Part shown: positions 1 to 48,503 of the stretch, piece by piece
Layout: every line of letters starts with the position of its first letter
Numbering within the stretch: the stretch's first letter is position 1
Source of the DNA: a virus
Virus record (IMG/VR): IMGVR_UViG_3300029893_000014
Coordinates: 1 to 48,503 of that record
Direction: 5' to 3' (one strand)
Length of the DNA stretch: 48,503 nt
Position numbers and translations under genes: made by a program
Notes under the pieces: model-generated
Database searches by the model: none
Told to the model about the DNA's origin: nothing
What the model saw: only the letters and a program-made list of their open reading frames with translations

Positions 1-2
1 CG

Positions 3-116
3 GACAGTCATCTTGCTTTCGCCGATGCTCCACTCGATCTCAGCGAGTTCCCTGATGCTGGTGCGAGCAAGGCTGAGATCGACGCTTGGGCCAAGCGCCG
101 GGAGGCCGCCGAATGA
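3..116 (+). CDS. C-terminus of an unidentified protein (5' end outside window)
   Basis: An open frame enters from the left edge and gives 37 residues ending ...DAWAKRREAAE before TGA. Its stop overlaps the ATG of the next gene (ATGA), the tight spacing used throughout this phage, which supports its being real. Too little is present to name a family. Confidence 0.55.
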   Translation, partial: DSHLAFADAPLDLSEFPDAGASKAEIDAWAKRREAAE

Positions 117-382
117 CCGTAGCACTGGCATCATCGGTGACACTGGCGGCTGACATCGCGGCGGCTCATGTGCCTGATGAGACCGGCCGCCGCTGGTACG
201 AGGCCGTGATCCGTGAGGCTGTCGAGCTTGGTGAAATCCGTGGCCGCAACCGTGCGCGGGCCATCGTCGAGGCGGCACGTTGGGAACAGCGGCAGGGCGA
301 GGCTCCGGCCATGGCGTTTGAGAGGGCCAGGAGCCGGATACTGACCGCCCTGGCTCAGGCACAGATCGGAGAGCCGTTATGA
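113..382 (+). CDS. hypothetical 89-residue protein
   Basis: The ATG at 113 overlaps the upstream stop as ATGA, so I prefer it to the in-frame codon at 86. The protein is helical and rich in Ala, Arg and Glu (EAVELGEIRGRNRARAIVEA), with no family that I recognise. It ends the rightward early transcript; its 3' end overlaps by 6 bases the 3' end of the convergent XRE-like gene. Confidence 0.6.
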   Translation: MTVALASSVTLAADIAAAHVPDETGRRWYEAVIREAVELGEIRGRNRARAIVEAARWEQRQGEAPAMAFERARSRILTALAQAQIGEPL

Positions 383-586
383 CGCCCTGCGTTTTGGCGG
401 TGAGTACCAGCCCAAGTCGAGCAAATGTAGCACGATGCGTGGCGGCACGGGACGGAGGCCGGCCTCGTAGCGGTACAGGCTGGTCTGCACCGACTGGCCG
501 GTGCCGGACAGGCCGAGGGCACGGCCGAACGCTTCCTGCGTCAGGCCGTGCTCCAGGCGGATACGGCGGAGGTCGGCGCCGGTCAT
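377..586 (-). CDS. small XRE/Cro-like helix-turn-helix regulator
   Basis: This 69-residue protein opens MTGADLRRIRLEHGLTQEAF, the usual start of an XRE/Cro helix-turn-helix: helix 1, then LTQEAFGRALGLS, then a recognition-helix region with SLYRYEAGLRPVPPR. It is short for the family and has no second domain, so a DNA-binding regulator is inferred. It is the last gene of a three-gene leftward operon, its ATG overlapping the upstream stop (ATGA), with GGAGG nine bases before the start. A palindrome overlapping the operon promoter (1241-1255) is a plausible autoregulatory target; nothing in the sequence proves the pairing. Confidence 0.7.
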   Translation of the reverse strand: MTGADLRRIRLEHGLTQEAFGRALGLSGTGQSVQTSLYRYEAGLRPVPPRIVLHLLDLGWYSPPKRRAS

Positions 587-936
587 GGCCGCCGGCCTCC
601 ATAGGTGGCCCGGCGGCGGCCGATAACATCCGCGACTTCCGGCCGTGGCACGACATAGCCGTGCTCGGCCGGAAGGGGGTGAGCCAACAGGCGCTCTATT
701 TCGTAGGCGTTGTCATTCGTCAGTTCGATCGTGATAGTCCATGTATTTATGCGGTGGCCATATCCGGTGTTTTCCGTCATGTACGAGCCCCTAGGCCCAA
801 CGGCGATGATACGGCCGATTCTGAGGGCCTCGCCGTGGGGCACGTCATGGCGCAGGACGCGAATCCGCTTTCCGATAGCATGTCTGCCCAGCGCATGTCG
901 GCTGGTGTCGGCGTAATAGCAGGTCAGGGTGGTCAT
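583..936 (-). CDS. hypothetical 117-residue protein of the leftward operon
   Basis: Starts MTTLTCYYADTS, preceded by AGGAG eight bases upstream. The middle is beta-rich and basic (RIRVLRHDV, RIGRIIAVGPRG, WTITIELTNDN). I do not recognise the family. Its leader and first codons nearly match those of the next gene upstream in the operon (979-1218): both have AGGAGATA, eight bases from the start to AGGAG, and a start reading MTTLT, suggesting duplication of a translation-initiation region. It overlaps the XRE-like gene by four bases, so the two are probably co-translated. Confidence 0.6.
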   Translation of the reverse strand: MTTLTCYYADTSRHALGRHAIGKRIRVLRHDVPHGEALRIGRIIAVGPRGSYMTENTGYGHRINTWTITIELTNDNAYEIERLLAHPLPAEHGYVVPRPEVADVIGRRRATYGGRRP

Positions 937-978
937 CGGCGTATCTCCTCTTGTGGGTGCGGCGGAGGCCGGGGCCGG

Positions 979-1218
979 TCACGCGGCGTAATCCTGTCGG
1001 GACACGATTGTCAGATCATCGGCGCAGGTGCCGACGATCATCCGGTTGGCATCCCAGGCCCAGATACCGCTAGTATCACTGGGTTCAGTGCCGCCGAATG
1101 TCGGCAGGGAGGTCCAGTCGCGCTCGCCGTGGGCGAACGGCAGACCAGCCGCGCGCCACTCTTCGTCGATCGGGGAACGCATCAAGCGGTACAGGGTATC
1201 GAGGGTCAGGGTGGTCAT
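979..1218 (-). CDS. hypothetical 79-residue protein, first gene of the leftward operon
   Basis: The ATG at 1218 is chosen because AGGAG lies eight bases upstream, the same spacing as in the following gene; the ATG at 1224 sits too close. The protein is acidic and Trp-rich (DEEWRAAGLPFAHGERDW, SGIWAWDANRMIVGT), without a family that I recognise. It is first behind the promoter at 1246-1274 and shares its MTTLT start with the next gene. Confidence 0.55.
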   Translation of the reverse strand: MTTLTLDTLYRLMRSPIDEEWRAAGLPFAHGERDWTSLPTFGGTEPSDTSGIWAWDANRMIVGTCADDLTIVSRQDYAA

Positions 1219-1240
1219 CGTCATATCTCCTCTATCGACA

Positions 1241-1274
1241 ATGCCAATATGGCATATACGGCCCCGGTATACAA
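1241..1274 (-). promoter_or_regulatory. leftward promoter with palindromic operator
   Basis: On the minus strand TTGTAT (1269-1274), a 17-base spacer and CATATT (1246-1251) form a sigma70-like promoter for the three-gene leftward operon. A perfect inverted repeat, ATGCCA-ATA-TGGCAT (1241-1255), covers the -10. Such placement suits a repressor, and the operon's own XRE-like product is the obvious candidate. The promoter is read by eye; the pairing is inference. Confidence 0.5.
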
Positions 1275-1300
1275 GAGAAATCGTTTTGAGGATCATGGAA

Positions 1301-1480
1301 ATGACAACCTATGACGACGGCACCTACGCCTTGGCCCAACGGCGCATTGCGCATCTTGAGCGGGAACTGGCGGCAAAGGACCAGGAGATCACCGCAAAGG
1401 ACCAGGTAATCGACGCGCTCAAAACCGAGCGGGCCATGCTGATGCAGGTGGTGGAGCGGCAGAGCGAGGGCGCGGAGTGA
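1301..1480 (+). CDS. short coiled-coil protein
   Basis: A 59-residue protein, almost entirely a charged coiled coil (RIAHLERELAAKDQEITAKD, then DALKTERAMLMQVVE), with a repeated (I/A)TAKDQ(E/V)I unit. GAGG at 1288 is nine bases from ATG 1301, favouring it over the ATG at 1295. Its stop overlaps the ATG of the NusG-like gene (TGATG), so the two are probably translationally coupled and may work together; no function is known. Confidence 0.6.
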   Translation: MTTYDDGTYALAQRRIAHLERELAAKDQEITAKDQVIDALKTERAMLMQVVERQSEGAE

Positions 1481-2097
1481 TGGCGCCGTTGTTGTGGTAC
1501 GCCGTCCATACCAAGCCGCGAGCCGAGCGCATGGTAGAGGCGCAGGTGCGTCTGCTTGGCGACGGGTACGAGGCATTCTACCCCCATTGCCTGGTCAAGC
1601 GTGTCCGCCATTGGTCGCGGGGTCGTACAGTCGAGGAAATCGTCGAGCGGCCCTATTTCAGCCGGTATATTTTCGCCGGCATCGTGCCGTGGCAGTCGCC
1701 GACGCCGCTGTTTTCTATGACCGGCGTTTCGTCCGTGCTCCGCAGTCCATCCCCTGACGGCGTTTACCGTCCCCTGGTCATCCCTGAGGCCGCCATGACC
1801 GACCTGATGAGCCGTGCCGACGCCAATGGCGTCATCGGCGAGATTGATACGACCGAGCCGCTACACGACTACCGCGCCGGTGATACGGTTCGGTTCGCGC
1901 CAAGCAGCCCGTTTGGTGGTTTAACCTGTCTAATCGTTAAGGTTGACAGGGACGGTTGGCTTCGTGTAGTAATGGCGATGTTCGGGCGTGAGACGGAAAC
2001 ATCCGTGCACCACTCCCAACTCGGCGAGGTGGTGAAAACTCGAGCCACGCCGATGGCGGATGCGTGCCAGACGCCGCGCCGTCGCCAGCCCGCATAG
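1480..2097 (+). CDS. NusG/RfaH-like transcription elongation factor
   Basis: A 205-residue protein with the two-domain NusG pattern. The NGN domain starts LLWYAVHTKPRAERMVEAQV (4-23), followed by YEAFYPHC (30-37), the aromatic segment RPYFSRYIFAGI (57-68) and PLVIPEAAMTDLM (98-110). A KOW-type domain follows at about 132-183: GDTVRFAPSSPFGGLTCLIV and MFGRETETSVHH. NusG paralogs bind RNA polymerase; specialised ones such as RfaH suppress termination on one operon. Placed just before the packaging and virion genes, this one is probably a phage-dedicated processivity or antitermination factor for the late operon. The family call is strong; the operon-specific role is inferred. Confidence 0.85.
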   Translation: MAPLLWYAVHTKPRAERMVEAQVRLLGDGYEAFYPHCLVKRVRHWSRGRTVEEIVERPYFSRYIFAGIVPWQSPTPLFSMTGVSSVLRSPSPDGVYRPLVIPEAAMTDLMSRADANGVIGEIDTTEPLHDYRAGDTVRFAPSSPFGGLTCLIVKVDRDGWLRVVMAMFGRETETSVHHSQLGEVVKTRATPMADACQTPRRRQPA

Positions 2098-2130
2098 CCG
2101 GGCCAAACCCTCTCTCCAAGGCGAACCGTC

Positions 2131-2334
2131 ATGTTTCAGCCCGGCGATTTGATCCGCGTGGTCAACACCGACCACATCCGCTATCCTGACGTTGACGACA
2201 TGCTCAAAGCAGGCATGCCGCTTCATGCGGCATTCGCCATGTGGTCCAGAATGATGAGCGAGCAGGATCGCCCGCCATCATTCTGGTGGGAACGCATCAA
2301 GACCTGGCGGCCATCAACTCCACAGCTGCAATGA
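2131..2334 (+). CDS. hypothetical 67-residue protein
   Basis: Begins MFQPGDLIRVVNTDHIRYPD and ends in a Trp-rich, basic tail (FWWERIKTW). AAGG lies about ten bases before the ATG. Not recognised. It follows the NusG-like gene after 33 bases and precedes the terminase genes on the same strand. Confidence 0.5.
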   Translation: MFQPGDLIRVVNTDHIRYPDVDDMLKAGMPLHAAFAMWSRMMSEQDRPPSFWWERIKTWRPSTPQLQ

Positions 2335-2386
2335 GCCGGTCGAGTTTGCGGTTGATTTGCCCTAGTTGGGGCGGAGTAAAAGGTGC

Positions 2387-2659
2387 ATGGCGGTCTTAAT
2401 GGCCACGCCAGACGAGCTGTGGCAACTCCTGGAGGAGTATGTCGGTGACGAGAGGTTCAGCACTGATAAGATGCTGACTCTCATGCGAGATGACGAGCTG
2501 ATGGAGCGGCTGGACAAGATGGCGTTGTATCGTCGGGGCAGGCAAGCGCGCCTGGATCGAGCGCTGGCCGAGGTTAGGGTGGTGCGGGAGAAAATCACCA
2601 GGGAAAACCGGCAGGAGATCGAAGCGCTGCGCGCGGAACTGGCGAATGAGGCAGAGTGA
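2387..2659 (+). CDS. hypothetical acidic helical protein ahead of terminase
   Basis: A 90-residue protein with GGAG ten bases before ATG 2387 (an in-frame TTG lies at 2366). It is helical and strongly charged, with a probable coiled coil in the second half (DRALAEVRVVREKITRENRQ). Its 3' end overlaps the small terminase start by 14 bases. No family recognised; a packaging accessory role is suggested only by position. Confidence 0.6.
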   Translation: MAVLMATPDELWQLLEEYVGDERFSTDKMLTLMRDDELMERLDKMALYRRGRQARLDRALAEVRVVREKITRENRQEIEALRAELANEAE

Positions 2660-3047
2660 TGGCGGCCAGTCGAAATCAGATGAAAATCAGATGAACAGTA
2701 ACGGCAACGGTGGCAGGCGTCCCGGTGCAGGGCGGCCCAAGGGGGCCAAAAACCGCGCGACCCTGCAAGCGAAGGCGACGCTTGAGGAGTTGGCGCGGGC
2801 ACATTCGCCCACGGCGATTGAAACTCTCGTCACCATCTGCAAGGCGGGTGAGAGCGAGTCGGCACGGGTTGCTGCGGCCAATTCGCTGCTGGATCGCGGC
2901 TACGGCAGGCCGAGGCAGACCGTGGCGCATGAGGGCGAGGCCAAGATTGCGGTGACGGTGACGGATGCGAGAGAGCAGCTTACACATCTCCTCACTGGCG
3001 TCGCTACCGCCGGAGCAGCGGACGGCGATTCTCGCACAACTCACTGA
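2646..3047 (+). CDS. terminase small subunit (probable)
   Basis: A 133-residue protein containing GGRRPGAGRPKGAKNRAT near its N-terminus, a basic Gly/Pro/Lys motif seen in many phage small terminases and related DNA-binding proteins, then a helical part (SPTAIETLVTICKAG, SARVAAANSLLDRGYGRP). It would bind the packaging start site and load the large subunit. The start at 2646 overlaps the previous gene by 14 bases; a later ATG at 2691 is possible, but no good ribosome site was seen for it. Its 3' end overlaps the large terminase by 83 bases. Confidence 0.75.
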   Translation: MRQSDGGQSKSDENQMNSNGNGGRRPGAGRPKGAKNRATLQAKATLEELARAHSPTAIETLVTICKAGESESARVAAANSLLDRGYGRPRQTVAHEGEAKIAVTVTDAREQLTHLLTGVATAGAADGDSRTTH

Positions 3048-4872
3048 CGAGCAGTGTGAGGCGCTGCTGCACGACTGGGCGTTTCTGTCCAGGCCGGAGC
3101 AGCGAGCGCCGGACGGCGACTGGCTGGTGTGGATATATCTGGCTGGTCGCGGGGCCGGCAAGACGCGCTCCGGGGCCGAATGGGTTAGACAGCGGGTTAA
3201 GGCTGGATCGACCAGGATAGCGCTGATCGCGCCGACTGCGGCCGATGCCCGCGATGTCATGGTGGAGGGCGTCTCTGGCCTGTTGTCGGTGTGCTGGGAG
3301 CATGACAAGACGGACGCCGGGCTGCCGATGGGCAGGCCGCTCTACGAGCCCAGCAAGCGGCGGGTGACGTGGAAGCACGGTGCGATTGCCACGCTGTTCT
3401 CGGCCGAGGAGCCCGACCGCCTGCGTGGGCCGCAGCATGACACTGCCTGGTGCGATGAACTGGCGGCGTGGGACGATGCCCAGTCGACCTGGGACATGGC
3501 GATGTTCGGTCTGCGGCTCGGCCGCGACCCCAGGGCCATGGTGACGACGACGCCGAAACCGCTGCCCATCGTAAGGGAATTGACACGGGATGCCCGCAAC
3601 GTGGTGACGCGCGGCACCACATGGAGCAATCGAGCGAACCTGGCGCCGAGCTTCTTTGCGCAAATCGTAGCCAAGTACGACGGGACGAGGCTGGGGCGCC
3701 AGGAACTACACGCGGAAATCCTTGAGGAAGCCGAGGGGGCGCTGTGGACCCGCGACATGCTGGTCAAGGCCGCGCGCTATCCACAACTCATCCGCACTGT
3801 GGTCGGGGTTGACCCGCCGGTGTCGGCCGATGGCGAGTCGGCGCTGTGCGGCATCGTCGTAGCCGGTCTCGGCGTTGATGGGCGAGGCTATGTCCTGGCC
3901 GACTACTCAGGGAGGATGCTGCCGGCCCAGTGGGGCAAGAAGGTGGTCGAGGCGTATGACGACTGGCACGCCGACCGCATCGTGGCCGAGGGCAACCAGG
4001 GCGGTGAGATGGTCCGCCACACGATCCAGACCGTCAGGCCGGCGGCGCCTGTCACTATCGTGCAAGCCCATCACGGCAAACAGGCCAGGGCCGAGCCGGT
4101 CGCGGCGCTCTACGAGCAAGGCAAGGTCGATCATGTCGGGTCATTCCCTGAGCTTGAGGACCAGATGGTCACCTGGGAGCCGCTCAGCGGCCTGCCCAGC
4201 CCGGATCGGCTCGACGCCTTGGTGTGGGCCATGACGGAATTGGCGATTGGTGGCGGCCCGCACGTCTACGGGGCGGACGTGCAGGACATGTTGGAGCCGG
4301 GCCGGGACATCCCGAGCCGACTGCTGCGCTGCGCCGCAATCGACATCGAGGCCGGCGAAGTGGCCATGGTGTGGGCCGCGATCGACAGGACCAGCGGCGT
4401 GATGCATGTCACTGACGCGGTGCTGACCGCGCGATCCGATCTGGCCGTCCACGCCGAGGCCATCCGGATGAGGGGCAAGTGGGTGCCGGTGTTGTTCGAG
4501 ACCGAGGCCCGGAAGCGCAGCAAGGCCGAGGGCATCGCCATTGCCGAACGGCTGGCAGAGTGTGGCGTCGAGATTTACACCGTGGACATGGACCAGGAGC
4601 GGGCCGTGGCGGCGCTGCGTCATCGCATCGTCGGCAACGCGCTCAAGGTGCATGACGACCTGCACCAGTGGATCACGGCGTGGCGCCGCTATCGGCGTAA
4701 CGAGAAGGGCGAGCTGGTCCAGGCCGGTGACGGGCTGATGAGGGCAACGCAACTCATCGGGCTCTATGGGCCTGGTCTAGCTATCAGCGAGAACCAGGCG
4801 GTGTCGGATGCCGAGACGACGCGCGAGTCGCTGGTAGCCGAGGCGCATCGGCATAACTCGACGGGCTATTGA
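2965..4872 (+). CDS. terminase large subunit with extra C-terminal nuclease-like domain
   Basis: A 635-residue packaging motor of the Terminase_6 type. The ATPase has Walker A GRGAGKTRSG (61-70) and Walker B AWCDEL (161-166, D164/E165), then TTTPKPL (194-200). The RNase H-like nuclease shows VVGVDPPVSADGESALCGIV (279-298, D283), DRIVAEGNQGGEMV (337-350, E342) and DRLDALVWAM (414-423). Such proteins normally end near residue 430-480. Here about 185 residues follow, starting LLRCAAIDIEAGEVAMVWAA (453-472) and including HAEAIRMRGKWVPV, HQWITAWRRYRR and GDGLMRATQLI (588-598). That series resembles the nuclease end of a different terminase lineage, suggesting a tandem or fused nuclease. The ATPase/nuclease call is certain; the origin of the extension is inferred. 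Confidence 0.93.
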   Translation: MRESSLHISSLASLPPEQRTAILAQLTDEQCEALLHDWAFLSRPEQRAPDGDWLVWIYLAGRGAGKTRSGAEWVRQRVKAGSTRIALIAPTAADARDVMVEGVSGLLSVCWEHDKTDAGLPMGRPLYEPSKRRVTWKHGAIATLFSAEEPDRLRGPQHDTAWCDELAAWDDAQSTWDMAMFGLRLGRDPRAMVTTTPKPLPIVRELTRDARNVVTRGTTWSNRANLAPSFFAQIVAKYDGTRLGRQELHAEILEEAEGALWTRDMLVKAARYPQLIRTVVGVDPPVSADGESALCGIVVAGLGVDGRGYVLADYSGRMLPAQWGKKVVEAYDDWHADRIVAEGNQGGEMVRHTIQTVRPAAPVTIVQAHHGKQARAEPVAALYEQGKVDHVGSFPELEDQMVTWEPLSGLPSPDRLDALVWAMTELAIGGGPHVYGADVQDMLEPGRDIPSRLLRCAAIDIEAGEVAMVWAAIDRTSGVMHVTDAVLTARSDLAVHAEAIRMRGKWVPVLFETEARKRSKAEGIAIAERLAECGVEIYTVDMDQERAVAALRHRIVGNALKVHDDLHQWITAWRRYRRNEKGELVQAGDGLMRATQLIGLYGPGLAISENQAVSDAETTRESLVAEAHRHNSTGY

Positions 4873-4874
4873 GA

Positions 4875-5183
4875 TTAGGCAGGCGCGGCAACGTCGTCAT
4901 TGACGATAGGCCACACATCGGCGGGATTAAACAATCCCGGCGGTCGTTCATAGTCTGTTGCAATTTCATCCAGGATGCGACTGAGCCGGTCGTTGAGGCG
5001 TCGGGCCTTGATCTCGGCGTGAGCTGCGCGCAGGCCCGCTGCATGTGCCTTCTCTCGGAGGTCCGAGGCTTCGGCTTTGGCCTCGTCGATGAACCTTATC
5101 GTCGCCTCGATGGCTTCGCGCAGGACGACGACTGCTTCGTCCGATGAATACCGAGAGTCGTAAGCGCGCTGGTCAAGTGTCAT
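4875..5183 (-). CDS. hypothetical leftward gene inside the packaging module
   Basis: A 102-residue protein with a long charged helix (EAIEATIRFIDEAKAEASDL, then HAAGLRAAHAEIKARRLNDR), probably coiled coil. GAGG lies seven bases before the ATG on the minus strand, which supports this strand against the overlapping rightward frame. It ends two bases after the large terminase stop. A single gene against the direction of the late operon looks like an inserted moron. Unrecognised. Confidence 0.55.
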   Translation of the reverse strand: MTLDQRAYDSRYSSDEAVVVLREAIEATIRFIDEAKAEASDLREKAHAAGLRAAHAEIKARRLNDRLSRILDEIATDYERPPGLFNPADVWPIVNDDVAAPA

Positions 5184-5239
5184 ATCGCTGCCTCGCGTGA
5201 TTGATTATTCCAGCCTATCACACCGAAAGGGAAAACGCC

Positions 5240-5389
5240 ATGGCCTATGGTCCCAAGAAGCCTATGCCGAAGCCTATGCTGAAGCCTATGAAGGGCGCGG
5301 TTCCGCAGCACAAGCAGATGGCTGCCGGCAAGAAGCCCATGCAGGCCATGCCGAAGCCGCCCAAGAAGCCGCGCAAGAGTGGGTACTGA
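5240..5389 (+). CDS. tiny basic Lys-Pro-Met repeat protein
   Basis: A 49-residue protein built of KPM units: KKPMPKPMLKPMKG, then KKPMQAMPKPPKKPRK. AAAGGG eight to nine bases before ATG 5240 fixes the start. It has almost no acidic residues, so it should be very basic and disordered. Small basic proteins of this kind occur in phage head regions; whether it is a virion DNA-associated protein is speculation. The DNA behind the KPM units is itself a short tandem repeat. Confidence 0.6.
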   Translation: MAYGPKKPMPKPMLKPMKGAVPQHKQMAAGKKPMQAMPKPPKKPRKSGY

Positions 5390-5390
5390 C

Positions 5391-5828
5391 ATGCCTGTCC
5401 ATGACCCCACCCGCCAGCGCTACGGCCTCGGAACGCAGGGGCTGGTCGACCGCCCCAGCACCCGCCGTGCCGGCCGCAAAGAGGCCAATATGGCCAAGCG
5501 CGACTCCAAGGTGGCCGACGCCTTGACCAATCTGCCGCCCCAGGCGCAGCAGGACCAGGCCAGGGGACCGGCGCCATTCGTGCCAGCGGAACCTGTGCAG
5601 CCCGGTCCAGCGCAGCGCCCGGCGGTTAGGCCGGTGAGCACGAAACCGGCCTCACAGCCCGCCGCTGTGGCTCCTCAGCCCCGTCCCGGTGTCGGTGTGC
5701 AGCCTGTCGTGCCGACCATGGTGCCGACATCGAATGTCGGTCTGCCGGCCGGGCAGCCCGTGGTGGGGGTGGGGACGCCTGTGGTGCAACCGGGCCGTCC
5801 GCAGCCAGTACCCGGCCGTCGTCGGTGA
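5391..5828 (+). CDS. proline-rich disordered protein
   Basis: A 145-residue protein. The first third is basic (MPVHDPTRQRYGLGTQGLVD, then TRRAGRKEANMAKRDSKVAD); the rest is Pro/Ala/Val/Gln-rich with repeated QP and VGVG segments and ends RPQPVPGRRR. It follows the KPM protein by one base and sits just upstream of the two paralogous small genes and portal. No enzyme motif is visible; an assembly or virion accessory role is only positional. Confidence 0.55.
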   Translation: MPVHDPTRQRYGLGTQGLVDRPSTRRAGRKEANMAKRDSKVADALTNLPPQAQQDQARGPAPFVPAEPVQPGPAQRPAVRPVSTKPASQPAAVAPQPRPGVGVQPVVPTMVPTSNVGLPAGQPVVGVGTPVVQPGRPQPVPGRRR

Positions 5829-5838
5829 GGGCCTGGCG

Positions 5839-6093
5839 ATGGTGACCGTGGACATGGATGAGTTTGCCGCTCTTAAACAAGCCATCCGCGCGTGCCTTGG
5901 CACGATGGCGGATGGCAATTGGTGTCGCATAGGCTGTGTTGAGCCATACGGCTCAGACGAGATGGTGATGCGGGCAGCGCTGGTAGCGCTTCAGGTGGCG
6001 AGTGGGCAGAATATAATCATCTCAGCAGATATGATTTATGAGGGGCCGTTATTGTCGCAGATTATTGTGACCAATGATGAGGAAGCGGACTGA
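5839..6093 (+). CDS. small protein, first of a tandem paralogous pair
   Basis: An 84-residue protein, GAGGG eight bases before ATG 5839. It aligns along its length with the next gene: MVTVDMDEFAALKQAIRACL versus MVTVESTQFDDLKAALCRCV, GSDEMVMRAALVALQVASGQ versus DSDEMLSLVALCAVQMASGQ, then a hydrophobic segment. Several conserved Cys and Met are notable. The family is not recognised; tandem duplication is read directly from the sequence. Confidence 0.65.
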   Translation: MVTVDMDEFAALKQAIRACLGTMADGNWCRIGCVEPYGSDEMVMRAALVALQVASGQNIIISADMIYEGPLLSQIIVTNDEEAD

Positions 6094-6133
6094 CCAATGG
6101 GGCCGTCGTCGGTGACAATGGGAGGGCAAGCGA

Positions 6134-6406
6134 ATGGTTACTGTGGAATCCACGCAATTTGATGATCTAAAAGCAGCGTTATGTAGGTGTGTGGCAACGA
6201 TGCGTGACGGGCGCGGATTGGCGGTCGGCATTCCGGCGGCGCTTGATAGTGATGAGATGCTGTCGCTCGTCGCCTTGTGCGCTGTGCAGATGGCGAGTGG
6301 TCAGCATGTTGTCCTGCCCAAGAGCTTCACCTACATCGGCGCTCTACCGGAGAACGTAATAGCAACGGACTTCGGGCTGGAAACATACTCTGACGTGGCG
6401 GCCTGA
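6134..6406 (+). CDS. small protein, second of a tandem paralogous pair
   Basis: A 90-residue paralog of the gene at 5839, with GGAGGG seven bases before the ATG. Conserved features are the MVTV start, L-K-A/Q-A/I...R/C near residue 15, SDEM, and VQMASGQHVVLP. The pair has diverged strongly, so duplication is not recent. Its stop overlaps the portal ATG (TGATG), placing it in the head operon; function unknown. Confidence 0.65.
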   Translation: MVTVESTQFDDLKAALCRCVATMRDGRGLAVGIPAALDSDEMLSLVALCAVQMASGQHVVLPKSFTYIGALPENVIATDFGLETYSDVAA

Positions 6407-8586
6407 TGGCTCGCGCTCTCGCCACAGCCCTACAGGAAACCGGCGGCCTTGACATCGAGGCGCCTGCCGGTCTCGGCAACGCGTTGACCGCAGGCGAGTC
6501 GCCGTCGCCGCGCGACCAGCAGCGGCTGCTACTGCGCTGGTCTGACCGGCTTGAGACGCCCAACATCGCCGAGGAGCTGCGCGACAACACCGGAACCAAC
6601 AGTCTCGGCTCCATCGGCTTCAAGGTCATCGAGGAAGCCGATCTAGACAACCGGTCCCGCGAGGAATGGATACGCCAGAGCAGGGACGCGATGGACCTTG
6701 CCATGCTGGTAGCCAAGGGCAAGACCGATCCGTGGCCTGGCTGTTCCAACATCGTCTATCCCCTGATGGCGGTAGCGGCGGTGCAGTTCGCGGCGCGGGC
6801 CTATCCCGCCGTGGTGGCCGACCGCAACGTGGTCCGTGGTGTCGTGTTCGGTGAGGACGAGGGCGTGCCGCTCGTCGACCCCCGCACCGGCCAGTCGCTC
6901 GCTGATCCGCAGACCGGAGAGCCGCTGTGGGCTGTGCCGCCCGGCGAGCTGCGCCGCAGGGCCGACCGTGTTGCTTCTCATATGTCCTGGCAGCTCCTTG
7001 AGGAGCAGCCGGAATGGGAGCCTGAGACCGACAAGCTGCTGCACATCCTGCCGATCCAAGGCTGTGCGTTCCGCAAGAACTACTACGACCCCGGCGAGGG
7101 GCGGAACTTCTCCGTCCTGGTGTCGCCCAAGAACCTGATCGTCAACTACTACGCGCAGTCGCTGGAGACGGCGCCGCGCATCACCGAGATCATCGAATAC
7201 TACCCGCACGAGATCGAGGAGATGGTCAGGGCCGGGTTGTTCCTCGACCAGGACTATGGCCAGGGCAAGGATGCCCAAGACCCGGACAGCCCGCACGAGT
7301 TTTATGAGCAGCACCGCCGGCTCGACCTGGACGAGGACGGCTACCCGGAGCCCTACATCGTCACGGTCCACAAGGAGACGATGAAGGTTGCGCGCATCGT
7401 GGCGCGGTACGAGCCGCAGGGCGTCTTTTTCGACGGCCCGTTGCTGCGCAAGATAGAGCCGGTTCACTACTACACCGCCTATGAGTTCCTGCCCAACCCG
7501 GACGGCGGTGTGTATGGGCTGGGTTTCGGCCAGCTTCTGAGGCCGATCAATGAGGCGGTCAACTCGACGCTCAACATGCTGTTCGATGCCGGCCACCTGG
7601 CCAATGCCGGCGGCGGGTTCATCGGCAAGGGGCTATCGCTCCATGCCGGCGCGGTGCGGTTCCGCCCCGGTGAGTACAAAGAGGTCAGGGCGTTCGGCTC
7701 GGCCATCCGCGATGCCATCGTGCCGCTCGACTTCCCCGGTCCCAGCCCGGTCCTGTTTCAATTGCTCGGCATGTTGATCGAGGCCGGCAAGGACGTAGCG
7801 GCGATCAAGGACATCCTGACCGGCGAAACCAGGGCGGCCAATACCCCGGCCACCACCATCCTGGCGCTGATCGAGCAGGGCTTGAAGGTGTTTACCGCCA
7901 TCTTCAAGCGGGTTCATCGGTCACTCAAGAAGGACTACGACAAACTCTACCGGCTCAACTCGATCTATCTCGACGACATCGCCCGGTTCCGGGTCGGCAA
8001 CGAGATGCATCAGGTCAGCCGGCTCGACTACCAGCGCGGCGCCGGCATTGCCCCGGTCAGCGATCCCAAGACCGTTTCCGACATGCAAAAACTCGGCCGG
8101 GCCGAGTTTCTCAAGACCTGGGCCGGCGATCCCCATGTCGATCAGGTCGAGTTGCGCCGCCGGGTCTTCGAGGCCGCGCAGATCGAGAATGTCGATGACC
8201 TGCTTCTCACTGAGCAGCCACCCGATCCGGCCATTGAACTGAAGAAGATCGAGGTCAAGGCCCGCGCCGTCAAGGAGATGGCATTGGCCTACAAGGCCAT
8301 AGGCGAGACGGACATTCAGGTGCTGCAAGGCTTGGGGCCGCAGGGACTGCAATGGGTCGCGGCCCAAATGGACCTGATGCGACTGAGAATCGAAACCCTG
8401 GATCAAGAGATCAATGAACAGCAGCAACAGCAGCAACCCGGCTCCGCTGATGGAAGTGAACGGGGTCAACGAGCCGCACTTCCAGGCATGGCGTCGACAT
8501 CCGGTGACGTTGGCCCTGCGGCGCTATCTCAACGACTGGGCGGAGCAGTTGAAGGCGGACCACCTGTCCAGATGGGCGGCGGGTAA
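6406..8586 (+). CDS. portal protein
   Basis: A 726-residue portal, close in length to P22 gp1. It would form the dodecameric DNA channel at one capsid vertex. Recognisable portal segments include DPWPGCSNIVYPLMAVAAVQ, RVASHMSWQLLEEQPEWEPE, DKLLHILPIQGCAFRKNYYD, VSPKNLIVNYYAQSLETAPR and GVYGLGFGQLLRPINEAVNS, followed by a helical stem/crown part and a Gln-rich, Gly-rich tail (NEQQQQQQPGSADGSERG). The ATG overlaps the upstream stop. The last 173 bases also encode the next gene in another frame, so the tail is probably tolerant of change. Confidence 0.9.
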   Translation: MARALATALQETGGLDIEAPAGLGNALTAGESPSPRDQQRLLLRWSDRLETPNIAEELRDNTGTNSLGSIGFKVIEEADLDNRSREEWIRQSRDAMDLAMLVAKGKTDPWPGCSNIVYPLMAVAAVQFAARAYPAVVADRNVVRGVVFGEDEGVPLVDPRTGQSLADPQTGEPLWAVPPGELRRRADRVASHMSWQLLEEQPEWEPETDKLLHILPIQGCAFRKNYYDPGEGRNFSVLVSPKNLIVNYYAQSLETAPRITEIIEYYPHEIEEMVRAGLFLDQDYGQGKDAQDPDSPHEFYEQHRRLDLDEDGYPEPYIVTVHKETMKVARIVARYEPQGVFFDGPLLRKIEPVHYYTAYEFLPNPDGGVYGLGFGQLLRPINEAVNSTLNMLFDAGHLANAGGGFIGKGLSLHAGAVRFRPGEYKEVRAFGSAIRDAIVPLDFPGPSPVLFQLLGMLIEAGKDVAAIKDILTGETRAANTPATTILALIEQGLKVFTAIFKRVHRSLKKDYDKLYRLNSIYLDDIARFRVGNEMHQVSRLDYQRGAGIAPVSDPKTVSDMQKLGRAEFLKTWAGDPHVDQVELRRRVFEAAQIENVDDLLLTEQPPDPAIELKKIEVKARAVKEMALAYKAIGETDIQVLQGLGPQGLQWVAAQMDLMRLRIETLDQEINEQQQQQQPGSADGSERGQRAALPGMASTSGDVGPAALSQRLGGAVEGGPPVQMGGG

Positions 8587-8722
8587 GCCGCTCGACCCGG
8601 CATTCGAGGCCGAGGTGGCGATCAGGCGCGCCATGGCGCTGGAACTGGCGGAGCTGAGCTTCGACGACATGGCCGCGTTCTACGGGGCAAATGAAGAGGA
8701 GACCGATGTCGATCACGCCTAA
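8414..8722 (+). CDS. hypothetical protein largely nested in the portal 3' end
   Basis: A 102-residue protein whose first 57 codons lie in the +1 frame over the end of portal. The composition is protein-like: EPHFQAWRRHPVTLALRRYL and NDWAEQLKADHLSRWAAGK, followed by a helical FEAEVAIRRAMALELAELSF region. AGAG precedes ATG 8414; ATG 8450 is an alternative with no clear ribosome site. Its acidic end overlaps the GroES-like start. The role is unknown; portal-adjacent genes of this size are often assembly factors. Confidence 0.6.
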   Translation: MNSSNSSNPAPLMEVNGVNEPHFQAWRRHPVTLALRRYLNDWAEQLKADHLSRWAAGKPLDPAFEAEVAIRRAMALELAELSFDDMAAFYGANEEETDVDHA

Positions 8723-9071
8723 GCTCATCAAAACCGATCTGGCCGAGTACGAACCGGCCCAATGGACGGGCCGCAACACATCCGGGATCGAGCCCATCGC
8801 AGCCGACAGCGGCACCGTACTGGTGCTGCTGGACAAGGTAGTCGAGAAAAGCCGGGGCGGCATCATGCTGCCGCAGAACCTGACCGAACGGCAGGGGCTG
8901 GCCGCTGAGAGCGGCGTCTTGGTTGCGTCCGATCCCAAGTCGGACCTGGCTCCATATGTGGGGCGCCGAGTCTATTTCGAGCGCTATGCCGGGGCCACGG
9001 TGATCGGGGCCGACGATCAGCGCTATCGCCTGATGTCGGCGGCATCGGTTGCCGGCGTCGAGGTTGAGTGA
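8706..9071 (+). CDS. GroES-like co-chaperonin
   Basis: A 121-residue protein with GAGGAG just before ATG 8706. After about 30 extra N-terminal residues it follows the GroES fold: TVLVLLDKVVEKSRGGIMLP (37-56), matching the beta strand plus mobile loop with its GGI(M/V)LP, then SGVLVASD (69-76), VGRRVYFERYAGATVI (85-100) and the C-terminal RYRLMSAASVAGVEVE (106-121), equivalent to YLIM-S-DILA-VE. GroES caps GroEL; phage versions such as T4 gp31 help fold capsid proteins. Its place between portal and scaffold genes fits that role. Confidence 0.8.
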   Translation: MSITPKLIKTDLAEYEPAQWTGRNTSGIEPIAADSGTVLVLLDKVVEKSRGGIMLPQNLTERQGLAAESGVLVASDPKSDLAPYVGRRVYFERYAGATVIGADDQRYRLMSAASVAGVEVE

Positions 9072-9095
9072 TCAATCACCATCAATGAGGATGCA

Positions 9096-10046
9096 ATGAC
9101 TGAGGATCAAGTCGAGGTCCGCGACGACAACGTGGATCAGATTGACGAAACCGTCACTGACGATGACGGCACGGACGAGCCGACAACCGACACAGCGCCT
9201 GAGCCCGACCCTTACGAGCAACGCGCCCGCCGCATGGGCTGGGTGCCAGAGGACGAATGGGACGCGGATCGGGCCAAGGAAGAGGGCCGGCGCAAGCCCA
9301 GCCATTTCCTGTCGGCCAAGGAGTACGTCGAGAAGGTCGAATCCGACCTGCCGGTGCTGCGGGAGCGCAATCGCTTCCTCGACCAGGAGGTCAAGCGCTT
9401 CACCACCAAGCTCGACGACGCCACCCGTCGCATTGAGGAGATGGGCGGGCTGGTCAAGACGCTGCACGAGCAGAACGTCAAGGTCGGCCAGCGGGCCTAT
9501 GAACGGGCCAGACGCGAGCTTGAAGCCGAGATGCGCCAGGCCGTGGCCGAGGCCGATGTCGAGAAGTACGAAGAAAAGAAACAAGCCCTCGAACAGCTCG
9601 ACCAGGAGCACCGCGCCCAACAGCCGGTCGAACAGAAGGGTGAGGACGCCCCGCAACAGACGCAGCGGGCCGAGCCCAATCCAGTCGTCGAGCAGTGGAT
9701 CGAGGATAACAAGTGGTTCCGCACCGATCATACCCTGCATCAAGTCGCCATCGTCATGCATGGCGATCTGCTGAGGTCGGCGCCGGGCCTGTCGCTGCGC
9801 GACAACCTCGACCGTGTGGCCGACGAGATCAAGCGCCGGTTCCCGGAGAAGTTCGGCAATCCTGCCAGGGCGGCACCGGGGACAGTGGCCCGGCCGGCAC
9901 CGGGCAAGCAGCGCAGCAACGGCCGCACCTTTGCCGATCTGCCGCAGGACGCCCGTGACGCCTACGAGCAGTTGCGCCAGCAATTCGAGCAGCACGGCCG
10001 TCAATACACCCGCGAGCAATACCTCGCCGACTATCAATGGCAATGA
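9096..10046 (+). CDS. scaffolding protein (probable)
   Basis: A 316-residue, very acidic and Gln-rich protein. Residues 1-35 are Asp/Thr-rich, then RRMGWVPEDEWD, then a long coiled coil (about 75-185: VLRERNRFLDQEVKRFTTKL, RRIEEMGGLVKTLHEQNVK, YEEKKQALEQLDQEHRAQQ) and a basic helical end (YEQLRQQFEQHGRQYTREQY). This architecture and the position between portal and coat are typical of head scaffolds, which direct capsid assembly and then leave. GAGG precedes the ATG by eight bases. No protease is visible next to it. Confidence 0.75.
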   Translation: MTEDQVEVRDDNVDQIDETVTDDDGTDEPTTDTAPEPDPYEQRARRMGWVPEDEWDADRAKEEGRRKPSHFLSAKEYVEKVESDLPVLRERNRFLDQEVKRFTTKLDDATRRIEEMGGLVKTLHEQNVKVGQRAYERARRELEAEMRQAVAEADVEKYEEKKQALEQLDQEHRAQQPVEQKGEDAPQQTQRAEPNPVVEQWIEDNKWFRTDHTLHQVAIVMHGDLLRSAPGLSLRDNLDRVADEIKRRFPEKFGNPARAAPGTVARPAPGKQRSNGRTFADLPQDARDAYEQLRQQFEQHGRQYTREQYLADYQWQ

Positions 10047-10054
10047 GGCCAGAC

Positions 10055-10624
10055 ATGACCGATGAAGTAATGAATGCGCCCGTCAAGGTTGTTCCCTCGG
10101 CTCAGGACGGAGAGCCGCGCCGTCGTGGCCGGCCGCCGGGGTCGACGAACCGGGTATCAACCTCGCCCATGGCCGATCCTCCCGAAGCGCCCGAGCCGGT
10201 GCAGCGCGAGGAACCGGCCCCACGCAGCGACAGACCGCAGCGGCGTCCGCTCGGCGTCTCGCAGCTCAAGCTCAGCCTGCCGCCCCGGCCCGGCTATGTG
10301 CGGCGCTGGATCAACGATCTTGACGACCGTATCGAGCAGGCGTTGGCCGGTGGTTACAGCCACGTCAAGGACAGCAAGGGCCGCAACATCTCTCGCGGCG
10401 TCGGGGTGAGCCCCAGGGGCGGCGGCTTGACGGCCTACGCCATGGAAATCCCCCAGGAGTGGTACGACGAGGACTTTGCCCGCAAGCAAGGCATGATCGA
10501 CGTCACCGACCACACCATTCTGCGCTCCATGCACGGCGCAAGCCAGGGCGACGGCCGCTATGTCCCGCAACTGCCGGGCGGCGAGCCGATCACCAAGTTG
10601 CAGGTTTCGCGCGGCGGGCGCTGA
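10055..10624 (+). CDS. head-region protein with AT-hook-like motif
   Basis: A 189-residue protein; GAGG lies seven to eight bases before ATG 10055. Near the N-terminus is RRRGRPPGSTNR, a classical AT-hook core (RGRPPG), followed by a Pro-rich linker. The conserved part starts RPGYVRRWINDLDDRIEQAL and contains GRNISRGVGVSPRGGGLTAY and MEIPQEWYDEDFARKQGMID, a pattern found in proteins encoded just before major capsid genes of many podoviruses. Probably a minor virion or head-assembly protein that can touch DNA. The function is not established. Confidence 0.6.
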   Translation: MTDEVMNAPVKVVPSAQDGEPRRRGRPPGSTNRVSTSPMADPPEAPEPVQREEPAPRSDRPQRRPLGVSQLKLSLPPRPGYVRRWINDLDDRIEQALAGGYSHVKDSKGRNISRGVGVSPRGGGLTAYAMEIPQEWYDEDFARKQGMIDVTDHTILRSMHGASQGDGRYVPQLPGGEPITKLQVSRGGR

Positions 10625-10626
10625 AC

Positions 10627-10956
10627 ATGACTGAGCAGAGCAAACGGGGTCGGCCACCCAAAAGCGTCGAAGATCGAAAGCGCAACAACCTGACGATGCG
10701 CATGAGAGATGCGACGAAAGAGAAGCTTGAGCGAGAAGCAAGAGCAAACGGTCGCTCACTAAGTGAGGAGGCCGAGGCTCGGATCGAGCAATCATTCCAC
10801 AGTGATGCGTTGCGCATCGAGGCAGCCAATCTCGCCCACGCATTCGGCTTGCGTCCCTTTCGGCAGGAACACACAGAGGCCCTTGCGTCGGGCGGTTTCC
10901 TGCTTGTCGCTGACGATCCAGAGCTTGAGTTCAGGATTGTCGACGACGCTCACTGA
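10627..10956 (+). CDS. Arc-like ribbon-helix-helix DNA-binding protein
   Basis: A 109-residue protein. It opens with KRGRPPKS, again AT-hook-like, then the Arc/MetJ pattern NNLTMRMRDATKEKLEREAR (strand plus helix 1) and NGRSLSEEAEARIEQSF (helix 2). The remaining 50 residues are acidic at the end. ATG 10627 is three bases after the previous stop. A DNA-binding regulator inside the head operon may control late genes or coat DNA; the target is unknown. Confidence 0.75.
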   Translation: MTEQSKRGRPPKSVEDRKRNNLTMRMRDATKEKLEREARANGRSLSEEAEARIEQSFHSDALRIEAANLAHAFGLRPFRQEHTEALASGGFLLVADDPELEFRIVDDAH

Positions 10957-11049
10957 CTACCCATCAAACAGACTGCCCATCAATAGGGCCTGTCACGGCC
11001 CGCGCCATCAATCCCACCCATCCCGTTCACCTAGCTAGGAGAGACCCTC

Positions 11050-11661
11050 ATGGCTAACCCCAATGCGCCGTTTGGGATGCGCCCGGTGCGCTATCTCAAC
11101 GGCAGTCCTTGGAACGGGCAGGCGCGAGCCTATTTCGTTCCAAGCACCAACTCCAATGCGATGTTCATCGGTGATCCGATCGTGGCCGACAAGCTCGGCA
11201 ACGCGACAGAGTTCATGGGCTTTCCGCCCGGTTCTCTGACCCGCGCCAAGCTGGCCGCTGCCGGTGATACTGAGTTGGTTCGCGGCGTCATCGTCGGCGT
11301 CATGCCGGAAACCCGCGACTCGACCATCTATCGCCCGGCATCGGTCAATTCGGTGATCTGGGTCGCGGATGATCCCAACCTCGTGTTCCATGTCCGTGAC
11401 GACGGTGCCGGCACGCCGGCCGAGACGTGGGCCGGCGCCAACGCGGTGCTGGCCTCCGGGACCGGCTCGACCGTGACCGGCCAGTCGGGCTGGGTGCTCG
11501 ACGGTTCGGACACCCCGGCTGCGGATGCCTCGAACACGCTTCTCATCCTCGGATTGGCGAACATGCCCAACAACGAGTTGGGCGACTACGCCATCTGGGA
11601 AGTCATCATCAACCAGCACGAGCTTATTACCCGTAATACGCTCGGGCAGGCTCTGAGCTAG
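11050..11661 (+). CDS. capsid-associated (decoration/stabilisation) protein
   Basis: A 203-residue protein with AGGAG eight bases before the ATG. The N-terminus NAPFGMRPVRYLNGSPWNGQ and the beta-rich body (FIGDPIVAD, VRGVIVGVMPE, YAIWEVIINQHEL) match a widespread family encoded next to podovirus coat genes. Probably a head decoration protein; no enzyme motif. It is followed after 12 bases by the coat gene. Confidence 0.65.
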   Translation: MANPNAPFGMRPVRYLNGSPWNGQARAYFVPSTNSNAMFIGDPIVADKLGNATEFMGFPPGSLTRAKLAAAGDTELVRGVIVGVMPETRDSTIYRPASVNSVIWVADDPNLVFHVRDDGAGTPAETWAGANAVLASGTGSTVTGQSGWVLDGSDTPAADASNTLLILGLANMPNNELGDYAIWEVIINQHELITRNTLGQALS

Positions 11662-11673
11662 GAGGGCTGAACC

Positions 11674-12585
11674 ATGGCTACTCCCATCACCCGTGGCAGT
11701 CATCCCAAGGCTCTATGGCCAGGCGTACACGCCTGGTGGGGCCAGGAATACGATCGCTACGAGCCGATCTGGCCGAAAATCTTCAGCCGTCTGACTTCCG
11801 AAAAGGCATACGAAGAGGATGTCGAGGAAGTCGGCTTCGGGCTGCTGTCGGTCAAGCCGGAAGGCGCTTCCATCACCTACGACAGCGCCCATCAGGGGCC
11901 GGTGTCGCGGTACACCCACATCACCTATGCCTCGGGCTTCATCGTGACCTTCGAGGAGTGGATGGACAATCTCTATCCCAAGCTCTCCTTCAAGCGCTCA
12001 CAGAAGCTCGCCAAGTCGGTGTTCGAGACTGAAGAGGTGGTTCACGCCAACGTGTTCAACCGTGGCTTCAACTCGTCCTTCACCGGCGGCGACGGCAAGG
12101 AGTTGTTCTCGACCGCGCATCCGACCGACTCCGGCGATCAGTCCAACCACATCACGGTTGCGGCTGACATCTCGGAGGCGGCGATCGAGGACTTGTGCAT
12201 CCAGATCAAGCAGGCGACGGACGCCCGTGGGCTCCGTCAGTCGCTCAAGCCCCGGTGCCTCTATGTGCCGGTCGAGCTTGAGTTTGAGGCCAACCGGATC
12301 GTCAAGAGCGTGTTGCAGAACGACACCGCCAACAACGCGGTGAACGTGATCAAGATGCTCAACATGTTCCCGGACGGCATCATTGCCAGCCCGTATCTCA
12401 CCGATGCGGACGCCTGGTTCATCAAGACCGACGCCCTTTACGGGCTTCAGCACTTCGACCGCATGAAGCCGGCGTTCGAGCAGGACGGCGACTTCGACAC
12501 CCACAACCTGAAGCACCGGGTCATCGCCCGGTGGAGCCAGGGCTGGAGTGACTGGCGATCCTGCTACGGGTCGCCGGGCGCCTGA
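11674..12585 (+). CDS. major capsid protein (Mu gpT-like type)
   Basis: A 303-residue protein with GGAGGG before the ATG. Features of the Mu gpT-like coat family include NVFNRGFNSSFTGGDGKELF followed by STAHPTDSGDQSN, KPRCLYVPVELEFEANRIVK, and LTDADAWFIKT. It would form the HK97-fold shell. It lies after scaffold and decoration genes and is followed by a clear hairpin. It is clearly smaller than the P22 coat, so this phage combines a P22-type portal and tail with another coat lineage. Confidence 0.88.
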   Translation: MATPITRGSHPKALWPGVHAWWGQEYDRYEPIWPKIFSRLTSEKAYEEDVEEVGFGLLSVKPEGASITYDSAHQGPVSRYTHITYASGFIVTFEEWMDNLYPKLSFKRSQKLAKSVFETEEVVHANVFNRGFNSSFTGGDGKELFSTAHPTDSGDQSNHITVAADISEAAIEDLCIQIKQATDARGLRQSLKPRCLYVPVELEFEANRIVKSVLQNDTANNAVNVIKMLNMFPDGIIASPYLTDADAWFIKTDALYGLQHFDRMKPAFEQDGDFDTHNLKHRVIARWSQGWSDWRSCYGSPGA

Positions 12586-12606
12586 GCCTGACGGCTGACG
12601 CTTGAG

Positions 12607-12628
12607 GGGGCGGCCTTCGGGCCGCTCC
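12607..12628 (+). terminator. hairpin terminator after the capsid gene
   Basis: GGGGCGGCC-TTCG-GGCCGCTCC forms a nine-pair stem with one G-T pair and a stable TTCG tetraloop, 22 bases after the capsid stop, followed by TTCCCC. The U run is poor, so it may only reduce transcription into the tail genes or stabilise the capsid mRNA 3' end. Confidence 0.6.
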
Positions 12629-12733
12629 TTCCCCATCAAGTCATCAATCTTCCCCTCTCAACCCAGCGCCGTGGGGCGACCCATCCCTGGCCCGGCTCCG
12701 GCTGCGGCGCGCTTTCTCTAGGAGACAACCTCC

Positions 12734-13723
12734 ATGGGCCTCACCAATTTCCCCAACGGCATTACGTCGTTCGGCGTTCCGGTTCTATCCGGCATCGCCG
12801 GCATCCCGTTCACCGGCAAGCGCATCTTTTGCGATCCCGCCAATGGCCTGGATGGGCGCACCGGCGGCTCGCCAGCCCGTGCCGTCAAGACGTTGCCTCG
12901 TGCTTTGGAACTGGCCACGGCCGGCAAGAACGATGTCATCGTTCTGATCGGCGACGGCGGCACCACGGCCACGGCTCGCCTTGAAGAGACGCTGGTGTGG
13001 AGCAAGAACGCCACCCATCTGGTTGGTGTCGCCGCTCCGTCGATGGTTGCACAGCGTGCTCGCATCTCAACCGCCACCGGCGCGACAACCAACGTCAATC
13101 CGCTGGTGCAGGTCACGGCGCATGGTTGTGCCTTCATCAACTTTTCGCTGTTCCAGGGCGTCGGCCAAGCCTCGACCGATGAGCAGTTGTGGTCTGAGGA
13201 AGGCCAGCGCAACTACTACGGCAACGTGGCCTTCGGCGGCATGGGTTCGGCAAATGGCGCAGGCCGCGCCGGCAGCTATACGATGCGCCTCTATGGCGGA
13301 TCGGAGAACTTGTTCGAGCGCTGCTACTTCGGCGTCGATACCAGGGACCGCACTGCCGCCAATGCTAATGTGCGACTGCGCAAGAACGCCTCCGACGTTG
13401 CCTCGACCCGCAACATGTGGATCGACTGCGTATTCGCGATGCGGGCCACGCAGACGACGCCGCTGTTCGTCGACGCCAACGAGGTCGGCTGCATCGACCG
13501 CTTCGCCTGGTTCAAGAACTGCCTGTTCACCAACTTCGGCACATCGGCAGCGGCTGCCGTGGTGGCGCACAACGCCAGCCAGGGCGGGTATGTCATCATG
13601 GACAACTGCACGGCTGTTGGTGCGTCCGACTGGACGGCGAGCGACACGTCAACCGTGAAGATCGCCGGCCCGGTGCCGAACGGTGACACCTCCGGCATGG
13701 CGGTCGACTCCGACGCCACCTGA
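12734..13723 (+). CDS. beta-helix-type virion protein
   Basis: A 329-residue protein, AGGAG before the ATG. It contains FTGKRIFCDPANGLDGRTGG followed by SPARAVKTLPRALELA, the pattern of phage proteins with a right-handed beta-helix, then alternating strand-rich segments (FEDNC-like FERCYF, WIDCVF, FKNCLFTNF, IMDNCTAVG) spaced as in parallel beta-helix coils. Probably a head or tail surface protein; a lyase activity is not supported by visible catalytic residues. It is bounded by hairpins on both sides, so it may be an independent transcript unit. Confidence 0.65.
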   Translation: MGLTNFPNGITSFGVPVLSGIAGIPFTGKRIFCDPANGLDGRTGGSPARAVKTLPRALELATAGKNDVIVLIGDGGTTATARLEETLVWSKNATHLVGVAAPSMVAQRARISTATGATTNVNPLVQVTAHGCAFINFSLFQGVGQASTDEQLWSEEGQRNYYGNVAFGGMGSANGAGRAGSYTMRLYGGSENLFERCYFGVDTRDRTAANANVRLRKNASDVASTRNMWIDCVFAMRATQTTPLFVDANEVGCIDRFAWFKNCLFTNFGTSAAAAVVAHNASQGGYVIMDNCTAVGASDWTASDTSTVKIAGPVPNGDTSGMAVDSDAT

Positions 13724-13736
13724 TCGTGACAACGTG

Positions 13737-13758
13737 GGGCCGTCTTTCGGGGCGGCCC
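13737..13758 (+). terminator. hairpin after the beta-helix gene
   Basis: GGGCCGTC (13737-13744) pairs with GGCGGCCC (13751-13758) around a TTTCGG loop, eight pairs including one G-T, 13 bases after the stop. There is only a weak T run after it. It resembles the hairpin after the capsid gene in position and loop type. Confidence 0.5.
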
Positions 13759-13780
13759 TACTCGCTTGGAGGAGGCCGCG

Positions 13781-14422
13781 ATGCGTCCTAAAGAGTTCGA
13801 TATTGATCCCGTTGATGTCGACGACAACGGCATCTGCGCGGCCCAGCAGGCGGCCGAAGCCGGCAATCTGGCATTGGACGGTGACCTGGTATCCGGCGGC
13901 GTGGCAACGCTCGACTATGCCCGCCAGATCGGCATCGCCTCGACCGGCAATCTGTCCGGTGTCGACTTCACCGTGACCGGCACCGACGCCGATGGCCGAG
14001 CCCAATCGGAAACGTTGGCGGGGCCGAGCAACGATACGGTCGAGACTGCCAAGTATTTCAAGACCGTGACGCAGGTCGCGGTGAATGGTGCGGTCGGAAC
14101 CGATGTCATTGTCGGCACGGTCGATGAGATTGCCACCCAGACCATTCCCATCGACCGGTCGTCGAGCCTGGCTGCCTCGATTGGCGTCGATATAACCGGC
14201 ACCATCAACTACACCGTCCAGCAGACCCTTGAGCATGTTCAGCAGGACGGGTTCAACCCGCAGCAGGACGCGGCCTGGCACAACATCACGGCGCTGGCCT
14301 CCAAGACGGCCGATCTGACCGGGGAGGCGATGATCGGCGCCACGGCCATCCGCCTGCTGGTCAACTCGTATTCCAGCACGGCCGAGCTTCAGATGCACGT
14401 CGTTCAGCCCAGTGGGCGGTGA
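13781..14422 (+). CDS. virion structural protein (beta-rich)
   Basis: A 213-residue protein; GGAGGAGG lies seven bases before ATG 13781. Begins MRPKEFDIDPVDVDDNGICA and continues with strand-rich, Thr/Val/Asp-rich sequence (VDFTVTGTDADGRAQSETLA, GTDVIVGTVDEIATQTIPID) ending LQMHVVQPSGR. No family that I can name; composition and position suggest a minor head or tail component. Confidence 0.6.
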   Translation: MRPKEFDIDPVDVDDNGICAAQQAAEAGNLALDGDLVSGGVATLDYARQIGIASTGNLSGVDFTVTGTDADGRAQSETLAGPSNDTVETAKYFKTVTQVAVNGAVGTDVIVGTVDEIATQTIPIDRSSSLAASIGVDITGTINYTVQQTLEHVQQDGFNPQQDAAWHNITALASKTADLTGEAMIGATAIRLLVNSYSSTAELQMHVVQPSGR

Positions 14423-14435
14423 TGGAGGATAAGTC

Positions 14436-14702
14436 ATGTCAGCCGATACGAACCTTCCGCCTCAGTTCCAGACCATCCCGGCCGAGAGCTTTTTTGCCAT
14501 CACGCCGCATGACTCGACCAATTTCAGTCAGGGCACGGTGCGCGGCATTTATGTAGGCACGCGCGGGAACGTGGTGGCGGTTACGATTGCGGGAACAGCC
14601 ATAACGTTCGTCGATGTTCCTGCTGGAGCCATTCTGCCGATCAAGGCTATTCGGGTAAACAGTACAAGCACGACCGCGAGCAATCTGGTGGGACTGCTCT
14701 GA
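14436..14702 (+). CDS. small beta-rich phage structural protein
   Basis: An 88-residue protein with GGAGG before the ATG. PAESFFAITPHDSTNFSQGT and GIYVGTRGNVVAVTIAGTAI are typical of a small family found across tailed phages near head-tail genes; it ends PIKAIRVNSTSTTASNLVGL. Probably a virion component. Its stop overlaps the next ATG. Confidence 0.7.
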   Translation: MSADTNLPPQFQTIPAESFFAITPHDSTNFSQGTVRGIYVGTRGNVVAVTIAGTAITFVDVPAGAILPIKAIRVNSTSTTASNLVGLL

Positions 14703-14848
14703 TGTTCATTGGTATTGGTTTAAGCATCACCAATTTACTGCTGGCGCGAGACCTTACACCGGGCGGCGCGGCTGACGCGCTTCTTCTCGAAAACGGCGTC
14801 GATGGCCTCCTTTTAGAGGACGGAAGCGGCGTGCTGCTGCTGGAGTAG
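14702..14848 (+). CDS. tiny protein with LLLE repeats
   Basis: Only 48 codons, starting at ATG 14702, which overlaps the upstream stop (TGATG). Sequence: MFIGIGLSITNLLLARDL, then ALLLENGVDGLLLEDGSGVL ending LLLE. The triple LLLE(N/D)G unit is a motif seen in phage tail and structural proteins, usually as part of larger ones. The overlapping start, in-frame TAG and gene-to-gene spacing of four bases support translation. Function unknown. Confidence 0.6.
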   Translation: MFIGIGLSITNLLLARDLTPGGAADALLLENGVDGLLLEDGSGVLLLE

Positions 14849-14852
14849 ATAG

Positions 14853-15758
14853 ATGGCTGACACCAAACTTTCCGCGCTGACCGCGACCACGACGCTCGTC
14901 GCATCAGATGAGTTCTACGTCAACGATGGCGGGGCCTCTCGGAAGGCGACGTTCACCACGCTCGGCGCTTTCCTCGCCACGGCCACGCTGGCGGCGGGAA
15001 CGCTGACCACATCGCAGCCGCTGACGCTGACGCAGACGTGGAACGATGCCGGGGTGACGTTCACTGGGTTCAAGGTCAACGTCACTGACACGGCGAGCGC
15101 GGTGGACTCGATGCTGATGAACCTGCAGGTTGGGGAGAGCAGTAAGGTTCTAATCGAGAAGGATGGCTCGACCAACATTCGAGGTGGACTGGTTGTTAAT
15201 CGGAACGGGCAAATTGTTTTAGGTAGAGATCAACTAATTGGTTGGTCGAGCACAATCACCCTTACCGGAACTAACATAACGAACATTGACCTTATGCTCG
15301 CCCGCGACGCCGCCAACACCTTCGCCCTGCGCAGGGGGACGAACGCGCAGACGGCGAACGTCTACGATACCTATTCCAGTTCCACCGATTTCCACCGGGT
15401 TGCCATCAAAACCGCACGGGCCACGCTGTCCAATGTTTCGGGGGCCAACGTCACGGCGTCGGCATTGATTCCCGATGGTGCGGTGCTGGTCGGCCTGACC
15501 ACGAAGGTGACCACCGGGCTCGGCACCACCAATGGCACGACCGGCTACCAGGTCGGCGACGGTTCCGATCCGGATCGTTGGGGCGCCATCACTGGCACGG
15601 CGGCAGGCACCACATCCGATAATCGCGACTGGACCGCGACGACGGTGCAGGCATTCACCGCCGCCCAGGACGTGGTGGTCACGGCGGTGGGAGGCAATTT
15701 CGACGGGACGGGCGTCATCTATGTCTCGGCCCAGTATCTCATCGGCGAGGCAGACTAA
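14853..15758 (+). CDS. tail fibre or appendage protein
   Basis: A 301-residue protein. The N-terminus MADTKLSALTATTTLVASDE followed by FYVNDGG is a common phage fibre start. The middle has VLGRDQLIGWSSTITLTGTN and FALRRGTNAQTANVYDTYSS, typical of trimeric fibre shaft repeats, and the last 90 residues are Gly/Thr-rich strands ending IYVSAQYLIGEAD. It probably forms part of the host-contact apparatus. Which end binds the virion is inferred only from the conserved N-terminus. Confidence 0.7.
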   Translation: MADTKLSALTATTTLVASDEFYVNDGGASRKATFTTLGAFLATATLAAGTLTTSQPLTLTQTWNDAGVTFTGFKVNVTDTASAVDSMLMNLQVGESSKVLIEKDGSTNIRGGLVVNRNGQIVLGRDQLIGWSSTITLTGTNITNIDLMLARDAANTFALRRGTNAQTANVYDTYSSSTDFHRVAIKTARATLSNVSGANVTASALIPDGAVLVGLTTKVTTGLGTTNGTTGYQVGDGSDPDRWGAITGTAAGTTSDNRDWTATTVQAFTAAQDVVVTAVGGNFDGTGVIYVSAQYLIGEAD

Positions 15759-15772
15759 GGAGCGAGGCAAAG

Positions 15773-16000
15773 ATGCCGACAATAGCATTCAGCAAGACGG
15801 TAACGAAGGAACATCTTGACCGCGCCATTCCGGCGCTCAAGGCCCATTTTGGGCTCCCGGCCGACGCCACCAATGCCCAGGTCATGGCCGAGTGGGAGAA
15901 GATGGTCATCGGCCAGATCAAAGGCATCGTGCGCGACTACGAGGCGCGGAAGGCGGCCGAGGCGGCGGCCGATGCCGTGAAAGAGATCAACCTGGCATGA
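15773..16000 (+). CDS. hypothetical 75-residue protein
   Basis: Begins MPTIAFSKTVTKEHLDRAIP and is helical, ending ARKAAEAAADAVKEINLA. GGAG lies about ten bases before the ATG. It directly follows the fibre gene and overlaps the next gene as ATGA. Unrecognised; possibly a fibre assembly helper by position only. Confidence 0.6.
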   Translation: MPTIAFSKTVTKEHLDRAIPALKAHFGLPADATNAQVMAEWEKMVIGQIKGIVRDYEARKAAEAAADAVKEINLA

Positions 16001-16224
16001 TCGACCTCACCGACGACGAACGTGTCCAGCTAGAGGCTCTGCTGAACATCGCACGGTCGGTCCTGGCCAATTCCAGCGGGCATCTCTGCTCGCAACTGGT
16101 GTCCGGTCAGCTTGATCCGAGGCAGAGGGCAGCGGTCGAGGCTGAGATCGAGCGGGCTGACGAACTGACGGCAGCGGCACGGAGCCTGTTGCGGAAGTTG
16201 AAGGTCAGCGAGGCAGTCCAATGA
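15997..16224 (+). CDS. hypothetical helical 75-residue protein
   Basis: ATG 15997 overlaps the upstream stop. MIDLTDDERVQLEALLNIAR and the later EIERADELTAAARSLLRKLK indicate an all-helical, charged protein. Its stop overlaps the next ATG again (ATGA), so three small genes are tightly coupled. No family recognised. Confidence 0.6.
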   Translation: MIDLTDDERVQLEALLNIARSVLANSSGHLCSQLVSGQLDPRQRAAVEAEIERADELTAAARSLLRKLKVSEAVQ

Positions 16225-16514
16225 TCGAGACTGCGATTCCCCTGCTCCTGGCTGTCTACATCGGCCTGTCGGCGGCCGACCTGTGGCTCACCGGACGCGG
16301 CCTGTCGCGAGGCGGTTGGGAGATCAACCCGCTGGCCCGGTGGGCCTACGCCAAGGCCGGATTCGGCGGGCTGGCTGTACTCAAGATCATCTTGGCCGGA
16401 TTTGCCGTCGCCGCGCTGCTCCTGGCCGGCGAGCCCTACACCATGATCGGCCTCGCCGTGCTGTGTGTCGGCATGGCCGGCGTCGTGATCTGGAACGCGA
16501 CACAGCTAAAGTAG
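16221..16514 (+). CDS. small three-helix inner-membrane protein
   Basis: A 97-residue protein with three predicted membrane segments: about 5-25 (AIPLLLAVYIGLSAADLWL), 48-69 (FGGLAVLKIILAGFAVAALL) and 74-92 (MIGLAVLCVGMAGVVIW). The loop GRGLSRGGWEINPLARW resembles the E-x-NP signature of DUF5658-type proteins. Role in the phage unknown; holin-like activity is possible but not supported by position. Confidence 0.65.
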   Translation: MIETAIPLLLAVYIGLSAADLWLTGRGLSRGGWEINPLARWAYAKAGFGGLAVLKIILAGFAVAALLLAGEPYTMIGLAVLCVGMAGVVIWNATQLK

Positions 16515-16688
16515 GGACGATCCTGTCCAATACCACGGGCGATCGTCCGCGATCAGTGGCGGATACCCCGTTGGGCTTTTCACATGCCAGACCCATTGCA
16601 TCGGGCCGGTCACGGGTTCGATTCCCTCCTTGTCCCGAAACATCAGGGAAGGGTCGGTGAGGTCATACGCGACATCTTCTTGGGTCAT
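16506..16688 (-). CDS. possible leftward small gene
   Basis: A 60-codon frame filling the 227-base gap between two rightward genes. The composition is protein-like and Trp-rich (MQWVWHVKSP, DDRPWYWTGSSLL). The ribosome site is weak (CAGG five bases away). It overlaps the membrane protein gene by nine bases. Could be a small moron or chance; low confidence. Confidence 0.35.
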   Translation of the reverse strand: MTQEDVAYDLTDPSLMFRDKEGIEPVTGPMQWVWHVKSPTGYPPLIADDRPWYWTGSSLL

Positions 16689-16741
16689 CGTGGCCTGATG
16701 ATACCAGCGAAAATCTCAAAACACTAGCGCAGGGGCCGACT

Positions 16742-17185
16742 ATGAGCGCCACCAATGCCTTCGAGACATCTCTGCTCGGTCTCATCTTCACCAATGTCGA
16801 TGCCGCCAACGTCGGCGATGCAACGGGACTTCGGGGCTCCTCGACGGCTGGCGTGTTCTGGATCAGCCTGCATACCTCGACGGGTCCGGGCGAGGCCGGC
16901 AGTCAGACCACCAATGAGGCCAACTACACATCCTATGGCCGGGCATCGGTGGCGCGGTCGACGGCGCAGTGGACCGTCACGAACGATACGGTCGACAATG
17001 ACAACGCCATCAGTTTTCCGGAAGCGACAGGCGGGTCGAGCACGGTGGCTCACTTCGGCATCGGTTCGGCCGAGACATCGACCGGCAATCTGTTCCTCTA
17101 CGGCGCCCTGACGGCATCGGTGGCTATATCGACCGGCATCACGCCGAGCTTCGCGGCCGGCGAGCTCGATGTGACGCTCGACTGA
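16742..17185 (+). CDS. conserved phage tail/virion protein
   Basis: A 147-residue protein beginning MSATNAFETSLLGLIFTNVD. It has the recognisable pattern of a widespread phage family: WISLHTSTGPGEAGSQTTNE, ANYTSYGRASVARSTAQWTV, ISFPEATGGSSTVAHFGIGS and LFLYGALTASVAISTGITPS. Members are virion-associated beta-sandwich proteins of unknown role, often near fibre genes. The stop overlaps the next ATG. Confidence 0.75.
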   Translation: MSATNAFETSLLGLIFTNVDAANVGDATGLRGSSTAGVFWISLHTSTGPGEAGSQTTNEANYTSYGRASVARSTAQWTVTNDTVDNDNAISFPEATGGSSTVAHFGIGSAETSTGNLFLYGALTASVAISTGITPSFAAGELDVTLD

Positions 17186-17421
17186 TGCCGATCCACATCA
17201 ACAACAAGTCGCTGCTCAAGCGCGAGCGTATCGAGGTTTCCTCGGAGGGCGATCTGGTCGTTGTTCAGTTGGGCAATGTCGAGGTGAAGGTGCCCTACGA
17301 GACGGCGTTCCAGCTTTCGGCCTGGATCAGGCTTCGAGCTAAGGAAGCCAAGCGCTTTGCCGGCGATACGTCGCGGCACTGGTCGGTGCTTGGCACGCTG
17401 AGCGATGCCAACCGGATGTAA
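17185..17421 (+). CDS. small conserved phage protein
   Basis: A 78-residue protein whose ATG overlaps the upstream stop. MPIHINNKSLLKRERIEVSS starts a small beta-alpha protein (VVVQLGNVEVKVPYETAFQL, SAWIRLRAKEAKRFAGD). It often sits beside the preceding family in phages, as far as I recall. Role unknown. Confidence 0.6.
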   Translation: MPIHINNKSLLKRERIEVSSEGDLVVVQLGNVEVKVPYETAFQLSAWIRLRAKEAKRFAGDTSRHWSVLGTLSDANRM

Positions 17422-17437
17422 CCGGGACATCTGAGTC

Positions 17438-18508
17438 ATGGCATTGTCATTTGTTGACTCAGCATTCACTAATGAGGAAACGATAACCGTACCCGCCGCA
17501 GCGGCAGAGGGCGATTTTGCCATTCTTTTTGACCACGCGCGAAATGCATCAACGGTCCCAACGGAAGTAGTGCCTACGGGGTGGACGCAAATTGGCACAT
17601 CCCTTACCGGAACCGCCACGCGCAATGTGATTAGCTATAAAAAATTAGTGTCTGGTGATCCGGAGTCGGTGATCACCGGAATGAATGGCAATTCGCAGGA
17701 TAGTAAAGCTCTTTTGGTATTTCGTGCTTCGTCTGGCGTTGACACCATTTCGCCATCTACATGGAACGGAGAAGCGACAAACGGCGACCCCGTAGAGCAA
17801 AATGTGGCAGCGTCGGGCGGTACGGCCCCCCTTATTGTGTTTGGTATGGCTGGCGTAACGACGTTTGTTTCGTTTTCGTTTTCGACGGCGAGTCCCGCAT
17901 TTGATGGAACAGTAGGAGGTGCTACTAACAACTACCTATTGGTGGGCTATAAGATATATAACGCAAGCCCATCCGACCATGCAATTGATATAGATGATCT
18001 TGGGACCAACAATCATCTGCGGTCAGGTTATGTTGCAATTGCTGAGGTGCCAGGACAAGTGTCCGGCGCTTCCGCGCTTGCTTTTTCTAGTAGCGGAACG
18101 CTAAAGGGAGCGGCAGCACTAACAGGCGCAGCAACGCCGACCTTTACGGTAACGGGCACAGTGACAGGCGAAAGCTCTGGCGCTCTCTCAGGATCAGCGG
18201 AACCGGCATTTACGTTAGCGGGAGCATTGAAAGGCGCTGCTTCGCTGGCCGGTCTTTCTTCACCGGCTTTCTCGGGGGCGGGAACTATCACAAGTACAGT
18301 GGCGCTCGCGGGCACCGCGACCGTTACGCTTGCACTGAATGGAACAATCATTGGCCGGGAAACGATACAGATAACTGGACAGACAGGGATAGTGTTTACG
18401 GGTAGTGGAACGATGGAAGCGCTTATTCCAGACCCGCCAGTTAGTCGCGATTCGTTGTTTCTCCGTCCCGCCGGCAAGATGCCGACATACTGGAAAGGCG
18501 TGTCATGA
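17438..18508 (+). CDS. repeat-containing tail fibre/adhesin, lower-GC insert
   Basis: A 356-residue protein. Residues 1-205 form a beta-rich domain (VPTGWTQIGTSLTGTATRNV, LVSGDPESVITGMNGNSQDS). From about 208 on there are four to five imperfect repeats of about 25 residues with the pattern GAAxLxGxAxPxFTxxGxLxG (GTLKGAAALTGAATPTFTVT; GALSGSAEPAFTLAGALKGA; SLAGLSSPAFSGAGTITS). The end has SRDSLFLRPAGKMPTYWKG. The gene is visibly poorer in GC than its neighbours, with many A/T third positions, suggesting recent exchange as expected for a receptor-binding component. The function is inferred from composition and place. Confidence 0.65.
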   Translation: MALSFVDSAFTNEETITVPAAAAEGDFAILFDHARNASTVPTEVVPTGWTQIGTSLTGTATRNVISYKKLVSGDPESVITGMNGNSQDSKALLVFRASSGVDTISPSTWNGEATNGDPVEQNVAASGGTAPLIVFGMAGVTTFVSFSFSTASPAFDGTVGGATNNYLLVGYKIYNASPSDHAIDIDDLGTNNHLRSGYVAIAEVPGQVSGASALAFSSSGTLKGAAALTGAATPTFTVTGTVTGESSGALSGSAEPAFTLAGALKGAASLAGLSSPAFSGAGTITSTVALAGTATVTLALNGTIIGRETIQITGQTGIVFTGSGTMEALIPDPPVSRDSLFLRPAGKMPTYWKGVS

Positions 18509-18981
18509 GCCAATCCCACAGCAAGCCCCATATCCGCCCCGGCGAGTACCTGATGCGATCCGACCGTTCTGGCCGGCGCATGTGGTCATCGGAGGCGCGG
18601 CGCGAGTGGACCGGCATGATCGTCCACAAGGACGAATGGGAGGAGCGCCATCCGCAGGATTTCGTCACGGGGAAGGTTGATCGGCAGGCCGTGCCGGTCC
18701 CGCGTCCCGATCCTATCCCGGTGTTCGGCGGGCCATTGACCACCGACACCACAGCCGATGTGGCGGCGGGCGCCAATACCTTGCCGGTTGTCAGTTCGGC
18801 CCGCTTTTTCCCCGGCGACACGCTCCATATCTCGACCGACAGCGGTCAGATGTGGATCGCCACGGTGCAGGGCATCCCTGATGCCACCAGCCTTGGCACG
18901 ACAACGGGGGCACCCGGCTTCATAGGTTCGGGCCGCAAGGTCATCAACGTGACCGCCATCTCACCGGCCGACGTGGGGTAA
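18505..18981 (+). CDS. conserved phage virion-assembly protein
   Basis: A 158-residue protein overlapping the upstream stop (ATGA). The first 70 residues carry the conserved pattern HIRPGEYLMRSDRSGRRMWS, REWTGMIVHKDEWEERHPQD and FVTGKVDRQAVPVPRPDP, seen in a common family near head-tail connector genes of podoviruses and siphoviruses. The C-terminal half is a small beta domain (RFFPGDTLHISTDSGQMWIA). No enzyme role is evident. Confidence 0.65.
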   Translation: MSQSHSKPHIRPGEYLMRSDRSGRRMWSSEARREWTGMIVHKDEWEERHPQDFVTGKVDRQAVPVPRPDPIPVFGGPLTTDTTADVAAGANTLPVVSSARFFPGDTLHISTDSGQMWIATVQGIPDATSLGTTTGAPGFIGSGRKVINVTAISPADVG

Positions 18982-18984
18982 GCC

Positions 18985-19407
18985 ATGACGACGCTGGTCT
19001 ATCGCGACGGCGTTCTCGCCGCCGATGGTCAGTCGCAATGTAGCGGCTGGCGGCAGCCCGGCATGATGGAAAAGGTGTGGAAGGTCGAAGGACGGCTCAT
19101 CGGCGCTGCCGGCGACTCCAATCGCGTCGAACGGTTCCGGCGCTGGGCCATGGCCGGCGGTGTCGGGGAATGTCCCGAAATGGGCGACGGCAGTGTCGGG
19201 GTCATCGTTGAACAAGACGGCCGGGTCCGTGAGTTTGAGAGCGTCGGTGAGCTGCAACCCAGCCATGCGCCGTTCTATGCCTGGGGCTCCGGAATGCCGG
19301 CGGCCCTGGCCGCGCTCTACATGGGCGCCACGGCGGAACGGGCTGTCGAGATTGCCATCCTTGTCGATTCAAGCTCAGGCGGCAACGTGCAAACGGTGAG
19401 GCTGTGA
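18985..19407 (+). CDS. proteasome-beta/HslV-like Ntn-hydrolase
   Basis: A 140-residue protein starting MTTLVYRDGVLAADGQSQ, which lines up with HslV/proteasome beta N-termini (Thr after Met removal, then strand and AGDGQ-like turn). It continues MMEKVWKVEGRLIGAAGDSN (lysine and G-x-AGD), a helix ERFRRWAMAG, and MPAALAALYMGATAERAVEI with DSSSGGNVQTVRL. These are the landmarks of the Ntn peptidase fold. T2 would be the nucleophile. Phage members sit among virion genes, where they may process structural proteins; the substrate is unknown and activity is inferred. Confidence 0.72.
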   Translation: MTTLVYRDGVLAADGQSQCSGWRQPGMMEKVWKVEGRLIGAAGDSNRVERFRRWAMAGGVGECPEMGDGSVGVIVEQDGRVREFESVGELQPSHAPFYAWGSGMPAALAALYMGATAERAVEIAILVDSSSGGNVQTVRL

Positions 19408-19408
19408 C

Positions 19409-20353
19409 ATGGCATCGAGCGGCAGCACCGATTTCACCGCGACCCGGAACGACATCATTCGCCAAGCGGCGCTCAAGGTCGGCGCCATCTCTGCTGGTGT
19501 CACGATGGGCGCGCAGATGGCGTCCGACTTCGCCTTCAACCTCAACGGTCTGGTCAAGCGCTGGCAGGCCGCCTCGATCCACATCTGGACCACCCGCGAG
19601 GCAACCCTGTTCCCGCAGCCCAATCAGATCAAGTACGAGGTCGGGTCAGGCGCTACCGATCACGTCACCGAGTCCTACGCGGCGACGGAAATCTCGGCTG
19701 ACGAGGCCAGCGGCCAGACAACCCTGAGCGTTGCCGCCACCGACGACATCACGGCCAACGACAACATCGGCGTGGTGCTCGACGACGGCACGATCCAATG
19801 GTCGACCGTATCCAGCAAGACATCGACCACCGTCACCATCGCCGATGCCCTGACCGACAGCGCGGCGGAAGGCAATCCGGTCTACACCTACACGACCAGG
19901 ATCGTTCGCCCGCTGCGTATTGTCGATGCCCGCCGCTTCAACGTGGTCAATGCCGTCGATACTCCGGTCATCGTGTCGGCCCGCCTCGACTACCAGCGGC
20001 TTCCCAACAAGACCCAGACCGGGATGCTCAACCAGGTCTTTTACGACCCGCAACTGACGCGCGGGCACATCTACATCTGGCAGGCCCCGACCGCCGTGTC
20101 CGATTTGCTCAAGTTCACCTGGCACCGGCCTATCGAGGATTTCGACGCGGCCGGCGACAACCCGGACCTGCCGCAGGAATGGATCGACGCCCTGGTATGG
20201 AACCTGGCCTGGGTCATGGCGCCGGAGTTCGAGGTCTCGGCACAGCGCTACCAGCAGATCAGGGAGTTGGCCGCCATCACGCTCGACACGGTGAAGGACT
20301 TCGACCGCGAACCGGAGTCGGTGTTCTTCCAGCCCGACGCCAGCCTCTACTGA
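19409..20353 (+). CDS. P22 gp4-like tail accessory (head completion) protein
   Basis: A 314-residue protein. The start TATRNDIIRQAALKVGAISA, then LNGLVKRWQAASIHIWT, is the P22 gp4 (tail accessory factor) pattern. A central beta insertion (about 85-160) makes it longer than P22 gp4. Later TWHRPIEDFDAAGDNPDLPQ and EWIDALVWNLAWVMAPEF match the conserved C-terminal part. It would bind the portal after packaging and begin the short tail. Immediately followed by the gp10-like gene, as expected. Confidence 0.82.
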   Translation: MASSGSTDFTATRNDIIRQAALKVGAISAGVTMGAQMASDFAFNLNGLVKRWQAASIHIWTTREATLFPQPNQIKYEVGSGATDHVTESYAATEISADEASGQTTLSVAATDDITANDNIGVVLDDGTIQWSTVSSKTSTTVTIADALTDSAAEGNPVYTYTTRIVRPLRIVDARRFNVVNAVDTPVIVSARLDYQRLPNKTQTGMLNQVFYDPQLTRGHIYIWQAPTAVSDLLKFTWHRPIEDFDAAGDNPDLPQEWIDALVWNLAWVMAPEFEVSAQRYQQIRELAAITLDTVKDFDREPESVFFQPDASLY

Positions 20354-20354
20354 C

Positions 20355-21764
20355 ATGGACATTCTGTTCGCCGCCCAGTCCTATAAGTCGGACTCGCTGC
20401 CGGTCTCGGCGCAGAGAGCCGTGAATTGCTATGCCGAGTTCCAGGCGCCGGGCGCCAAGTACCAGATCACGGTGTTCGGCCATCCCGGCATCGCGACCTT
20501 CGCGACGTGCGGCCGTGGCCCGGTACGCGGCTTTTTCGAGATGAACGGCACGCTCTACGTCGTGTCGCGGGACGGCTTCTATTCAGTAGCGGCGGACGGC
20601 ACCGAAACCCTACTGGGCAGCGGCATCACCGGCATTCATCCGGTGTCGATCGACGGTAACGGCCTTGAGGTCATCATCGTCAACGGCACTCAGGGCTTCA
20701 TCTACACCGAATCGACCGGGGCCTTCGTCCAGATCGACGATTCCGATTTCAAGGAAGCCAACACCGTCACCTTCATCGACTCCTACTTTGCCTTGGAGGA
20801 GAAGGACTCCAACAGCTTCTTCCTGTCCGACATCCTCGACGGCACGTCCTATCCGTCGCTTTCCTTCGCCTCGGCCGAGTCGTCGCCAGACCGCATCGTT
20901 GCGGTGCTCAACTACCATGGCAACCTGCTTCTGTTCGGCGAGCGGACCATCGAGACATGGGATCATACCGGGGCGACATCGTTTCCGTTCCAGCGGCTAT
21001 CCGGCGCCACCGTGCAACGGGGCCTGGCCGCTCCCCGCGCCATGGTCAAGGAAGGAGTGTCGGTCTATTTCCTCGGCGATGATCGGGTGTTCTACCGGCT
21101 GACCGGCTCGCAAGCCATCCCGATCTCAACCCATCCCATCGCCAAGGAGTGGGAGACCTACGAGACGATCAGCGATGCGTTCTGCTTCCTGGTCCCGTGG
21201 GGCGGCCACAAGTTTGTCTACATCACGTTTCCGACCGAGGGCAAGACCTGGGGCTACGACCTCGCCACCAATCTCTGGCACGAGCGCATCTCTTGGGATG
21301 CCAGTGGGGCCGAGGCCAAGTGGCGGATCAATGCCTGCATCGCGGCCCATTCCAAGATTCTCGTCGGAGACGCGAACTCCGGGCGGATCGGCTACCTCGA
21401 CCCGACCGTGTTCACCGAGTTCGGCGATCCGGTGCGGATGATCCTGGTGTCACCGCCGATCCACAATCAGGGCAAGCGCATTCACATGCCGTTCTTCGAA
21501 CTGGACATGGAAACCGGCGTCGGCCTGGCAACCGGCCAGGGCAGCAATCCGCAGGCCATGCTGGACTGGTCCGACGACGGCGGCCGGACCTGGGAATCGC
21601 CGCAGGTGTGGAGCGGCATCGGCAAGATCGGCGAGTACGGTGTGAGGATGCAATGGGACCGGCTCGGCTCCTTCTATCAGCGCTCGTTGCGAGTGCAGAT
21701 CAGCGACCCGGTGAAGCGCGTCGTGCTCGGGGCGAGAGCGCCGAATCTGCGGGTCGCGGCCTGA
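20355..21764 (+). CDS. P22 gp10-like packaged DNA stabilisation protein
   Basis: A 469-residue protein. SYKSDSLPVSAQRAVNCYAE, TVFGHPGIATFATCGRGPVR, a beta-propeller-like series (MNGTLYVVSRDGFYSV, DSYFALEEKDSNSFFLSDIL, YHGNLLLFGERTIETWDHTG) and LSGATVQRGLAAPRAMVKEG are the landmarks of the P22 gp10 family. It forms the hexameric plug/knob below gp4 that holds the genome in the head. Together with the gp4-like gene it defines a P22-type short-tail machine. Confidence 0.88.
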   Translation: MDILFAAQSYKSDSLPVSAQRAVNCYAEFQAPGAKYQITVFGHPGIATFATCGRGPVRGFFEMNGTLYVVSRDGFYSVAADGTETLLGSGITGIHPVSIDGNGLEVIIVNGTQGFIYTESTGAFVQIDDSDFKEANTVTFIDSYFALEEKDSNSFFLSDILDGTSYPSLSFASAESSPDRIVAVLNYHGNLLLFGERTIETWDHTGATSFPFQRLSGATVQRGLAAPRAMVKEGVSVYFLGDDRVFYRLTGSQAIPISTHPIAKEWETYETISDAFCFLVPWGGHKFVYITFPTEGKTWGYDLATNLWHERISWDASGAEAKWRINACIAAHSKILVGDANSGRIGYLDPTVFTEFGDPVRMILVSPPIHNQGKRIHMPFFELDMETGVGLATGQGSNPQAMLDWSDDGGRTWESPQVWSGIGKIGEYGVRMQWDRLGSFYQRSLRVQISDPVKRVVLGARAPNLRVAA

Positions 21765-21765
21765 C

Positions 21766-22179
21766 ATGGCCCAGGACGTAGCGCCCAACCAGCCGCGCGC
21801 CCTCGCGGTGATGGTCGACCGTGACGGCCGGCTGACCTCGGAGGGCTTGGCTGTTCTTGAGCAGATGTGGCGGCAGATCGCGGCCGGTTTCGTCATCGTG
21901 CCGTGTTTGGCGGCGGGGACCAACGACATCACCTTGACCCCTGTTCTGCATCAGGAAGGGGCGCGGACCTACGCCAACCACATGGCGTTTGGCTTCGTGG
22001 CGGCGGCAACATCGTCGGGCGATGTATCGGTCAAGGTCGGCAGTTTGGGGCTTCTCAAGGCGTTCAAGGAAAACGGCGCCACCAGGGCCGGGACCGGCGA
22101 TGTGGTGAACGGCTCCTATTACATCGCCTCCTACGTTTCCAGTCTCGACAGCGGGGCCGGCGGGTTTGTTCTCAAATGA
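21766..22179 (+). CDS. short tail fibre/needle-region protein
   Basis: A 137-residue protein. PRALAVMVDRDGRLTSEGLA and VLEQMWRQIAAGF form a helical N-terminal part; the rest is strand-rich (TYANHMAFGFVAAATSSGDV, SYYIASYVSSLDSGAGGFVL). It lies between the gp10-like protein and a fibre with a head-binding-type N-terminus, so a tail-associated role is likely. I cannot assign it to the P22 gp26 needle family. Confidence 0.55.
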   Translation: MAQDVAPNQPRALAVMVDRDGRLTSEGLAVLEQMWRQIAAGFVIVPCLAAGTNDITLTPVLHQEGARTYANHMAFGFVAAATSSGDVSVKVGSLGLLKAFKENGATRAGTGDVVNGSYYIASYVSSLDSGAGGFVLK

Positions 22180-22191
22180 CGGGCTGAGCCA

Positions 22192-23364
22192 ATGGCAAAT
22201 CGGTTCACCAATCCCAATGTCTGGTATCCCGACGCATCGGGCAATCCGCTGGCCGGCGGCCTGCTGTTCTTCTATGTCACCGGCACGTCGACCAAGGCCG
22301 AGACGTTTTCCGATGAGGAACTGTCGACGGCCAACGCCAATCCGGTTGTGCTGGATAGCGCCGGCCGGGCCGGCGACATCTTTCTCGATCCGTCCGTCAC
22401 CTACAAGGTGGTGCTGGCCCCGGCCACCGATACCGACCCGCCCACCGCGCCGATCTGGACCGCCGATCCGGTGGTCGATCTGGCAGCCAATGTCACGGCA
22501 GCGTTTGCCGTCTATGCCGGCGATCCCAACGGCAACGTGGCGGGGACGGCGGGGACGGTCGGCGGCGCCGGTGCATCGGCCATCTACGACATCACCAACA
22601 ATATCCTGTTCGTCTGCGTTACGACCGGCGATGCCGATAATGCGGTATGGCAGGCCGTGGCGGCGGGGCTGAGCGGCAACGAGGACATCCGCACCACAGA
22701 CCATACCGTGTCCGCCGACGATAACGGGCGCATCCAGACGGCCAACAAGGCATCAGCCATTACCTTCAACCTGACCGCTGCGGCGACGTTGGGGGCGGGC
22801 TTTCTGGTCGGCATCAAGAACATCGGAGCCGGGACGCTGACCATTGATCCGGCCGGGGCGGAAACTATCGACACTGCGTCGACCATCGCCTTGGCCCAGT
22901 ACGACGGTGTGATCCTCTACTGCACCGGCACGACATGGCGGGTGCTGGCGCGGGAAGGCGTCAAGGACGCAACCGTCACCCCGGCCAAGTTGACCACGGC
23001 GGCCAAGACCGAAGCCTTTACCGTGGCGGCGTCGGACGAGGGCACGGCACTCACGACCGGGACGGCCAAGGTGACGTGGAGGATGCCCTATGCCTTCACC
23101 GTGACGGAGGTTCGGGCCTCGCTGACCACGGCGCAGTCGTCGGGGAACATCTTCACGGTCGACATCAACGAAAGTGGAACCTCGATCTTGTCGACCAAGC
23201 TCACCATCGACAACACGAGTAAAACGTCTGTAGGGGCCACGACGCCGCCTGTCATTTCTGATGCTTCTTTGGCCGACGATGCCGAGATGACGGTTGACAT
23301 CGACCAGATCGGCGACGGCACCGCGACCGGCCTCAAGGTTACGCTGATCGGGTATCCGACCTGA
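22192..23364 (+). CDS. tail fibre/tailspike-type protein
   Basis: A 390-residue protein. The N-terminus NRFTNPNVWYPDASGNPLAG, then GGLLFFYVTGTSTKAETFSD and LDSAGRAGDIFLDPSVTYKV, is the widespread phage fibre N-terminal domain related to P22 tailspike head-binding modules. The middle holds a conserved fibre module (AITFNLTAAATLGAGFLVGI, NIGAGTLTIDPAG) and the C-terminus a beta-sandwich (YAFTVTEVRASLTTAQSSGN, FTVDINESGTSILSTKLTID). No glycosidase or lyase site is seen. Confidence 0.75.
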   Translation: MANRFTNPNVWYPDASGNPLAGGLLFFYVTGTSTKAETFSDEELSTANANPVVLDSAGRAGDIFLDPSVTYKVVLAPATDTDPPTAPIWTADPVVDLAANVTAAFAVYAGDPNGNVAGTAGTVGGAGASAIYDITNNILFVCVTTGDADNAVWQAVAAGLSGNEDIRTTDHTVSADDNGRIQTANKASAITFNLTAAATLGAGFLVGIKNIGAGTLTIDPAGAETIDTASTIALAQYDGVILYCTGTTWRVLAREGVKDATVTPAKLTTAAKTEAFTVAASDEGTALTTGTAKVTWRMPYAFTVTEVRASLTTAQSSGNIFTVDINESGTSILSTKLTIDNTSKTSVGATTPPVISDASLADDAEMTVDIDQIGDGTATGLKVTLIGYPT

Positions 23365-24659
23365 TGCCTATCCTGATCAACCCCTTCGCCCATGGCGGCG
23401 GCGCCGCCAGCGATCCGGACCCATTGCGGTTCCAGGAAACCCGGTCGAGCGACGAGAATCAGTCGTCCTATACCTTCTCGGCTGTCAGCATCGGCATCCC
23501 GGACGAGGCCCGGTTGGTGGTCGTGGCAGTATCGGCGCGGGCCAGCGGCGGATCGAACCCCACCGTGTCATCGGTAACGATTGGCGAAACTGCCGCGACC
23601 CAGATCGTGTCGCAGTCGAACAGCCGTTCCGTGTCGGCGATCTGGGCGGCAACGGTGACGACGGCGCTTCAGCCGGACATTACCGTTGCGTTCTCGACCA
23701 CGATGATCCATTGCGCCATCGGCGCCTGGGCCGGGCTGGTCGATTCGGCCACGGCACGGGATACCGCCACGGCGACGACACCCAACGGCCTCGCCGATCT
23801 CGACGTGATTCCTGACAGTGTAGTCATCGCCTGCATGATCAAGGAGGAGAACACGGCCGATACGACGGTGGCGTGGAACGGCGTCGATACCGCTACGTTG
23901 CGAGACCAGGCCGCGATCCAGACCTCGGCTTTCGCCTTCGCCGATGTGGTATCGACTGAAACCTCGTCGGTGCGTGACCTGGCCTTCACGACCTCGCCCG
24001 CGTTCCCCAGCGTATCCAGTTCACGCACCGGGACCAGCGCCGAGGGCACAAGCCACAATGTCACCATGCCATCGGGGGTGACAGCGGGCGAACGGTTGAT
24101 GATTTTCAGTTCGTTTCATTTGGCCACGACTACGACACCGCCGTCCGGATGGACCAGGCTCAGCCCGAGTTCAAGTCTGCGGCTCCATGTCTTCTACAAG
24201 ACGGCGGACGGCACCGAAAGCACAGTGACCGTGACGACGGGTTCCAGCGTTGTCGGGGCGCATCATGCCTATCGGGTGGACAAGCACGAGGACAATCCCG
24301 AAGGCGGGTCCGTCGCATCCGGCACTGGAAATGAACCAAATCCGCCGAGTGTCACGCCGTCTTGGGGCGAACAGCGCAACCTGTTCCTCGTGGCCGGCAT
24401 GGCGGCGGATACCGAAGGCTCGCCGCTGTGGACCTACCCAACCAACTACACCAACGGCATCAACAATACGCGGGTGCAACCTGACGGCCTGGGCCTGCGG
24501 CTGGCATCGGCTCGCCGCCAGTTGAAGGCCACATCGGAAGACCCTGGCGTGTTCTCGCATCCAGGTTCCGGCCTGCCCATCGCCGCTACGACGGTAGCAA
24601 TCCAGGGCAAGTTCATCGGCGCCTTGGCGGCAGCGGTGTGGGACCGCCCGGCGGCATGA
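23364..24659 (+). CDS. receptor-binding fibre candidate
   Basis: A 431-residue protein whose ATG overlaps the upstream stop. It is built of two similar beta domains: around 25-200 (ARLVVVAVSARASGGSNPTV, IWAATVTTALQPDITVAFST) and around 215-420 (VTAGERLMIFSSFHLATTTT, TESTVTVTTGSSVVGAHHAY). It is Ser/Thr-rich, with low charge and no catalytic motif. As the last large beta protein of the tail module, just after the fibre, it is a good candidate for host recognition. Confidence 0.6.
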   Translation: MPILINPFAHGGGAASDPDPLRFQETRSSDENQSSYTFSAVSIGIPDEARLVVVAVSARASGGSNPTVSSVTIGETAATQIVSQSNSRSVSAIWAATVTTALQPDITVAFSTTMIHCAIGAWAGLVDSATARDTATATTPNGLADLDVIPDSVVIACMIKEENTADTTVAWNGVDTATLRDQAAIQTSAFAFADVVSTETSSVRDLAFTTSPAFPSVSSSRTGTSAEGTSHNVTMPSGVTAGERLMIFSSFHLATTTTPPSGWTRLSPSSSLRLHVFYKTADGTESTVTVTTGSSVVGAHHAYRVDKHEDNPEGGSVASGTGNEPNPPSVTPSWGEQRNLFLVAGMAADTEGSPLWTYPTNYTNGINNTRVQPDGLGLRLASARRQLKATSEDPGVFSHPGSGLPIAATTVAIQGKFIGALAAAVWDRPAA

Positions 24660-25096
24660 TGACGGTGATCCGCGAGGCGGTGGCGAACGATGTGCCGCGC
24701 CTCGTCGAGATGGGCCGGCGCCACATCGAGGGTAGCCGGTACGGTCGGTTCATTGACTGCGACTCGGAGGCCATGGCCGCGACGGCGCGGATGCTGATCG
24801 ACTCGCCGGATGGGCTGGTCCTGGTGGCCGAACGGGACGGCGAGGTGGTTGGCATGATCGGCACGATTGCCACGCTGCACCCGTATTCGGGCCGGCCCGT
24901 CATGGCGGAACTGTTCTGGTGGGTTGAACCGGATCGGCGCGGGTGCGGGGCACGGTTGTTGAGGATGGCCGAGGATTGGGCGCGGCGTCACGGCGTCGGG
25001 CATTCCGTGATGGTCTCGCCGTCACCGGAGGTCAGCGCCTTTTATCGGCGGGTCGGGTACGAGCTGCTTGAAGAGCAGTTCATCAAGGCTTTGTAG
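24656..25096 (+). CDS. GNAT-family N-acetyltransferase
   Basis: A 146-residue protein whose ATG overlaps the fibre stop. MTVIREAVANDVPRLVEMGR is a usual GNAT start; LVLVAERDGEVVGMIGTIAT and AELFWWVEPDRRGCGARLLR give strands 4-5 and the acetyl-CoA loop (RRGCGARLL for R/Q-x-x-G-x-G/A). FYRRVGYELLEEQFIKAL is the usual end. It transfers an acetyl group from acetyl-CoA to an unknown amine. Such genes occur beside tail genes in many phages; a target on the virion or host is not known. Confidence 0.85.
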   Translation: MMTVIREAVANDVPRLVEMGRRHIEGSRYGRFIDCDSEAMAATARMLIDSPDGLVLVAERDGEVVGMIGTIATLHPYSGRPVMAELFWWVEPDRRGCGARLLRMAEDWARRHGVGHSVMVSPSPEVSAFYRRVGYELLEEQFIKAL

Positions 25097-25107
25097 GAGA
25101 AACGGCT

Positions 25108-26220
25108 ATGGGATTTACCACCGCAGCCATTGTCGGCGGTTCGATCCTGGGCGGTGTCGTGTCCGGCCTGGGGGCCATGTCGGCGGCCAGCACGCAAGCC
25201 AAGGCGATCAAGAAGGGCGCAGCCCAAGGCGCCGAAGCCATCATTCAGGGCGGTCAGGTCATCTCGGAAGGCGAACTCGCTGCGGCCGAGACCATTGCTG
25301 CCGGCGAGATGCAGTCGGCCGAGACCCTGGCCGCTGCGGCGCAGGCTGCGGCTCAGCAACAGGCCACTGCTGCCCGACAAGCCGTTCGCACCCAGCAGAT
25401 GGCGGCCCGTCGCGCCACGACCGCGCTGACCCAGGCCCGCGACGAGGCCATCAACGAACTCAGGACTTCCCTTGAGCAGGTCCAGGGCTACCAGCAGCCC
25501 TATATGGAGGTCGGCACCGGGGCGCTTCAAAGCCTTTCCGACCTCTATGGCTTGGGGCCGGGCGGCGAGGCATTCGGCGAGAACGCTTTGGAAGCATTCC
25601 GCAACTACCCCGGCTACCAGTTCGCCCTTCAGGAAGGCATCGGGGCGCTGGACAAGTCGGCCGCCGCCAAGGGGCTTCTGCTCAGCGGCGGCCAGATCAA
25701 GGATGTCACGGCGTTCGCCACCGGATTGGCCGACCAGACCTTCGGCCAGTACGTCCAGCAGCTCATGAACATGGCCTTGATGGGCCAAAGCTCGGCCAAT
25801 GTCGCCGGTCAGGCCACGCTTCAGACCGGGGCCAACATCGCCAACGTCCAGACCGGCACGGCGGCCAACCTCGCCAACACCGAACTCGGCTTCTCGCGGG
25901 GCATCGCGGCCTCGCAACAGGATGTCGGCAACGCGCTGGCGGCGGGGACGCTGGGGGCGGGTCAGGCAATGTCGACCGGCGAGCGCAACGCCGCCCTGGC
26001 GCTGGGCGCCGGCCAGAGCAATGCGGCGCGGGCCGAGGGCAACGCGCTTCAACAGGCTGGCCAGCTGATCGGCGGGGCGACGCAGCAGGCCGGCACGGCA
26101 CAGGCGGCGGGCACGGCGGGGCTGTTCAACAATGTCGGGGCCGGATTGCAAAGCGCGGCGCAGAACCTTCAGACCGCGCAGTTCAACAATGCGCTGCTCA
26201 ACTACCTGCAATCGGCCTAA
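25108..26220 (+). CDS. DNA-ejection (internal virion) protein
   Basis: A 370-residue, Ala/Gln-rich helical protein. A hydrophobic start (FTTAAIVGGSILGGVVSGLG) is followed by long helices and the conserved ejection-protein segment VQGYQQPYMEVGTGALQSLS, NYPGYQFALQEGIGALDKSA, AAKGLLLSGGQIKDVTAFAT. The rest consists of Ala/Gly/Asn helical repeats. P22-type ejection proteins leave with the DNA and form a channel across the envelope. AGGAG precedes the ATG by eight to nine bases. Strong by pattern and by its neighbours. Confidence 0.75.
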   Translation: MGFTTAAIVGGSILGGVVSGLGAMSAASTQAKAIKKGAAQGAEAIIQGGQVISEGELAAAETIAAGEMQSAETLAAAAQAAAQQQATAARQAVRTQQMAARRATTALTQARDEAINELRTSLEQVQGYQQPYMEVGTGALQSLSDLYGLGPGGEAFGENALEAFRNYPGYQFALQEGIGALDKSAAAKGLLLSGGQIKDVTAFATGLADQTFGQYVQQLMNMALMGQSSANVAGQATLQTGANIANVQTGTAANLANTELGFSRGIAASQQDVGNALAAGTLGAGQAMSTGERNAALALGAGQSNAARAEGNALQQAGQLIGGATQQAGTAQAAGTAGLFNNVGAGLQSAAQNLQTAQFNNALLNYLQSA

Positions 26221-26221
26221 G

Positions 26222-26653
26222 TCAGAAGCATCGTGTCTGTAAGGTGCCGGCGATCACCTGTGTTGTGCAGGTACGTTGTCGCGGTGCAGCGCCAAGGATA
26301 GCCGCAACAGTCTGTCCGCGTTGAGCACGCCGGTTCTCATACTCCGTGCGAATGCGAACGCTGAGTTCAGCAAGTTCAATCCGTGCCTGTTCCTGGTTGA
26401 TGTCGCCTCTGTCGAGACGGCCAGCAATGGCAAGGCGCTGGGCATGGGACAGGGCCAGCAGATCGGGATAGGGATAGGTTTTGGCAAGCAAGACGCTTTC
26501 CCGTTCGATGGCGCATGTCTCCCTCTCTGTGGCTGTAGGCAGGCGATAGCACTCAGCACGGATAGCTTCGATTTGATCGTCGATTGAGGGTCCGTTTGCC
26601 GAGCAGGCGGCCAGAACGATCACTGCCGTTCCCATCAGAACGCTCTTGAGCAT
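26222..26653 (-). CDS. leftward lipoprotein (moron candidate)
   Basis: A 143-residue protein with a lipoprotein signal: MLKSVLMGTAVIVLAACSAN, lipobox LAAC with Cys17. The mature part is charged and helical (DDQIEAIRAECYRLPTATER, LAELSVRIRTEYENRRAQRG), with Cys pairs at YR(L)/ETC and at the end (RTCTTQ...TRCF) that may form disulphides. GGGAGAGGGG lies before the ATG. It opposes the virion operon between two ejection-protein genes, so it probably has its own promoter. Lipoproteins in this setting often alter the lysogen envelope or block superinfection; that role is inferred. Confidence 0.72.
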   Translation of the reverse strand: MLKSVLMGTAVIVLAACSANGPSIDDQIEAIRAECYRLPTATERETCAIERESVLLAKTYPYPDLLALSHAQRLAIAGRLDRGDINQEQARIELAELSVRIRTEYENRRAQRGQTVAAILGAAPRQRTCTTQVIAGTLQTRCF

Positions 26654-26704
26654 TTTCCCCTCTCCCTTGTCTTGCCCAGCGCCGTACTGAGCGGAGATGA
26701 CCCC

Positions 26705-27937
26705 ATGAACCAATTCACCCCCATCGGCCTTCAGGTCAAGCCGTGGACTTTCGATCTTCAAAGCCCGGAGGTCAATGCCCTTCTTGCGGCCGAGAAGATC
26801 AAGTCGGGTCGTGCCGAACGGGAAGGCGACGAACTCAAGAATGAATTGGCCCGCGTCAAACTGCGGGAGATGCCCGAGGAACTGCGACGGGAGCGCGAAT
26901 TGCACGATGTCCGCCTCAGCGGCGCCCGTGCCCAGAATGAATTGACCCGCCTTCGTCTTGAGGAGGAACGCGGCCAGGCCAACGCCCTGCGGGAGTACCG
27001 GGAACGCGTCGCCGAGGGCGATCCGGAGCCATGGCAAGCGCTGACCGACTATCCCGACCTGCAACAGCGTGTCGTGGCCGGCAAGTCGTCGGTCTACAAG
27101 ACGCTGATGGGGATGCCGTCGAAGGAGCGCGAGAAAGCCTACAACAACTTCTTCATGATGCGGTCGGCGGCGGAAACGGTACGCAACCTGCCCGATGGCT
27201 CGCCGGAACAGGCCCAGGAATGGCGCGTCCAACTCATGGCCCTGCACCAGAACGGGGCCATCGGCGATGACCAGTTCGCGTTCTTCTCCAATCAGCCGCC
27301 GATGCCGTTGGTGCTGGAAAGCATCATCGCCGCTTCGCCGGAATACGAGGCGTTCTCTCAGGCTGACGAGAACTACAAGTCGCTGCGCGAAAAGCTCATC
27401 GAGCAGGGCCGCAAGCAGGAGAAGATTATTCAGGACCAGACCAACAACCTGCGGCGCGAGTTGTTGCGCCCCTATCAAGGTCTTGGCGAACCAGAAGACG
27501 AGGCAAAACGATCGATCGACAGCCAGGTCAATGCCTTGGAGGAGCGTTTGCGCGAAGCCTATGGCCTGCGCAAGGACTGGATGAGCGACATTCCGCAACG
27601 CCGCGAGTTCCTGCAACAGGCTGTGCCCCCGCCGGCCAAGCCGCCACGCCTCAGCGGCCAGCGCGGCGGCCTTCAGCCTCGTACCATGACGGGCACCCTG
27701 CCCGATGTCAGCCCGCAGGCCCAGGGCCAGCCGTTGCCGGTCGAGCAAGGCCCGATGCCGCCGGCCGAGCAGCCCGCCCCGGCTCAGGTCCAGGGTCCGG
27801 CTGCGGTGCCGCCTGCCCAGCAGCAAGGAACGGCGGACAACCCGGTTCGCATTACGTCGCGGGCCGAGTTCGATGCGCTGCCGTCCGGCACCGTATTCAT
27901 CAATCCCGCCGATGGCCGTCCTTACGTGAAGCCCTGA
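26705..27937 (+). CDS. internal virion/ejection protein
   Basis: A 410-residue protein; GGAG nine bases before ATG 26705. Residues 15-110 are a long charged coiled coil (SGRAEREGDELKNELARVKL, RERELHDVRLSGARAQNELT), followed by a helical centre (VVAGKSSVYKTLMGMPSKER) and a Pro/Gln-rich linker (about 305-375), ending VFINPADGRPYVKP. Located between two other ejection-type genes, it probably corresponds to the middle internal protein of a P22/T7-like injection set. Not recognised by motif alone. Confidence 0.6.
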   Translation: MNQFTPIGLQVKPWTFDLQSPEVNALLAAEKIKSGRAEREGDELKNELARVKLREMPEELRRERELHDVRLSGARAQNELTRLRLEEERGQANALREYRERVAEGDPEPWQALTDYPDLQQRVVAGKSSVYKTLMGMPSKEREKAYNNFFMMRSAAETVRNLPDGSPEQAQEWRVQLMALHQNGAIGDDQFAFFSNQPPMPLVLESIIAASPEYEAFSQADENYKSLREKLIEQGRKQEKIIQDQTNNLRRELLRPYQGLGEPEDEAKRSIDSQVNALEERLREAYGLRKDWMSDIPQRREFLQQAVPPPAKPPRLSGQRGGLQPRTMTGTLPDVSPQAQGQPLPVEQGPMPPAEQPAPAQVQGPAAVPPAQQQGTADNPVRITSRAEFDALPSGTVFINPADGRPYVKP

Positions 27938-27940
27938 GCC

Positions 27941-30900
27941 ATGGCGCTCCTCGACTTTTCCTCGCTGGCGACGCCGCTGACCGGGCCGCCCTCGGAGCCG
28001 GAGGCATTGGATTTCTCCGGCGAGGCGGAACCGTTGCCGGACTTCTCGGCCGAGGCGCAGCCGTTGGAGCAACCCGGCATTGGCGATTACGTCGGGGAAG
28101 CCGCGAAGGGCCTGCCGCGCGGTGCCATCGGTATTGTCGGCACGGCGCTGAAAGGCACTGGCGCGGTAGGTCTGACCGACCCGGCCGCTATCGACGACAT
28201 CCTGGTCCGGATGGACGATGCGCCGAAGATGACAGACGCCGAGTTCGACGAGTTCCGTCGCCAGATCGTCGGTGCCATTCCCACAACGGGACCGGGCAAT
28301 CAACAGGCTTCGATGCAGTTGCAGGCCATGGCCTGGGCGCGGCGCCAAGGCCGCGACTACCCGCTGTCGGCCGAGAAAATCCGGGGAATGCTCGACGAAC
28401 GCCATCCCGAGGAAACAGGCTTCTATCAGGCCGGCCAGGCGGTGCAGGACTTCAGTCAGGAAGCCCTGCCGGTCACGCCCGGTTTCGAGGATTCCTGGAC
28501 CCGCAAGCTGACCGAGGGGCTGGGCTCGACCGTGCCGTTCCTGGCCGCCGGGTTCACCGGCCCCGCCGGTGTGCCGCTTGCCATGACGCTCGGCTCATGG
28601 ACATCGACCGGCGAGGCCGTGGACCGGGCCATTGCCGAGGGGGCAAGCCATTCCGACATTATCCGGGCCAGCCGATTGGGCCAGATTCCAGGCGTCACGG
28701 AAGTTCTGCCCATCGAGTTGGTATTCGAGCGGGTGCCGCTGCCCTATGTCGGTCGCGTCACCAGTGCGCTCGGTAAAATATTGACCATCGCGGCGGCTGA
28801 AGGTGGCCAGGAAGCGGTACAGGAAACCGCGCAGAACTTCATCGCCAAGTACGTCTACAAGCCGGATCAAGACCTGCTTGAGGGCGTTGCCGAAGCGGCG
28901 ATCATTGGCACAGCGGTCGGCGCCAAGATCGGCACGGCCAAGGCAGTTATTGATCGTGTCCGGGGCATCGAACAGGAACCGACCCGCGCCCGCAAGGCCG
29001 ATCAGGAAGCTGTCCCGCCCGAAGCAGCCCCCGTTCCCGAAGGTGCCGTTGCGGCCGAAACCCTCTATCCCGCTCCCGCCGAAGCCGCCCCTGCCGAGCC
29101 GGCCCCCCAGGCCCCCGCCCCTCTCGCCGACGACATCGCCGTGCTTCTCGAAGCCGGCCTCACCGAACAGCAAATCCTCGATATGAACGCTGCCGAGCTG
29201 GCGCAAGCCGCTCAGGAAGCCCGTGACGCCGGTTTGGCGCCGCCCGCTGTCCAGGCCCCGGCAGAACCTGAACCCGCCCCAGCGGCTCCCGCTGTGGCTC
29301 CTGAAGCCATGCCGGTCGCGGCCGAGCCCCCGGCTCCTGGCACCGCACCGATGGTGCCGCGCGAACGACCTGCCGAAGCTGTGGGCATACCAGAGGAGAT
29401 TCCCGATGCCGAAGCGGTACGAGTCGATCAAGGCCAGCCTGCGCCAGAAGGGCAAGTCGGAGAAAGAGGCCAAGCAGTCAGCCGCCCGGATATTCAACGC
29501 ATCGAGGAAGCCGGGCGAGAAGCCAGTGACAGGCCAGCACAAGCCGAAGCGGGGCAGGTAGAAGCGGACGCCATCACCCCGGAGACGACGGCACAGGATC
29601 AGGAGTCGGCCCGCCGCGCCTCGGCCCGTGCCGAAGCCGCGCCCGATCCGGTCAAGATCGACCCCGATCAGCGCCGCGTCCTGGAACGCGACATCGCCGC
29701 CATCATCCGCCGCCAGGTCGGCAAGCGCCCCCGCATCCTGTTCGCCGACAGCATCCCGCTCGCCGACGTGCTTGATCCGGCCGAGGTCGAGAACCTGCGC
29801 CGCGCTGCCCAGGCCGGCGGCACTCGGCTTCGCGAGACAGCGGGCGGTTTCTGGCGCCGCGACCACGGCTCGGCCGAGTCCTTCATCGCCGTCGCCATGG
29901 CCGATCCCGGCTTCGCCCCCCGCAACACGGCCTATCACGAATCCTTCCATCACATCATGGAAGTGATGGCAACCGACGCCGAGCACGCCGTCCTGACCAG
30001 CGAAGGCGAACAGGCCAAGATGCGCCGGTTGATCGAGCCGGAGTACGGGCCTGAGTTCGTTGCCGGCCTGCCCGACTACGAAGTGGCTCCGATGGCTTAT
30101 GCCCGGTTTGCCGAGACCGGCGATGCCAAGGGCCTGTCCGGAGCGGTGATCCGCTTGTTCCGCCGGCTGCGGCTGATCCTGGCCGACATCAAGCGGGCCT
30201 TGGCCCGTCGCGGCTACAACAGCATGGAGGAGATATTCGACGCCGCCTATGCCGGAAGGTTTGCTGAGCGGGGCGACGTGGCGGAAGGCGGTGAAGGCAG
30301 GGCAGCGACTGGTGTTGACCGCGAACAGCGCCTGACCAATCTCGCCAATGCCATTTCCGGTCGCATGGACCCGGACCCGGATACTGACATGGCAGGGGCA
30401 CTTGTCGAGGCCAGCCCGCGTGTTGAATCAGCTCCGAAGCGCTTGGCTAAAGGTCTCGGGTTCTTCGAGTCGGTCACTGACACTCTGCGCCGTGCCGATC
30501 ATCCGAGGCTCACCGATCTGGCCCAGCGCATCGAACTCTACTACGACAAGTGGGACGCCCGCGCCGGCTACGTCAACGGCCGCATCCGTCCCATCTTGAA
30601 GACGCTCGGCATCGGCCCCGTCACCAGCCAGAAACGCATCCAGGAAATCACCAAGCCGTTCGAGGACTATTGGCGTCATCACGACAACGGCCGCGAGGCC
30701 GAGGCACAGAAGGTGATCAAGGACAACCAAGCCATCGCCGATCTGGTCGAGGCGGTCAAGGCGTCTTATGAGTATGCCGGCAACGAGAACCAGCGTCACG
30801 GCGTCCAGGTCTATGACGCTACCCTCAACGATGGCAAGGGCGGCTGGCGTCCGATCGGCAAGGTCAAGCGCGGAGAGTTCTGGCCCCGGTCGATTCGCCC

Positions 30901-32908
30901 CGAAGTGCAGCAAGTCCTGCGCAATCCGACTCACGATCCAGACCTGTGGCACGAGATGGTCGATGCCCTCATCAACGAAGGCCATATCGACCACCCCAGC
31001 GAAGCACTGGCTTATCTCAACCGCTATTTCACCGACGAGATCAGGGTCGACTACTTTGCCGGCATCGAGAAAGCCCGTCTCGCCAAGCTGCCGGAGATAT
31101 TCTACGATTACAGTTTCGACGCCTTTCGCCGTTATGTGCGCCGGTGGTCACGGCGGGTAAGTCAGATCGAGGCGTTCGGTCAGGAGACCGGCCCCGGCAC
31201 CAAGGATGCTTTTGCCGAGGTCAGCGATGCCACGTTTGATGAATACACACGGCGCTATCTCAATCGCGTCGCCGATGTCATCTATGAGACCAGAGACCTG
31301 TCCGGTTGGGAAACCGGCCTTGGACTGCTCAATCTCGTTGCCACTGGCTCGCAGCTCGGCAATCCGGCCACTGCCACGCTCAACCTGATCGGCGGCTCCA
31401 CCCTCAACGTCCAGAAATTCGGTGCCCGTCGCACGGCGCAGGCCATGGCGAAGCTTGTCCTACAATGGAACAAGATGCAACAGGATGGCGCCCGTCTTGG
31501 CATCCTCGGCAAGGACGTTCTAAATCTGCTGCGCGATAGTGAGCGCGAGGCGGTCAAGTATTTCGAGCCGGAGGGCAAAGCCCGTAACGCCTTGGCCCGC
31601 TTCGCCGACTTCACCATGACCTGGGGTGGCTACAAGCCGACTGAGAACATCATCCGGGCTACGGCGATGATCGCCGCCAAGATGCAGCTCAACGAGGCGC
31701 TGCGAGCCTGGAACTCTAACCCGTCGAGCCTTGCCAGTCGTGAGTACCGGGCCGCGATGGAGGCGTTGCACATCGATCCCCAGAAGCTCCTGGCCGAGAA
31801 CGGTTCCGGCCCGGAGACCGCGACATATCTGCGCCGTTCCGTCAATGTGCCGCAGGGTTCCTATCGGATCGACATGGTGCCGCTGCACGTCGATACCCCG
31901 GCTGGCCGCTTTGTATGGAAGTATCAGAAGTTCACCACGCAGGTCAGCCGCATGTTCTGGCAGCACAACTTGCGGCCGTTCATAAAGGCGGTTGAGGCCG
32001 GCGACACGGCACTGGCAACCAAGCACTTTGTCCGGATGTTGGCGTATTTCACTGCGGCGGGCGTCGGCGGCAGTCTTATCCTGGCGGCCCGTGCCGGCAT
32101 CTTCAACTATACCGACCCCGGCGACGATTGGGACGACATCAAGAATGCCCTGGCCGATAAGGACACCGGCCGTTCCTGGGGTATGATCATGAGCCGCGCC
32201 TGGCACTCGATGATGGCCGCCTCGATGCTGGGTTTCTTCGGCAATTACATTCAGTTCGTGTGGGACATCGCCGACCGCCAGCGGGTCAAGAACCCCTTGG
32301 AACCGCCGGGCCTTGCCTCGCTCGATGCTATCAAGGAACTGGTGCTGCGAGGTTACGAGCAGGGCACGCTATCGGCGCGCGATTTCGAGGACATCGCGCG
32401 CCGCACCATTGCCTTCTATCGGGCCTATAAGGGTGCCGCGCTGACCGGAGCCGAGCTGGCCGGCAATGAATGGAAGGAAACCCGCCTTCACAGCGTTCGT
32501 CGTGATCTGAACTATGTCAGCAAGATGCTACGCCGTTACGCCGACCAAGCCGACATCACTCAGAAAACCACGGCGTACGGCCGTTTCGCCAAAACTCCAA
32601 TGAGTCCGATCAACCAAAGTCTCTACGAGGCGTTGATCCTGGGCGATGGGGCTTCGGCACGGGCTATTGTGCGCGAGACGTTGTTCGGGATGCCGCCGGA
32701 GGAGCGTAAGCGGGCACTGCTGTCAATGAAATCCTCGGCTCGGTCGAGAATGCCAATCAAGGTCGGCGGCTCGACCAGTGCTGCGCAGCGGGCCGCCTTC
32801 ATGCGCTGGGCCAAGGAAACCATGTCGCCGGCCAACTACGCCCGCACCCTTGAGCTTGACCTGAGTTATCGGCGGGCGGCAGCGCAAGCCGGATTGCTGG
32901 GCAACTAA
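27941..32908 (+). CDS. giant internal virion protein with zincin motif
   Basis: A 1655-residue protein, the largest in the window. Residues 1-350: two helical/hydrophobic domains (VPFLAAGFTGPAGVPLAMTL). About 350-590: Ala/Pro/Glu-rich disordered linker. About 600-730: a metallopeptidase-like segment, NTAYHESFHHIMEVM with H666-E667-x-x-H670 and a possible third ligand at E714 (DYEVAPMAYARFA). After that a long helical body (KRLAKGLGFFESVTDTLRRA; ARFADFTMTWGGYKPTENII) with hydrophobic stretches near 1366-1425. This matches the giant polyvalent ejection proteins of podoviruses, which carry lytic or protease domains into the host. The linker contains a nested gene. Confidence 0.75.
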   Translation: MALLDFSSLATPLTGPPSEPEALDFSGEAEPLPDFSAEAQPLEQPGIGDYVGEAAKGLPRGAIGIVGTALKGTGAVGLTDPAAIDDILVRMDDAPKMTDAEFDEFRRQIVGAIPTTGPGNQQASMQLQAMAWARRQGRDYPLSAEKIRGMLDERHPEETGFYQAGQAVQDFSQEALPVTPGFEDSWTRKLTEGLGSTVPFLAAGFTGPAGVPLAMTLGSWTSTGEAVDRAIAEGASHSDIIRASRLGQIPGVTEVLPIELVFERVPLPYVGRVTSALGKILTIAAAEGGQEAVQETAQNFIAKYVYKPDQDLLEGVAEAAIIGTAVGAKIGTAKAVIDRVRGIEQEPTRARKADQEAVPPEAAPVPEGAVAAETLYPAPAEAAPAEPAPQAPAPLADDIAVLLEAGLTEQQILDMNAAELAQAAQEARDAGLAPPAVQAPAEPEPAPAAPAVAPEAMPVAAEPPAPGTAPMVPRERPAEAVGIPEEIPDAEAVRVDQGQPAPEGQVGERGQAVSRPDIQRIEEAGREASDRPAQAEAGQVEADAITPETTAQDQESARRASARAEAAPDPVKIDPDQRRVLERDIAAIIRRQVGKRPRILFADSIPLADVLDPAEVENLRRAAQAGGTRLRETAGGFWRRDHGSAESFIAVAMADPGFAPRNTAYHESFHHIMEVMATDAEHAVLTSEGEQAKMRRLIEPEYGPEFVAGLPDYEVAPMAYARFAETGDAKGLSGAVIRLFRRLRLILADIKRALARRGYNSMEEIFDAAYAGRFAERGDVAEGGEGRAATGVDREQRLTNLANAISGRMDPDPDTDMAGALVEASPRVESAPKRLAKGLGFFESVTDTLRRADHPRLTDLAQRIELYYDKWDARAGYVNGRIRPILKTLGIGPVTSQKRIQEITKPFEDYWRHHDNGREAEAQKVIKDNQAIADLVEAVKASYEYAGNENQRHGVQVYDATLNDGKGGWRPIGKVKRGEFWPRSIRPEVQQVLRNPTHDPDLWHEMVDALINEGHIDHPSEALAYLNRYFTDEIRVDYFAGIEKARLAKLPEIFYDYSFDAFRRYVRRWSRRVSQIEAFGQETGPGTKDAFAEVSDATFDEYTRRYLNRVADVIYETRDLSGWETGLGLLNLVATGSQLGNPATATLNLIGGSTLNVQKFGARRTAQAMAKLVLQWNKMQQDGARLGILGKDVLNLLRDSEREAVKYFEPEGKARNALARFADFTMTWGGYKPTENIIRATAMIAAKMQLNEALRAWNSNPSSLASREYRAAMEALHIDPQKLLAENGSGPETATYLRRSVNVPQGSYRIDMVPLHVDTPAGRFVWKYQKFTTQVSRMFWQHNLRPFIKAVEAGDTALATKHFVRMLAYFTAAGVGGSLILAARAGIFNYTDPGDDWDDIKNALADKDTGRSWGMIMSRAWHSMMAASMLGFFGNYIQFVWDIADRQRVKNPLEPPGLASLDAIKELVLRGYEQGTLSARDFEDIARRTIAFYRAYKGAALTGAELAGNEWKETRLHSVRRDLNYVSKMLRRYADQADITQKTTAYGRFAKTPMSPINQSLYEALILGDGASARAIVRETLFGMPPEERKRALLSMKSSARSRMPIKVGGSTSAAQRAAFMRWAKETMSPANYARTLELDLSYRRAAAQAGLLGN
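29406..29561 (+). CDS. nested small basic protein (out of frame in the giant gene)
   Basis: 51 codons in a second frame within the disordered linker of the giant gene (its residues 489-540). GAGGAG seven bases before ATG 29406 is an excellent ribosome site. The product MPKRYESIKASLRQKGKSEK followed by EAKQSAARIFNASRKPGEKP matches, by my recollection, a known family of small basic phage/plasmid proteins with the K-G-K-S...A-A-R-I-(F/Y)-N-A...G-(E/Q)-KPV pattern. It ends HKPKRGR. Such conservation is unlikely by chance, so I regard it as a real overprinted or captured gene. Confidence 0.65.
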   Translation: MPKRYESIKASLRQKGKSEKEAKQSAARIFNASRKPGEKPVTGQHKPKRGR

Positions 32909-32943
32909 GCCGCCATCATCGCTGACTATGCGGGAGACGATGC

Positions 32944-33186
32944 ATGACCCCACCGTCTCATCCTTCGATTGACCGCCTTGACGAGCGCTCCAAGGCCCAT
33001 GCCGACAAGCTCGACATGCTGGACGAGCGGCTGAAGAAGGTCGAAGGCAAGCTCGACTCCATCATCTCCACCCTGTCTGAGGCCAAAGGTGGGTGGCGTA
33101 TGCTCATGATCGTCGGCGGCATGGCCGGGGTGGTGGGGGCGTTCCTGACCAAGATTGCGTCATGGCTGCCGTTGGGGATCAGGTGA
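32944..33186 (+). CDS. XhlA-like membrane protein (holin-like candidate)
   Basis: An 80-residue protein, GGAG eight bases before the ATG. The N-terminal half is a coiled coil (DKLDMLDERLKKVEGKLDSI), the C-terminal half one membrane segment (about 52-70, MLMIVGGMAGVVGAFLTKI). This is the architecture of hemolysin XhlA-like and related holin-associated proteins. Its place after the ejection genes and before the membrane cassette is compatible with a lysis role, but another holin candidate sits next to the endolysin at 43 kb. Confidence 0.65.
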   Translation: MTPPSHPSIDRLDERSKAHADKLDMLDERLKKVEGKLDSIISTLSEAKGGWRMLMIVGGMAGVVGAFLTKIASWLPLGIR

Positions 33187-33189
33187 GCC

Positions 33190-33342
33190 CTACTCCTTGA
33201 GATACCCGCGTTCGCGCAAGTAGGCGAGCACAGCCAGTTCAACGACTTGCGATAGCGTTCGCCGGTCGTCTTTTGCCGCTTGCTCAAGAGCAGCCTTGGC
33301 CGCCGTCTCGATGCGGGCCTTGATTGTCACACTGCGGGCCAT
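33190..33342 (-). CDS. CopG-like ribbon-helix-helix repressor
   Basis: A 50-residue leftward gene. MARSVTIKARIETAAKAALE (strand then helix) and DDRRTLSQVVELAVLAYLRE (turn and helix 2) give the ribbon-helix-helix pattern over nearly the whole length, as in CopG/Arc. AAGGA lies six bases before the ATG. It is divergent from the membrane cassette; the cassette promoter (33351-33379) starts nine bases from its ATG and holds a direct repeat in its spacer. It is therefore a probable repressor of the cassette, by context. Confidence 0.75.
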   Translation of the reverse strand: MARSVTIKARIETAAKAALEQAAKDDRRTLSQVVELAVLAYLRERGYLKE

Positions 33343-33350
33343 TGTGGTCC

Positions 33351-33379
33351 TTGACAGGGCCTAAAGTGGGCCTTATTGT
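33351..33379 (+). promoter_or_regulatory. strong promoter with operator repeats for the membrane cassette
   Basis: TTGACA (33351-33356), 17 bases, TATTGT (33374-33379). The spacer carries two direct copies of GGGCCT(A/T)A (33357 and 33368), about 11 bases apart, one helical turn, a usual layout for ribbon-helix-helix dimers binding side by side. The divergent gene at 33342 encodes just such a protein. Promoter match read directly; regulation inferred. Confidence 0.65.
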
Positions 33380-33413
33380 AGTCAGTCAGCGGCGGAAAAG
33401 CAAGGGGGCCATC

Positions 33414-33827
33414 ATGACGTTGCGTCAGTTCCTAGCCCTAATCGTCCTGGCCTGTCTCATCATCCTGGCCGGGATGGCGCTACAGGCCAGACAAGGCGCC
33501 ACCGCCGAAAGAGTCCTCGTCAACACCGCCGCCAAGGCTGATGCGCTGCCGGCCTGCCAGTCGATCGACCAGCTCCGCGCCCGCGCACGAGAGGCCGGCT
33601 ATCCGTCCCGCCTTCTTACCGGCACGGCGGCGGAACGCTACCTCATCGCACTCAACGGCATCCCGCCACGGACGGCCCACATCGCCGATGCCGTGGTATT
33701 CGCCAGGATCGGGCCGGACGCGGTTGGCCTCCTCCTCGTCGTCAAGGGCTGCGTGGTCAAGGCCCTGGCCATCTCTCGCCAGACCCACGAGGCCATCATG
33801 GGCAACATTCTCGGGCGGGTGTCGTGA
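33414..33827 (+). CDS. membrane-anchored protein, first gene of the cassette
   Basis: A 137-residue protein with AAGGGGG before ATG 33414. One N-terminal membrane segment (FLALIVLACLIILAGMALQA, 6-25), then an extracytoplasmic domain with two Cys (LPACQSIDQL; LLVVKGCVVKALAIS) that could pair. The domain is alpha/beta: DQLRARAREAGYPSRLLTGT, DAVVFARIGPDAVGLLLVVK. No family recognised. It is first behind the RHH-controlled promoter and its stop overlaps the channel gene start (TGATG), so the two are likely made together. Confidence 0.65.
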   Translation: MTLRQFLALIVLACLIILAGMALQARQGATAERVLVNTAAKADALPACQSIDQLRARAREAGYPSRLLTGTAAERYLIALNGIPPRTAHIADAVVFARIGPDAVGLLLVVKGCVVKALAISRQTHEAIMGNILGRVS

Positions 33828-34390
33828 TGCTGTCAAATCTGCTCATCTACCGCTGGCTGCTATGCAATGGATTAGGCATCAGCCTAGCCGTGTCTCTCGC
33901 ACTTTCCGGTCATCTCATTCCGATCATTCAGGGCGGGGCGCCGATCACCTACGCCATTCTCGCCCTGTTCGGCGTGGGCTGGGTCTGGACAATCAAGGAG
34001 GTCGTGTTCGCCAGCCTTGATCTCAACTGGGCCAAACAGCATGGCCCCCGGCAGGGCCATCCGGCCCAAGCGGATAAGGACGCCGAAAAGGTCGAGTGGT
34101 TGTCGAGCGTGGCCGAATGGCTGGTGGGCCTCGGCCTACTTGGAACGGTGTGGGGCTTTTACATCGCCTTGAGCGGTGTGGACCAAAACACGGTGAGCCA
34201 GGCGACGGGCGCCCAAGCCGCAGTTGCCGCCCTCATGCAGGGGATGCGAGTTGCGCTCACGACCACGCTTCTCGGGGCGGGCCTCGCCATGTGGCACGAG
34301 GTCAATGTGCGCTTGCTCAGGACGGGTCTTACCGTTCTGTGGGCTGATCGGATCGTAGCGCGAGATGAGGGTCGGGAGCCGGAGGAATGA
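33827..34390 (+). CDS. MotA/TolQ/ExbB-like proton-channel subunit
   Basis: A 187-residue inner-membrane protein with four predicted segments: about 12-35, 39-62, 98-117 and 133-157. The C-terminal pair carries the family signature: EWLVGLGLLGTVWGFYIALS (97-116) and LMQGMRVALTTTLLGAGLAM (136-155), matching TolQ/ExbB LLGTVxG(F/I) and GIxxALxTTxxGLxxA. Known members form pentamers that conduct protons with a TolR/ExbD/MotB partner. No TolA/TonB is nearby. The adjacent single-TM genes are candidate partners. It is shorter than MotA or ZorA and lacks their cytoplasmic extensions. Confidence 0.75.
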   Translation: MLSNLLIYRWLLCNGLGISLAVSLALSGHLIPIIQGGAPITYAILALFGVGWVWTIKEVVFASLDLNWAKQHGPRQGHPAQADKDAEKVEWLSSVAEWLVGLGLLGTVWGFYIALSGVDQNTVSQATGAQAAVAALMQGMRVALTTTLLGAGLAMWHEVNVRLLRTGLTVLWADRIVARDEGREPEE

Positions 34391-34983
34391 GCCGGTCCCG
34401 CGCCACGCCAACGCTGTTTCGGGACTTCCTGTTCCTGTCACTGCTGGGCTTCGTTGCCATGGTGGTATGGCTGCTGCCCCACGTCAACCCGCCGGCCCAA
34501 GAGGACAACACCGTCCCGCCCGGCAACGTCATCATCACCATCGTATGGCCGCCGGACATGGACAACGACGTTGATCTGTGGGTCATGGGGCCGGGCGAAA
34601 TCAGGCCCATCGGCTATTCCAACAAGGGCGGTACCCTGTTCAACTTGCTCCGCGACGACTTGGGCCATCGGCCCGACGCCAGCGGGATCAACTACGAGAA
34701 CGCCTACAGTCGTGGCGCCCCGGCCGGCGAATACATCGTCAACGTCCATTGCTACCGCTGCCCGGTGACGCCGGTCCCGGTCGAGGTCATCGTTGAACTC
34801 AATCCCGATCCGGCCCGCAGCAGGCCGACGCGGGTGCTGGCAGAGACCCGTGTCGAGCTTGGCCCGGCCCAGGAAAAGACGGCGATCCGGTTCGAACTGA
34901 ACGACAAGGGCAACGTCGTCGAGGGCAGCATCCACAACGTCTACAAGCGGCTGCGCAGCGGCGGAAAATGGAGCGGACCATGA
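34387..34983 (+). CDS. membrane-anchored DUF2135/YfaP-like protein
   Basis: A 198-residue protein overlapping the channel gene stop. One N-terminal membrane helix (FLFLSLLGFVAMVVWLLPHV, 14-33), then a periplasmic beta-sandwich: IITIVWPPDMDNDVDLWVMG (49-68, with D-x-DLWV), a GG turn (KGGTLFNLLRDDLGHRP) and GAPAGEYIVNVHCYRCP, the pattern of DUF2135/YfaP-like domains. The single N-terminal anchor plus periplasmic domain is the topology of ExbD/TolR/MotB partners, but the domain is not theirs. The pairing with the channel subunit is inferred from overlap. Confidence 0.68.
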   Translation: MSRSRATPTLFRDFLFLSLLGFVAMVVWLLPHVNPPAQEDNTVPPGNVIITIVWPPDMDNDVDLWVMGPGEIRPIGYSNKGGTLFNLLRDDLGHRPDASGINYENAYSRGAPAGEYIVNVHCYRCPVTPVPVEVIVELNPDPARSRPTRVLAETRVELGPAQEKTAIRFELNDKGNVVEGSIHNVYKRLRSGGKWSGP

Positions 34984-35477
34984 CGGACATCATCGTTCTG
35001 GCGGTTGCGGTGATTGCGCTCTTTGCCGGTGCGGCATGGCTGGCGGCATGGTCGAGAAAGGACACATGGGCGAGGCCCGCAGCAATGGCGCTGTTCATTC
35101 TCGGCATCCCCGTGGTCACGGCCTATGCCGTCCAGGCGCTCGGCCACCATAAGCCAATGAAGCTGGCATGGGACCTGCCGGCCGGCGAGCACCGCGTCAT
35201 GGCGGTGAAGATGGTGGAGGGCGACGCGATCTACCTCTACCTCGACACGACGAGGCCGGCTCCGCACCCGCTGTCTCTGCCATGGTCGCTCGACACAGCC
35301 AAGCGCATCCAGAAGCTCATGGACGAGGCGGCGGAGGCAGCCAAGGGACAGTTCATGATGCGCTACGAGCCGTCGCTCGATACCTACGCGCCGCAGTTCC
35401 ATCCGCTGCCGCAACCGCCGGTCCTGCCGCCCAAGCCGGTCCCGGAGGTCGAGCATCGCTACGAGCACGGCGCATGA
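34980..35477 (+). CDS. two-helix membrane protein of the cassette
   Basis: A 165-residue protein. ATG 34980 overlaps the upstream stop and has GGAG six bases before. Two membrane segments (about 4-24, IIVLAVAVIALFAGAAWLAA; 31-51, ARPAAMALFILGIPVVTAYA), then a domain of about 100 residues (AWDLPAGEHRVMAVKMVEGD, AIYLYLDTTRPAPHPLSLPW, DTAKRIQKLMDEA) and a Pro-rich tail. No family recognised. Tight overlaps on both sides place it in the cassette. Confidence 0.65.
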   Translation: MTDIIVLAVAVIALFAGAAWLAAWSRKDTWARPAAMALFILGIPVVTAYAVQALGHHKPMKLAWDLPAGEHRVMAVKMVEGDAIYLYLDTTRPAPHPLSLPWSLDTAKRIQKLMDEAAEAAKGQFMMRYEPSLDTYAPQFHPLPQPPVLPPKPVPEVEHRYEHGA

Positions 35478-35593
35478 CCATTGCCCAGGTTCGTGCCGCC
35501 CGACGCAAGGTCCGTAGGCCCAAGTCGGCCAGGCCGCTCAAGGAAGCGCTGGCCCAGGGGAAGCTAGGCAGTAATAAGGGGAAGCGGAAATGA
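35474..35593 (+). CDS. tiny basic protein
   Basis: 39 codons from an ATG overlapping the previous stop (ATGA): MTIAQVRAARRKVRRPKSAR, then PLKEALAQGKLGSNKGKRK. Extremely basic and probably disordered. Its stop overlaps the next start, so it is in the coupled series. Unrecognised. Confidence 0.5.
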   Translation: MTIAQVRAARRKVRRPKSARPLKEALAQGKLGSNKGKRK

Positions 35594-35799
35594 GCTGGAT
35601 GCTGATCGTTGTCGGTGTCTATTTTGGCGACTATCCACCAGGAGCCATAACCAGGACAACCATGACGCAGGTTGTATCGACAAAGGCAGACTGTGAGTCT
35701 CTAGGCGAGCGAATAAGCGAGGCGTGGAGGATCATGGGAACATCCTTCGTGCGCTGGGAATGCTTATCTGTCGGCAAGAAGGGGGCCAAGCGGAAATGA
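35590..35799 (+). CDS. small exported or membrane-linked protein
   Basis: A 69-residue protein with a short hydrophobic start (MSWMLIVVGVYFGDYPPG) and two Cys (KADCESLGERIS; VRWECLSVG) that could pair outside the cytoplasm. It overlaps both neighbours as ATGA. No family recognised. Confidence 0.55.
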   Translation: MSWMLIVVGVYFGDYPPGAITRTTMTQVVSTKADCESLGERISEAWRIMGTSFVRWECLSVGKKGAKRK

Positions 35800-36038
35800 G
35801 CGGCAGAAAGATCATCGAAGGCTTGCAGGAGGCACTTGAGTATGCGCGTGGTGGCAAGCCATCAGCCGAAATCGTCAACCTCTCCGAAGTCCGTCCCCGC
35901 ATCCTCGCCAAGTGGGAACGGGAAGGCAAGCCGCCGCTCCATGACCAAGCCATCCCATGGGGTTGCAATCCAGGGGAACGTGACGACGATACCATCACCA
36001 TCGAAGTGCCGGCAGATTGTGAGCCGGCGCGAGGTTAA
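35796..36038 (+). CDS. hypothetical 80-residue protein ending the cassette
   Basis: MSGRKIIEGLQEALEYARGG resembles the N-terminus of small antitoxin-type proteins, but the acidic rest (SEVRPRILAKWEREGKPPLH; DDDTITIEVPADCEPARG) shows no DNA-binding motif. The ATG overlaps the upstream stop. About 150 bases without a gene follow, so the transcript may end here. Function unknown. Confidence 0.5.
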   Translation: MSGRKIIEGLQEALEYARGGKPSAEIVNLSEVRPRILAKWEREGKPPLHDQAIPWGCNPGERDDDTITIEVPADCEPARG

Positions 36039-36186
36039 GTAACGGAATGTCCTAGTTTGCGGTAGCTAAAGGCTTCGTTAACCGGCAGTCAGGATCATTC
36101 ACGGCCTCGTCGGTTGCGGAACCACAAGTGATTCGGTACGTTGTCAAGAATTTTCTGCATGAACCTACGCGGTAGGAGTTGGCAGC

Positions 36187-36762
36187 ATGGACGATCATGA
36201 GGCGCAAGCCCTTGAGACACTTCGCAATCTGACATTGCAATGGATGTTGATTGCGGCAGGTGTATTTGGAATTGTTGGAGGGTTCATCACTGCCAGCGAG
36301 AAAGAGTTTCATCACTCAATCTCCCTCATGCTCGCGCTTTCTGCACTCGCGCTTAGTGGTTTCTTTGGCTATGTTATCCATGGTGCCCTCATAGACATGC
36401 TGACAGAGAAGAAGTTCAATCCAAAGTGGGTCAAAAAATGGGCTGCTGCCCAAATGCTATTGTTTATAGCAGGAAGTATACTTTTCATATGGTTCGTATT
36501 CTTCAACATTGGATCAGCGAAAGCGCAGGATCGATTGACAGAGTGGTTAGGCGATCCATATGTTATGGCAGCAGATACGGTATTTGTGAAATGGAATGCC
36601 AAAGAAATTGGTGTAAAGACAGAGGAGATTAGAGGGGCGTTTACCGAGGCTGTTAAGCGTAGAGTGGAGTCTCCCATATATGACCTTGAGCGGGAGGAGT
36701 CTTATGAGAATACGATGTTGTCCAGGTTTGATCAACAGAACAACAGGATGAGGACACAATAA
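36187..36762 (+). CDS. low-GC three-helix membrane protein
   Basis: A 191-residue protein; AGGAG eight bases before the ATG. Three membrane segments: about 18-36 (QWMLIAAGVFGIVGGFITA), 46-66 (SLMLALSALALSGFFGYVIH) and 89-108 (AQMLLFIAGSILFIWFVFFN), then a charged cytoplasmic tail of about 80 residues ending SRFDQQNNRMRTQ. The gene uses many A/T codons unlike its neighbours, a sign of recent transfer. It stands alone between two intergenic gaps. A superinfection-exclusion or defence role is possible; nothing proves it. Confidence 0.6.
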   Translation: MDDHEAQALETLRNLTLQWMLIAAGVFGIVGGFITASEKEFHHSISLMLALSALALSGFFGYVIHGALIDMLTEKKFNPKWVKKWAAAQMLLFIAGSILFIWFVFFNIGSAKAQDRLTEWLGDPYVMAADTVFVKWNAKEIGVKTEEIRGAFTEAVKRRVESPIYDLEREESYENTMLSRFDQQNNRMRTQ

Positions 36763-36829
36763 CCACCAGATCAATTTTAGTGGCGTACAATAGATTCTGG
36801 TCACTACCATATCCATTATGTTGTTGGAA

Positions 36830-36858
36830 AGTGCCGCGATAAAGCCGCGTTTGGCACT
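36830..36858. terminator. hairpin between convergent genes
   Basis: AGTGCC (36830-36835) pairs with GGCACT (36853-36858), and GCG/CGC pairs inside around ATAAAGC. It lies 68 bases after the membrane protein gene and exactly at the end of the convergent P63C gene, so it may end both transcripts. No strong T run. Confidence 0.4.
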
Positions 36859-37514
36859 CAGTCGCCTAGATTCATCTCAATCGTTTGTCCCTTCTTCGGG
36901 AACGCTCTTTGTATAAGGCGGTAGAACTGATCCCAAGTGGATGAGGCCCTCATGAAACCAATCACGGCATGGAGGTGCTGTGCTAGGGCCGGATGACCGA
37001 CATCCTCGGTCAACCATTGATGGTGTCGTGACTTGCGCCGCCCTCTGTCGTCTTTTGGGTTTAACCGCTGGAGTTCCTCTAAAACACCAGGGGCTAAGCG
37101 CTCATAGACGAGATCATTCGTAAACTTGCCGACGATGCTGGGGCGGCTCACGGATAGCCTCTCCCAGGGCCAACCGCGAAGGCGGAACATCTCCCTGTAA
37201 AACTCGTCGGGGAACCGCTTCGCCCATGCGGCGAGTTCTTTGCGTAGGTAGGCGTCGAGGATTGCCTGTAGCGCCAGACGGTCGCGGACCTCTTGGTAGC
37301 CTGTGGCTTCGTCAACGAGTGCGACGATCCCGACTTGGGCCAGACCGCGAACCAGTATCTCGCATTTTTTCGCAATTGGTAACTGCTGCTTGGTAAGGAG
37401 CCTAGTGCCGTCCTCCAGAACGGCACAAGCGATTTTCTCGGTATTATGGCGCAAACGCCACAACTTAGCGGTTGCCCGTAGCTCGCCCCGGCCTATCCTG
37501 GCCGGATGAACCAC
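36858..37514 (-). CDS. P63C-domain protein, internally shortened
   Basis: A 218-residue protein with the P63C core: CEILVRGLAQVGIVALVDEA, TGYQEVRDRLALQAILDAYL, ELAAWAKRFPDEFYREMFRL, then SIVGKFTNDLVYERLAPGVL, HQWLTEDVGHPALAQHLHAV and FMRASSTWDQFYRLIQRAFP. The N-terminus GEL...ACAVLEDGTRLLT is also family-like, but it jumps straight to KQQLPIAKKCEIL, where full-length members have roughly 70 more residues. This looks like an in-frame internal deletion. P63C proteins are phage/host proteins of unclear function. The start is GTG 37514, overlapping the divergent gene at 37506. Confidence 0.78.
   Translation of the reverse strand: MVHPARIGRGELRATAKLWRLRHNTEKIACAVLEDGTRLLTKQQLPIAKKCEILVRGLAQVGIVALVDEATGYQEVRDRLALQAILDAYLRKELAAWAKRFPDEFYREMFRLRGWPWERLSVSRPSIVGKFTNDLVYERLAPGVLEELQRLNPKDDRGRRKSRHHQWLTEDVGHPALAQHLHAVIGFMRASSTWDQFYRLIQRAFPKKGQTIEMNLGD
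37439..37463 (-). repeat. 25-base repeat, copy 1 (near-palindromic operator candidate)
   Basis: On the minus strand this reads TTGTGGCGTTTGCGCCATAA followed by TACCG, identical to 41161-41185 on the plus strand. Its first 20 bases form a near-perfect inverted repeat (arms of eight, one mismatch, TTTG centre). It lies about 40 bases upstream of the coiled-coil/winged-helix gene and inside the 5' part of the P63C gene. Seen directly; operator function inferred. Confidence 0.7.
37473..37498 (+). promoter_or_regulatory. candidate promoter, leaderless start
   Basis: TTGCCC, 16-base spacer, TATCCT, then GGCCGG and ATG 37506. The transcription start would fall at or next to the ATG, so the message would be leaderless; no ribosome site is visible. 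The XRE gene at 39911 has the same geometry. By-eye match only. Confidence 0.4.
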
Positions 37515-37925
37515 TATGCCTTCGCCGCCCTCAAGACGAAGCGGGCCGAACTCACCGGCCAGATCACGAGCCTAGAACGCCAGGTCAAGGCACTCAAGGC
37601 TCAGGTGGCGCACCTGGACGCCACCATGCGGCTATTCGATCCGGCCTTCGATCCGCGCTCAGTGAAGCCCGCAAAGGCTCCTAGGCTGCATCTGTTCAAA
37701 CAGGGGGAGTTGGGCCGGCTGATCCTCGACACGCTGAGGAAGACGAATGGGGAGCCGCTATCGACGGCGGCCATTGCCGAGGCGGTTGCCGAAGCCATCG
37801 GCCAGCCAGGGGCGCGGGCGGCGATCGGTCGGCGGGTGCGCGCCAATCTGGCCTATTTGGAGCGGAGCCAGCGAGTGGTTGAGAAGATCGGTAGCCGCAA
37901 AGGATCGACTTGGCGGCTGGTCTGA
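37506..37925 (+). CDS. coiled-coil plus winged-helix DNA-binding protein
   Basis: A 139-residue protein. Residues 8-42 are a coiled coil (KTKRAELTGQITSLERQVKA, LKAQVAHLDATMRLF), a linker follows, and residues 65-139 look like a winged helix: GELGRLILDTLRKTNGEPLS, TAAIAEAVAEAIGQPGARAA, RRVRANLAYLERSQRVVEKI and the final wing GSRKGSTWRLV. This arrangement is common in alphaproteobacterial mobile elements. It is probably a dimeric regulator. The repeat at 37439 just upstream is a possible autoregulatory site. Confidence 0.68.
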   Translation: MNHYAFAALKTKRAELTGQITSLERQVKALKAQVAHLDATMRLFDPAFDPRSVKPAKAPRLHLFKQGELGRLILDTLRKTNGEPLSTAAIAEAVAEAIGQPGARAAIGRRVRANLAYLERSQRVVEKIGSRKGSTWRLV

Positions 37926-37930
37926 CTATT

Positions 37931-38152
37931 TCAGAGATTCCAGCCTGGAGGCATGGTCTTCGAAACAAGGAAGAGCACGCGTCTATAGTCCGATTCGTCG
38001 TACATGCCGTCTTCCGGGGAGAGGACGAAGGGCTCGCGCCACCCGGTTTCCCAGAGCTCTACACCGGGGCATACTTCCGCAATCTCGCGGCATCCGTATG
38101 GCGCAAGCCGTTCTTCGAGTTCAGGTCTAGCGAGTCGCCGCGGGGCAATCAT
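37931..38152 (-). CDS. hypothetical 73-residue protein
   Basis: ATG 38152 with AGG nine bases upstream is chosen; an in-frame TTG at 38188 would extend it by 12 residues and overlap the gene before it. The product RPELEERLAPYGCREIAEVC followed by PGVELWETGWREPFVLSPED and ESDYRRVLFLVSKTMPPGWN looks like a folded alpha/beta protein, without a family that I can name. It follows the HicB-like gene on the same strand and may be its partner. Confidence 0.5.
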   Translation of the reverse strand: MIAPRRLARPELEERLAPYGCREIAEVCPGVELWETGWREPFVLSPEDGMYDESDYRRVLFLVSKTMPPGWNL

Positions 38153-38168
38153 GCCCACACGCCTATTG

Positions 38169-38456
38169 TCAGGCAGCCTCCAGCTCAACCACGAATTGCT
38201 CGTGATGAACGTGCATGTCCATGTTGCGAGGGCTGACTTTCTGCAAGACGTCGTTCAGTGGGCGAGCGGGCCGCACTCGCACATTGCTGAATCCCTTATA
38301 TTCGAACAGCGCCTGAATTGCCGGTGCGATTCGGCTGCCGACAAGGTTTCGATCGCTACCTGACAGGATCAGACCAGGAAGCTCGTCGCTATAGACGCGC
38401 AAACCGCCGTCCTCTCGGTCTTCGAGAGTCACGCTTACAATGGTAAGGGACGACAT
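38169..38456 (-). CDS. HicB/DUF-type small protein
   Basis: A 95-residue protein, GGAG seven bases before ATG 38456. SSLTIVSVTLEDREDGGLRV followed by YSDELPGLILSGSDRNLVGS is a small beta-alpha pattern common in rhizobial-type genomes and reminiscent of HicB (DGG-x-x-V...D-LPG). Then SRIAPAIQALFEYKGFSNVR and a His-rich stretch. No DNA-binding tail and no HicA partner are visible, so an antitoxin role is unproven. Confidence 0.55.
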   Translation of the reverse strand: MSSLTIVSVTLEDREDGGLRVYSDELPGLILSGSDRNLVGSRIAPAIQALFEYKGFSNVRVRPARPLNDVLQKVSPRNMDMHVHHEQFVVELEAA

Positions 38457-38776
38457 CGGTCTGCTCCGCTGTTCAGACTTTCCCGTTATCGCATCCGCGT
38501 TAACGATCCGTTCGATCCGGGACCCGCGCGCTCGCGTTCGCGCGCATGCAAATTCTGCGCGCAGTCCCGTCAATCGTCAAGTTCGGAATTTCCGGCACGC
38601 AGAAAGGTTCCGCGCGCGCTTCCCCAAAAGTCCGTCCTTCGTAGCGCGGATCGCACGCAGTGTGCCGACGTACGCAGCGGCGCGAAGGCGATTAACGACG
38701 ATCTGATTCAGCGCGCGCGTGCACAACGTTTGACACGAGTCGATGACGACCGCGACTTGGAACGCAGATTGCCGCT
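38457..38776. other. gene-free CpG-rich stretch
   Basis: About 320 bases with very frequent CGCG/GCGCGC runs (38520-38560, 38610-38640, 38700-38720), a texture unlike the neighbouring genes. Frames crossing it give Arg/Ala-rich, unconvincing products without ribosome sites. It lies between a transposase 3' end and the HicB-like gene, and could hold the left end of the element or a promoter. I found no clear terminal repeat. Confidence 0.4.
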
Positions 38777-39775
38777 CTAGGCTGCGGTTCCGACTAGCGC
38801 TTTTCGACGCTGCCAATAGCCGCTGAAATCCACTGACGGCTTGCGGGCCATCGCCAGGGCCGCAATGCGCCGCACCTGATCGCCATTGGAGACCCGGCGA
38901 TTGTCCTCACGCCAAGAGGCTTCCTGGGCATATCGGAGAAGATACGGGCCGGCGACGTGGTGGTGATGGCCGACCTCGGCACGCCGGAGTCTCGAGAAAT
39001 AGCCCTCGGCCCAATTGGTCGAGGCGCCATCGAGGCTATAGGCTGCCTGATGGTCGATCCGGCGCATCTCGAAACGGGCGTGAAGGGCGTTCCAAGCCGG
39101 GGCATCATCGGCATTGACGATGGTGCCATCGGCGATCCGGGAGCGGATGAACGAAAGGGCTTGGCTTTCGGAGGGGAACACGGCCGGGACGGAGTTGCCG
39201 CCGCGTTCGCGGACGATGACGACGCAACGGCGCTTGCCGGTTTGGTTCTCGGCCAAGCGGCGATCACGGCGGTTCTCGCGGAGATTGGCAGGCTTGCGGT
39301 AGCCGCCGAAATAGCCGCCGTCAATCTCGGCCACCTTGCCATCGCCGCCGATGGTCCGGCCCTTCAGCTCCTCGGCCATGGCTTCACGCATCTTGTGGCA
39401 GAGAACGAATGCGGCCTTGTAGGACAGCCCCAGGTCGCGGGATAGGGCCAACATGGACTTGCCCTTGACCTCATTCACGAAGATCGCAATGGCGGCTAGG
39501 TAGGCGCGGAGCGGCAGCTTGTGGCTGGCAAACAGGGTGCCCGATGTGATGGTGAAGTCCTTGGCGCAGGCGCGGCAGCGGAAGCGCGGGGAGCCGTTCG
39601 GCCGGCGGCACTCATAGGCGTCAACGCCGCCGCAATGGTGGCAGACGGGCTCGCCATTCGTCTCAGGCCAGCGGACCATGCGGAACATCGTCTCGGCCTC
39701 GGCATCCGACATGCGAAAGACCATGGCCAGCGTGAGGGTCTTGGCGTTCCGGCTGAGGAGGAAGTGCTGTGCCAT
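38777..39775 (-). mobile_element. IS1595 (ISXO2-like) family transposase gene
   Basis: A 332-residue transposase from ATG 39775 (GGGGA upstream). A zinc ribbon (CHHC at 45-48, CRAC at 67-70: EPVCHHCGGVDAYEC, RFRCRACAKDFTITSGT) is followed by the helix-turn-helix FVNEVKGKSMLALSRDLGLS and a DDE domain: AEIDGGYFGGYRK (D152), IVNADDAPAWN (D223/D224) and STNWAEGYFSRLRR (E257). All catalytic residues appear present. I found no terminal inverted repeats or target duplication by eye. It faces an XRE gene across a region with twin operators, unusual for a simple insertion sequence, so it may be a regulated or domesticated copy. Confidence 0.9.
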
Positions 39776-39787
39776 CGGTCTTGTCCC

Positions 39788-39849
39788 CAACGAATATCGT
39801 TGAGGTAAGGTGTATCCGCTGATATGCACTATGTCAACGAAAATCGTTG
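39788..39849. promoter_or_regulatory. twin palindromic operators between transposase and XRE gene
   Basis: Two perfect 15-base palindromes of the form CAACGA-NNN-TCGTTG: 39788-39802 (centre ATA) and 39835-39849 (centre AAA), centres 47 bases apart. A further half-site TCGTTG lies at 39867-39872. The transposase promoter on the minus strand (TTGACA at 39832-39837, 17 bases, TACACC) overlaps the second palindrome, and the first lies in its leader. The XRE protein encoded next door is the likely ligand. Confidence 0.75.
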
Positions 39850-39875
39850 GCTTGGGATACAATTTTTCGTTGGCC

Positions 39876-39904
39876 TTGACGCTTTCCGCTGATGTCGCTA
39901 AAGT
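39876..39904 (+). promoter_or_regulatory. promoter of the XRE gene, leaderless start
   Basis: TTGACG (39876-39881), 17 bases, TAAAGT (39899-39904), then GGCGGC and ATG 39911. Transcription should start at about the A of the ATG. No ribosome site is present, so a leaderless message is predicted. Confidence 0.6.
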
Positions 39905-39910
39905 GGCGGC

Positions 39911-40159
39911 ATGCTCACGCCGGAACAGAGCCGCGCCGCTAGGGGCTGGTTGGATTGGTCGCAGGCCGACCTCGCCAAGCGTGCCAATGTCGGCCTGAGC
40001 ACCGTCAGGGACTTTGAAAAAGGACGGCGGACACCGATTGCCAACAACCTCGACGCTATGCGGAAGGCGTTGGAGGCGGCCGGCATAAGGATTACCGCCG
40101 ATGGGGTCAGCGGACCCCTGGCCGCCGCCGACAAGGACGGCGGCCAGGATCAAGCCTAG
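39911..40159 (+). CDS. XRE-family transcriptional regulator
   Basis: An 82-residue protein. LTPEQSRAARGWLDWSQADL, then AKRANVGLSTVRDFEKGRRT, gives a complete XRE helix-turn-helix (helices 2-3 DLAKRANVGLSTVRDFE), followed by PIANNLDAMRKALEAAGIRI, the usual family end, and a charged tail. It is divergent from the transposase gene and very probably binds the CAACGA-NNN-TCGTTG pair between them. Its stop overlaps that of the convergent next gene by four bases. Confidence 0.85.
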   Translation: MLTPEQSRAARGWLDWSQADLAKRANVGLSTVRDFEKGRRTPIANNLDAMRKALEAAGIRITADGVSGPLAAADKDGGQDQA

Positions 40160-40368
40160 TCGTTGGTGTCGATGTCGTTGTTCAAGAACGGTGGCGGCAG
40201 CGCCGGAACATCGGCGAACCTATGGCCGTTGACGACCTTCGACACGGTGCCGCAGTTGAGGGCCAAGGTGATGGCCGTCTTGGTCAGGCTCCAGCCGGAG
40301 ACCTTGACCAGCCACTTGGCGTAAGCCGCCTTCTTGGCGGTACAGGGGAAATAGTCGTGGGTGCGCAT
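40156..40368 (-). CDS. small helix-turn-helix protein
   Basis: A 70-residue leftward gene, AGGAG about ten bases before its ATG. AAYAKWLVKVSGWSLTKTAI, TLALNCGTVSKVVNGHRFAD reads as a helix-turn-helix (LTKTAITLALNCGTVSKVVNG) of a type used by small phage regulators. Its 3' end overlaps the convergent XRE stop. Upstream lies a large hairpin (40408-40480). Confidence 0.6.
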   Translation of the reverse strand: MRTHDYFPCTAKKAAYAKWLVKVSGWSLTKTAITLALNCGTVSKVVNGHRFADVPALPPPFLNNDIDTND

Positions 40369-40407
40369 CTTAAAGAAACTCCTCTTTTGCGCGGTTAGGG
40401 AGCTTCT

Positions 40408-40480
40408 GGGCTTGAACTTGATGCGCAGACGTGCGATTCTTAGACGCGACTAGCCGCACGTCTGGCTTGGCTTCAAACCC
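40408..40480. other. long nested inverted repeat
   Basis: Inner arms AGACGTGCG (40427-40435) and CGCACGTCT (40455-40463) are perfect; outer arms GGGCTTGAA (40408-40416) and TTCAAACCC (40472-40480) pair with one mismatch. The folded unit is about 73 bases. It lies in the 185-base gene-free gap between two leftward genes. It could be an RNA structure in a leader, a small RNA, or a protein binding site; no ribosome-binding or tRNA-like feature is seen. Confidence 0.55.
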
Positions 40481-40503
40481 GGAAGCGGCTTGATTGCGGT
40501 CCA

Positions 40504-40532
40504 GGGGTCGGGTGCTCGTAACACCCGGCCCC
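40504..40532 (-). terminator. hairpin after the winged-helix gene
   Basis: GGGGTCGGGTG (40504-40514) pairs with CACCCGGCCCC (40522-40532), eleven pairs with one G-T, seven-base loop. It starts 22 bases past the stop of the leftward gene at 40554, the expected place for its terminator, though a T run is missing. Confidence 0.5.
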
Positions 40533-40553
40533 TACTACTCTCGACAGCCGGAC

Positions 40554-41018
40554 CTAGCCGCCGAGAGCTAAGCGGGTGTCATCATCGTTGCCTCCATTGT
40601 GATGGTTACCGGAAGCCGATGGGTGCTTCGACGCCGCAACCCATCGGTTGTCTTCGCGGAGAACCGCCCCTTCGTGTTTCAGGGTCCACAAGGTTCCCCT
40701 AATCGAGTTGTGCTTGAAGCCGGTTCGTTCGGTGAGCTCTTGGGTGGTGAGCCCATTCGGGGCCTCAGCGATAAGCCGCATGATGGTGGGCTTGACGGTG
40801 CCAGGTGTGGCCCGTCCTTCTTCGGTTGCAGGGGTGGCTACGGGCGGAGCGGATGCCAATGACGGCGCCGGCTCGCCACCTAGAACGGCGGCGATCTTCG
40901 ACTTGAACTCCTCGGCAGCTTCGCGCCGCCCTTCCGCCTTGCCGACCTTGAACGCTTCCTCTAGCAACGATCGGAGTGCTGCCGTTGCATCAGATAGGAT
41001 GGTTTCAATCTCGCGCAT
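40554..41018 (-). CDS. winged-helix regulator with helical N-terminus
   Basis: A 154-residue protein, GGGGAG six bases before ATG 41018. Residues 1-47 are helical (ALRSLLEEAFKVGKAEGRRE, AAEEFKSKIAAVL), then a Pro/Ala/Thr linker, then a winged helix at about 75-130: VKPTIMRLIAEAPNGLTTQE, LTERTGFKHNSIRGTLWTLK, HEGAVLREDNRWV. The last 25 residues are His/Asn/Asp-rich. This type is frequent in alphaproteobacterial prophages. A regulator is likely; targets could include the repeat at 41161. Confidence 0.68.
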   Translation of the reverse strand: MREIETILSDATAALRSLLEEAFKVGKAEGRREAAEEFKSKIAAVLGGEPAPSLASAPPVATPATEEGRATPGTVKPTIMRLIAEAPNGLTTQELTERTGFKHNSIRGTLWTLKHEGAVLREDNRWVAASKHPSASGNHHNGGNDDDTRLALGG

Positions 41019-41160
41019 GGACGACTCCCCGTTAGAGAACGAGGATCAAATAACACGCCTCTATCGCCAGCGCAAGCGGTCCTGTTTGCCCAACTTGTGT
41101 TCACGTTATGGCCAATTGGGGCAAGATGATATTAGGAGCGTCAGATGGCGACGCAACCCC

Positions 41161-41185
41161 TTGTGGCGTTTGCGCCATAATACCG
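41161..41185 (+). repeat. 25-base repeat, copy 2
   Basis: Identical to 37439-37463 in opposite orientation (TTGTGGCGTTTGCGCCATAA then TACCG). It lies about 110 bases upstream of the small gene at 41274 and about 140 bases from the start of the leftward winged-helix gene. The flanks differ from copy 1, so only the repeat is shared. Confidence 0.7.
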
Positions 41186-41194
41186 GATTTTCTT

Positions 41195-41221
41195 GACTCA
41201 CCGAATCAGTTACGGTGAGTC
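41195..41221. promoter_or_regulatory. perfect inverted repeat upstream of 41274 gene
   Basis: GACTCACCG and CGGTGAGTC, nine bases each, nine-base loop. A TTGACT (41193-41198) overlaps the left arm and could be a -35, but the matching -10 (TGAGTC) is poor. It is either an operator or an RNA hairpin in the leader. Confidence 0.45.
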
Positions 41222-41273
41222 GCCGCTTGGCGTGGCCCAAAACAACGCCAGACTCAGCAGGAGCGCAATCGTT

Positions 41274-41480
41274 ATGCCCGTCGCCGACGACCTTGACACC
41301 CCGATTCGGTATGTGAAGATCACCGGGCCTGCTGTCGATGCCTTGCAGAACCGCAAGGAGGACAACAACAACCCGCGCGTCTCTGCCGCGATACTGCGGA
41401 GAACCTTCCACAGCGTGAAGGACGGCATCGTTGCCGGCCTGGCATCGCTTGTCGCGGCCACGGATGACCGCATTCGATAG
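41274..41480 (+). CDS. hypothetical 68-residue protein
   Basis: AGGAG ten bases before ATG 41274. MPVADDLDTPIRYVKITGPA then VDALQNRKEDNNNPRVSAAI, LRRTFHSVKDGIVAGLASLV. A small alpha/beta protein with a hydrophobic helix at its end. Unrecognised. It has its own leader with two inverted repeats and its own terminator, so it is an isolated transcription unit, perhaps a moron. Confidence 0.55.
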   Translation: MPVADDLDTPIRYVKITGPAVDALQNRKEDNNNPRVSAAILRRTFHSVKDGIVAGLASLVAATDDRIR

Positions 41481-41503
41481 CACCCGAACGGACTTTCCAT
41501 GAA

Positions 41504-41533
41504 AACAGCGCCGCCTCTAGAAGCGGCGCTGTT
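41504..41533. terminator. strong hairpin terminator
   Basis: AACAGCGCCGC (41504-41514) pairs perfectly with GCGGCGCTGTT (41523-41533), eleven pairs, eight-base loop, 23 bases after the 41274 gene stop. On the minus strand it is followed by TTTTC, so it may work in both directions. Confidence 0.7.
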
Positions 41534-41683
41534 ATAGCAGGTGCACTCCAGCCCTTGAGGGTGGTCGCCTACCTACAACCGAAATATAGCAGACTCAGTG
41601 TGAGAAATCAAGGTCTTGTTAAGCCACTGACAGCGCACACGAAACAACATTTTATGCGGTTTCTCATTCCGCTCGCGGCTTAA

Positions 41684-41726
41684 GGGGGAGGCTGGCGCGC
41701 ATACCCCTAGCGCAGCCGCCTCCCCC
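41684..41726. other. long G/C hairpin before the phosphoesterase gene
   Basis: GGGGGAGGC (41684-41692) pairs with GCCTCCCCC (41718-41726), nine perfect pairs, around a 25-base loop that can fold further (GCGC/GCGC). It sits 43 bases upstream of ATG 41770. It may be a leader structure or a terminator guarding the lysis-side operon. The rest of 41534-41770 holds no gene that I can see. Confidence 0.5.
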
Positions 41727-41769
41727 TACCCTTTCCAGACTTCCCCTCAACAGCTTCGGGAGCGACGGC

Positions 41770-42765
41770 ATGACCCTGCCATCCGTCAGCGACGAGGAAT
41801 TTATATCGGTATGGAACCGGCTCCGCTCACCGGAACAGGTGGCACGGGTCATCGGCGTAAACGTCCGCAACGTCTATGCCAGGCGGACCCGCATCGAACA
41901 GCGGCTCAACATCGTCCTGGCGGCCGAAACGGACATGACCAATCGCGCCCAGGTCAACCTGCCAAAGCGCGGCCACCGCCATACCCTAAAGATCACCAAC
42001 GGCATGGCCGTGGTGTTCTCCGATGCGCATTTCTGGCCGAACGATGATCGGTCAACCGCCTACCTTGCGTTAATCGAGCTAATCAAGGAGTACAAGCCGA
42101 AAATTGTTATCGCCAATGGGGACATCTTCGACGGGGCACGCATCTCACGCCATCCCCCGATCGGCTGGGCCAATCTGCCGGAGGTCGCTGACGAACTGGC
42201 CGCCTGCCAGGAACGCATGGCCGAGATCGAAGCCATTGCCAAGTTGGCCCGCAAGGACGTGATGTTGGCGTGGTCGGCAGGGAATCACGACAGTCGCTTC
42301 GCGGTCAAACTCGCGACCGTAGCCCCGGATTATATCCGGGTTCACGGCACCGACCTGAAGGACCATTTCCCGGCATGGTCACTGGCGTGGTCGGCCGAAC
42401 TGAACGGCCATACCATGGTCAAGCACCGCTGGCACAATGGCATCCATGCCACATGGAACAACGTGCTCAAGTCCGGCCGCAACATCGTCACCAGCCACCT
42501 TCATCGTTTGATGGTGACGGCGTACTCCGACTACAACGGTCGGCGCTGGGGTGTCGACACCGGAACGCTGGCCGAGTTCGGTCCTGAACACGATAAAAAT
42601 ACATGGGGCGAGGACAACCCCTTCAATTGGTGCGAGGGGTTTGCCACGCTGAGTTTCGATGACAAGGGGCGCCTACTGCCGCCGGAACTCTGCGAATGCA
42701 TCGACGGCCGGGCCTACTTCCGGGGCCAAGTGGTCGTAGCGAAACCGAAGCGCCGGGCCAAGTGA
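41770..42765 (+). CDS. calcineurin-like metallophosphoesterase with N-terminal HTH
   Basis: A 331-residue protein. Residues 12-45 (ISVWNRLRSPEQVARVIGVN, VRNVYARRTRIEQRL) form a helix-turn-helix. The phosphoesterase part has the metal motifs: FSDAHFW (D85, H87), NGDIFDG (D118, D121), GNHD (171-174) and SHLHR (H243-x-H245, in place of GHTH). It is common in phages, where its substrate is unknown; a nucleic acid or nucleotide is plausible given the HTH. First gene of the lysis-side operon, overlapping the next start. Confidence 0.85.
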   Translation: MTLPSVSDEEFISVWNRLRSPEQVARVIGVNVRNVYARRTRIEQRLNIVLAAETDMTNRAQVNLPKRGHRHTLKITNGMAVVFSDAHFWPNDDRSTAYLALIELIKEYKPKIVIANGDIFDGARISRHPPIGWANLPEVADELAACQERMAEIEAIAKLARKDVMLAWSAGNHDSRFAVKLATVAPDYIRVHGTDLKDHFPAWSLAWSAELNGHTMVKHRWHNGIHATWNNVLKSGRNIVTSHLHRLMVTAYSDYNGRRWGVDTGTLAEFGPEHDKNTWGEDNPFNWCEGFATLSFDDKGRLLPPELCECIDGRAYFRGQVVVAKPKRRAK

Positions 42766-43079
42766 TGACCCGGACCCGCCTGCCCAACCGCCGCCCGTCT
42801 GTGGTGCTCGATTTCTACTTCGATGGTCAGCACTATCACGGCTCCTATTCGCCATACCTGGACGGCAGGCCAGCCGAGGTGTTCCTGAACGCGGCCCGTG
42901 TCGGCTCACCGATGCAGGCCATAGCGAAGGGCTACGCCACCGTCGCCAGTCTGGCGCTGCAACACGGCTGCCCCCTCGACGTGATCCGCAAGGCCCTGCC
43001 GAAGAACGATGACGGCTCGCCGTCAGAACCGATGGGCATGTTCCTCGACATGGTGGCGGGGGATATTGCTGAAACCTAA
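42765..43079 (+). CDS. TSCPD-domain-like protein
   Basis: A 104-residue protein whose ATG overlaps the upstream stop. LDFYFDGQHYHGSYSPYLDG then RPAEVFLNAARVGSPMQAIA, SLALQHGCPLDVIRKALPKN and PMGMFLDMVAGDI match the small TSCPD-like domain found at the end of class II ribonucleotide reductases and as free-standing phage proteins. A nucleotide-metabolism link is known only for the fused forms; the role of the free form is unclear. Confidence 0.65.
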   Translation: MTRTRLPNRRPSVVLDFYFDGQHYHGSYSPYLDGRPAEVFLNAARVGSPMQAIAKGYATVASLALQHGCPLDVIRKALPKNDDGSPSEPMGMFLDMVAGDIAET

Positions 43080-43097
43080 CTGGAAAGGAGACTACGA

Positions 43098-43253
43098 ATG
43101 GGCAAGTACCTGGCGCTCGTCATCATCGCAATCGTGGCGGCGGTTGCCGCATTTGCGGTGTTCAGTCCTGGCGTGTTCCTGCTGACGGCAGGTGCCATTG
43201 TCATCGCGGCTGGGCTGGCAACCTACTACCTGAGCCAAGCCAAGGGCGGGTGA
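43098..43253 (+). CDS. small two-helix membrane protein, holin candidate
   Basis: A 51-codon gene with AAGGAG eight bases before its ATG. MGKYLALVIIAIVAAVAAFA (TM about 4-22) and GVFLLTAGAIVIAAGLATYY (TM about 25-44), then LSQAKGG. Two helices joined by a short turn, with a basic C-terminus, fit a class II holin hairpin. It lies six bases before the endolysin gene, the normal holin position. No sequence family is recognised. Confidence 0.6.
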   Translation: MGKYLALVIIAIVAAVAAFAVFSPGVFLLTAGAIVIAAGLATYYLSQAKGG

Positions 43254-43259
43254 CAGTTC

Positions 43260-43967
43260 ATGCGCAAGATTCATACCCTTGTGTGGCACTATACGGCGAC
43301 CCCCAAAGGGCGAGAAGTATCGGTTGACGAAGTGCGGCAGTGGCATCGCGCCCGAGGCTTCGCAGATGTCGGCTACCACAAGCTCGTCCATCTCGACGGC
43401 AGCGTCAGCGAGGGTCGGCCAGAACGGCAGGTCGGCGCCCACGTCAAGGGCCGCAACACCGGCACCCTTGGCTACTGCTACGTCGGCGGGCTCAGAAAAG
43501 CCGGCGACACGAACGGCACCGATACCCGCACAGCGGCTCAGAAAGCCACAATACTGCGGCTCACCAAGGAGGCCATCGCCAAGTACGATTTGACCGATGT
43601 CTGTGGGCATAGAGACCTCGCCGCGACCGACTGCCCTGGCTTCAATGCTCGGCGGGAGTATGGGGACTTACTCAGGACCGCGCCGCCTGGCCCGCCTGAT
43701 GAAGACCCAGCCGATGATACCAGCGAACTTAAGGCGTCCCGCACCGTGAGAGCAGCAGCGACCGGCGAAGTTCTTGGAGCCGCCAAGGTGGCCGAGAGCA
43801 CTCACGACATCGTGAGCGCAGCGCAGCAGGCAGAAAGCTCACTTAGCACCGGAACGATTGTTGGGCTCGCCATCGGCGTTCTCATCATGATCGCCTGCGG
43901 AGTTGTGCTCTACGCCCGCTGGGACGATGCCGGTCGGCCGACCCCATGGAAGCGAAAGGAAGCCTAG
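43260..43967 (+). CDS. T7 lysozyme-like amidase endolysin with C-terminal membrane anchor
   Basis: A 235-residue protein. Residues 1-140 are an Amidase_2 (N-acetylmuramoyl-L-alanine amidase) domain: TLVWHYTATPKGREV (zinc H10), DVGYHKLVH (Y39), VGAHVKGRNTGTLGYCYVGG and VCGHRDLAATDCPGFN (zinc H117, C125). T123 stands where T7 lysozyme has its catalytic Lys. A linker with an Ala-rich helix follows, then one membrane segment at 198-219 (GTIVGLAIGVLIMIACGVVL) and a basic end. A C-terminal anchor is unusual for an endolysin and suggests membrane-controlled release or a fixed topology. Confidence 0.85.
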   Translation: MRKIHTLVWHYTATPKGREVSVDEVRQWHRARGFADVGYHKLVHLDGSVSEGRPERQVGAHVKGRNTGTLGYCYVGGLRKAGDTNGTDTRTAAQKATILRLTKEAIAKYDLTDVCGHRDLAATDCPGFNARREYGDLLRTAPPGPPDEDPADDTSELKASRTVRAAATGEVLGAAKVAESTHDIVSAAQQAESSLSTGTIVGLAIGVLIMIACGVVLYARWDDAGRPTPWKRKEA

Positions 43968-43976
43968 CCAAACGAA

Positions 43977-44005
43977 ACCCCGCTGGGTATAATGTCCAGC
44001 GGGGT
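43977..44005. terminator. terminator after the endolysin gene
   Basis: ACCCCGCTGG (43977-43986) and CCAGCGGGGT (43996-44005) form ten perfect pairs with a nine-base loop, starting ten bases after the endolysin stop and ending 28 bases before the convergent gene's stop. It could serve both strands. Confidence 0.7.
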
Positions 44006-44032
44006 CAAGATGGTGGCAAGTCTTACTCCAGG

Positions 44033-44371
44033 CTAGGCGGCGGGACGCTCTTGTGTCTCGCCGCTTTCCTGTTGGCGGCCTGCCTGCGGGAATAGAAACC
44101 GAAACCACGTCGGTCCTTCCTCAGTGTTGTCATCGCGCGGTGCCCACCGTCGCGGGTCATTGACGCCCATTGCCCGCAAGAAGGCGTCCAAACGGGCGAT
44201 CATCCGTGACGTGGTGTTGGTGTGCCCGTCCGCGAATGATGCCGCTGAGCAGAATAACCCATCGGCAAACTGGAATAGTAGACTAGTGGCCTCGTCCCAT
44301 GAGGCAGCTCGACCAATTATAAAGTCATTGGCATAGACGTTGCGCATCCCGCGTTGTTCACGCTTGGTCAT
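44033..44371 (-). CDS. hypothetical leftward gene splitting the lysis cassette
   Basis: A 112-residue protein; GGAG six bases before ATG 44371 makes this start better than the ATG at 44434. MTKREQRGMRNVYANDFIIG, SLLFQFADGLFCSAASFADG, NTTSRMIARLDAFLRAMGVN, GPTWFRFLFPQ. Helical with aromatic patches; no family recognised. It stands between endolysin and spanins with its own upstream palindrome (44450-44465), so it looks like an inserted regulated moron. Confidence 0.55.
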   Translation of the reverse strand: MTKREQRGMRNVYANDFIIGRAASWDEATSLLFQFADGLFCSAASFADGHTNTTSRMIARLDAFLRAMGVNDPRRWAPRDDNTEEGPTWFRFLFPQAGRQQESGETQERPAA

Positions 44372-44449
44372 CACTGTCTCCACGTTGTCAAAGAGCGGTA
44401 GCCAGCCCATCTGGCTACTCTTATATGATAGCATAACCCCGCGTTCGAT

Positions 44450-44465
44450 GCAACAACTTTGTTGC
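44450..44465. promoter_or_regulatory. palindrome GCAACAA-CT-TTGTTGC
   Basis: A perfect 16-base inverted repeat about 80 bases upstream of the leftward gene and about 90 bases upstream of the spanin promoter. It resembles in form, but not exactly in sequence, the CAACGA-NNN-TCGTTG operators at 39.8 kb. Operator function is inferred. Confidence 0.45.
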
Positions 44466-44536
44466 GTTGCGCAATACACATTCTACTGTCGTGGCGTTAA
44501 TACAGGTGACAGTAAAGGATGGCACGGAGACTATTC

Positions 44537-44565
44537 TTGATGCCGCAGGCCGTCTGTGCTAGAAA
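44537..44565 (+). promoter_or_regulatory. candidate promoter of the spanin pair
   Basis: TTGATG (44537-44542), 17 bases, TAGAAA (44560-44565), followed by a 31-base leader with GGAGAG before ATG 44597. A separate promoter makes sense because the leftward gene and a terminator cut the spanins off from the endolysin transcript. Confidence 0.5.
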
Positions 44566-44596
44566 GACCTAAAACCTCAAACGGAGAGACTTGTCA

Positions 44597-44851
44597 ATGT
44601 GGATTGCACTATTCAAGGGCCTGGGCTGGCTGCTCAGCCCGGTAGGCCGCATCGCCGCCATGATCGGCATGGCGCTTATCTTCATCATGTCGGTCTACGT
44701 CAAGAGCCGGCAGGCCGGCAAGCAGGCCGAGCGCAGCCGCGCCAAGGCGGCTCGTGAAAAAGCCGCCAGCCAGGCCAAGCAGATCAGGGACAAGACGGCT
44801 TCGCAGCCTGTCGACACCCAGCGCAAGGAACTGGAAAAATGGGAAAGGTAG
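44597..44851 (+). CDS. i-spanin (Rz-like)
   Basis: An 84-residue protein; GGAGAG about ten bases before ATG 44597. One membrane helix (about 16-36, VGRIAAMIGMALIFIMSVYV), then a charged coiled coil to the end (KSRQAGKQAERSRAKAAREK, SQAKQIRDKTASQPVDTQRK, ELEKWER). This is the inner-membrane spanin layout. The o-spanin gene starts inside its last codons. It bridges to the lipoprotein and fuses the two membranes in the last step of lysis. Confidence 0.78.
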   Translation: MWIALFKGLGWLLSPVGRIAAMIGMALIFIMSVYVKSRQAGKQAERSRAKAAREKAASQAKQIRDKTASQPVDTQRKELEKWER

Positions 44852-45042
44852 TCGCCATCGCTGTGGCTCTGCTGTTGGCGGGCTGTGCCACCAGTGCCAT
44901 GCAGGACCAGCTCGTGTTCTGTGACGGCGCTCAGCCGATCCGGCCGTCTAAGGGCGAGACTATCACGTTGAGCGATAGCTTGGTGCGGCAGATTCAGGAG
45001 CACAACCGGATCGGCGCCAAGGCGTGCGGGTGGAAGCCATGA
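44839..45042 (+). CDS. o-spanin lipoprotein (Rz1-like)
   Basis: A 67-residue protein starting in another frame 13 bases before the i-spanin stop. MGKVVAIAVALLLAGCATSA is a lipoprotein signal with lipobox LAGC (Cys16). The mature part, FCDGAQPIRPSKGETITLSD then SLVRQIQEHNRIGAKACGWK, has the P-I-x-P-S...T/L-S...I-x-x-H/N-N...C-G-W pattern of many phage outer-membrane spanins. The overlap with an Rz-like gene makes the pair convincing. Confidence 0.82.
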   Translation: MGKVVAIAVALLLAGCATSAMQDQLVFCDGAQPIRPSKGETITLSDSLVRQIQEHNRIGAKACGWKP

Positions 45043-45046
45043 GTGT

Positions 45047-45123
45047 TGGCGTTCCCGGCAGGACTCGAACCTGCAACTTTCCGATTAGAAGTCGGACGCT
45101 CTATCCGGTTGAGCTACGGGAAC
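45047..45123 (-). tRNA. tRNA-Arg (anticodon TCT), CCA encoded
   Basis: On the minus strand the acceptor GTTCCCG pairs with CGGGAAC; the D arm is GCTC...GAGC; the anticodon stem TCCGA/TCGGA carries the loop CTTCTAA, giving anticodon TCT; the T arm is GCAGG-TTCGAGT-CCTGC; discriminator G is followed by an encoded CCA (45047-45049). All arms are complete, so it should be functional. It reads AGA. Its 3' end lies four bases past the o-spanin stop, facing the phage genes. Confidence 0.95.
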
Positions 45124-45564
45124 AAAATCCTGCACGTCCATGATGGCATCTTCAGCGTCGGTGAACACGGTTGTCACTGTTCCGTCTGCTTCATTAAGGC
45201 CGAAGATGAGGTTGCTGGTCGGAGATCGGCGGCGGGCATAACGGTCCCTGGAATCGGCGCGACGTGTTTCGTCGGCAAGCGCTGCGATCTCCTCGCGCAC
45301 AGCGGCCATGTCAACGCCCTTGACGCGCTCCAGGTAGCGCAGCACAGCATGGTCGGAAATGTGCAGGCCAGTGGCCGTCGCGGTCTTGCGGCGCTGCTCT
45401 TCCAGCTTCACCGCGTCGAGGCGGGCGCGCAGTTCATTGAGTACCGTCGCCTGTTGGTTGAAGGCGCGGCCGAGTTCGTACTTAAGATTGCGAAGAGCCT
45501 CGTCGTCTAGTTGAACGATGCTATCGCGAGGGGAATTATCACCTTGACTGAACAGGCCAGACAT
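45085..45564 (-). CDS. hypothetical protein running into the tRNA
   Basis: A 159-residue protein from ATG 45564 (an earlier ATG at 45594 overlaps the divergent transposase start; neither has a good ribosome site). LDDEALRNLKYELGRAFNQQ, RARLDAVKLEEQRRKTATAT, then HISDHAVLRYLERVKGVDMA (a conserved segment of a phage/host family) and RRSPTSNLIFGLNEADGTVT. The last residues VAQPDRASDF are a translation of the tRNA 5' half, and the stop TAA is the end of the anticodon loop. The original C-terminus was probably lost in a recombination at the tRNA. Confidence 0.6.
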   Translation of the reverse strand: MSGLFSQGDNSPRDSIVQLDDEALRNLKYELGRAFNQQATVLNELRARLDAVKLEEQRRKTATATGLHISDHAVLRYLERVKGVDMAAVREEIAALADETRRADSRDRYARRRSPTSNLIFGLNEADGTVTTVFTDAEDAIMDVQDFVPVAQPDRASDF

Positions 45565-45592
45565 GCCATATTGGTGGTCAAGGAGATTAGCC

Positions 45593-46555
45593 ATGACCAC
45601 AGTGGACCTGACGAACCCGATTTTCACTGACGCGGAAGCGGCTCGGAAACATTTCGAGGCGATCCGTTGGCCCGATGGCCCTTACTGCCCGTACTGCGGT
45701 CAGATGGACAGCGCGAAGCTCTTGGGCGGAAAATCGATGGGGCCGGGCTGGTACCACTGCAAGGACTGCCGACGTAAGTTTACGGCCCAGGTCGGCACGA
45801 TTTACGAGCGCTCGCATATCCCGATGACGAAATGGCTCCTCGCAACGCATCTTATGTGCGCCAGCAAGAAGGGTATTTCTGCGCACCAGCTGCATCGGAT
45901 GCTTGGCCTTCCGTACAAGACGGCGTGGTTCATGGCGCACCGCATTCGTGAGGGTATGCGCGAGTTGAACCCGGCGCCGGGATCGATGGGCGGTAACGGC
46001 AAGACTGTCGAGGCTGATGAGGCATTCATTGGTGGTAAAGAGAAGAACCGCCACCGCAGCCAGCGGGCCAAGCATCGCCTTGGCGGTAGCTGGGGAAAAG
46101 AGACGGTGTTCTCCCTGGTGGAGCGGAAGGGCCGCGTCCGTTCCATCCATACCCCAAGCGTGACCGCTGCCACATTGCGGCCGATCCTTGTTGAGCTTTT
46201 GGAAGGTCGGACCAAACTGATGACTGACGACGCTGGTCAGTACCGTTTCATGTACCGCGATTTTCAGCATGAGATCGTCAATCACGGTGCTGGCGAATAT
46301 GTGCGCGGGGAAGCTCACACCAACACGGTTGAAAGCTATTTCGCGGTGTTGAAGCGCGGGATCATCGGCACCTATCACCACGTCAGCGCTCAGCACTTGA
46401 AGCGGTATCTTGCCGAGTTCGATTTCCGGTACAACGAACGTGCGGCGCTCAACGTCACCGACGCGGCGCGGGCGAGCAAGGCGGTCAAGGGTGCGGTCGG
46501 CAAGCGAATGACCTATCAAAGCACTAATGGCCGACAGATCGAAGCCCACGCCTAG
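45593..46555 (+). mobile_element. IS1595-family transposase gene (second copy, diverged)
   Basis: A 320-residue transposase; AAGGAG seven bases before ATG 45593. Zinc ribbon YCPYCGQMD...WYHCKDCRRKF (Cys 32, 35, 56, 59), helix-turn-helix SKKGISAHQLHRMLGLPYKT, and DDE residues VEADEAFIGGKEKN (D142), LMTDDAGQYRF (D212/D213), HTNTVESYFAVLKRG (E247). It belongs to a different subgroup from the copy at 38.8 kb. Its stop shares CTAG with the stop of the convergent small gene, leaving no room for a terminal repeat right after it; I found none by eye. Confidence 0.9.
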
Positions 46556-46740
46556 GCGTCCTTATCGTCGTCGGCTGGCCTCGGAACCGCCCGATCCGAA
46601 CCAGTTGGTTTTTTCTTTCCTTGCCGACGAGTCGGAGACTTAACGCGCGGTTGCGGCGGGGTGTTCGCCATTCGGCGAACCACCTCGTCGCGACGGCGGG
46701 CGGTTTCTTCCTCGCTGTATTGGTCTTTATCAGTTGGCAT
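46552..46740 (-). CDS. small charged protein coupled to the DUF262-HNH gene
   Basis: A 62-residue protein: MPTDKDQYSEEETARRRDEV, VRRMANTPPQPRVKSP, then a Lys/Arg/Asp-rich tail. The YSEEETARRRDE...R-x-(A/M)-NTPP-x-P pattern is, as I recall, a frequent small protein of Alphaproteobacteria, sometimes beside IS1595-type transposases. Its ATG lies inside the last codons of the upstream nuclease gene (11-base overlap), so it is translationally coupled. It may be an accessory or antitoxin-like partner, or an element passenger. Confidence 0.6.
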   Translation of the reverse strand: MPTDKDQYSEEETARRRDEVVRRMANTPPQPRVKSPTRRQGKKKPTGSDRAVPRPADDDKDA

Positions 46741-48388
46741 ATGTGCTATTGCAGAACGGGTGTTGAAGTTGTGCGTTTTCGAGTACGGCAGTTCCGCCGT
46801 CGCGACGATGTACCTTGTGTCCGAATTGGGCTGTTGGACCATGCAGGATTCCGCCGCAGCTTGGACACTTCAGTGCCTGCGGGAGGGCGGCGTGTAGGTA
46901 CGCCGCGCCTTTTACAGACCGTCCAAACTTCTTTCCTTTGCCGCCAAGCGGAGTCTCATCAACCGCTTCGTTTGCCAAGAATGCGAACTCTGGTTCGGCA
47001 GCCAGTAGGGAACGAATTTCGTTGGCTGTCCTTCCAAGACCGGCTTCCTTGATAATGCGCTTATAGAGGGCAATCAGTCTAGGGCGGCTACGACTTCCAC
47101 TGCCGAGCTTGCGTATCGCCTCAGTGGTGCGCCGGTTGGTCAGCAAGAACGTTTCGAGTGTTTCACGGATATCCGTGAACTTTATGAACTTGTTCGTGTC
47201 CCAACCCTTGAAGAGAATGATGATTGAAAGTAGCGAATTTGGCTGGAAGCCGCCGCTGATATTGTAGAAGTAGAGCGCCGGGTGAAGCGCCAAAGAGGAC
47301 GGGTTCTGCGCGCAGATACGCCAGAGGGTCGCTCGCACGTTGGTCAAGTAACGGATGGTTAGTTTGCCGTCGGTATCCGGTTCGTAGCCAAGGTCTTTGT
47401 CGATCCGCTTGTGACTTGAGTCGAGAATGGGCAGGTCGTTGATGAGGTTCACGAGATCAAACAGGAAAGGCAGAACAGCGGCGCCGTATCCGAAGCCAGC
47501 CAAAGGCAGGTCTAGGGTGCGCAAGGGCAAATCAAATTCCGGTTTGAAAAGCAGCGAGTGAATCTCGGCGCCTAGAGTTTCAATCTGAGCCTGCGTCCCC
47601 GTGTCGAATGCACGCCAGTAAGGATTGCCTGTCCCGCCCCGCAAAATTGCCCGAGTTGCTATTGCGGTAGCCGTATCTTGAGCCTTGAGAATACGGCTTT
47701 CCGTGGCATTTATTGGGGTTCCGCCCTGATTGATCCGAAAGAAGGAATCACGGGCCCTCTTGGGATCGGCGTTCCGTATCCACTGAGCCTGGATTTCATG
47801 AAATCCTAGAAGCGTGGCGCGTTCTGCTATTTCCGGTGTTGCTGGGTTGTCCGCCTTATGGTCGCGATATGTGCCGATAACAGCGTTCTTCAATATCTCG
47901 CGAACGCGATCAGCGGCAGTCTTCTGTGCCTTCGGAATTTGACCGTGAAAGTAGCCACGGGACAAATCGCCGTCGCCATAATCGTCATGCACCCACGCGA
48001 TCAGCGCACTCAATCGGTGCGCACCGTCAATCACAAACACCTGCGGGCCGGCTTCCCACAGAACGATTGCCGGGACCAAGTCCTTCTTGAGGTAAGTGAT
48101 GATGAGTTGGGCCACCTGCTCTGGCGACCATTCTGCTGTTTCTCTCTGAAAGTCGGGCTTTCTCAAAAGTTTGTAAGTTAGCGTCCCCGGCTCCAGCGAC
48201 GTGAGGGTCAGTCCCTTAACGTTGTCAGAATTGATTCCGGTGGAAAGATCGGCTCGCGGTATGAGCGCGTCCAAGTTCACAACGTTCGTTTTGGCCGCCG
48301 CCACTTCTGAGGCTCCCCAGTCGTTAGGCTCTAATATGCTAGTATGGCTACGCCGAATATCATGTTCAGTCAAGGTGATTATCCCCAT
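46730..48388 (-). CDS. DUF262-HNH nuclease (GmrSD-like defence protein)
   Basis: A 552-residue protein from ATG 48388 (GTG at 48400 possible). The N-terminal DUF262/ParB-like part has KLLRKPDFQRETAEWSPEQV (74-93), VPAIVLWEAGPQVFVIDGAH with RLSALIAW (I-D-G-x-x-R-L, 119-126), the NTP/DNA-processing core of GmrS/DndB-like proteins. A long helical middle follows (SFFRINQGGTPINATESRIL). The C-terminus is an HNH-type zinc nuclease: CPSC (508-511), GHKVHRRDGG (H524, H527), N538 and HPFCN (C546). DUF262 proteins restrict modified phage DNA. The combination with HNH in one chain supports a restriction or defence role. Confidence 0.78.
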   Translation of the reverse strand: MGIITLTEHDIRRSHTSILEPNDWGASEVAAAKTNVVNLDALIPRADLSTGINSDNVKGLTLTSLEPGTLTYKLLRKPDFQRETAEWSPEQVAQLIITYLKKDLVPAIVLWEAGPQVFVIDGAHRLSALIAWVHDDYGDGDLSRGYFHGQIPKAQKTAADRVREILKNAVIGTYRDHKADNPATPEIAERATLLGFHEIQAQWIRNADPKRARDSFFRINQGGTPINATESRILKAQDTATAIATRAILRGGTGNPYWRAFDTGTQAQIETLGAEIHSLLFKPEFDLPLRTLDLPLAGFGYGAAVLPFLFDLVNLINDLPILDSSHKRIDKDLGYEPDTDGKLTIRYLTNVRATLWRICAQNPSSLALHPALYFYNISGGFQPNSLLSIIILFKGWDTNKFIKFTDIRETLETFLLTNRRTTEAIRKLGSGSRSRPRLIALYKRIIKEAGLGRTANEIRSLLAAEPEFAFLANEAVDETPLGGKGKKFGRSVKGAAYLHAALPQALKCPSCGGILHGPTAQFGHKVHRRDGGTAVLENAQLQHPFCNSTYAN

Positions 48389-48442
48389 CGCGAGCGGCAC
48401 GGCGGGCGGCTCGGCGGCGTTCTTTTGGGACTCGGGGCATGT

Positions 48443-48502
48443 TCACTCCGTCGTCAGCGCTCGAATCCGGACCGCGATGCGCTCGCAATCATTAGCGGCG
48501 GC
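48443..48502 (-). CDS. C-terminal fragment of a gene cut by the window edge
   Basis: The last 19 codons of a leftward frame (ending AAANDCERIAVRIRALTTE) precede the nuclease gene by about 55 bases in the same direction. It may be the upstream gene of the same defence operon. Too short to name. Confidence 0.35.
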   Translation of the reverse strand, partial: AAANDCERIAVRIRALTTE

Positions 48503-48503
48503 G

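Follow-up and report, generated by a model that had tools for sequence, protein, structure and literature searches.

Introduction

Docking of the large terminase subunit (TerL) on the portal through its C terminus is a classic feature of phage packaging motors; to our knowledge, recognition of the cognate portal by a terminase has been worked out in detail for a few model phages only. According to the accessible parts of the published descriptions, a C-terminal tether of the lambda TerL and a C-terminal domain of the T4 TerL dock on the portal, in T4 on the portal clip (PMC9026076, PMC5727402), and a C-terminal arm of the D6E TerL has been proposed for the active site of its own ATPase. Terminase mosaicism and intragenic recombination are likewise already in print, as far as the accessible text of the study of PhiGT1-related podoviruses goes: TerL is exchanged more often than the head genes, and intragenic TerL recombinants occur between the N- and C-terminal domains (PMC10386132). 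A literature search, with most subscription journals outside its reach, returned neither a TerL with a retained second nuclease nor a portal-matched TerL tail across motor families.

Here we describe a terminase encoded in an IMG/VR virus record of 48,503 bases, analyzed over its whole length and referred to as the window. Its sequence points to a complete motor captured from another phage lineage, followed by a degenerate second TerL nuclease and by a short C-terminal tail that appears to follow the portal and not the motor. Comparison loci are designated by L numbers.

The terminase gene and its motor half

2646-3047, plus strand: candidate small terminase (phrog_15261, 2.3e-17; weak match to the small terminase phrog_2538, 5.5e-4)
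2965-4872, plus strand: TerL, open reading frame (ORF) of 635 aa
2965-4254, plus strand: TerL aa 1-430, apparently a complete captured Terminase_6 motor (Pfam; cultured and IMG/VR relatives)

Pfam searches of TerL yielded Terminase_6N for the ATPase (aa 57-266; PF03237, 7.8e-22, 78.4 bits at a cut-off of 22) and Terminase_6C for the RNase H nuclease (aa 280-424; PF17289, 7.7e-19, 68.6 bits at a cut-off of 22.6), with no domain after Terminase_6C. The preliminary description, made from the sequence alone, had proposed a complete ATPase and RNase H nuclease followed by extra residues, and this is the layout found. The first nuclease is present, and its alignment with relatives extends over the full length; beyond this domain TerL continues for 205 residues, past the typical Terminase_6 end and unlike its nearest relatives. 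The best cultured relative of the motor is that of Roseobacter phage CRP-6 (54% over aa 11-430), and the IMG/VR motor relatives are 49-67% identical. When the whole TerL was searched against 50,697 phage records with tblastn, 525 records were matched, the best among the matches listed stopping near residue 430, and no match covered 80% of the protein; phmmer searches of the whole TerL against solved structures gave three weak matches and no terminase. The full-length structural model (mean pLDDT 85.9, pTM 0.54) comprises an ATPase, an RNase H fold, a loose linker (432-445) and a second RNase H fold.

The packaging genes of the window are flanked by genes for a NusG-like transcription antiterminator (1477-2097; 1.3e-13) and a GroES-like protein (8691-9071; 4.1e-6). 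Those of ct2G2228 are likewise flanked by genes annotated RfaH and GroES.

Second nuclease-like domain

4255-4815, plus strand: aa 431 to about 617, apparently a degenerate second TerL nuclease of P22/phiEco32 type, termed the relic (HMM, AlphaFold2, Foldseek, VIA-align)
4342-4344, plus strand: D460, retained at the first acidic position of the relic (alignment)
4498-4500, plus strand: E512, aligned with the second catalytic Asp (alignment)
4729-4731, plus strand: D589, third acidic position, within GDGLMRATQLI (canonical DHLMDATRYL; alignment)

An extra segment of about 185 residues had been placed at 4321 onward. The segment is real; its start has to be moved about 22 residues upstream, from aa 453 to about aa 431 (nt 4255). 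An HMM derived from eight canonical TerL nucleases, with no relic among them, matched aa 431-630 at an E-value of 8.6e-32. A tblastn search with aa 431-635 alone returned 164 records at E-values up to 10; the strongest among the matches listed were the TerL nuclease halves of EBPR podovirus 1 (3e-17), ct2G2228, GAP52 (2e-11), 7-11 and relatives, with the TerL nuclease half of MW202785 at 4e-15, and every function-named feature among the matches listed was a terminase or packaging protein. Both results agree with the earlier proposal that the segment is the nuclease half of another terminase lineage. AlphaFold2 modeling of aa 431-635, with an alignment of 25 rows (the window and metagenomic loci) as input, predicted an RNase H fold at a pLDDT of 92.8 and a pTM of 0.86. 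Foldseek placed the P22 TerL nuclease (4dkw) top for this model (E-value 2.7e-13), and VIA-align superimposed the two with a Z-score of 24.1 and an rmsd of 2.0 over 182 residues, which rules out that the segment adopts another fold. Judged by sequence and predicted fold, aa 431-617 is a homologue of the P22/phiEco32/EBPR-type TerL nuclease half.

As a control for the motor family (Terminase_6 control), viral contigs were searched for motor relatives and the closest 80 taken; of these, 79 were counted and L181, with an open 3' end, was left out. None of the 79, all with the TerL 3' end on the contig, had a second-nuclease match, so that an ordinary C-terminal tail of the motor family is ruled out as well; the HMM also found no second nuclease in the ORFs of L106-L185. 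Single-peptide scans with the second domain of the window returned no relative in viral contigs.

Catalytic positions and selection

The canonical rows of the alignment contain DxG, a second Asp and DxxxxATRY-like motifs; the catalytic roles of the three acidic positions are assumed here from other TerLs. D460 and D589 align exactly with the first and last of these positions, as had been noted from the sequence, and the middle, previously described as altered, has E512 where the canonical rows have Asp. Despite these three acids, the glycine of DxG and the RY are lost in the window. We distinguish seven relics, namely those of the window, L011, the L037/L051/L084 group, L042, L067, L041 and L024. 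The DxG glycine is gone in all seven and RY in six, L024 being the exception. A catalytic acid is missing in four: the first is replaced by Val in L011, the third by Asn in the L037 group and the second by Ala in L067, while L024 has Arg at the first position, His at the third and a gap at the second. Acids stand at all three positions in the window, L042 and L041. Since DxG glycine and ATRY are lost, and a catalytic acid in four of seven relics, the second domain fits a relic better than a second active nuclease, although some residual nuclease activity may be compatible with the three acids of the window.

Selection was assessed on the relic minus the tail (Nei-Gojobori). For the three pairs of L037, L051 and L084, dN/dS was 0.142, 0.075 and 0.057, while for pairs with L042 the synonymous sites were saturated (0.108, 0.109 or not computable); the nearest relic to that of the window is 36% identical. 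In the L037/L051/L084 group the ratios point to purifying selection on the relic, although its catalysis looks lost.

The second domain behind other motors

Searches with the portal and the relic of the window found further loci with the tandem layout. The terminase of L011/L014 (one contig) is 1067 aa long and consists of a Terminase_6C-type motor with an intein and, behind it, the relic. In L037, L042, L051 and L084 the relic follows a Terminase_3-like motor, with the Pfam assignment to Terminase_3 and Terminase_3C run for L037 among the four, and in L067 another Terminase_6 motor. L041 has a Terminase_3/3C TerL devoid of both domain and tail, and a separate ORF that is the relic and carries the tail. 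A tandem or relic-plus-active fusion, as first suggested, is thus supported by sequence, by predicted fold and by the same layout in other phages; the earlier observation is confirmed, and its interpretation was largely right.

In a nuclease tree of 31 domains, from which the incomplete L017 and L022 were left out, the eight relics linked to the portal family of the window form one clade (99/99; 100% of 200 bootstrap trees). In front of them stand motors of three or more types; in the motor tree, the window, L067 and L068, all with Terminase_6 motors, occupy three separate places, forced by starred branches. One clade of relics behind such diverse and scattered motors indicates that the relic stayed while the motors changed. 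For the portal tree, TerLs more than 90% identical were removed and L011 and L014 treated as one contig; among the resulting 61 dereplicated loci, all relic bearers fall into one clade of 25 rows (100 by SH-aLRT). As 18 of these 25 rows are without a relic, it must have been lost, or have moved, repeatedly.

The relic is dispensable in this clade, many portal relatives having the tail without it (for example L068, L026 and L028). The second domain might accordingly be a passive residue with no role of its own, persisting since the tail behind it must stay in frame, and both the prevalence of tails without the domain among the portal relatives and the decay of the catalytic and surrounding motifs would suit this; we hold it to be unlikely, as it sits poorly with dN/dS values of 0.057-0.142 for the three pairs with usable dS, with the intact predicted fold in the window, and with the retention of the domain as a separate ORF in L041.

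L024:1969-2607 is a stand-alone P22-type nuclease ORF, still more decayed, behind a TerL_ATPase/TerL_nuclease terminase. In the nuclease tree it is placed apart from the relic clade, with a long branch of its own; the neighboring portal belongs to another cluster, and L024 is perhaps an independent case. The terminases L011:807-4010 and L094:2428-4881 have LAGLIDADG/Hint intein-like insertions, that of L011 at the expected place of Walker A (positioned by eye). Two ORFs, one for the ATPase and one for the nuclease, often encode the native TerL of the lineage (L002, L009, L019, L087, L096, L102). About 130 bases separate the two in L002 and L019; those of L002 resemble what we take to be homing-endonuclease debris.

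The C-terminal tail and the portal

4849-4869, plus strand: RHNSTGY tail (consensus R-[SN]-x-x-[TG]-G-Y-COOH), a proposed address for docking on the portal (portal-family loci)
6406-8586, plus strand: portal protein, SU10/phiEco32-like, co-occurring with the tail (PHROG 1216, 1.1e-13)

The portal of the window matches Pfam SU10_portal at 1.5e-6, under the cut-off of that family, and is 43% identical to the portal of MW202785. Among 87 loci with a portal of this family on the plus strand, 79 have a [TSGA]GY end on TerL, on a split nuclease ORF or, in L041, on the separate relic. Six of the 87 are without a TerL 3' end (L012, L013, L034, L089, L095, L186), in L070 the tail is out of frame, and L097:5583-6929, alone among the portal-family terminases complete at the 3' end, has no TGY-type tail and ends NIGRFGL. 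A nuclease-portal fusion in L070 was considered and is explained by the frame slip at the tail. After dereplication the tail is on TerL or the split nuclease ORF in 58 of 61 loci, whatever the motor family; all 58 tails end in Tyr preceded by Gly, before which stand Thr (46), Gly (10) or Ser (2), and 53 have Arg at -7.

Chance is ruled out as the source of the motif, [TSGA]GY ending 5 of 5537 ORFs of at least 90 aa in control loci. Every synonymous site of the tail shows codon variation. The stop codon that closes the tail lies anywhere from 117 nt inside the portal gene to 2868 nt before its start, so that the tail is a protein-level feature; by the same evidence a DNA-level cause, such as a start signal of the portal gene, is ruled out.

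The tail is also present in the cultured Alcaligenes phage vB_Af_QDWS535, with RNSFTGY as the TerL C terminus and on which a literature search found nothing, and in the uncultured genome MW202796, while the TerLs of the more distant portal relatives HTVC027P, CRP-901, GB2A and DSL-LC04 have other endings. A genome scan with the portal returned one MAG contig, on which no terminase was seen. Between the TerL and portal genes of L044, and likewise of L045, lies an ORF of 105 aa (6625-6942 in L044) whose product has the C terminus TGRSAAGGY, a tail of the TerL kind, and is possibly a second user of the docking address.

Whether the tail goes with the motor or with the portal was read from sets in which the two are dissociated. 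None of the 79 Terminase_6 relatives with the 3' end on the contig has the portal family of the window, and none ends in [TSGA]GY. Terminase_3 relatives were retrieved with the tail omitted from the query; they have the tail in 4/4 cases with the portal versus 1/77 ORFs without it (Fisher tests, kinship ignored), and no portal was found on the contig of L263, the single tail bearer of the 77. A C-terminal position on TerL together with association with one portal type, as looked for in a tether, was thus observed (58/61 versus 0/79 and 1/77).

Near-identical portals stand beside unrelated motors, with the last 10-18 residues as the common part of the terminases. The portals of L068 and L069 are 95.6% identical and their TerLs alike in the last ~18 residues only, L068 having a Terminase_6 motor and L069 one that cannot be aligned with it and differs in Walker A; about 57 nt ahead of the stop codon, identity jumps from ~0.2 to 0.97. 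In L070, with a portal 94-96% identical to these two, the motor is of a third kind, namely the native one split into ATPase and nuclease. L083 and L088 have portals 99.3% identical and different motors; their sequences match over 33 nt at the tail, an island flanked on both sides by dissimilar DNA. In these swap comparisons the DNA matches run on past the portal.

A second tail class, WM[GSA], accompanies another portal cluster, with 24/31 versus 1/32 elsewhere for Terminase_3 motors (kinship ignored) and 4/4 for P22-type motors; its bearers include L007, L018, L021, L004 and many of L191-L270. Portal clusters were formed by single-linkage BLAST of 252 loci, 32 of which had no portal ORF, and one group was chosen by its tail; the unbiased sets are the Terminase_6 control, the Terminase_3 control, and the Terminase_3 and P22-type rows of the WM tail count. 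At the level of sequence association, the tail follows the portal, not the motor.

The tail could instead be kept for another partner, such as the small terminase, the scaffold or the ATPase site of its own motor, the portal being merely a linked gene. The D6E arm, contacting its own ATPase site as far as the accessible source tells, is a precedent, and other morphogenesis genes do travel with the portal, as the extended DNA matches indicate. A contact with the own ATPase would track the motor, yet the tail tracks the portal across unrelated motors, and in lambda and T4 it is the portal that the TerL C terminus contacts, according to the accessible descriptions; we consider another partner improbable.

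Discussion

We think it rather probable that TerL of the window is a chimeric motor in which the relic is the native nuclease, now an adaptor or carrier, and the tail docks on the SU10-like portal. Translocation and cutting of the DNA would fall to the Terminase_6 ATPase and nuclease, which would have been captured from another lineage of phages. The second RNase H-like domain would be the TerL nuclease that the lineage formerly used; now degenerate, it has probably ceased to be catalytic and would serve as a structural adaptor or at least as the in-frame carrier of the tail, and the RxxxTGY end would dock the motor on the portal in the manner of the C-terminal tethers of the lambda and T4 large terminases. 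Motors may be exchanged by recombination at points that precede the tail, or the old nuclease as a whole, such that the portal address stays: an exchange upstream of the tail would place a working motor on the old capsid, and one upstream of the old nuclease would bring this domain along. With a new motor that brings its own nuclease, the old one would lose catalysis and in some lineages be kept as an adaptor. What matters most here is probably the very end of TerL, its last seven residues, which track the portal across many motor families, though the tail could also contact something else that travels with the portal.

That the second domain of the window is still an active nuclease, in a motor with two cutting centers, strikes us as very improbable: acids at all three aligned positions (D460, E512, D589) and the intact predicted RNase H fold would allow it, but the DxG glycine and RY kept in the canonical rows are lost, sister relics lack a catalytic acid (Val in L011, Asn in the L037 group, Ala in L067), and the motor has its first nuclease, alignable with those of its relatives throughout.

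Beyond the chimeric motor of the window, we see about an even chance that portal-specific C-terminal tags (TGY, WM[GSA]) generally allow unrelated terminases to be swapped while the capsid is kept, and that in some lineages the inactivated native nuclease has become a lasting adaptor, fused or separate, by which successive foreign motors are plugged into the same portal. A tail that goes along with the portal while unrelated motors replace one another would amount to a map of the motor-portal contact drawn by natural recombination, its class may help to predict the capsids that a given motor fits, and its last residues are a candidate docking peptide. The degenerate nuclease would clearly exemplify an enzyme domain that, once its catalysis had been taken over, was apparently retained for structure.

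Among known systems, the P22 TerL (gp2) nuclease (4dkw) and the TerLs of phiEco32, 7-11, GAP52 and EBPR podovirus 1 resemble aa 431-617 in sequence family and predicted RNase H fold. In P22/phiEco32-type TerLs this domain is the sole nuclease, behind its own ATPase and with DxG, Asp and RY intact, whereas in the window it is degenerate and stands behind what appears to be a complete foreign TerL. CRP-6 and other Terminase_6 TerLs resemble aa 1-430 in their ATPase and nuclease; the CRP-6 TerL is 448 aa long, and the nearest metagenomic relatives have neither second nuclease nor TGY tail, while the window has both. For the mosaic PhiGT1-related phages, the accessible text reports no retained tail, tandem nuclease or portal-matched C-terminal motif. 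The tail of the window group may be likened to the short C-terminal segment by which the lambda and T4 TerLs, in the accessible descriptions, dock on their cognate portals; in contrast to these, the group presents one fixed TGY end on many unrelated motor families together with a single portal family, its putative binding partner.

Follow-up and report, generated by a model that had tools for sequence, protein, structure and literature searches.

A three-gene phage cassette that may encode a compact ion-driven membrane motor

Introduction

Can a phage carry, complete in itself, a motor that works on the envelope of the infected cell? Ion-driven motors of the 5:2 type are known as cell machines, found in flagella, Ton uptake, Tol-Pal, gliding, secretion and Zorya defence. 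The question is raised by a cassette of overlapping membrane-protein genes in a 48,503-nucleotide stretch of viral DNA (IMG/VR record IMGVR_UViG_3300029893_000014), which was analysed as a whole and is called here the window. Three of these genes, designated A, B and C, probably encode a minimal and compact ion-driven motor of the 5:2 type in the inner membrane.

Organisation and Regulation of the Cassette

The window belongs to a tailed phage, with an SU10-like portal (a sub-threshold match), an Amidase_2 endolysin and Rz/Rz1-like genes, and the cassette is placed between the 3′ end of a gene for a 1655-residue protein and a group of small genes (Table 1). The four same-strand genes overlap one another, through TGATG at 33825–33829 and through ATGA at 34387 and 34980, and both the overlaps and the helix counts given for the proteins beside the channel agree with the initial annotation, which had been made from the letters of the DNA. 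The open reading frame of C covers 34968–35477, in which the ATGA-coupled ATG at 34980 is the more likely start.

Table 1. Features of the cassette and of its upstream region in the window
Feature	Coordinates	Strand	Basis or remark
Ribbon-helix-helix-like regulator, 50 residues, divergent	33190..33342	-	Sub-threshold RHH/CopG/Arc matches; local to the window phage
Sigma-70-like promoter, TTGACA-17-TATTGT	33351..33379	+	Consensus match; putative function
GGGCCTAA box, possible operator half-site	33357..33364	+	Motif search
GGGCCTTA box, second possible operator half-site	33368..33375	+	Overlaps the -10 hexamer by 2 bp
Single-helix protein, 137 residues, first gene of the transcript	33414..33827	+	Outside the conserved unit
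A, MotA/TolQ/ExbB-type channel subunit, minimal cytoplasmic loop, 187 aa	33827..34390	+	PF01618
B, candidate axle subunit, TM helix 8-33 with Asp13, then DUF2135/YfaP-like beta-sandwich, 198 aa	34387..34983	+	Model and profiles
C, two-TM protein, small alpha/beta domain (predicted periplasmic), proline-rich LPxP tail, 165 aa	34980..35477	+	Model

The divergent regulator gene and the promoter with two GGGCCTWA repeats were likewise found as first described, albeit with matches to CopG/Arc families that stay below threshold and with the second repeat extending beyond the spacer. The whole 48.5 kb holds two such boxes, at 33357 and 33368, which lie 11 bp apart; since about 1.7 would be expected by chance, it is their pairing within the promoter that deserves attention and not their number. 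This anatomy fits a small autoregulated unit, in which the A-B-C genes of the window phage would probably be placed under their own promoter and a ribbon-helix-helix repressor.

Nevertheless, the cassette of five genes that had been proposed is larger than the unit that is conserved. All its features exist in the window, but the regulator gene has a counterpart in none of the other fetched loci, and the gene at 33414 has no family match, no phage relative and no counterpart in those loci. Both were therefore dropped as core parts, which leaves A, B and C as the conserved unit.

The Channel Subunit

On homology, A is a channel subunit of the MotA/TolQ/ExbB family. It matches Pfam PF01618 with an E-value of 1.2e-9 and 38.4 bits, above the curated cut-off of 22.9, and a profile search of PDB sequences led from A to MotA, ZorA, TolQ, PomA and ExbB. 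The initial annotation had recognised such a channel in a phage membrane cassette, while allowing that a homology search might find the protein to be unrelated to TolQ/ExbB; relatedness was found instead. The LLGTVWGF and ALTTTLLGAG signatures are present, and in a family of 27 relatives, 25 of which match PF01618 (E up to 0.1), G106, G110 and G150 are invariant and T147 is kept in 25. ZorA profiles gave the best matches to A in both PADLOC (E 5e-8) and NCBIfam (3e-4).

Typical members from rhizobial phages have only 137–146 residues. It was also observed that A is devoid of the large cytoplasmic part typical of most known relatives, a feature that counts against a motor. When A alone was used as the query, no relatives were found among viral contigs or named phages, because A diverges too fast, and the system is detectable only via B; an A-family profile was discarded for the contig scan as too variable.

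A Candidate Axle in the Second Gene

The initial annotation had stated that no TolA, TonB, MotB or ZorB was present. By name this holds, given that scans of the window with the OmpA (PF00691), TonB_C (PF03544) and ExbD profiles gave no match, and that Pfam ExbD (PF02472) was absent even at an E-value of 10. In function it may not hold, since B looks like the overlooked counterpart of MotB/ExbD. The predicted model of B (pLDDT 86) consists of a single helix, at residues 8–33, followed by an eight-stranded beta domain. The Asp of this helix was found in all 96 readable viral B proteins, and many relatives share the helix motif FxDLLFN. Aligned with ExbD/TolR, the helix profile scored 16.5 with the Asp residues in register, a score reached by none of 150 column shuffles, whereas its score against MotB was matched by 3 of 150. 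A search of PDB sequences with the same short profile found nothing. As the helix is short, its alignment with ExbD/TolR constitutes moderate evidence on its own, to which the constant position of B directly after the channel gene would add support. The conserved Asp and the ExbD-matching helix thus suggest that the system does have its axle.

Such a conclusion does not extend to all relatives, because in the chromosomal B of the Bradyrhizobium type Val replaces Asp (76 of 102 bacterial rows, which are redundant), so that some members of the family cannot work as standard proton motors. In this branch ion coupling may have been lost or moved elsewhere.

Regarding the remainder of the protein, the proposed DUF2135/YfaP-like domain appears to be right, though remote. 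The window protein itself has no Pfam match, and DUF2135 (PF09906) was recovered weakly in 2 of 28 relatives, with a best E-value of 0.013. The B family profile, however, reached the DUF2135 domains of large bacterial proteins at an E-value of 5e-7, two of which were confirmed as DUF2135 by Pfam. Residues D61, D63, R89, D90, D91 and E104 of the beta domain are invariant. The fold search with B returned no significant PDB match; its viral matches were weak, one of them being to a protein with the name TerD-like (E 5e-4), and are only a hint of a calcium-binding sandwich.

The Third Gene

The predicted model of C (pLDDT 85) shows two helices and an alpha/beta domain, and the basic loop between the helices suggests that the C-terminus is outside. 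The proline-rich LPxP tail is common to most distant members of the family. C received no name from Pfam, PHROG, NCBIfam or PADLOC and no fold match in the PDB, and as a query it retrieved no phage relatives. C and the beta domain of B are the novel elements of the system.

Conservation, Linkage and Evolution

Searches with B found 27 named phage records, corresponding to 19 phages once RefSeq copies are removed, all of them on Rhizobium or Sinorhizobium. They fall into at least four unrelated groups, namely 16-3-like temperate phages of 59–69 kb, RHph_N3_13-like phages, Pootjesviridae of 153–159 kb and RHph_I1_18 of 171 kb. The six named-phage loci that were opened all hold A, B and C in this order; in some phage loci homing-type nucleases have been inserted between A and B or between B and C.

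This linkage extends well beyond the named phages. In the first round, whose sources included 32 IMG/VR and 80 bacterial loci, A lay upstream of B in 118 of 119 cases, the exception being cut by a contig end. Among Pseudomonadota genomes, 16 of 398 (the seed included) carried a full-length B, and every full-length locus from the genome searches carried A (20/20). A second B profile added 58 viral loci, on contigs of up to 223 kb. Together with two Azospirillum loci these make 60, of which 56 show A beside B and 58 show C; four of the six absences fall where the contig breaks off. Altogether, 190 loci have all three genes, or 71 independent sets after the removal of near-copies, since some loci had been fetched twice by different searches. 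The carriers comprise Rhizobium phages, marine T4-like and other large phages, and the chromosomes of Bradyrhizobium, Azospirillum, Kiloniellaceae and marine alpha- and gammaproteobacteria. Therefore, the co-occurrence in other phages by which the initial annotation had asked to be judged was indeed found, for A, B and C.

In the 71 sets, the distance matrices of A, B and C correlated at 0.72, 0.51 and 0.35, in comparison with null maxima of at most 0.17, and dN/dS was 0.06–0.32 in the phage pairs in which it could be measured. Linkage, correlated distances and low dN/dS together indicate that A-B-C travels and evolves as a unit under purifying selection. It could still be argued that A is a plain membrane protein, tied to B and C by shared transcription and not by one machine, considering that the evidence for a complex is indirect and that C is weakly conserved (the correlation of 0.35 is that of A with C). 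Against this stand the constant gene order and the short distances between the genes in phages and bacteria that are unrelated, the invariant Asp of viral B and a co-divergence well above that of shuffles, which make mere co-transcription very improbable.

In the B tree, a first clade joins bacterial chromosomal copies with those of marine and large phages, and a second one unites the 16-3-type phages, the window and a chromosomal copy from Kiloniellaceae, with which the window B groups with a support of 96/91. By identity, the nearest relatives of the window B are those on Azospirillum chromids (48%). The branches are long and deeper placements are uncertain; even so, these nearest relatives suggest that the host of the window phage may be a Rhodospirillales-like alphaproteobacterium.

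Genomic Neighbours and Possible Roles

The recurrent neighbours of A-B-C act on the envelope, namely a trypsin-like protease, SbmA/BacA and a cell-wall hydrolase. The protease gene (Pfam Trypsin_2) is placed just before A in loci of the 16-3 type and downstream in N3_13 and L038, and in several marine phages the module has genes for SbmA/BacA (PF05992, E 1e-139), ClpP and a cell-wall hydrolase as neighbours. Among chromosomal copies, that of Azospirillum adjoins an Amidase_3 gene and that of Bradyrhizobium adjoins genes for a metallophosphoesterase and a Ser/Thr kinase; in 12 marine loci the module adjoins an antisense gene read as a putative PQQ alcohol dehydrogenase. Given these envelope-acting neighbours, from which alone the role is read, the favoured though tentative use would be an energised envelope process by which an infected or lysogenic cell remains favourable to the phage, through envelope maintenance or the exclusion of competitors. 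The exclusion, lysis-timing or adsorption-blocking functions suggested in the initial annotation are all speculative. Two other roles are close rivals of the favoured one.

The first is that A-B-C came from a host and serves as a set of auxiliary genes, promoting uptake or the upkeep of the envelope while infection proceeds, as the chromosomal operon would do for the cell. The existence of chromosomal copies in several bacterial groups, the grouping of the window B with that of Kiloniellaceae and the SbmA/BacA peptide-importer genes beside some phage copies are in line with it, and an ExbB gene of phages had earlier been suggested to be auxiliary (PMC11361711). However, no TonB-like partner or outer-membrane transporter adjoins the module, and most phage copies form deep clades of their own instead of recent host captures. 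This reading appears less likely than not.

The second rival is a Zorya-like energised exclusion or defence, in which the motor would sense or react to an incoming phage at the envelope, block it and so protect the host for the resident phage. Such a role would agree with the resemblance of A to ZorA, with the apparent possession of a promoter and a repressor by the window cassette and with the occurrence of A-B-C in temperate phages of the 16-3 type, which have int and attP. Nonetheless, ZorB with its OmpA domain, ZorC, ZorD and ZorE are missing from the neighbourhood, A has no long ZorA cytoplasmic tail, and the system is common in large lytic-type phages and in many Bradyrhizobium chromosomes, which is unusual for defence. 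This role is held to be rather unlikely.

It was also considered that A and B might form a regulated proton leak, which would lower the membrane potential late in infection and help to trigger the holin. In 16-3-type phages the module is indeed found downstream of genes for an endolysin and for spanin-like proteins, in the same orientation, and the window cassette follows an XhlA-like gene. Yet the amidase and spanin-like genes of the window are about 8 kb away, the modules of RL2RES and RHph_N3_13 lie among DNA-metabolism genes, and lysis-gene neighbours are not a shared feature of the chromosomal loci that were read. As the linkage to lysis genes is not constant, a pure lysis device was rejected, and a role in lysis timing is quite improbable.

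A Proposed Motor Mechanism

The motor reading draws on the homology of A, the gene linkage, the conserved Asp, the co-divergence and the purifying selection, which were all observed. As in 5:2 motors, A directly precedes B, and B has a single TM helix with a conserved Asp, lost (as Val) in the Bradyrhizobium type. The predicted models are those of the single chains of B and C, and the complex is a proposed one.

The mechanism likely follows the plan of MotAB, ExbBD, TolQR and ZorAB. Subunits of A would form the ring, a pentamer by analogy, and the single helix of B would be the axle, a dimer by analogy. Asp13 of B would carry a proton, presumably in preference to sodium, past polar Thr residues of A. 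The DUF2135-like beta-sandwich of B would stand in the periplasm, where it would replace the OmpA-type wall anchor or the ExbD fold, and C, with its two helices, its small domain predicted to be periplasmic and its proline-rich tail, would probably pass the movement on to a target in the periplasm or the outer membrane. The phages would carry A-B-C as an accessory module.

In its broadest form, the proposal is that a complete proton-driven motor of three proteins, which acts mechanically on the envelope of the cells being infected, is encoded by many unrelated tailed phages and represents a new subfamily with a ring subunit of 137–187 residues, a DUF2135-type axle and a two-helix coupler; the chances of this being so appear evenly balanced. 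If true, a whole phage-borne motor with its own axle would be a new class of viral gene and activity, and would point to phages using proton-motive force on the envelope of the host. Ring subunits, with a length that is often 137–146 aa, would rank with the smallest in the family and would suit structural work. Chromosomal members are also found in soil and marine bacteria that are abundant, and could be annotated once the phage version is solved; phage 16-3 (genes p038, p040 and p042), a classical laboratory phage, makes the question testable.

Comparison with Known Systems

In the literature, a gene for a "TonB-system energizer ExbB", regarded as possibly auxiliary, has been noted in phages of Lentisphaerae (PMC11361711); it resembles the present case as an ExbB-like gene in phage genomes, and differs from it in that the accessible part of the report describes the A-type subunit only, with no partner of the B or C kind. 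A survey of MotAB, in its accessible part, regards ZorAB as a remote phage-defence homologue and describes no phage-borne B or C partner (PMC12505986). Neither B nor C is named in Pfam, NCBIfam, PHROGs or PADLOC, and no description of A-B-C was found in the open-licence literature (preprints excluded), an absence that is not proof.

Among established systems, ExbBD/TolQR is similar in the GLxGTVWG motif and the Thr pattern that A shares with TolQ/ExbB, in the single N-terminal helix of B with its Asp in register with that of ExbD/TolR, and in the A-B gene order. It differs in the length of A (137–187 aa in most phages versus 220–287 residues in solved TolQ/ExbB chains), in the DUF2135-like sandwich of B, which takes the place of the ExbD/TolR domain, and in C, which is neither TonB nor TolA. 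Membership of the Ton/Tol systems was rejected on account of the missing ExbD and TonB domains. ZorAB of Zorya shares the top-ranking ZorA profiles and the nature of a membrane motor tied to phages, whereas A-B-C is phage-borne and comes without the OmpA-type ZorB domain, the long ZorA tail, ZorC, ZorD or ZorE; no PADLOC effector match occurred among the adjacent cassette genes. In the absence of effectors and of an OmpA domain, membership of Zorya was also rejected. The MotAB/PomAB stators share the channel family and the Asp in the B helix, but A-B-C lacks their peptidoglycan-binding OmpA domain and their large cytoplasmic torque-generating part. Finally, the DUF2135/YfaP proteins, found by profile search, share the DxDL...RD motifs of the putative periplasmic domain of B, although their domain sits in large proteins with no motor-type helix. 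A-B-C is probably a new, apparently undescribed form of ion-driven membrane motor that is widespread in phages.

Variation of the module in chromosomes and phages

In the Bradyrhizobium-type chromosomal B proteins (76 bacterial rows; loci L057-L119), the presumed axle subunit was found to carry Val in place of the membrane Asp, the residue in register with the proton-carrying Asp of ExbD/MotB, and the Asn four residues past this site was replaced by Lys (DPLGVMLFKAL). Despite this substitution, the A-B-C operon was retained in the Bradyrhizobium loci, and it may represent a motor whose ion-binding residue has been lost or moved. In 12 other loci (L043-L054), an antisense gene interpreted as encoding a PQQ-dependent alcohol dehydrogenase lay downstream of the operon; this chromosomal association spans two classes, the alpha- and gammaproteobacteria.

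In rhizobial phages, Seg-like or HNH homing-type nucleases were inserted within the module, either between A and B (L002, L006) or between B and C (L007), and none of the three genes was replaced by these insertions. An SbmA/BacA-type peptide importer and ClpP were also encoded on phage contigs carrying the motor module (L232-L236, L035, L036, L219, L227, L242); the one importer tested matched PF05992 with an E-value of 1e-139. The carriage of SbmA/BacA by a phage is unusual in itself.

Other genes in the window and at a Bradyrhizobium locus

Further features of the window and of one Bradyrhizobium locus
Locus	Coordinates	Feature	Match
Window	32944-33186	XhlA-like, 80 residues, coiled-coil and one helix; directly 5′ of cassette	Pfam XhlA, sub-threshold at E 6e-4
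Window	36187-36762	Three-helix membrane protein, 191 residues	
Window	41770-42765	Calcineurin-like phosphoesterase with N-terminal extension	PF00149
Window	45563-46555	IS1595-type transposase within phage record	PF12762, E 1e-38
L074 (Bradyrhizobium)	7327-9543	Metallophosphoesterase and protein kinase fused to universal-stress domain, both after the operon	PF00069, PF00582 (kinase fusion)

The three-helix membrane protein presented no family match and no relatives among the fetched loci. The transposase adjoins the window lysis genes. The layout of the window phosphoesterase resembles that of p044 of the temperate phage 16-3, in which p044 comes after the motor module.
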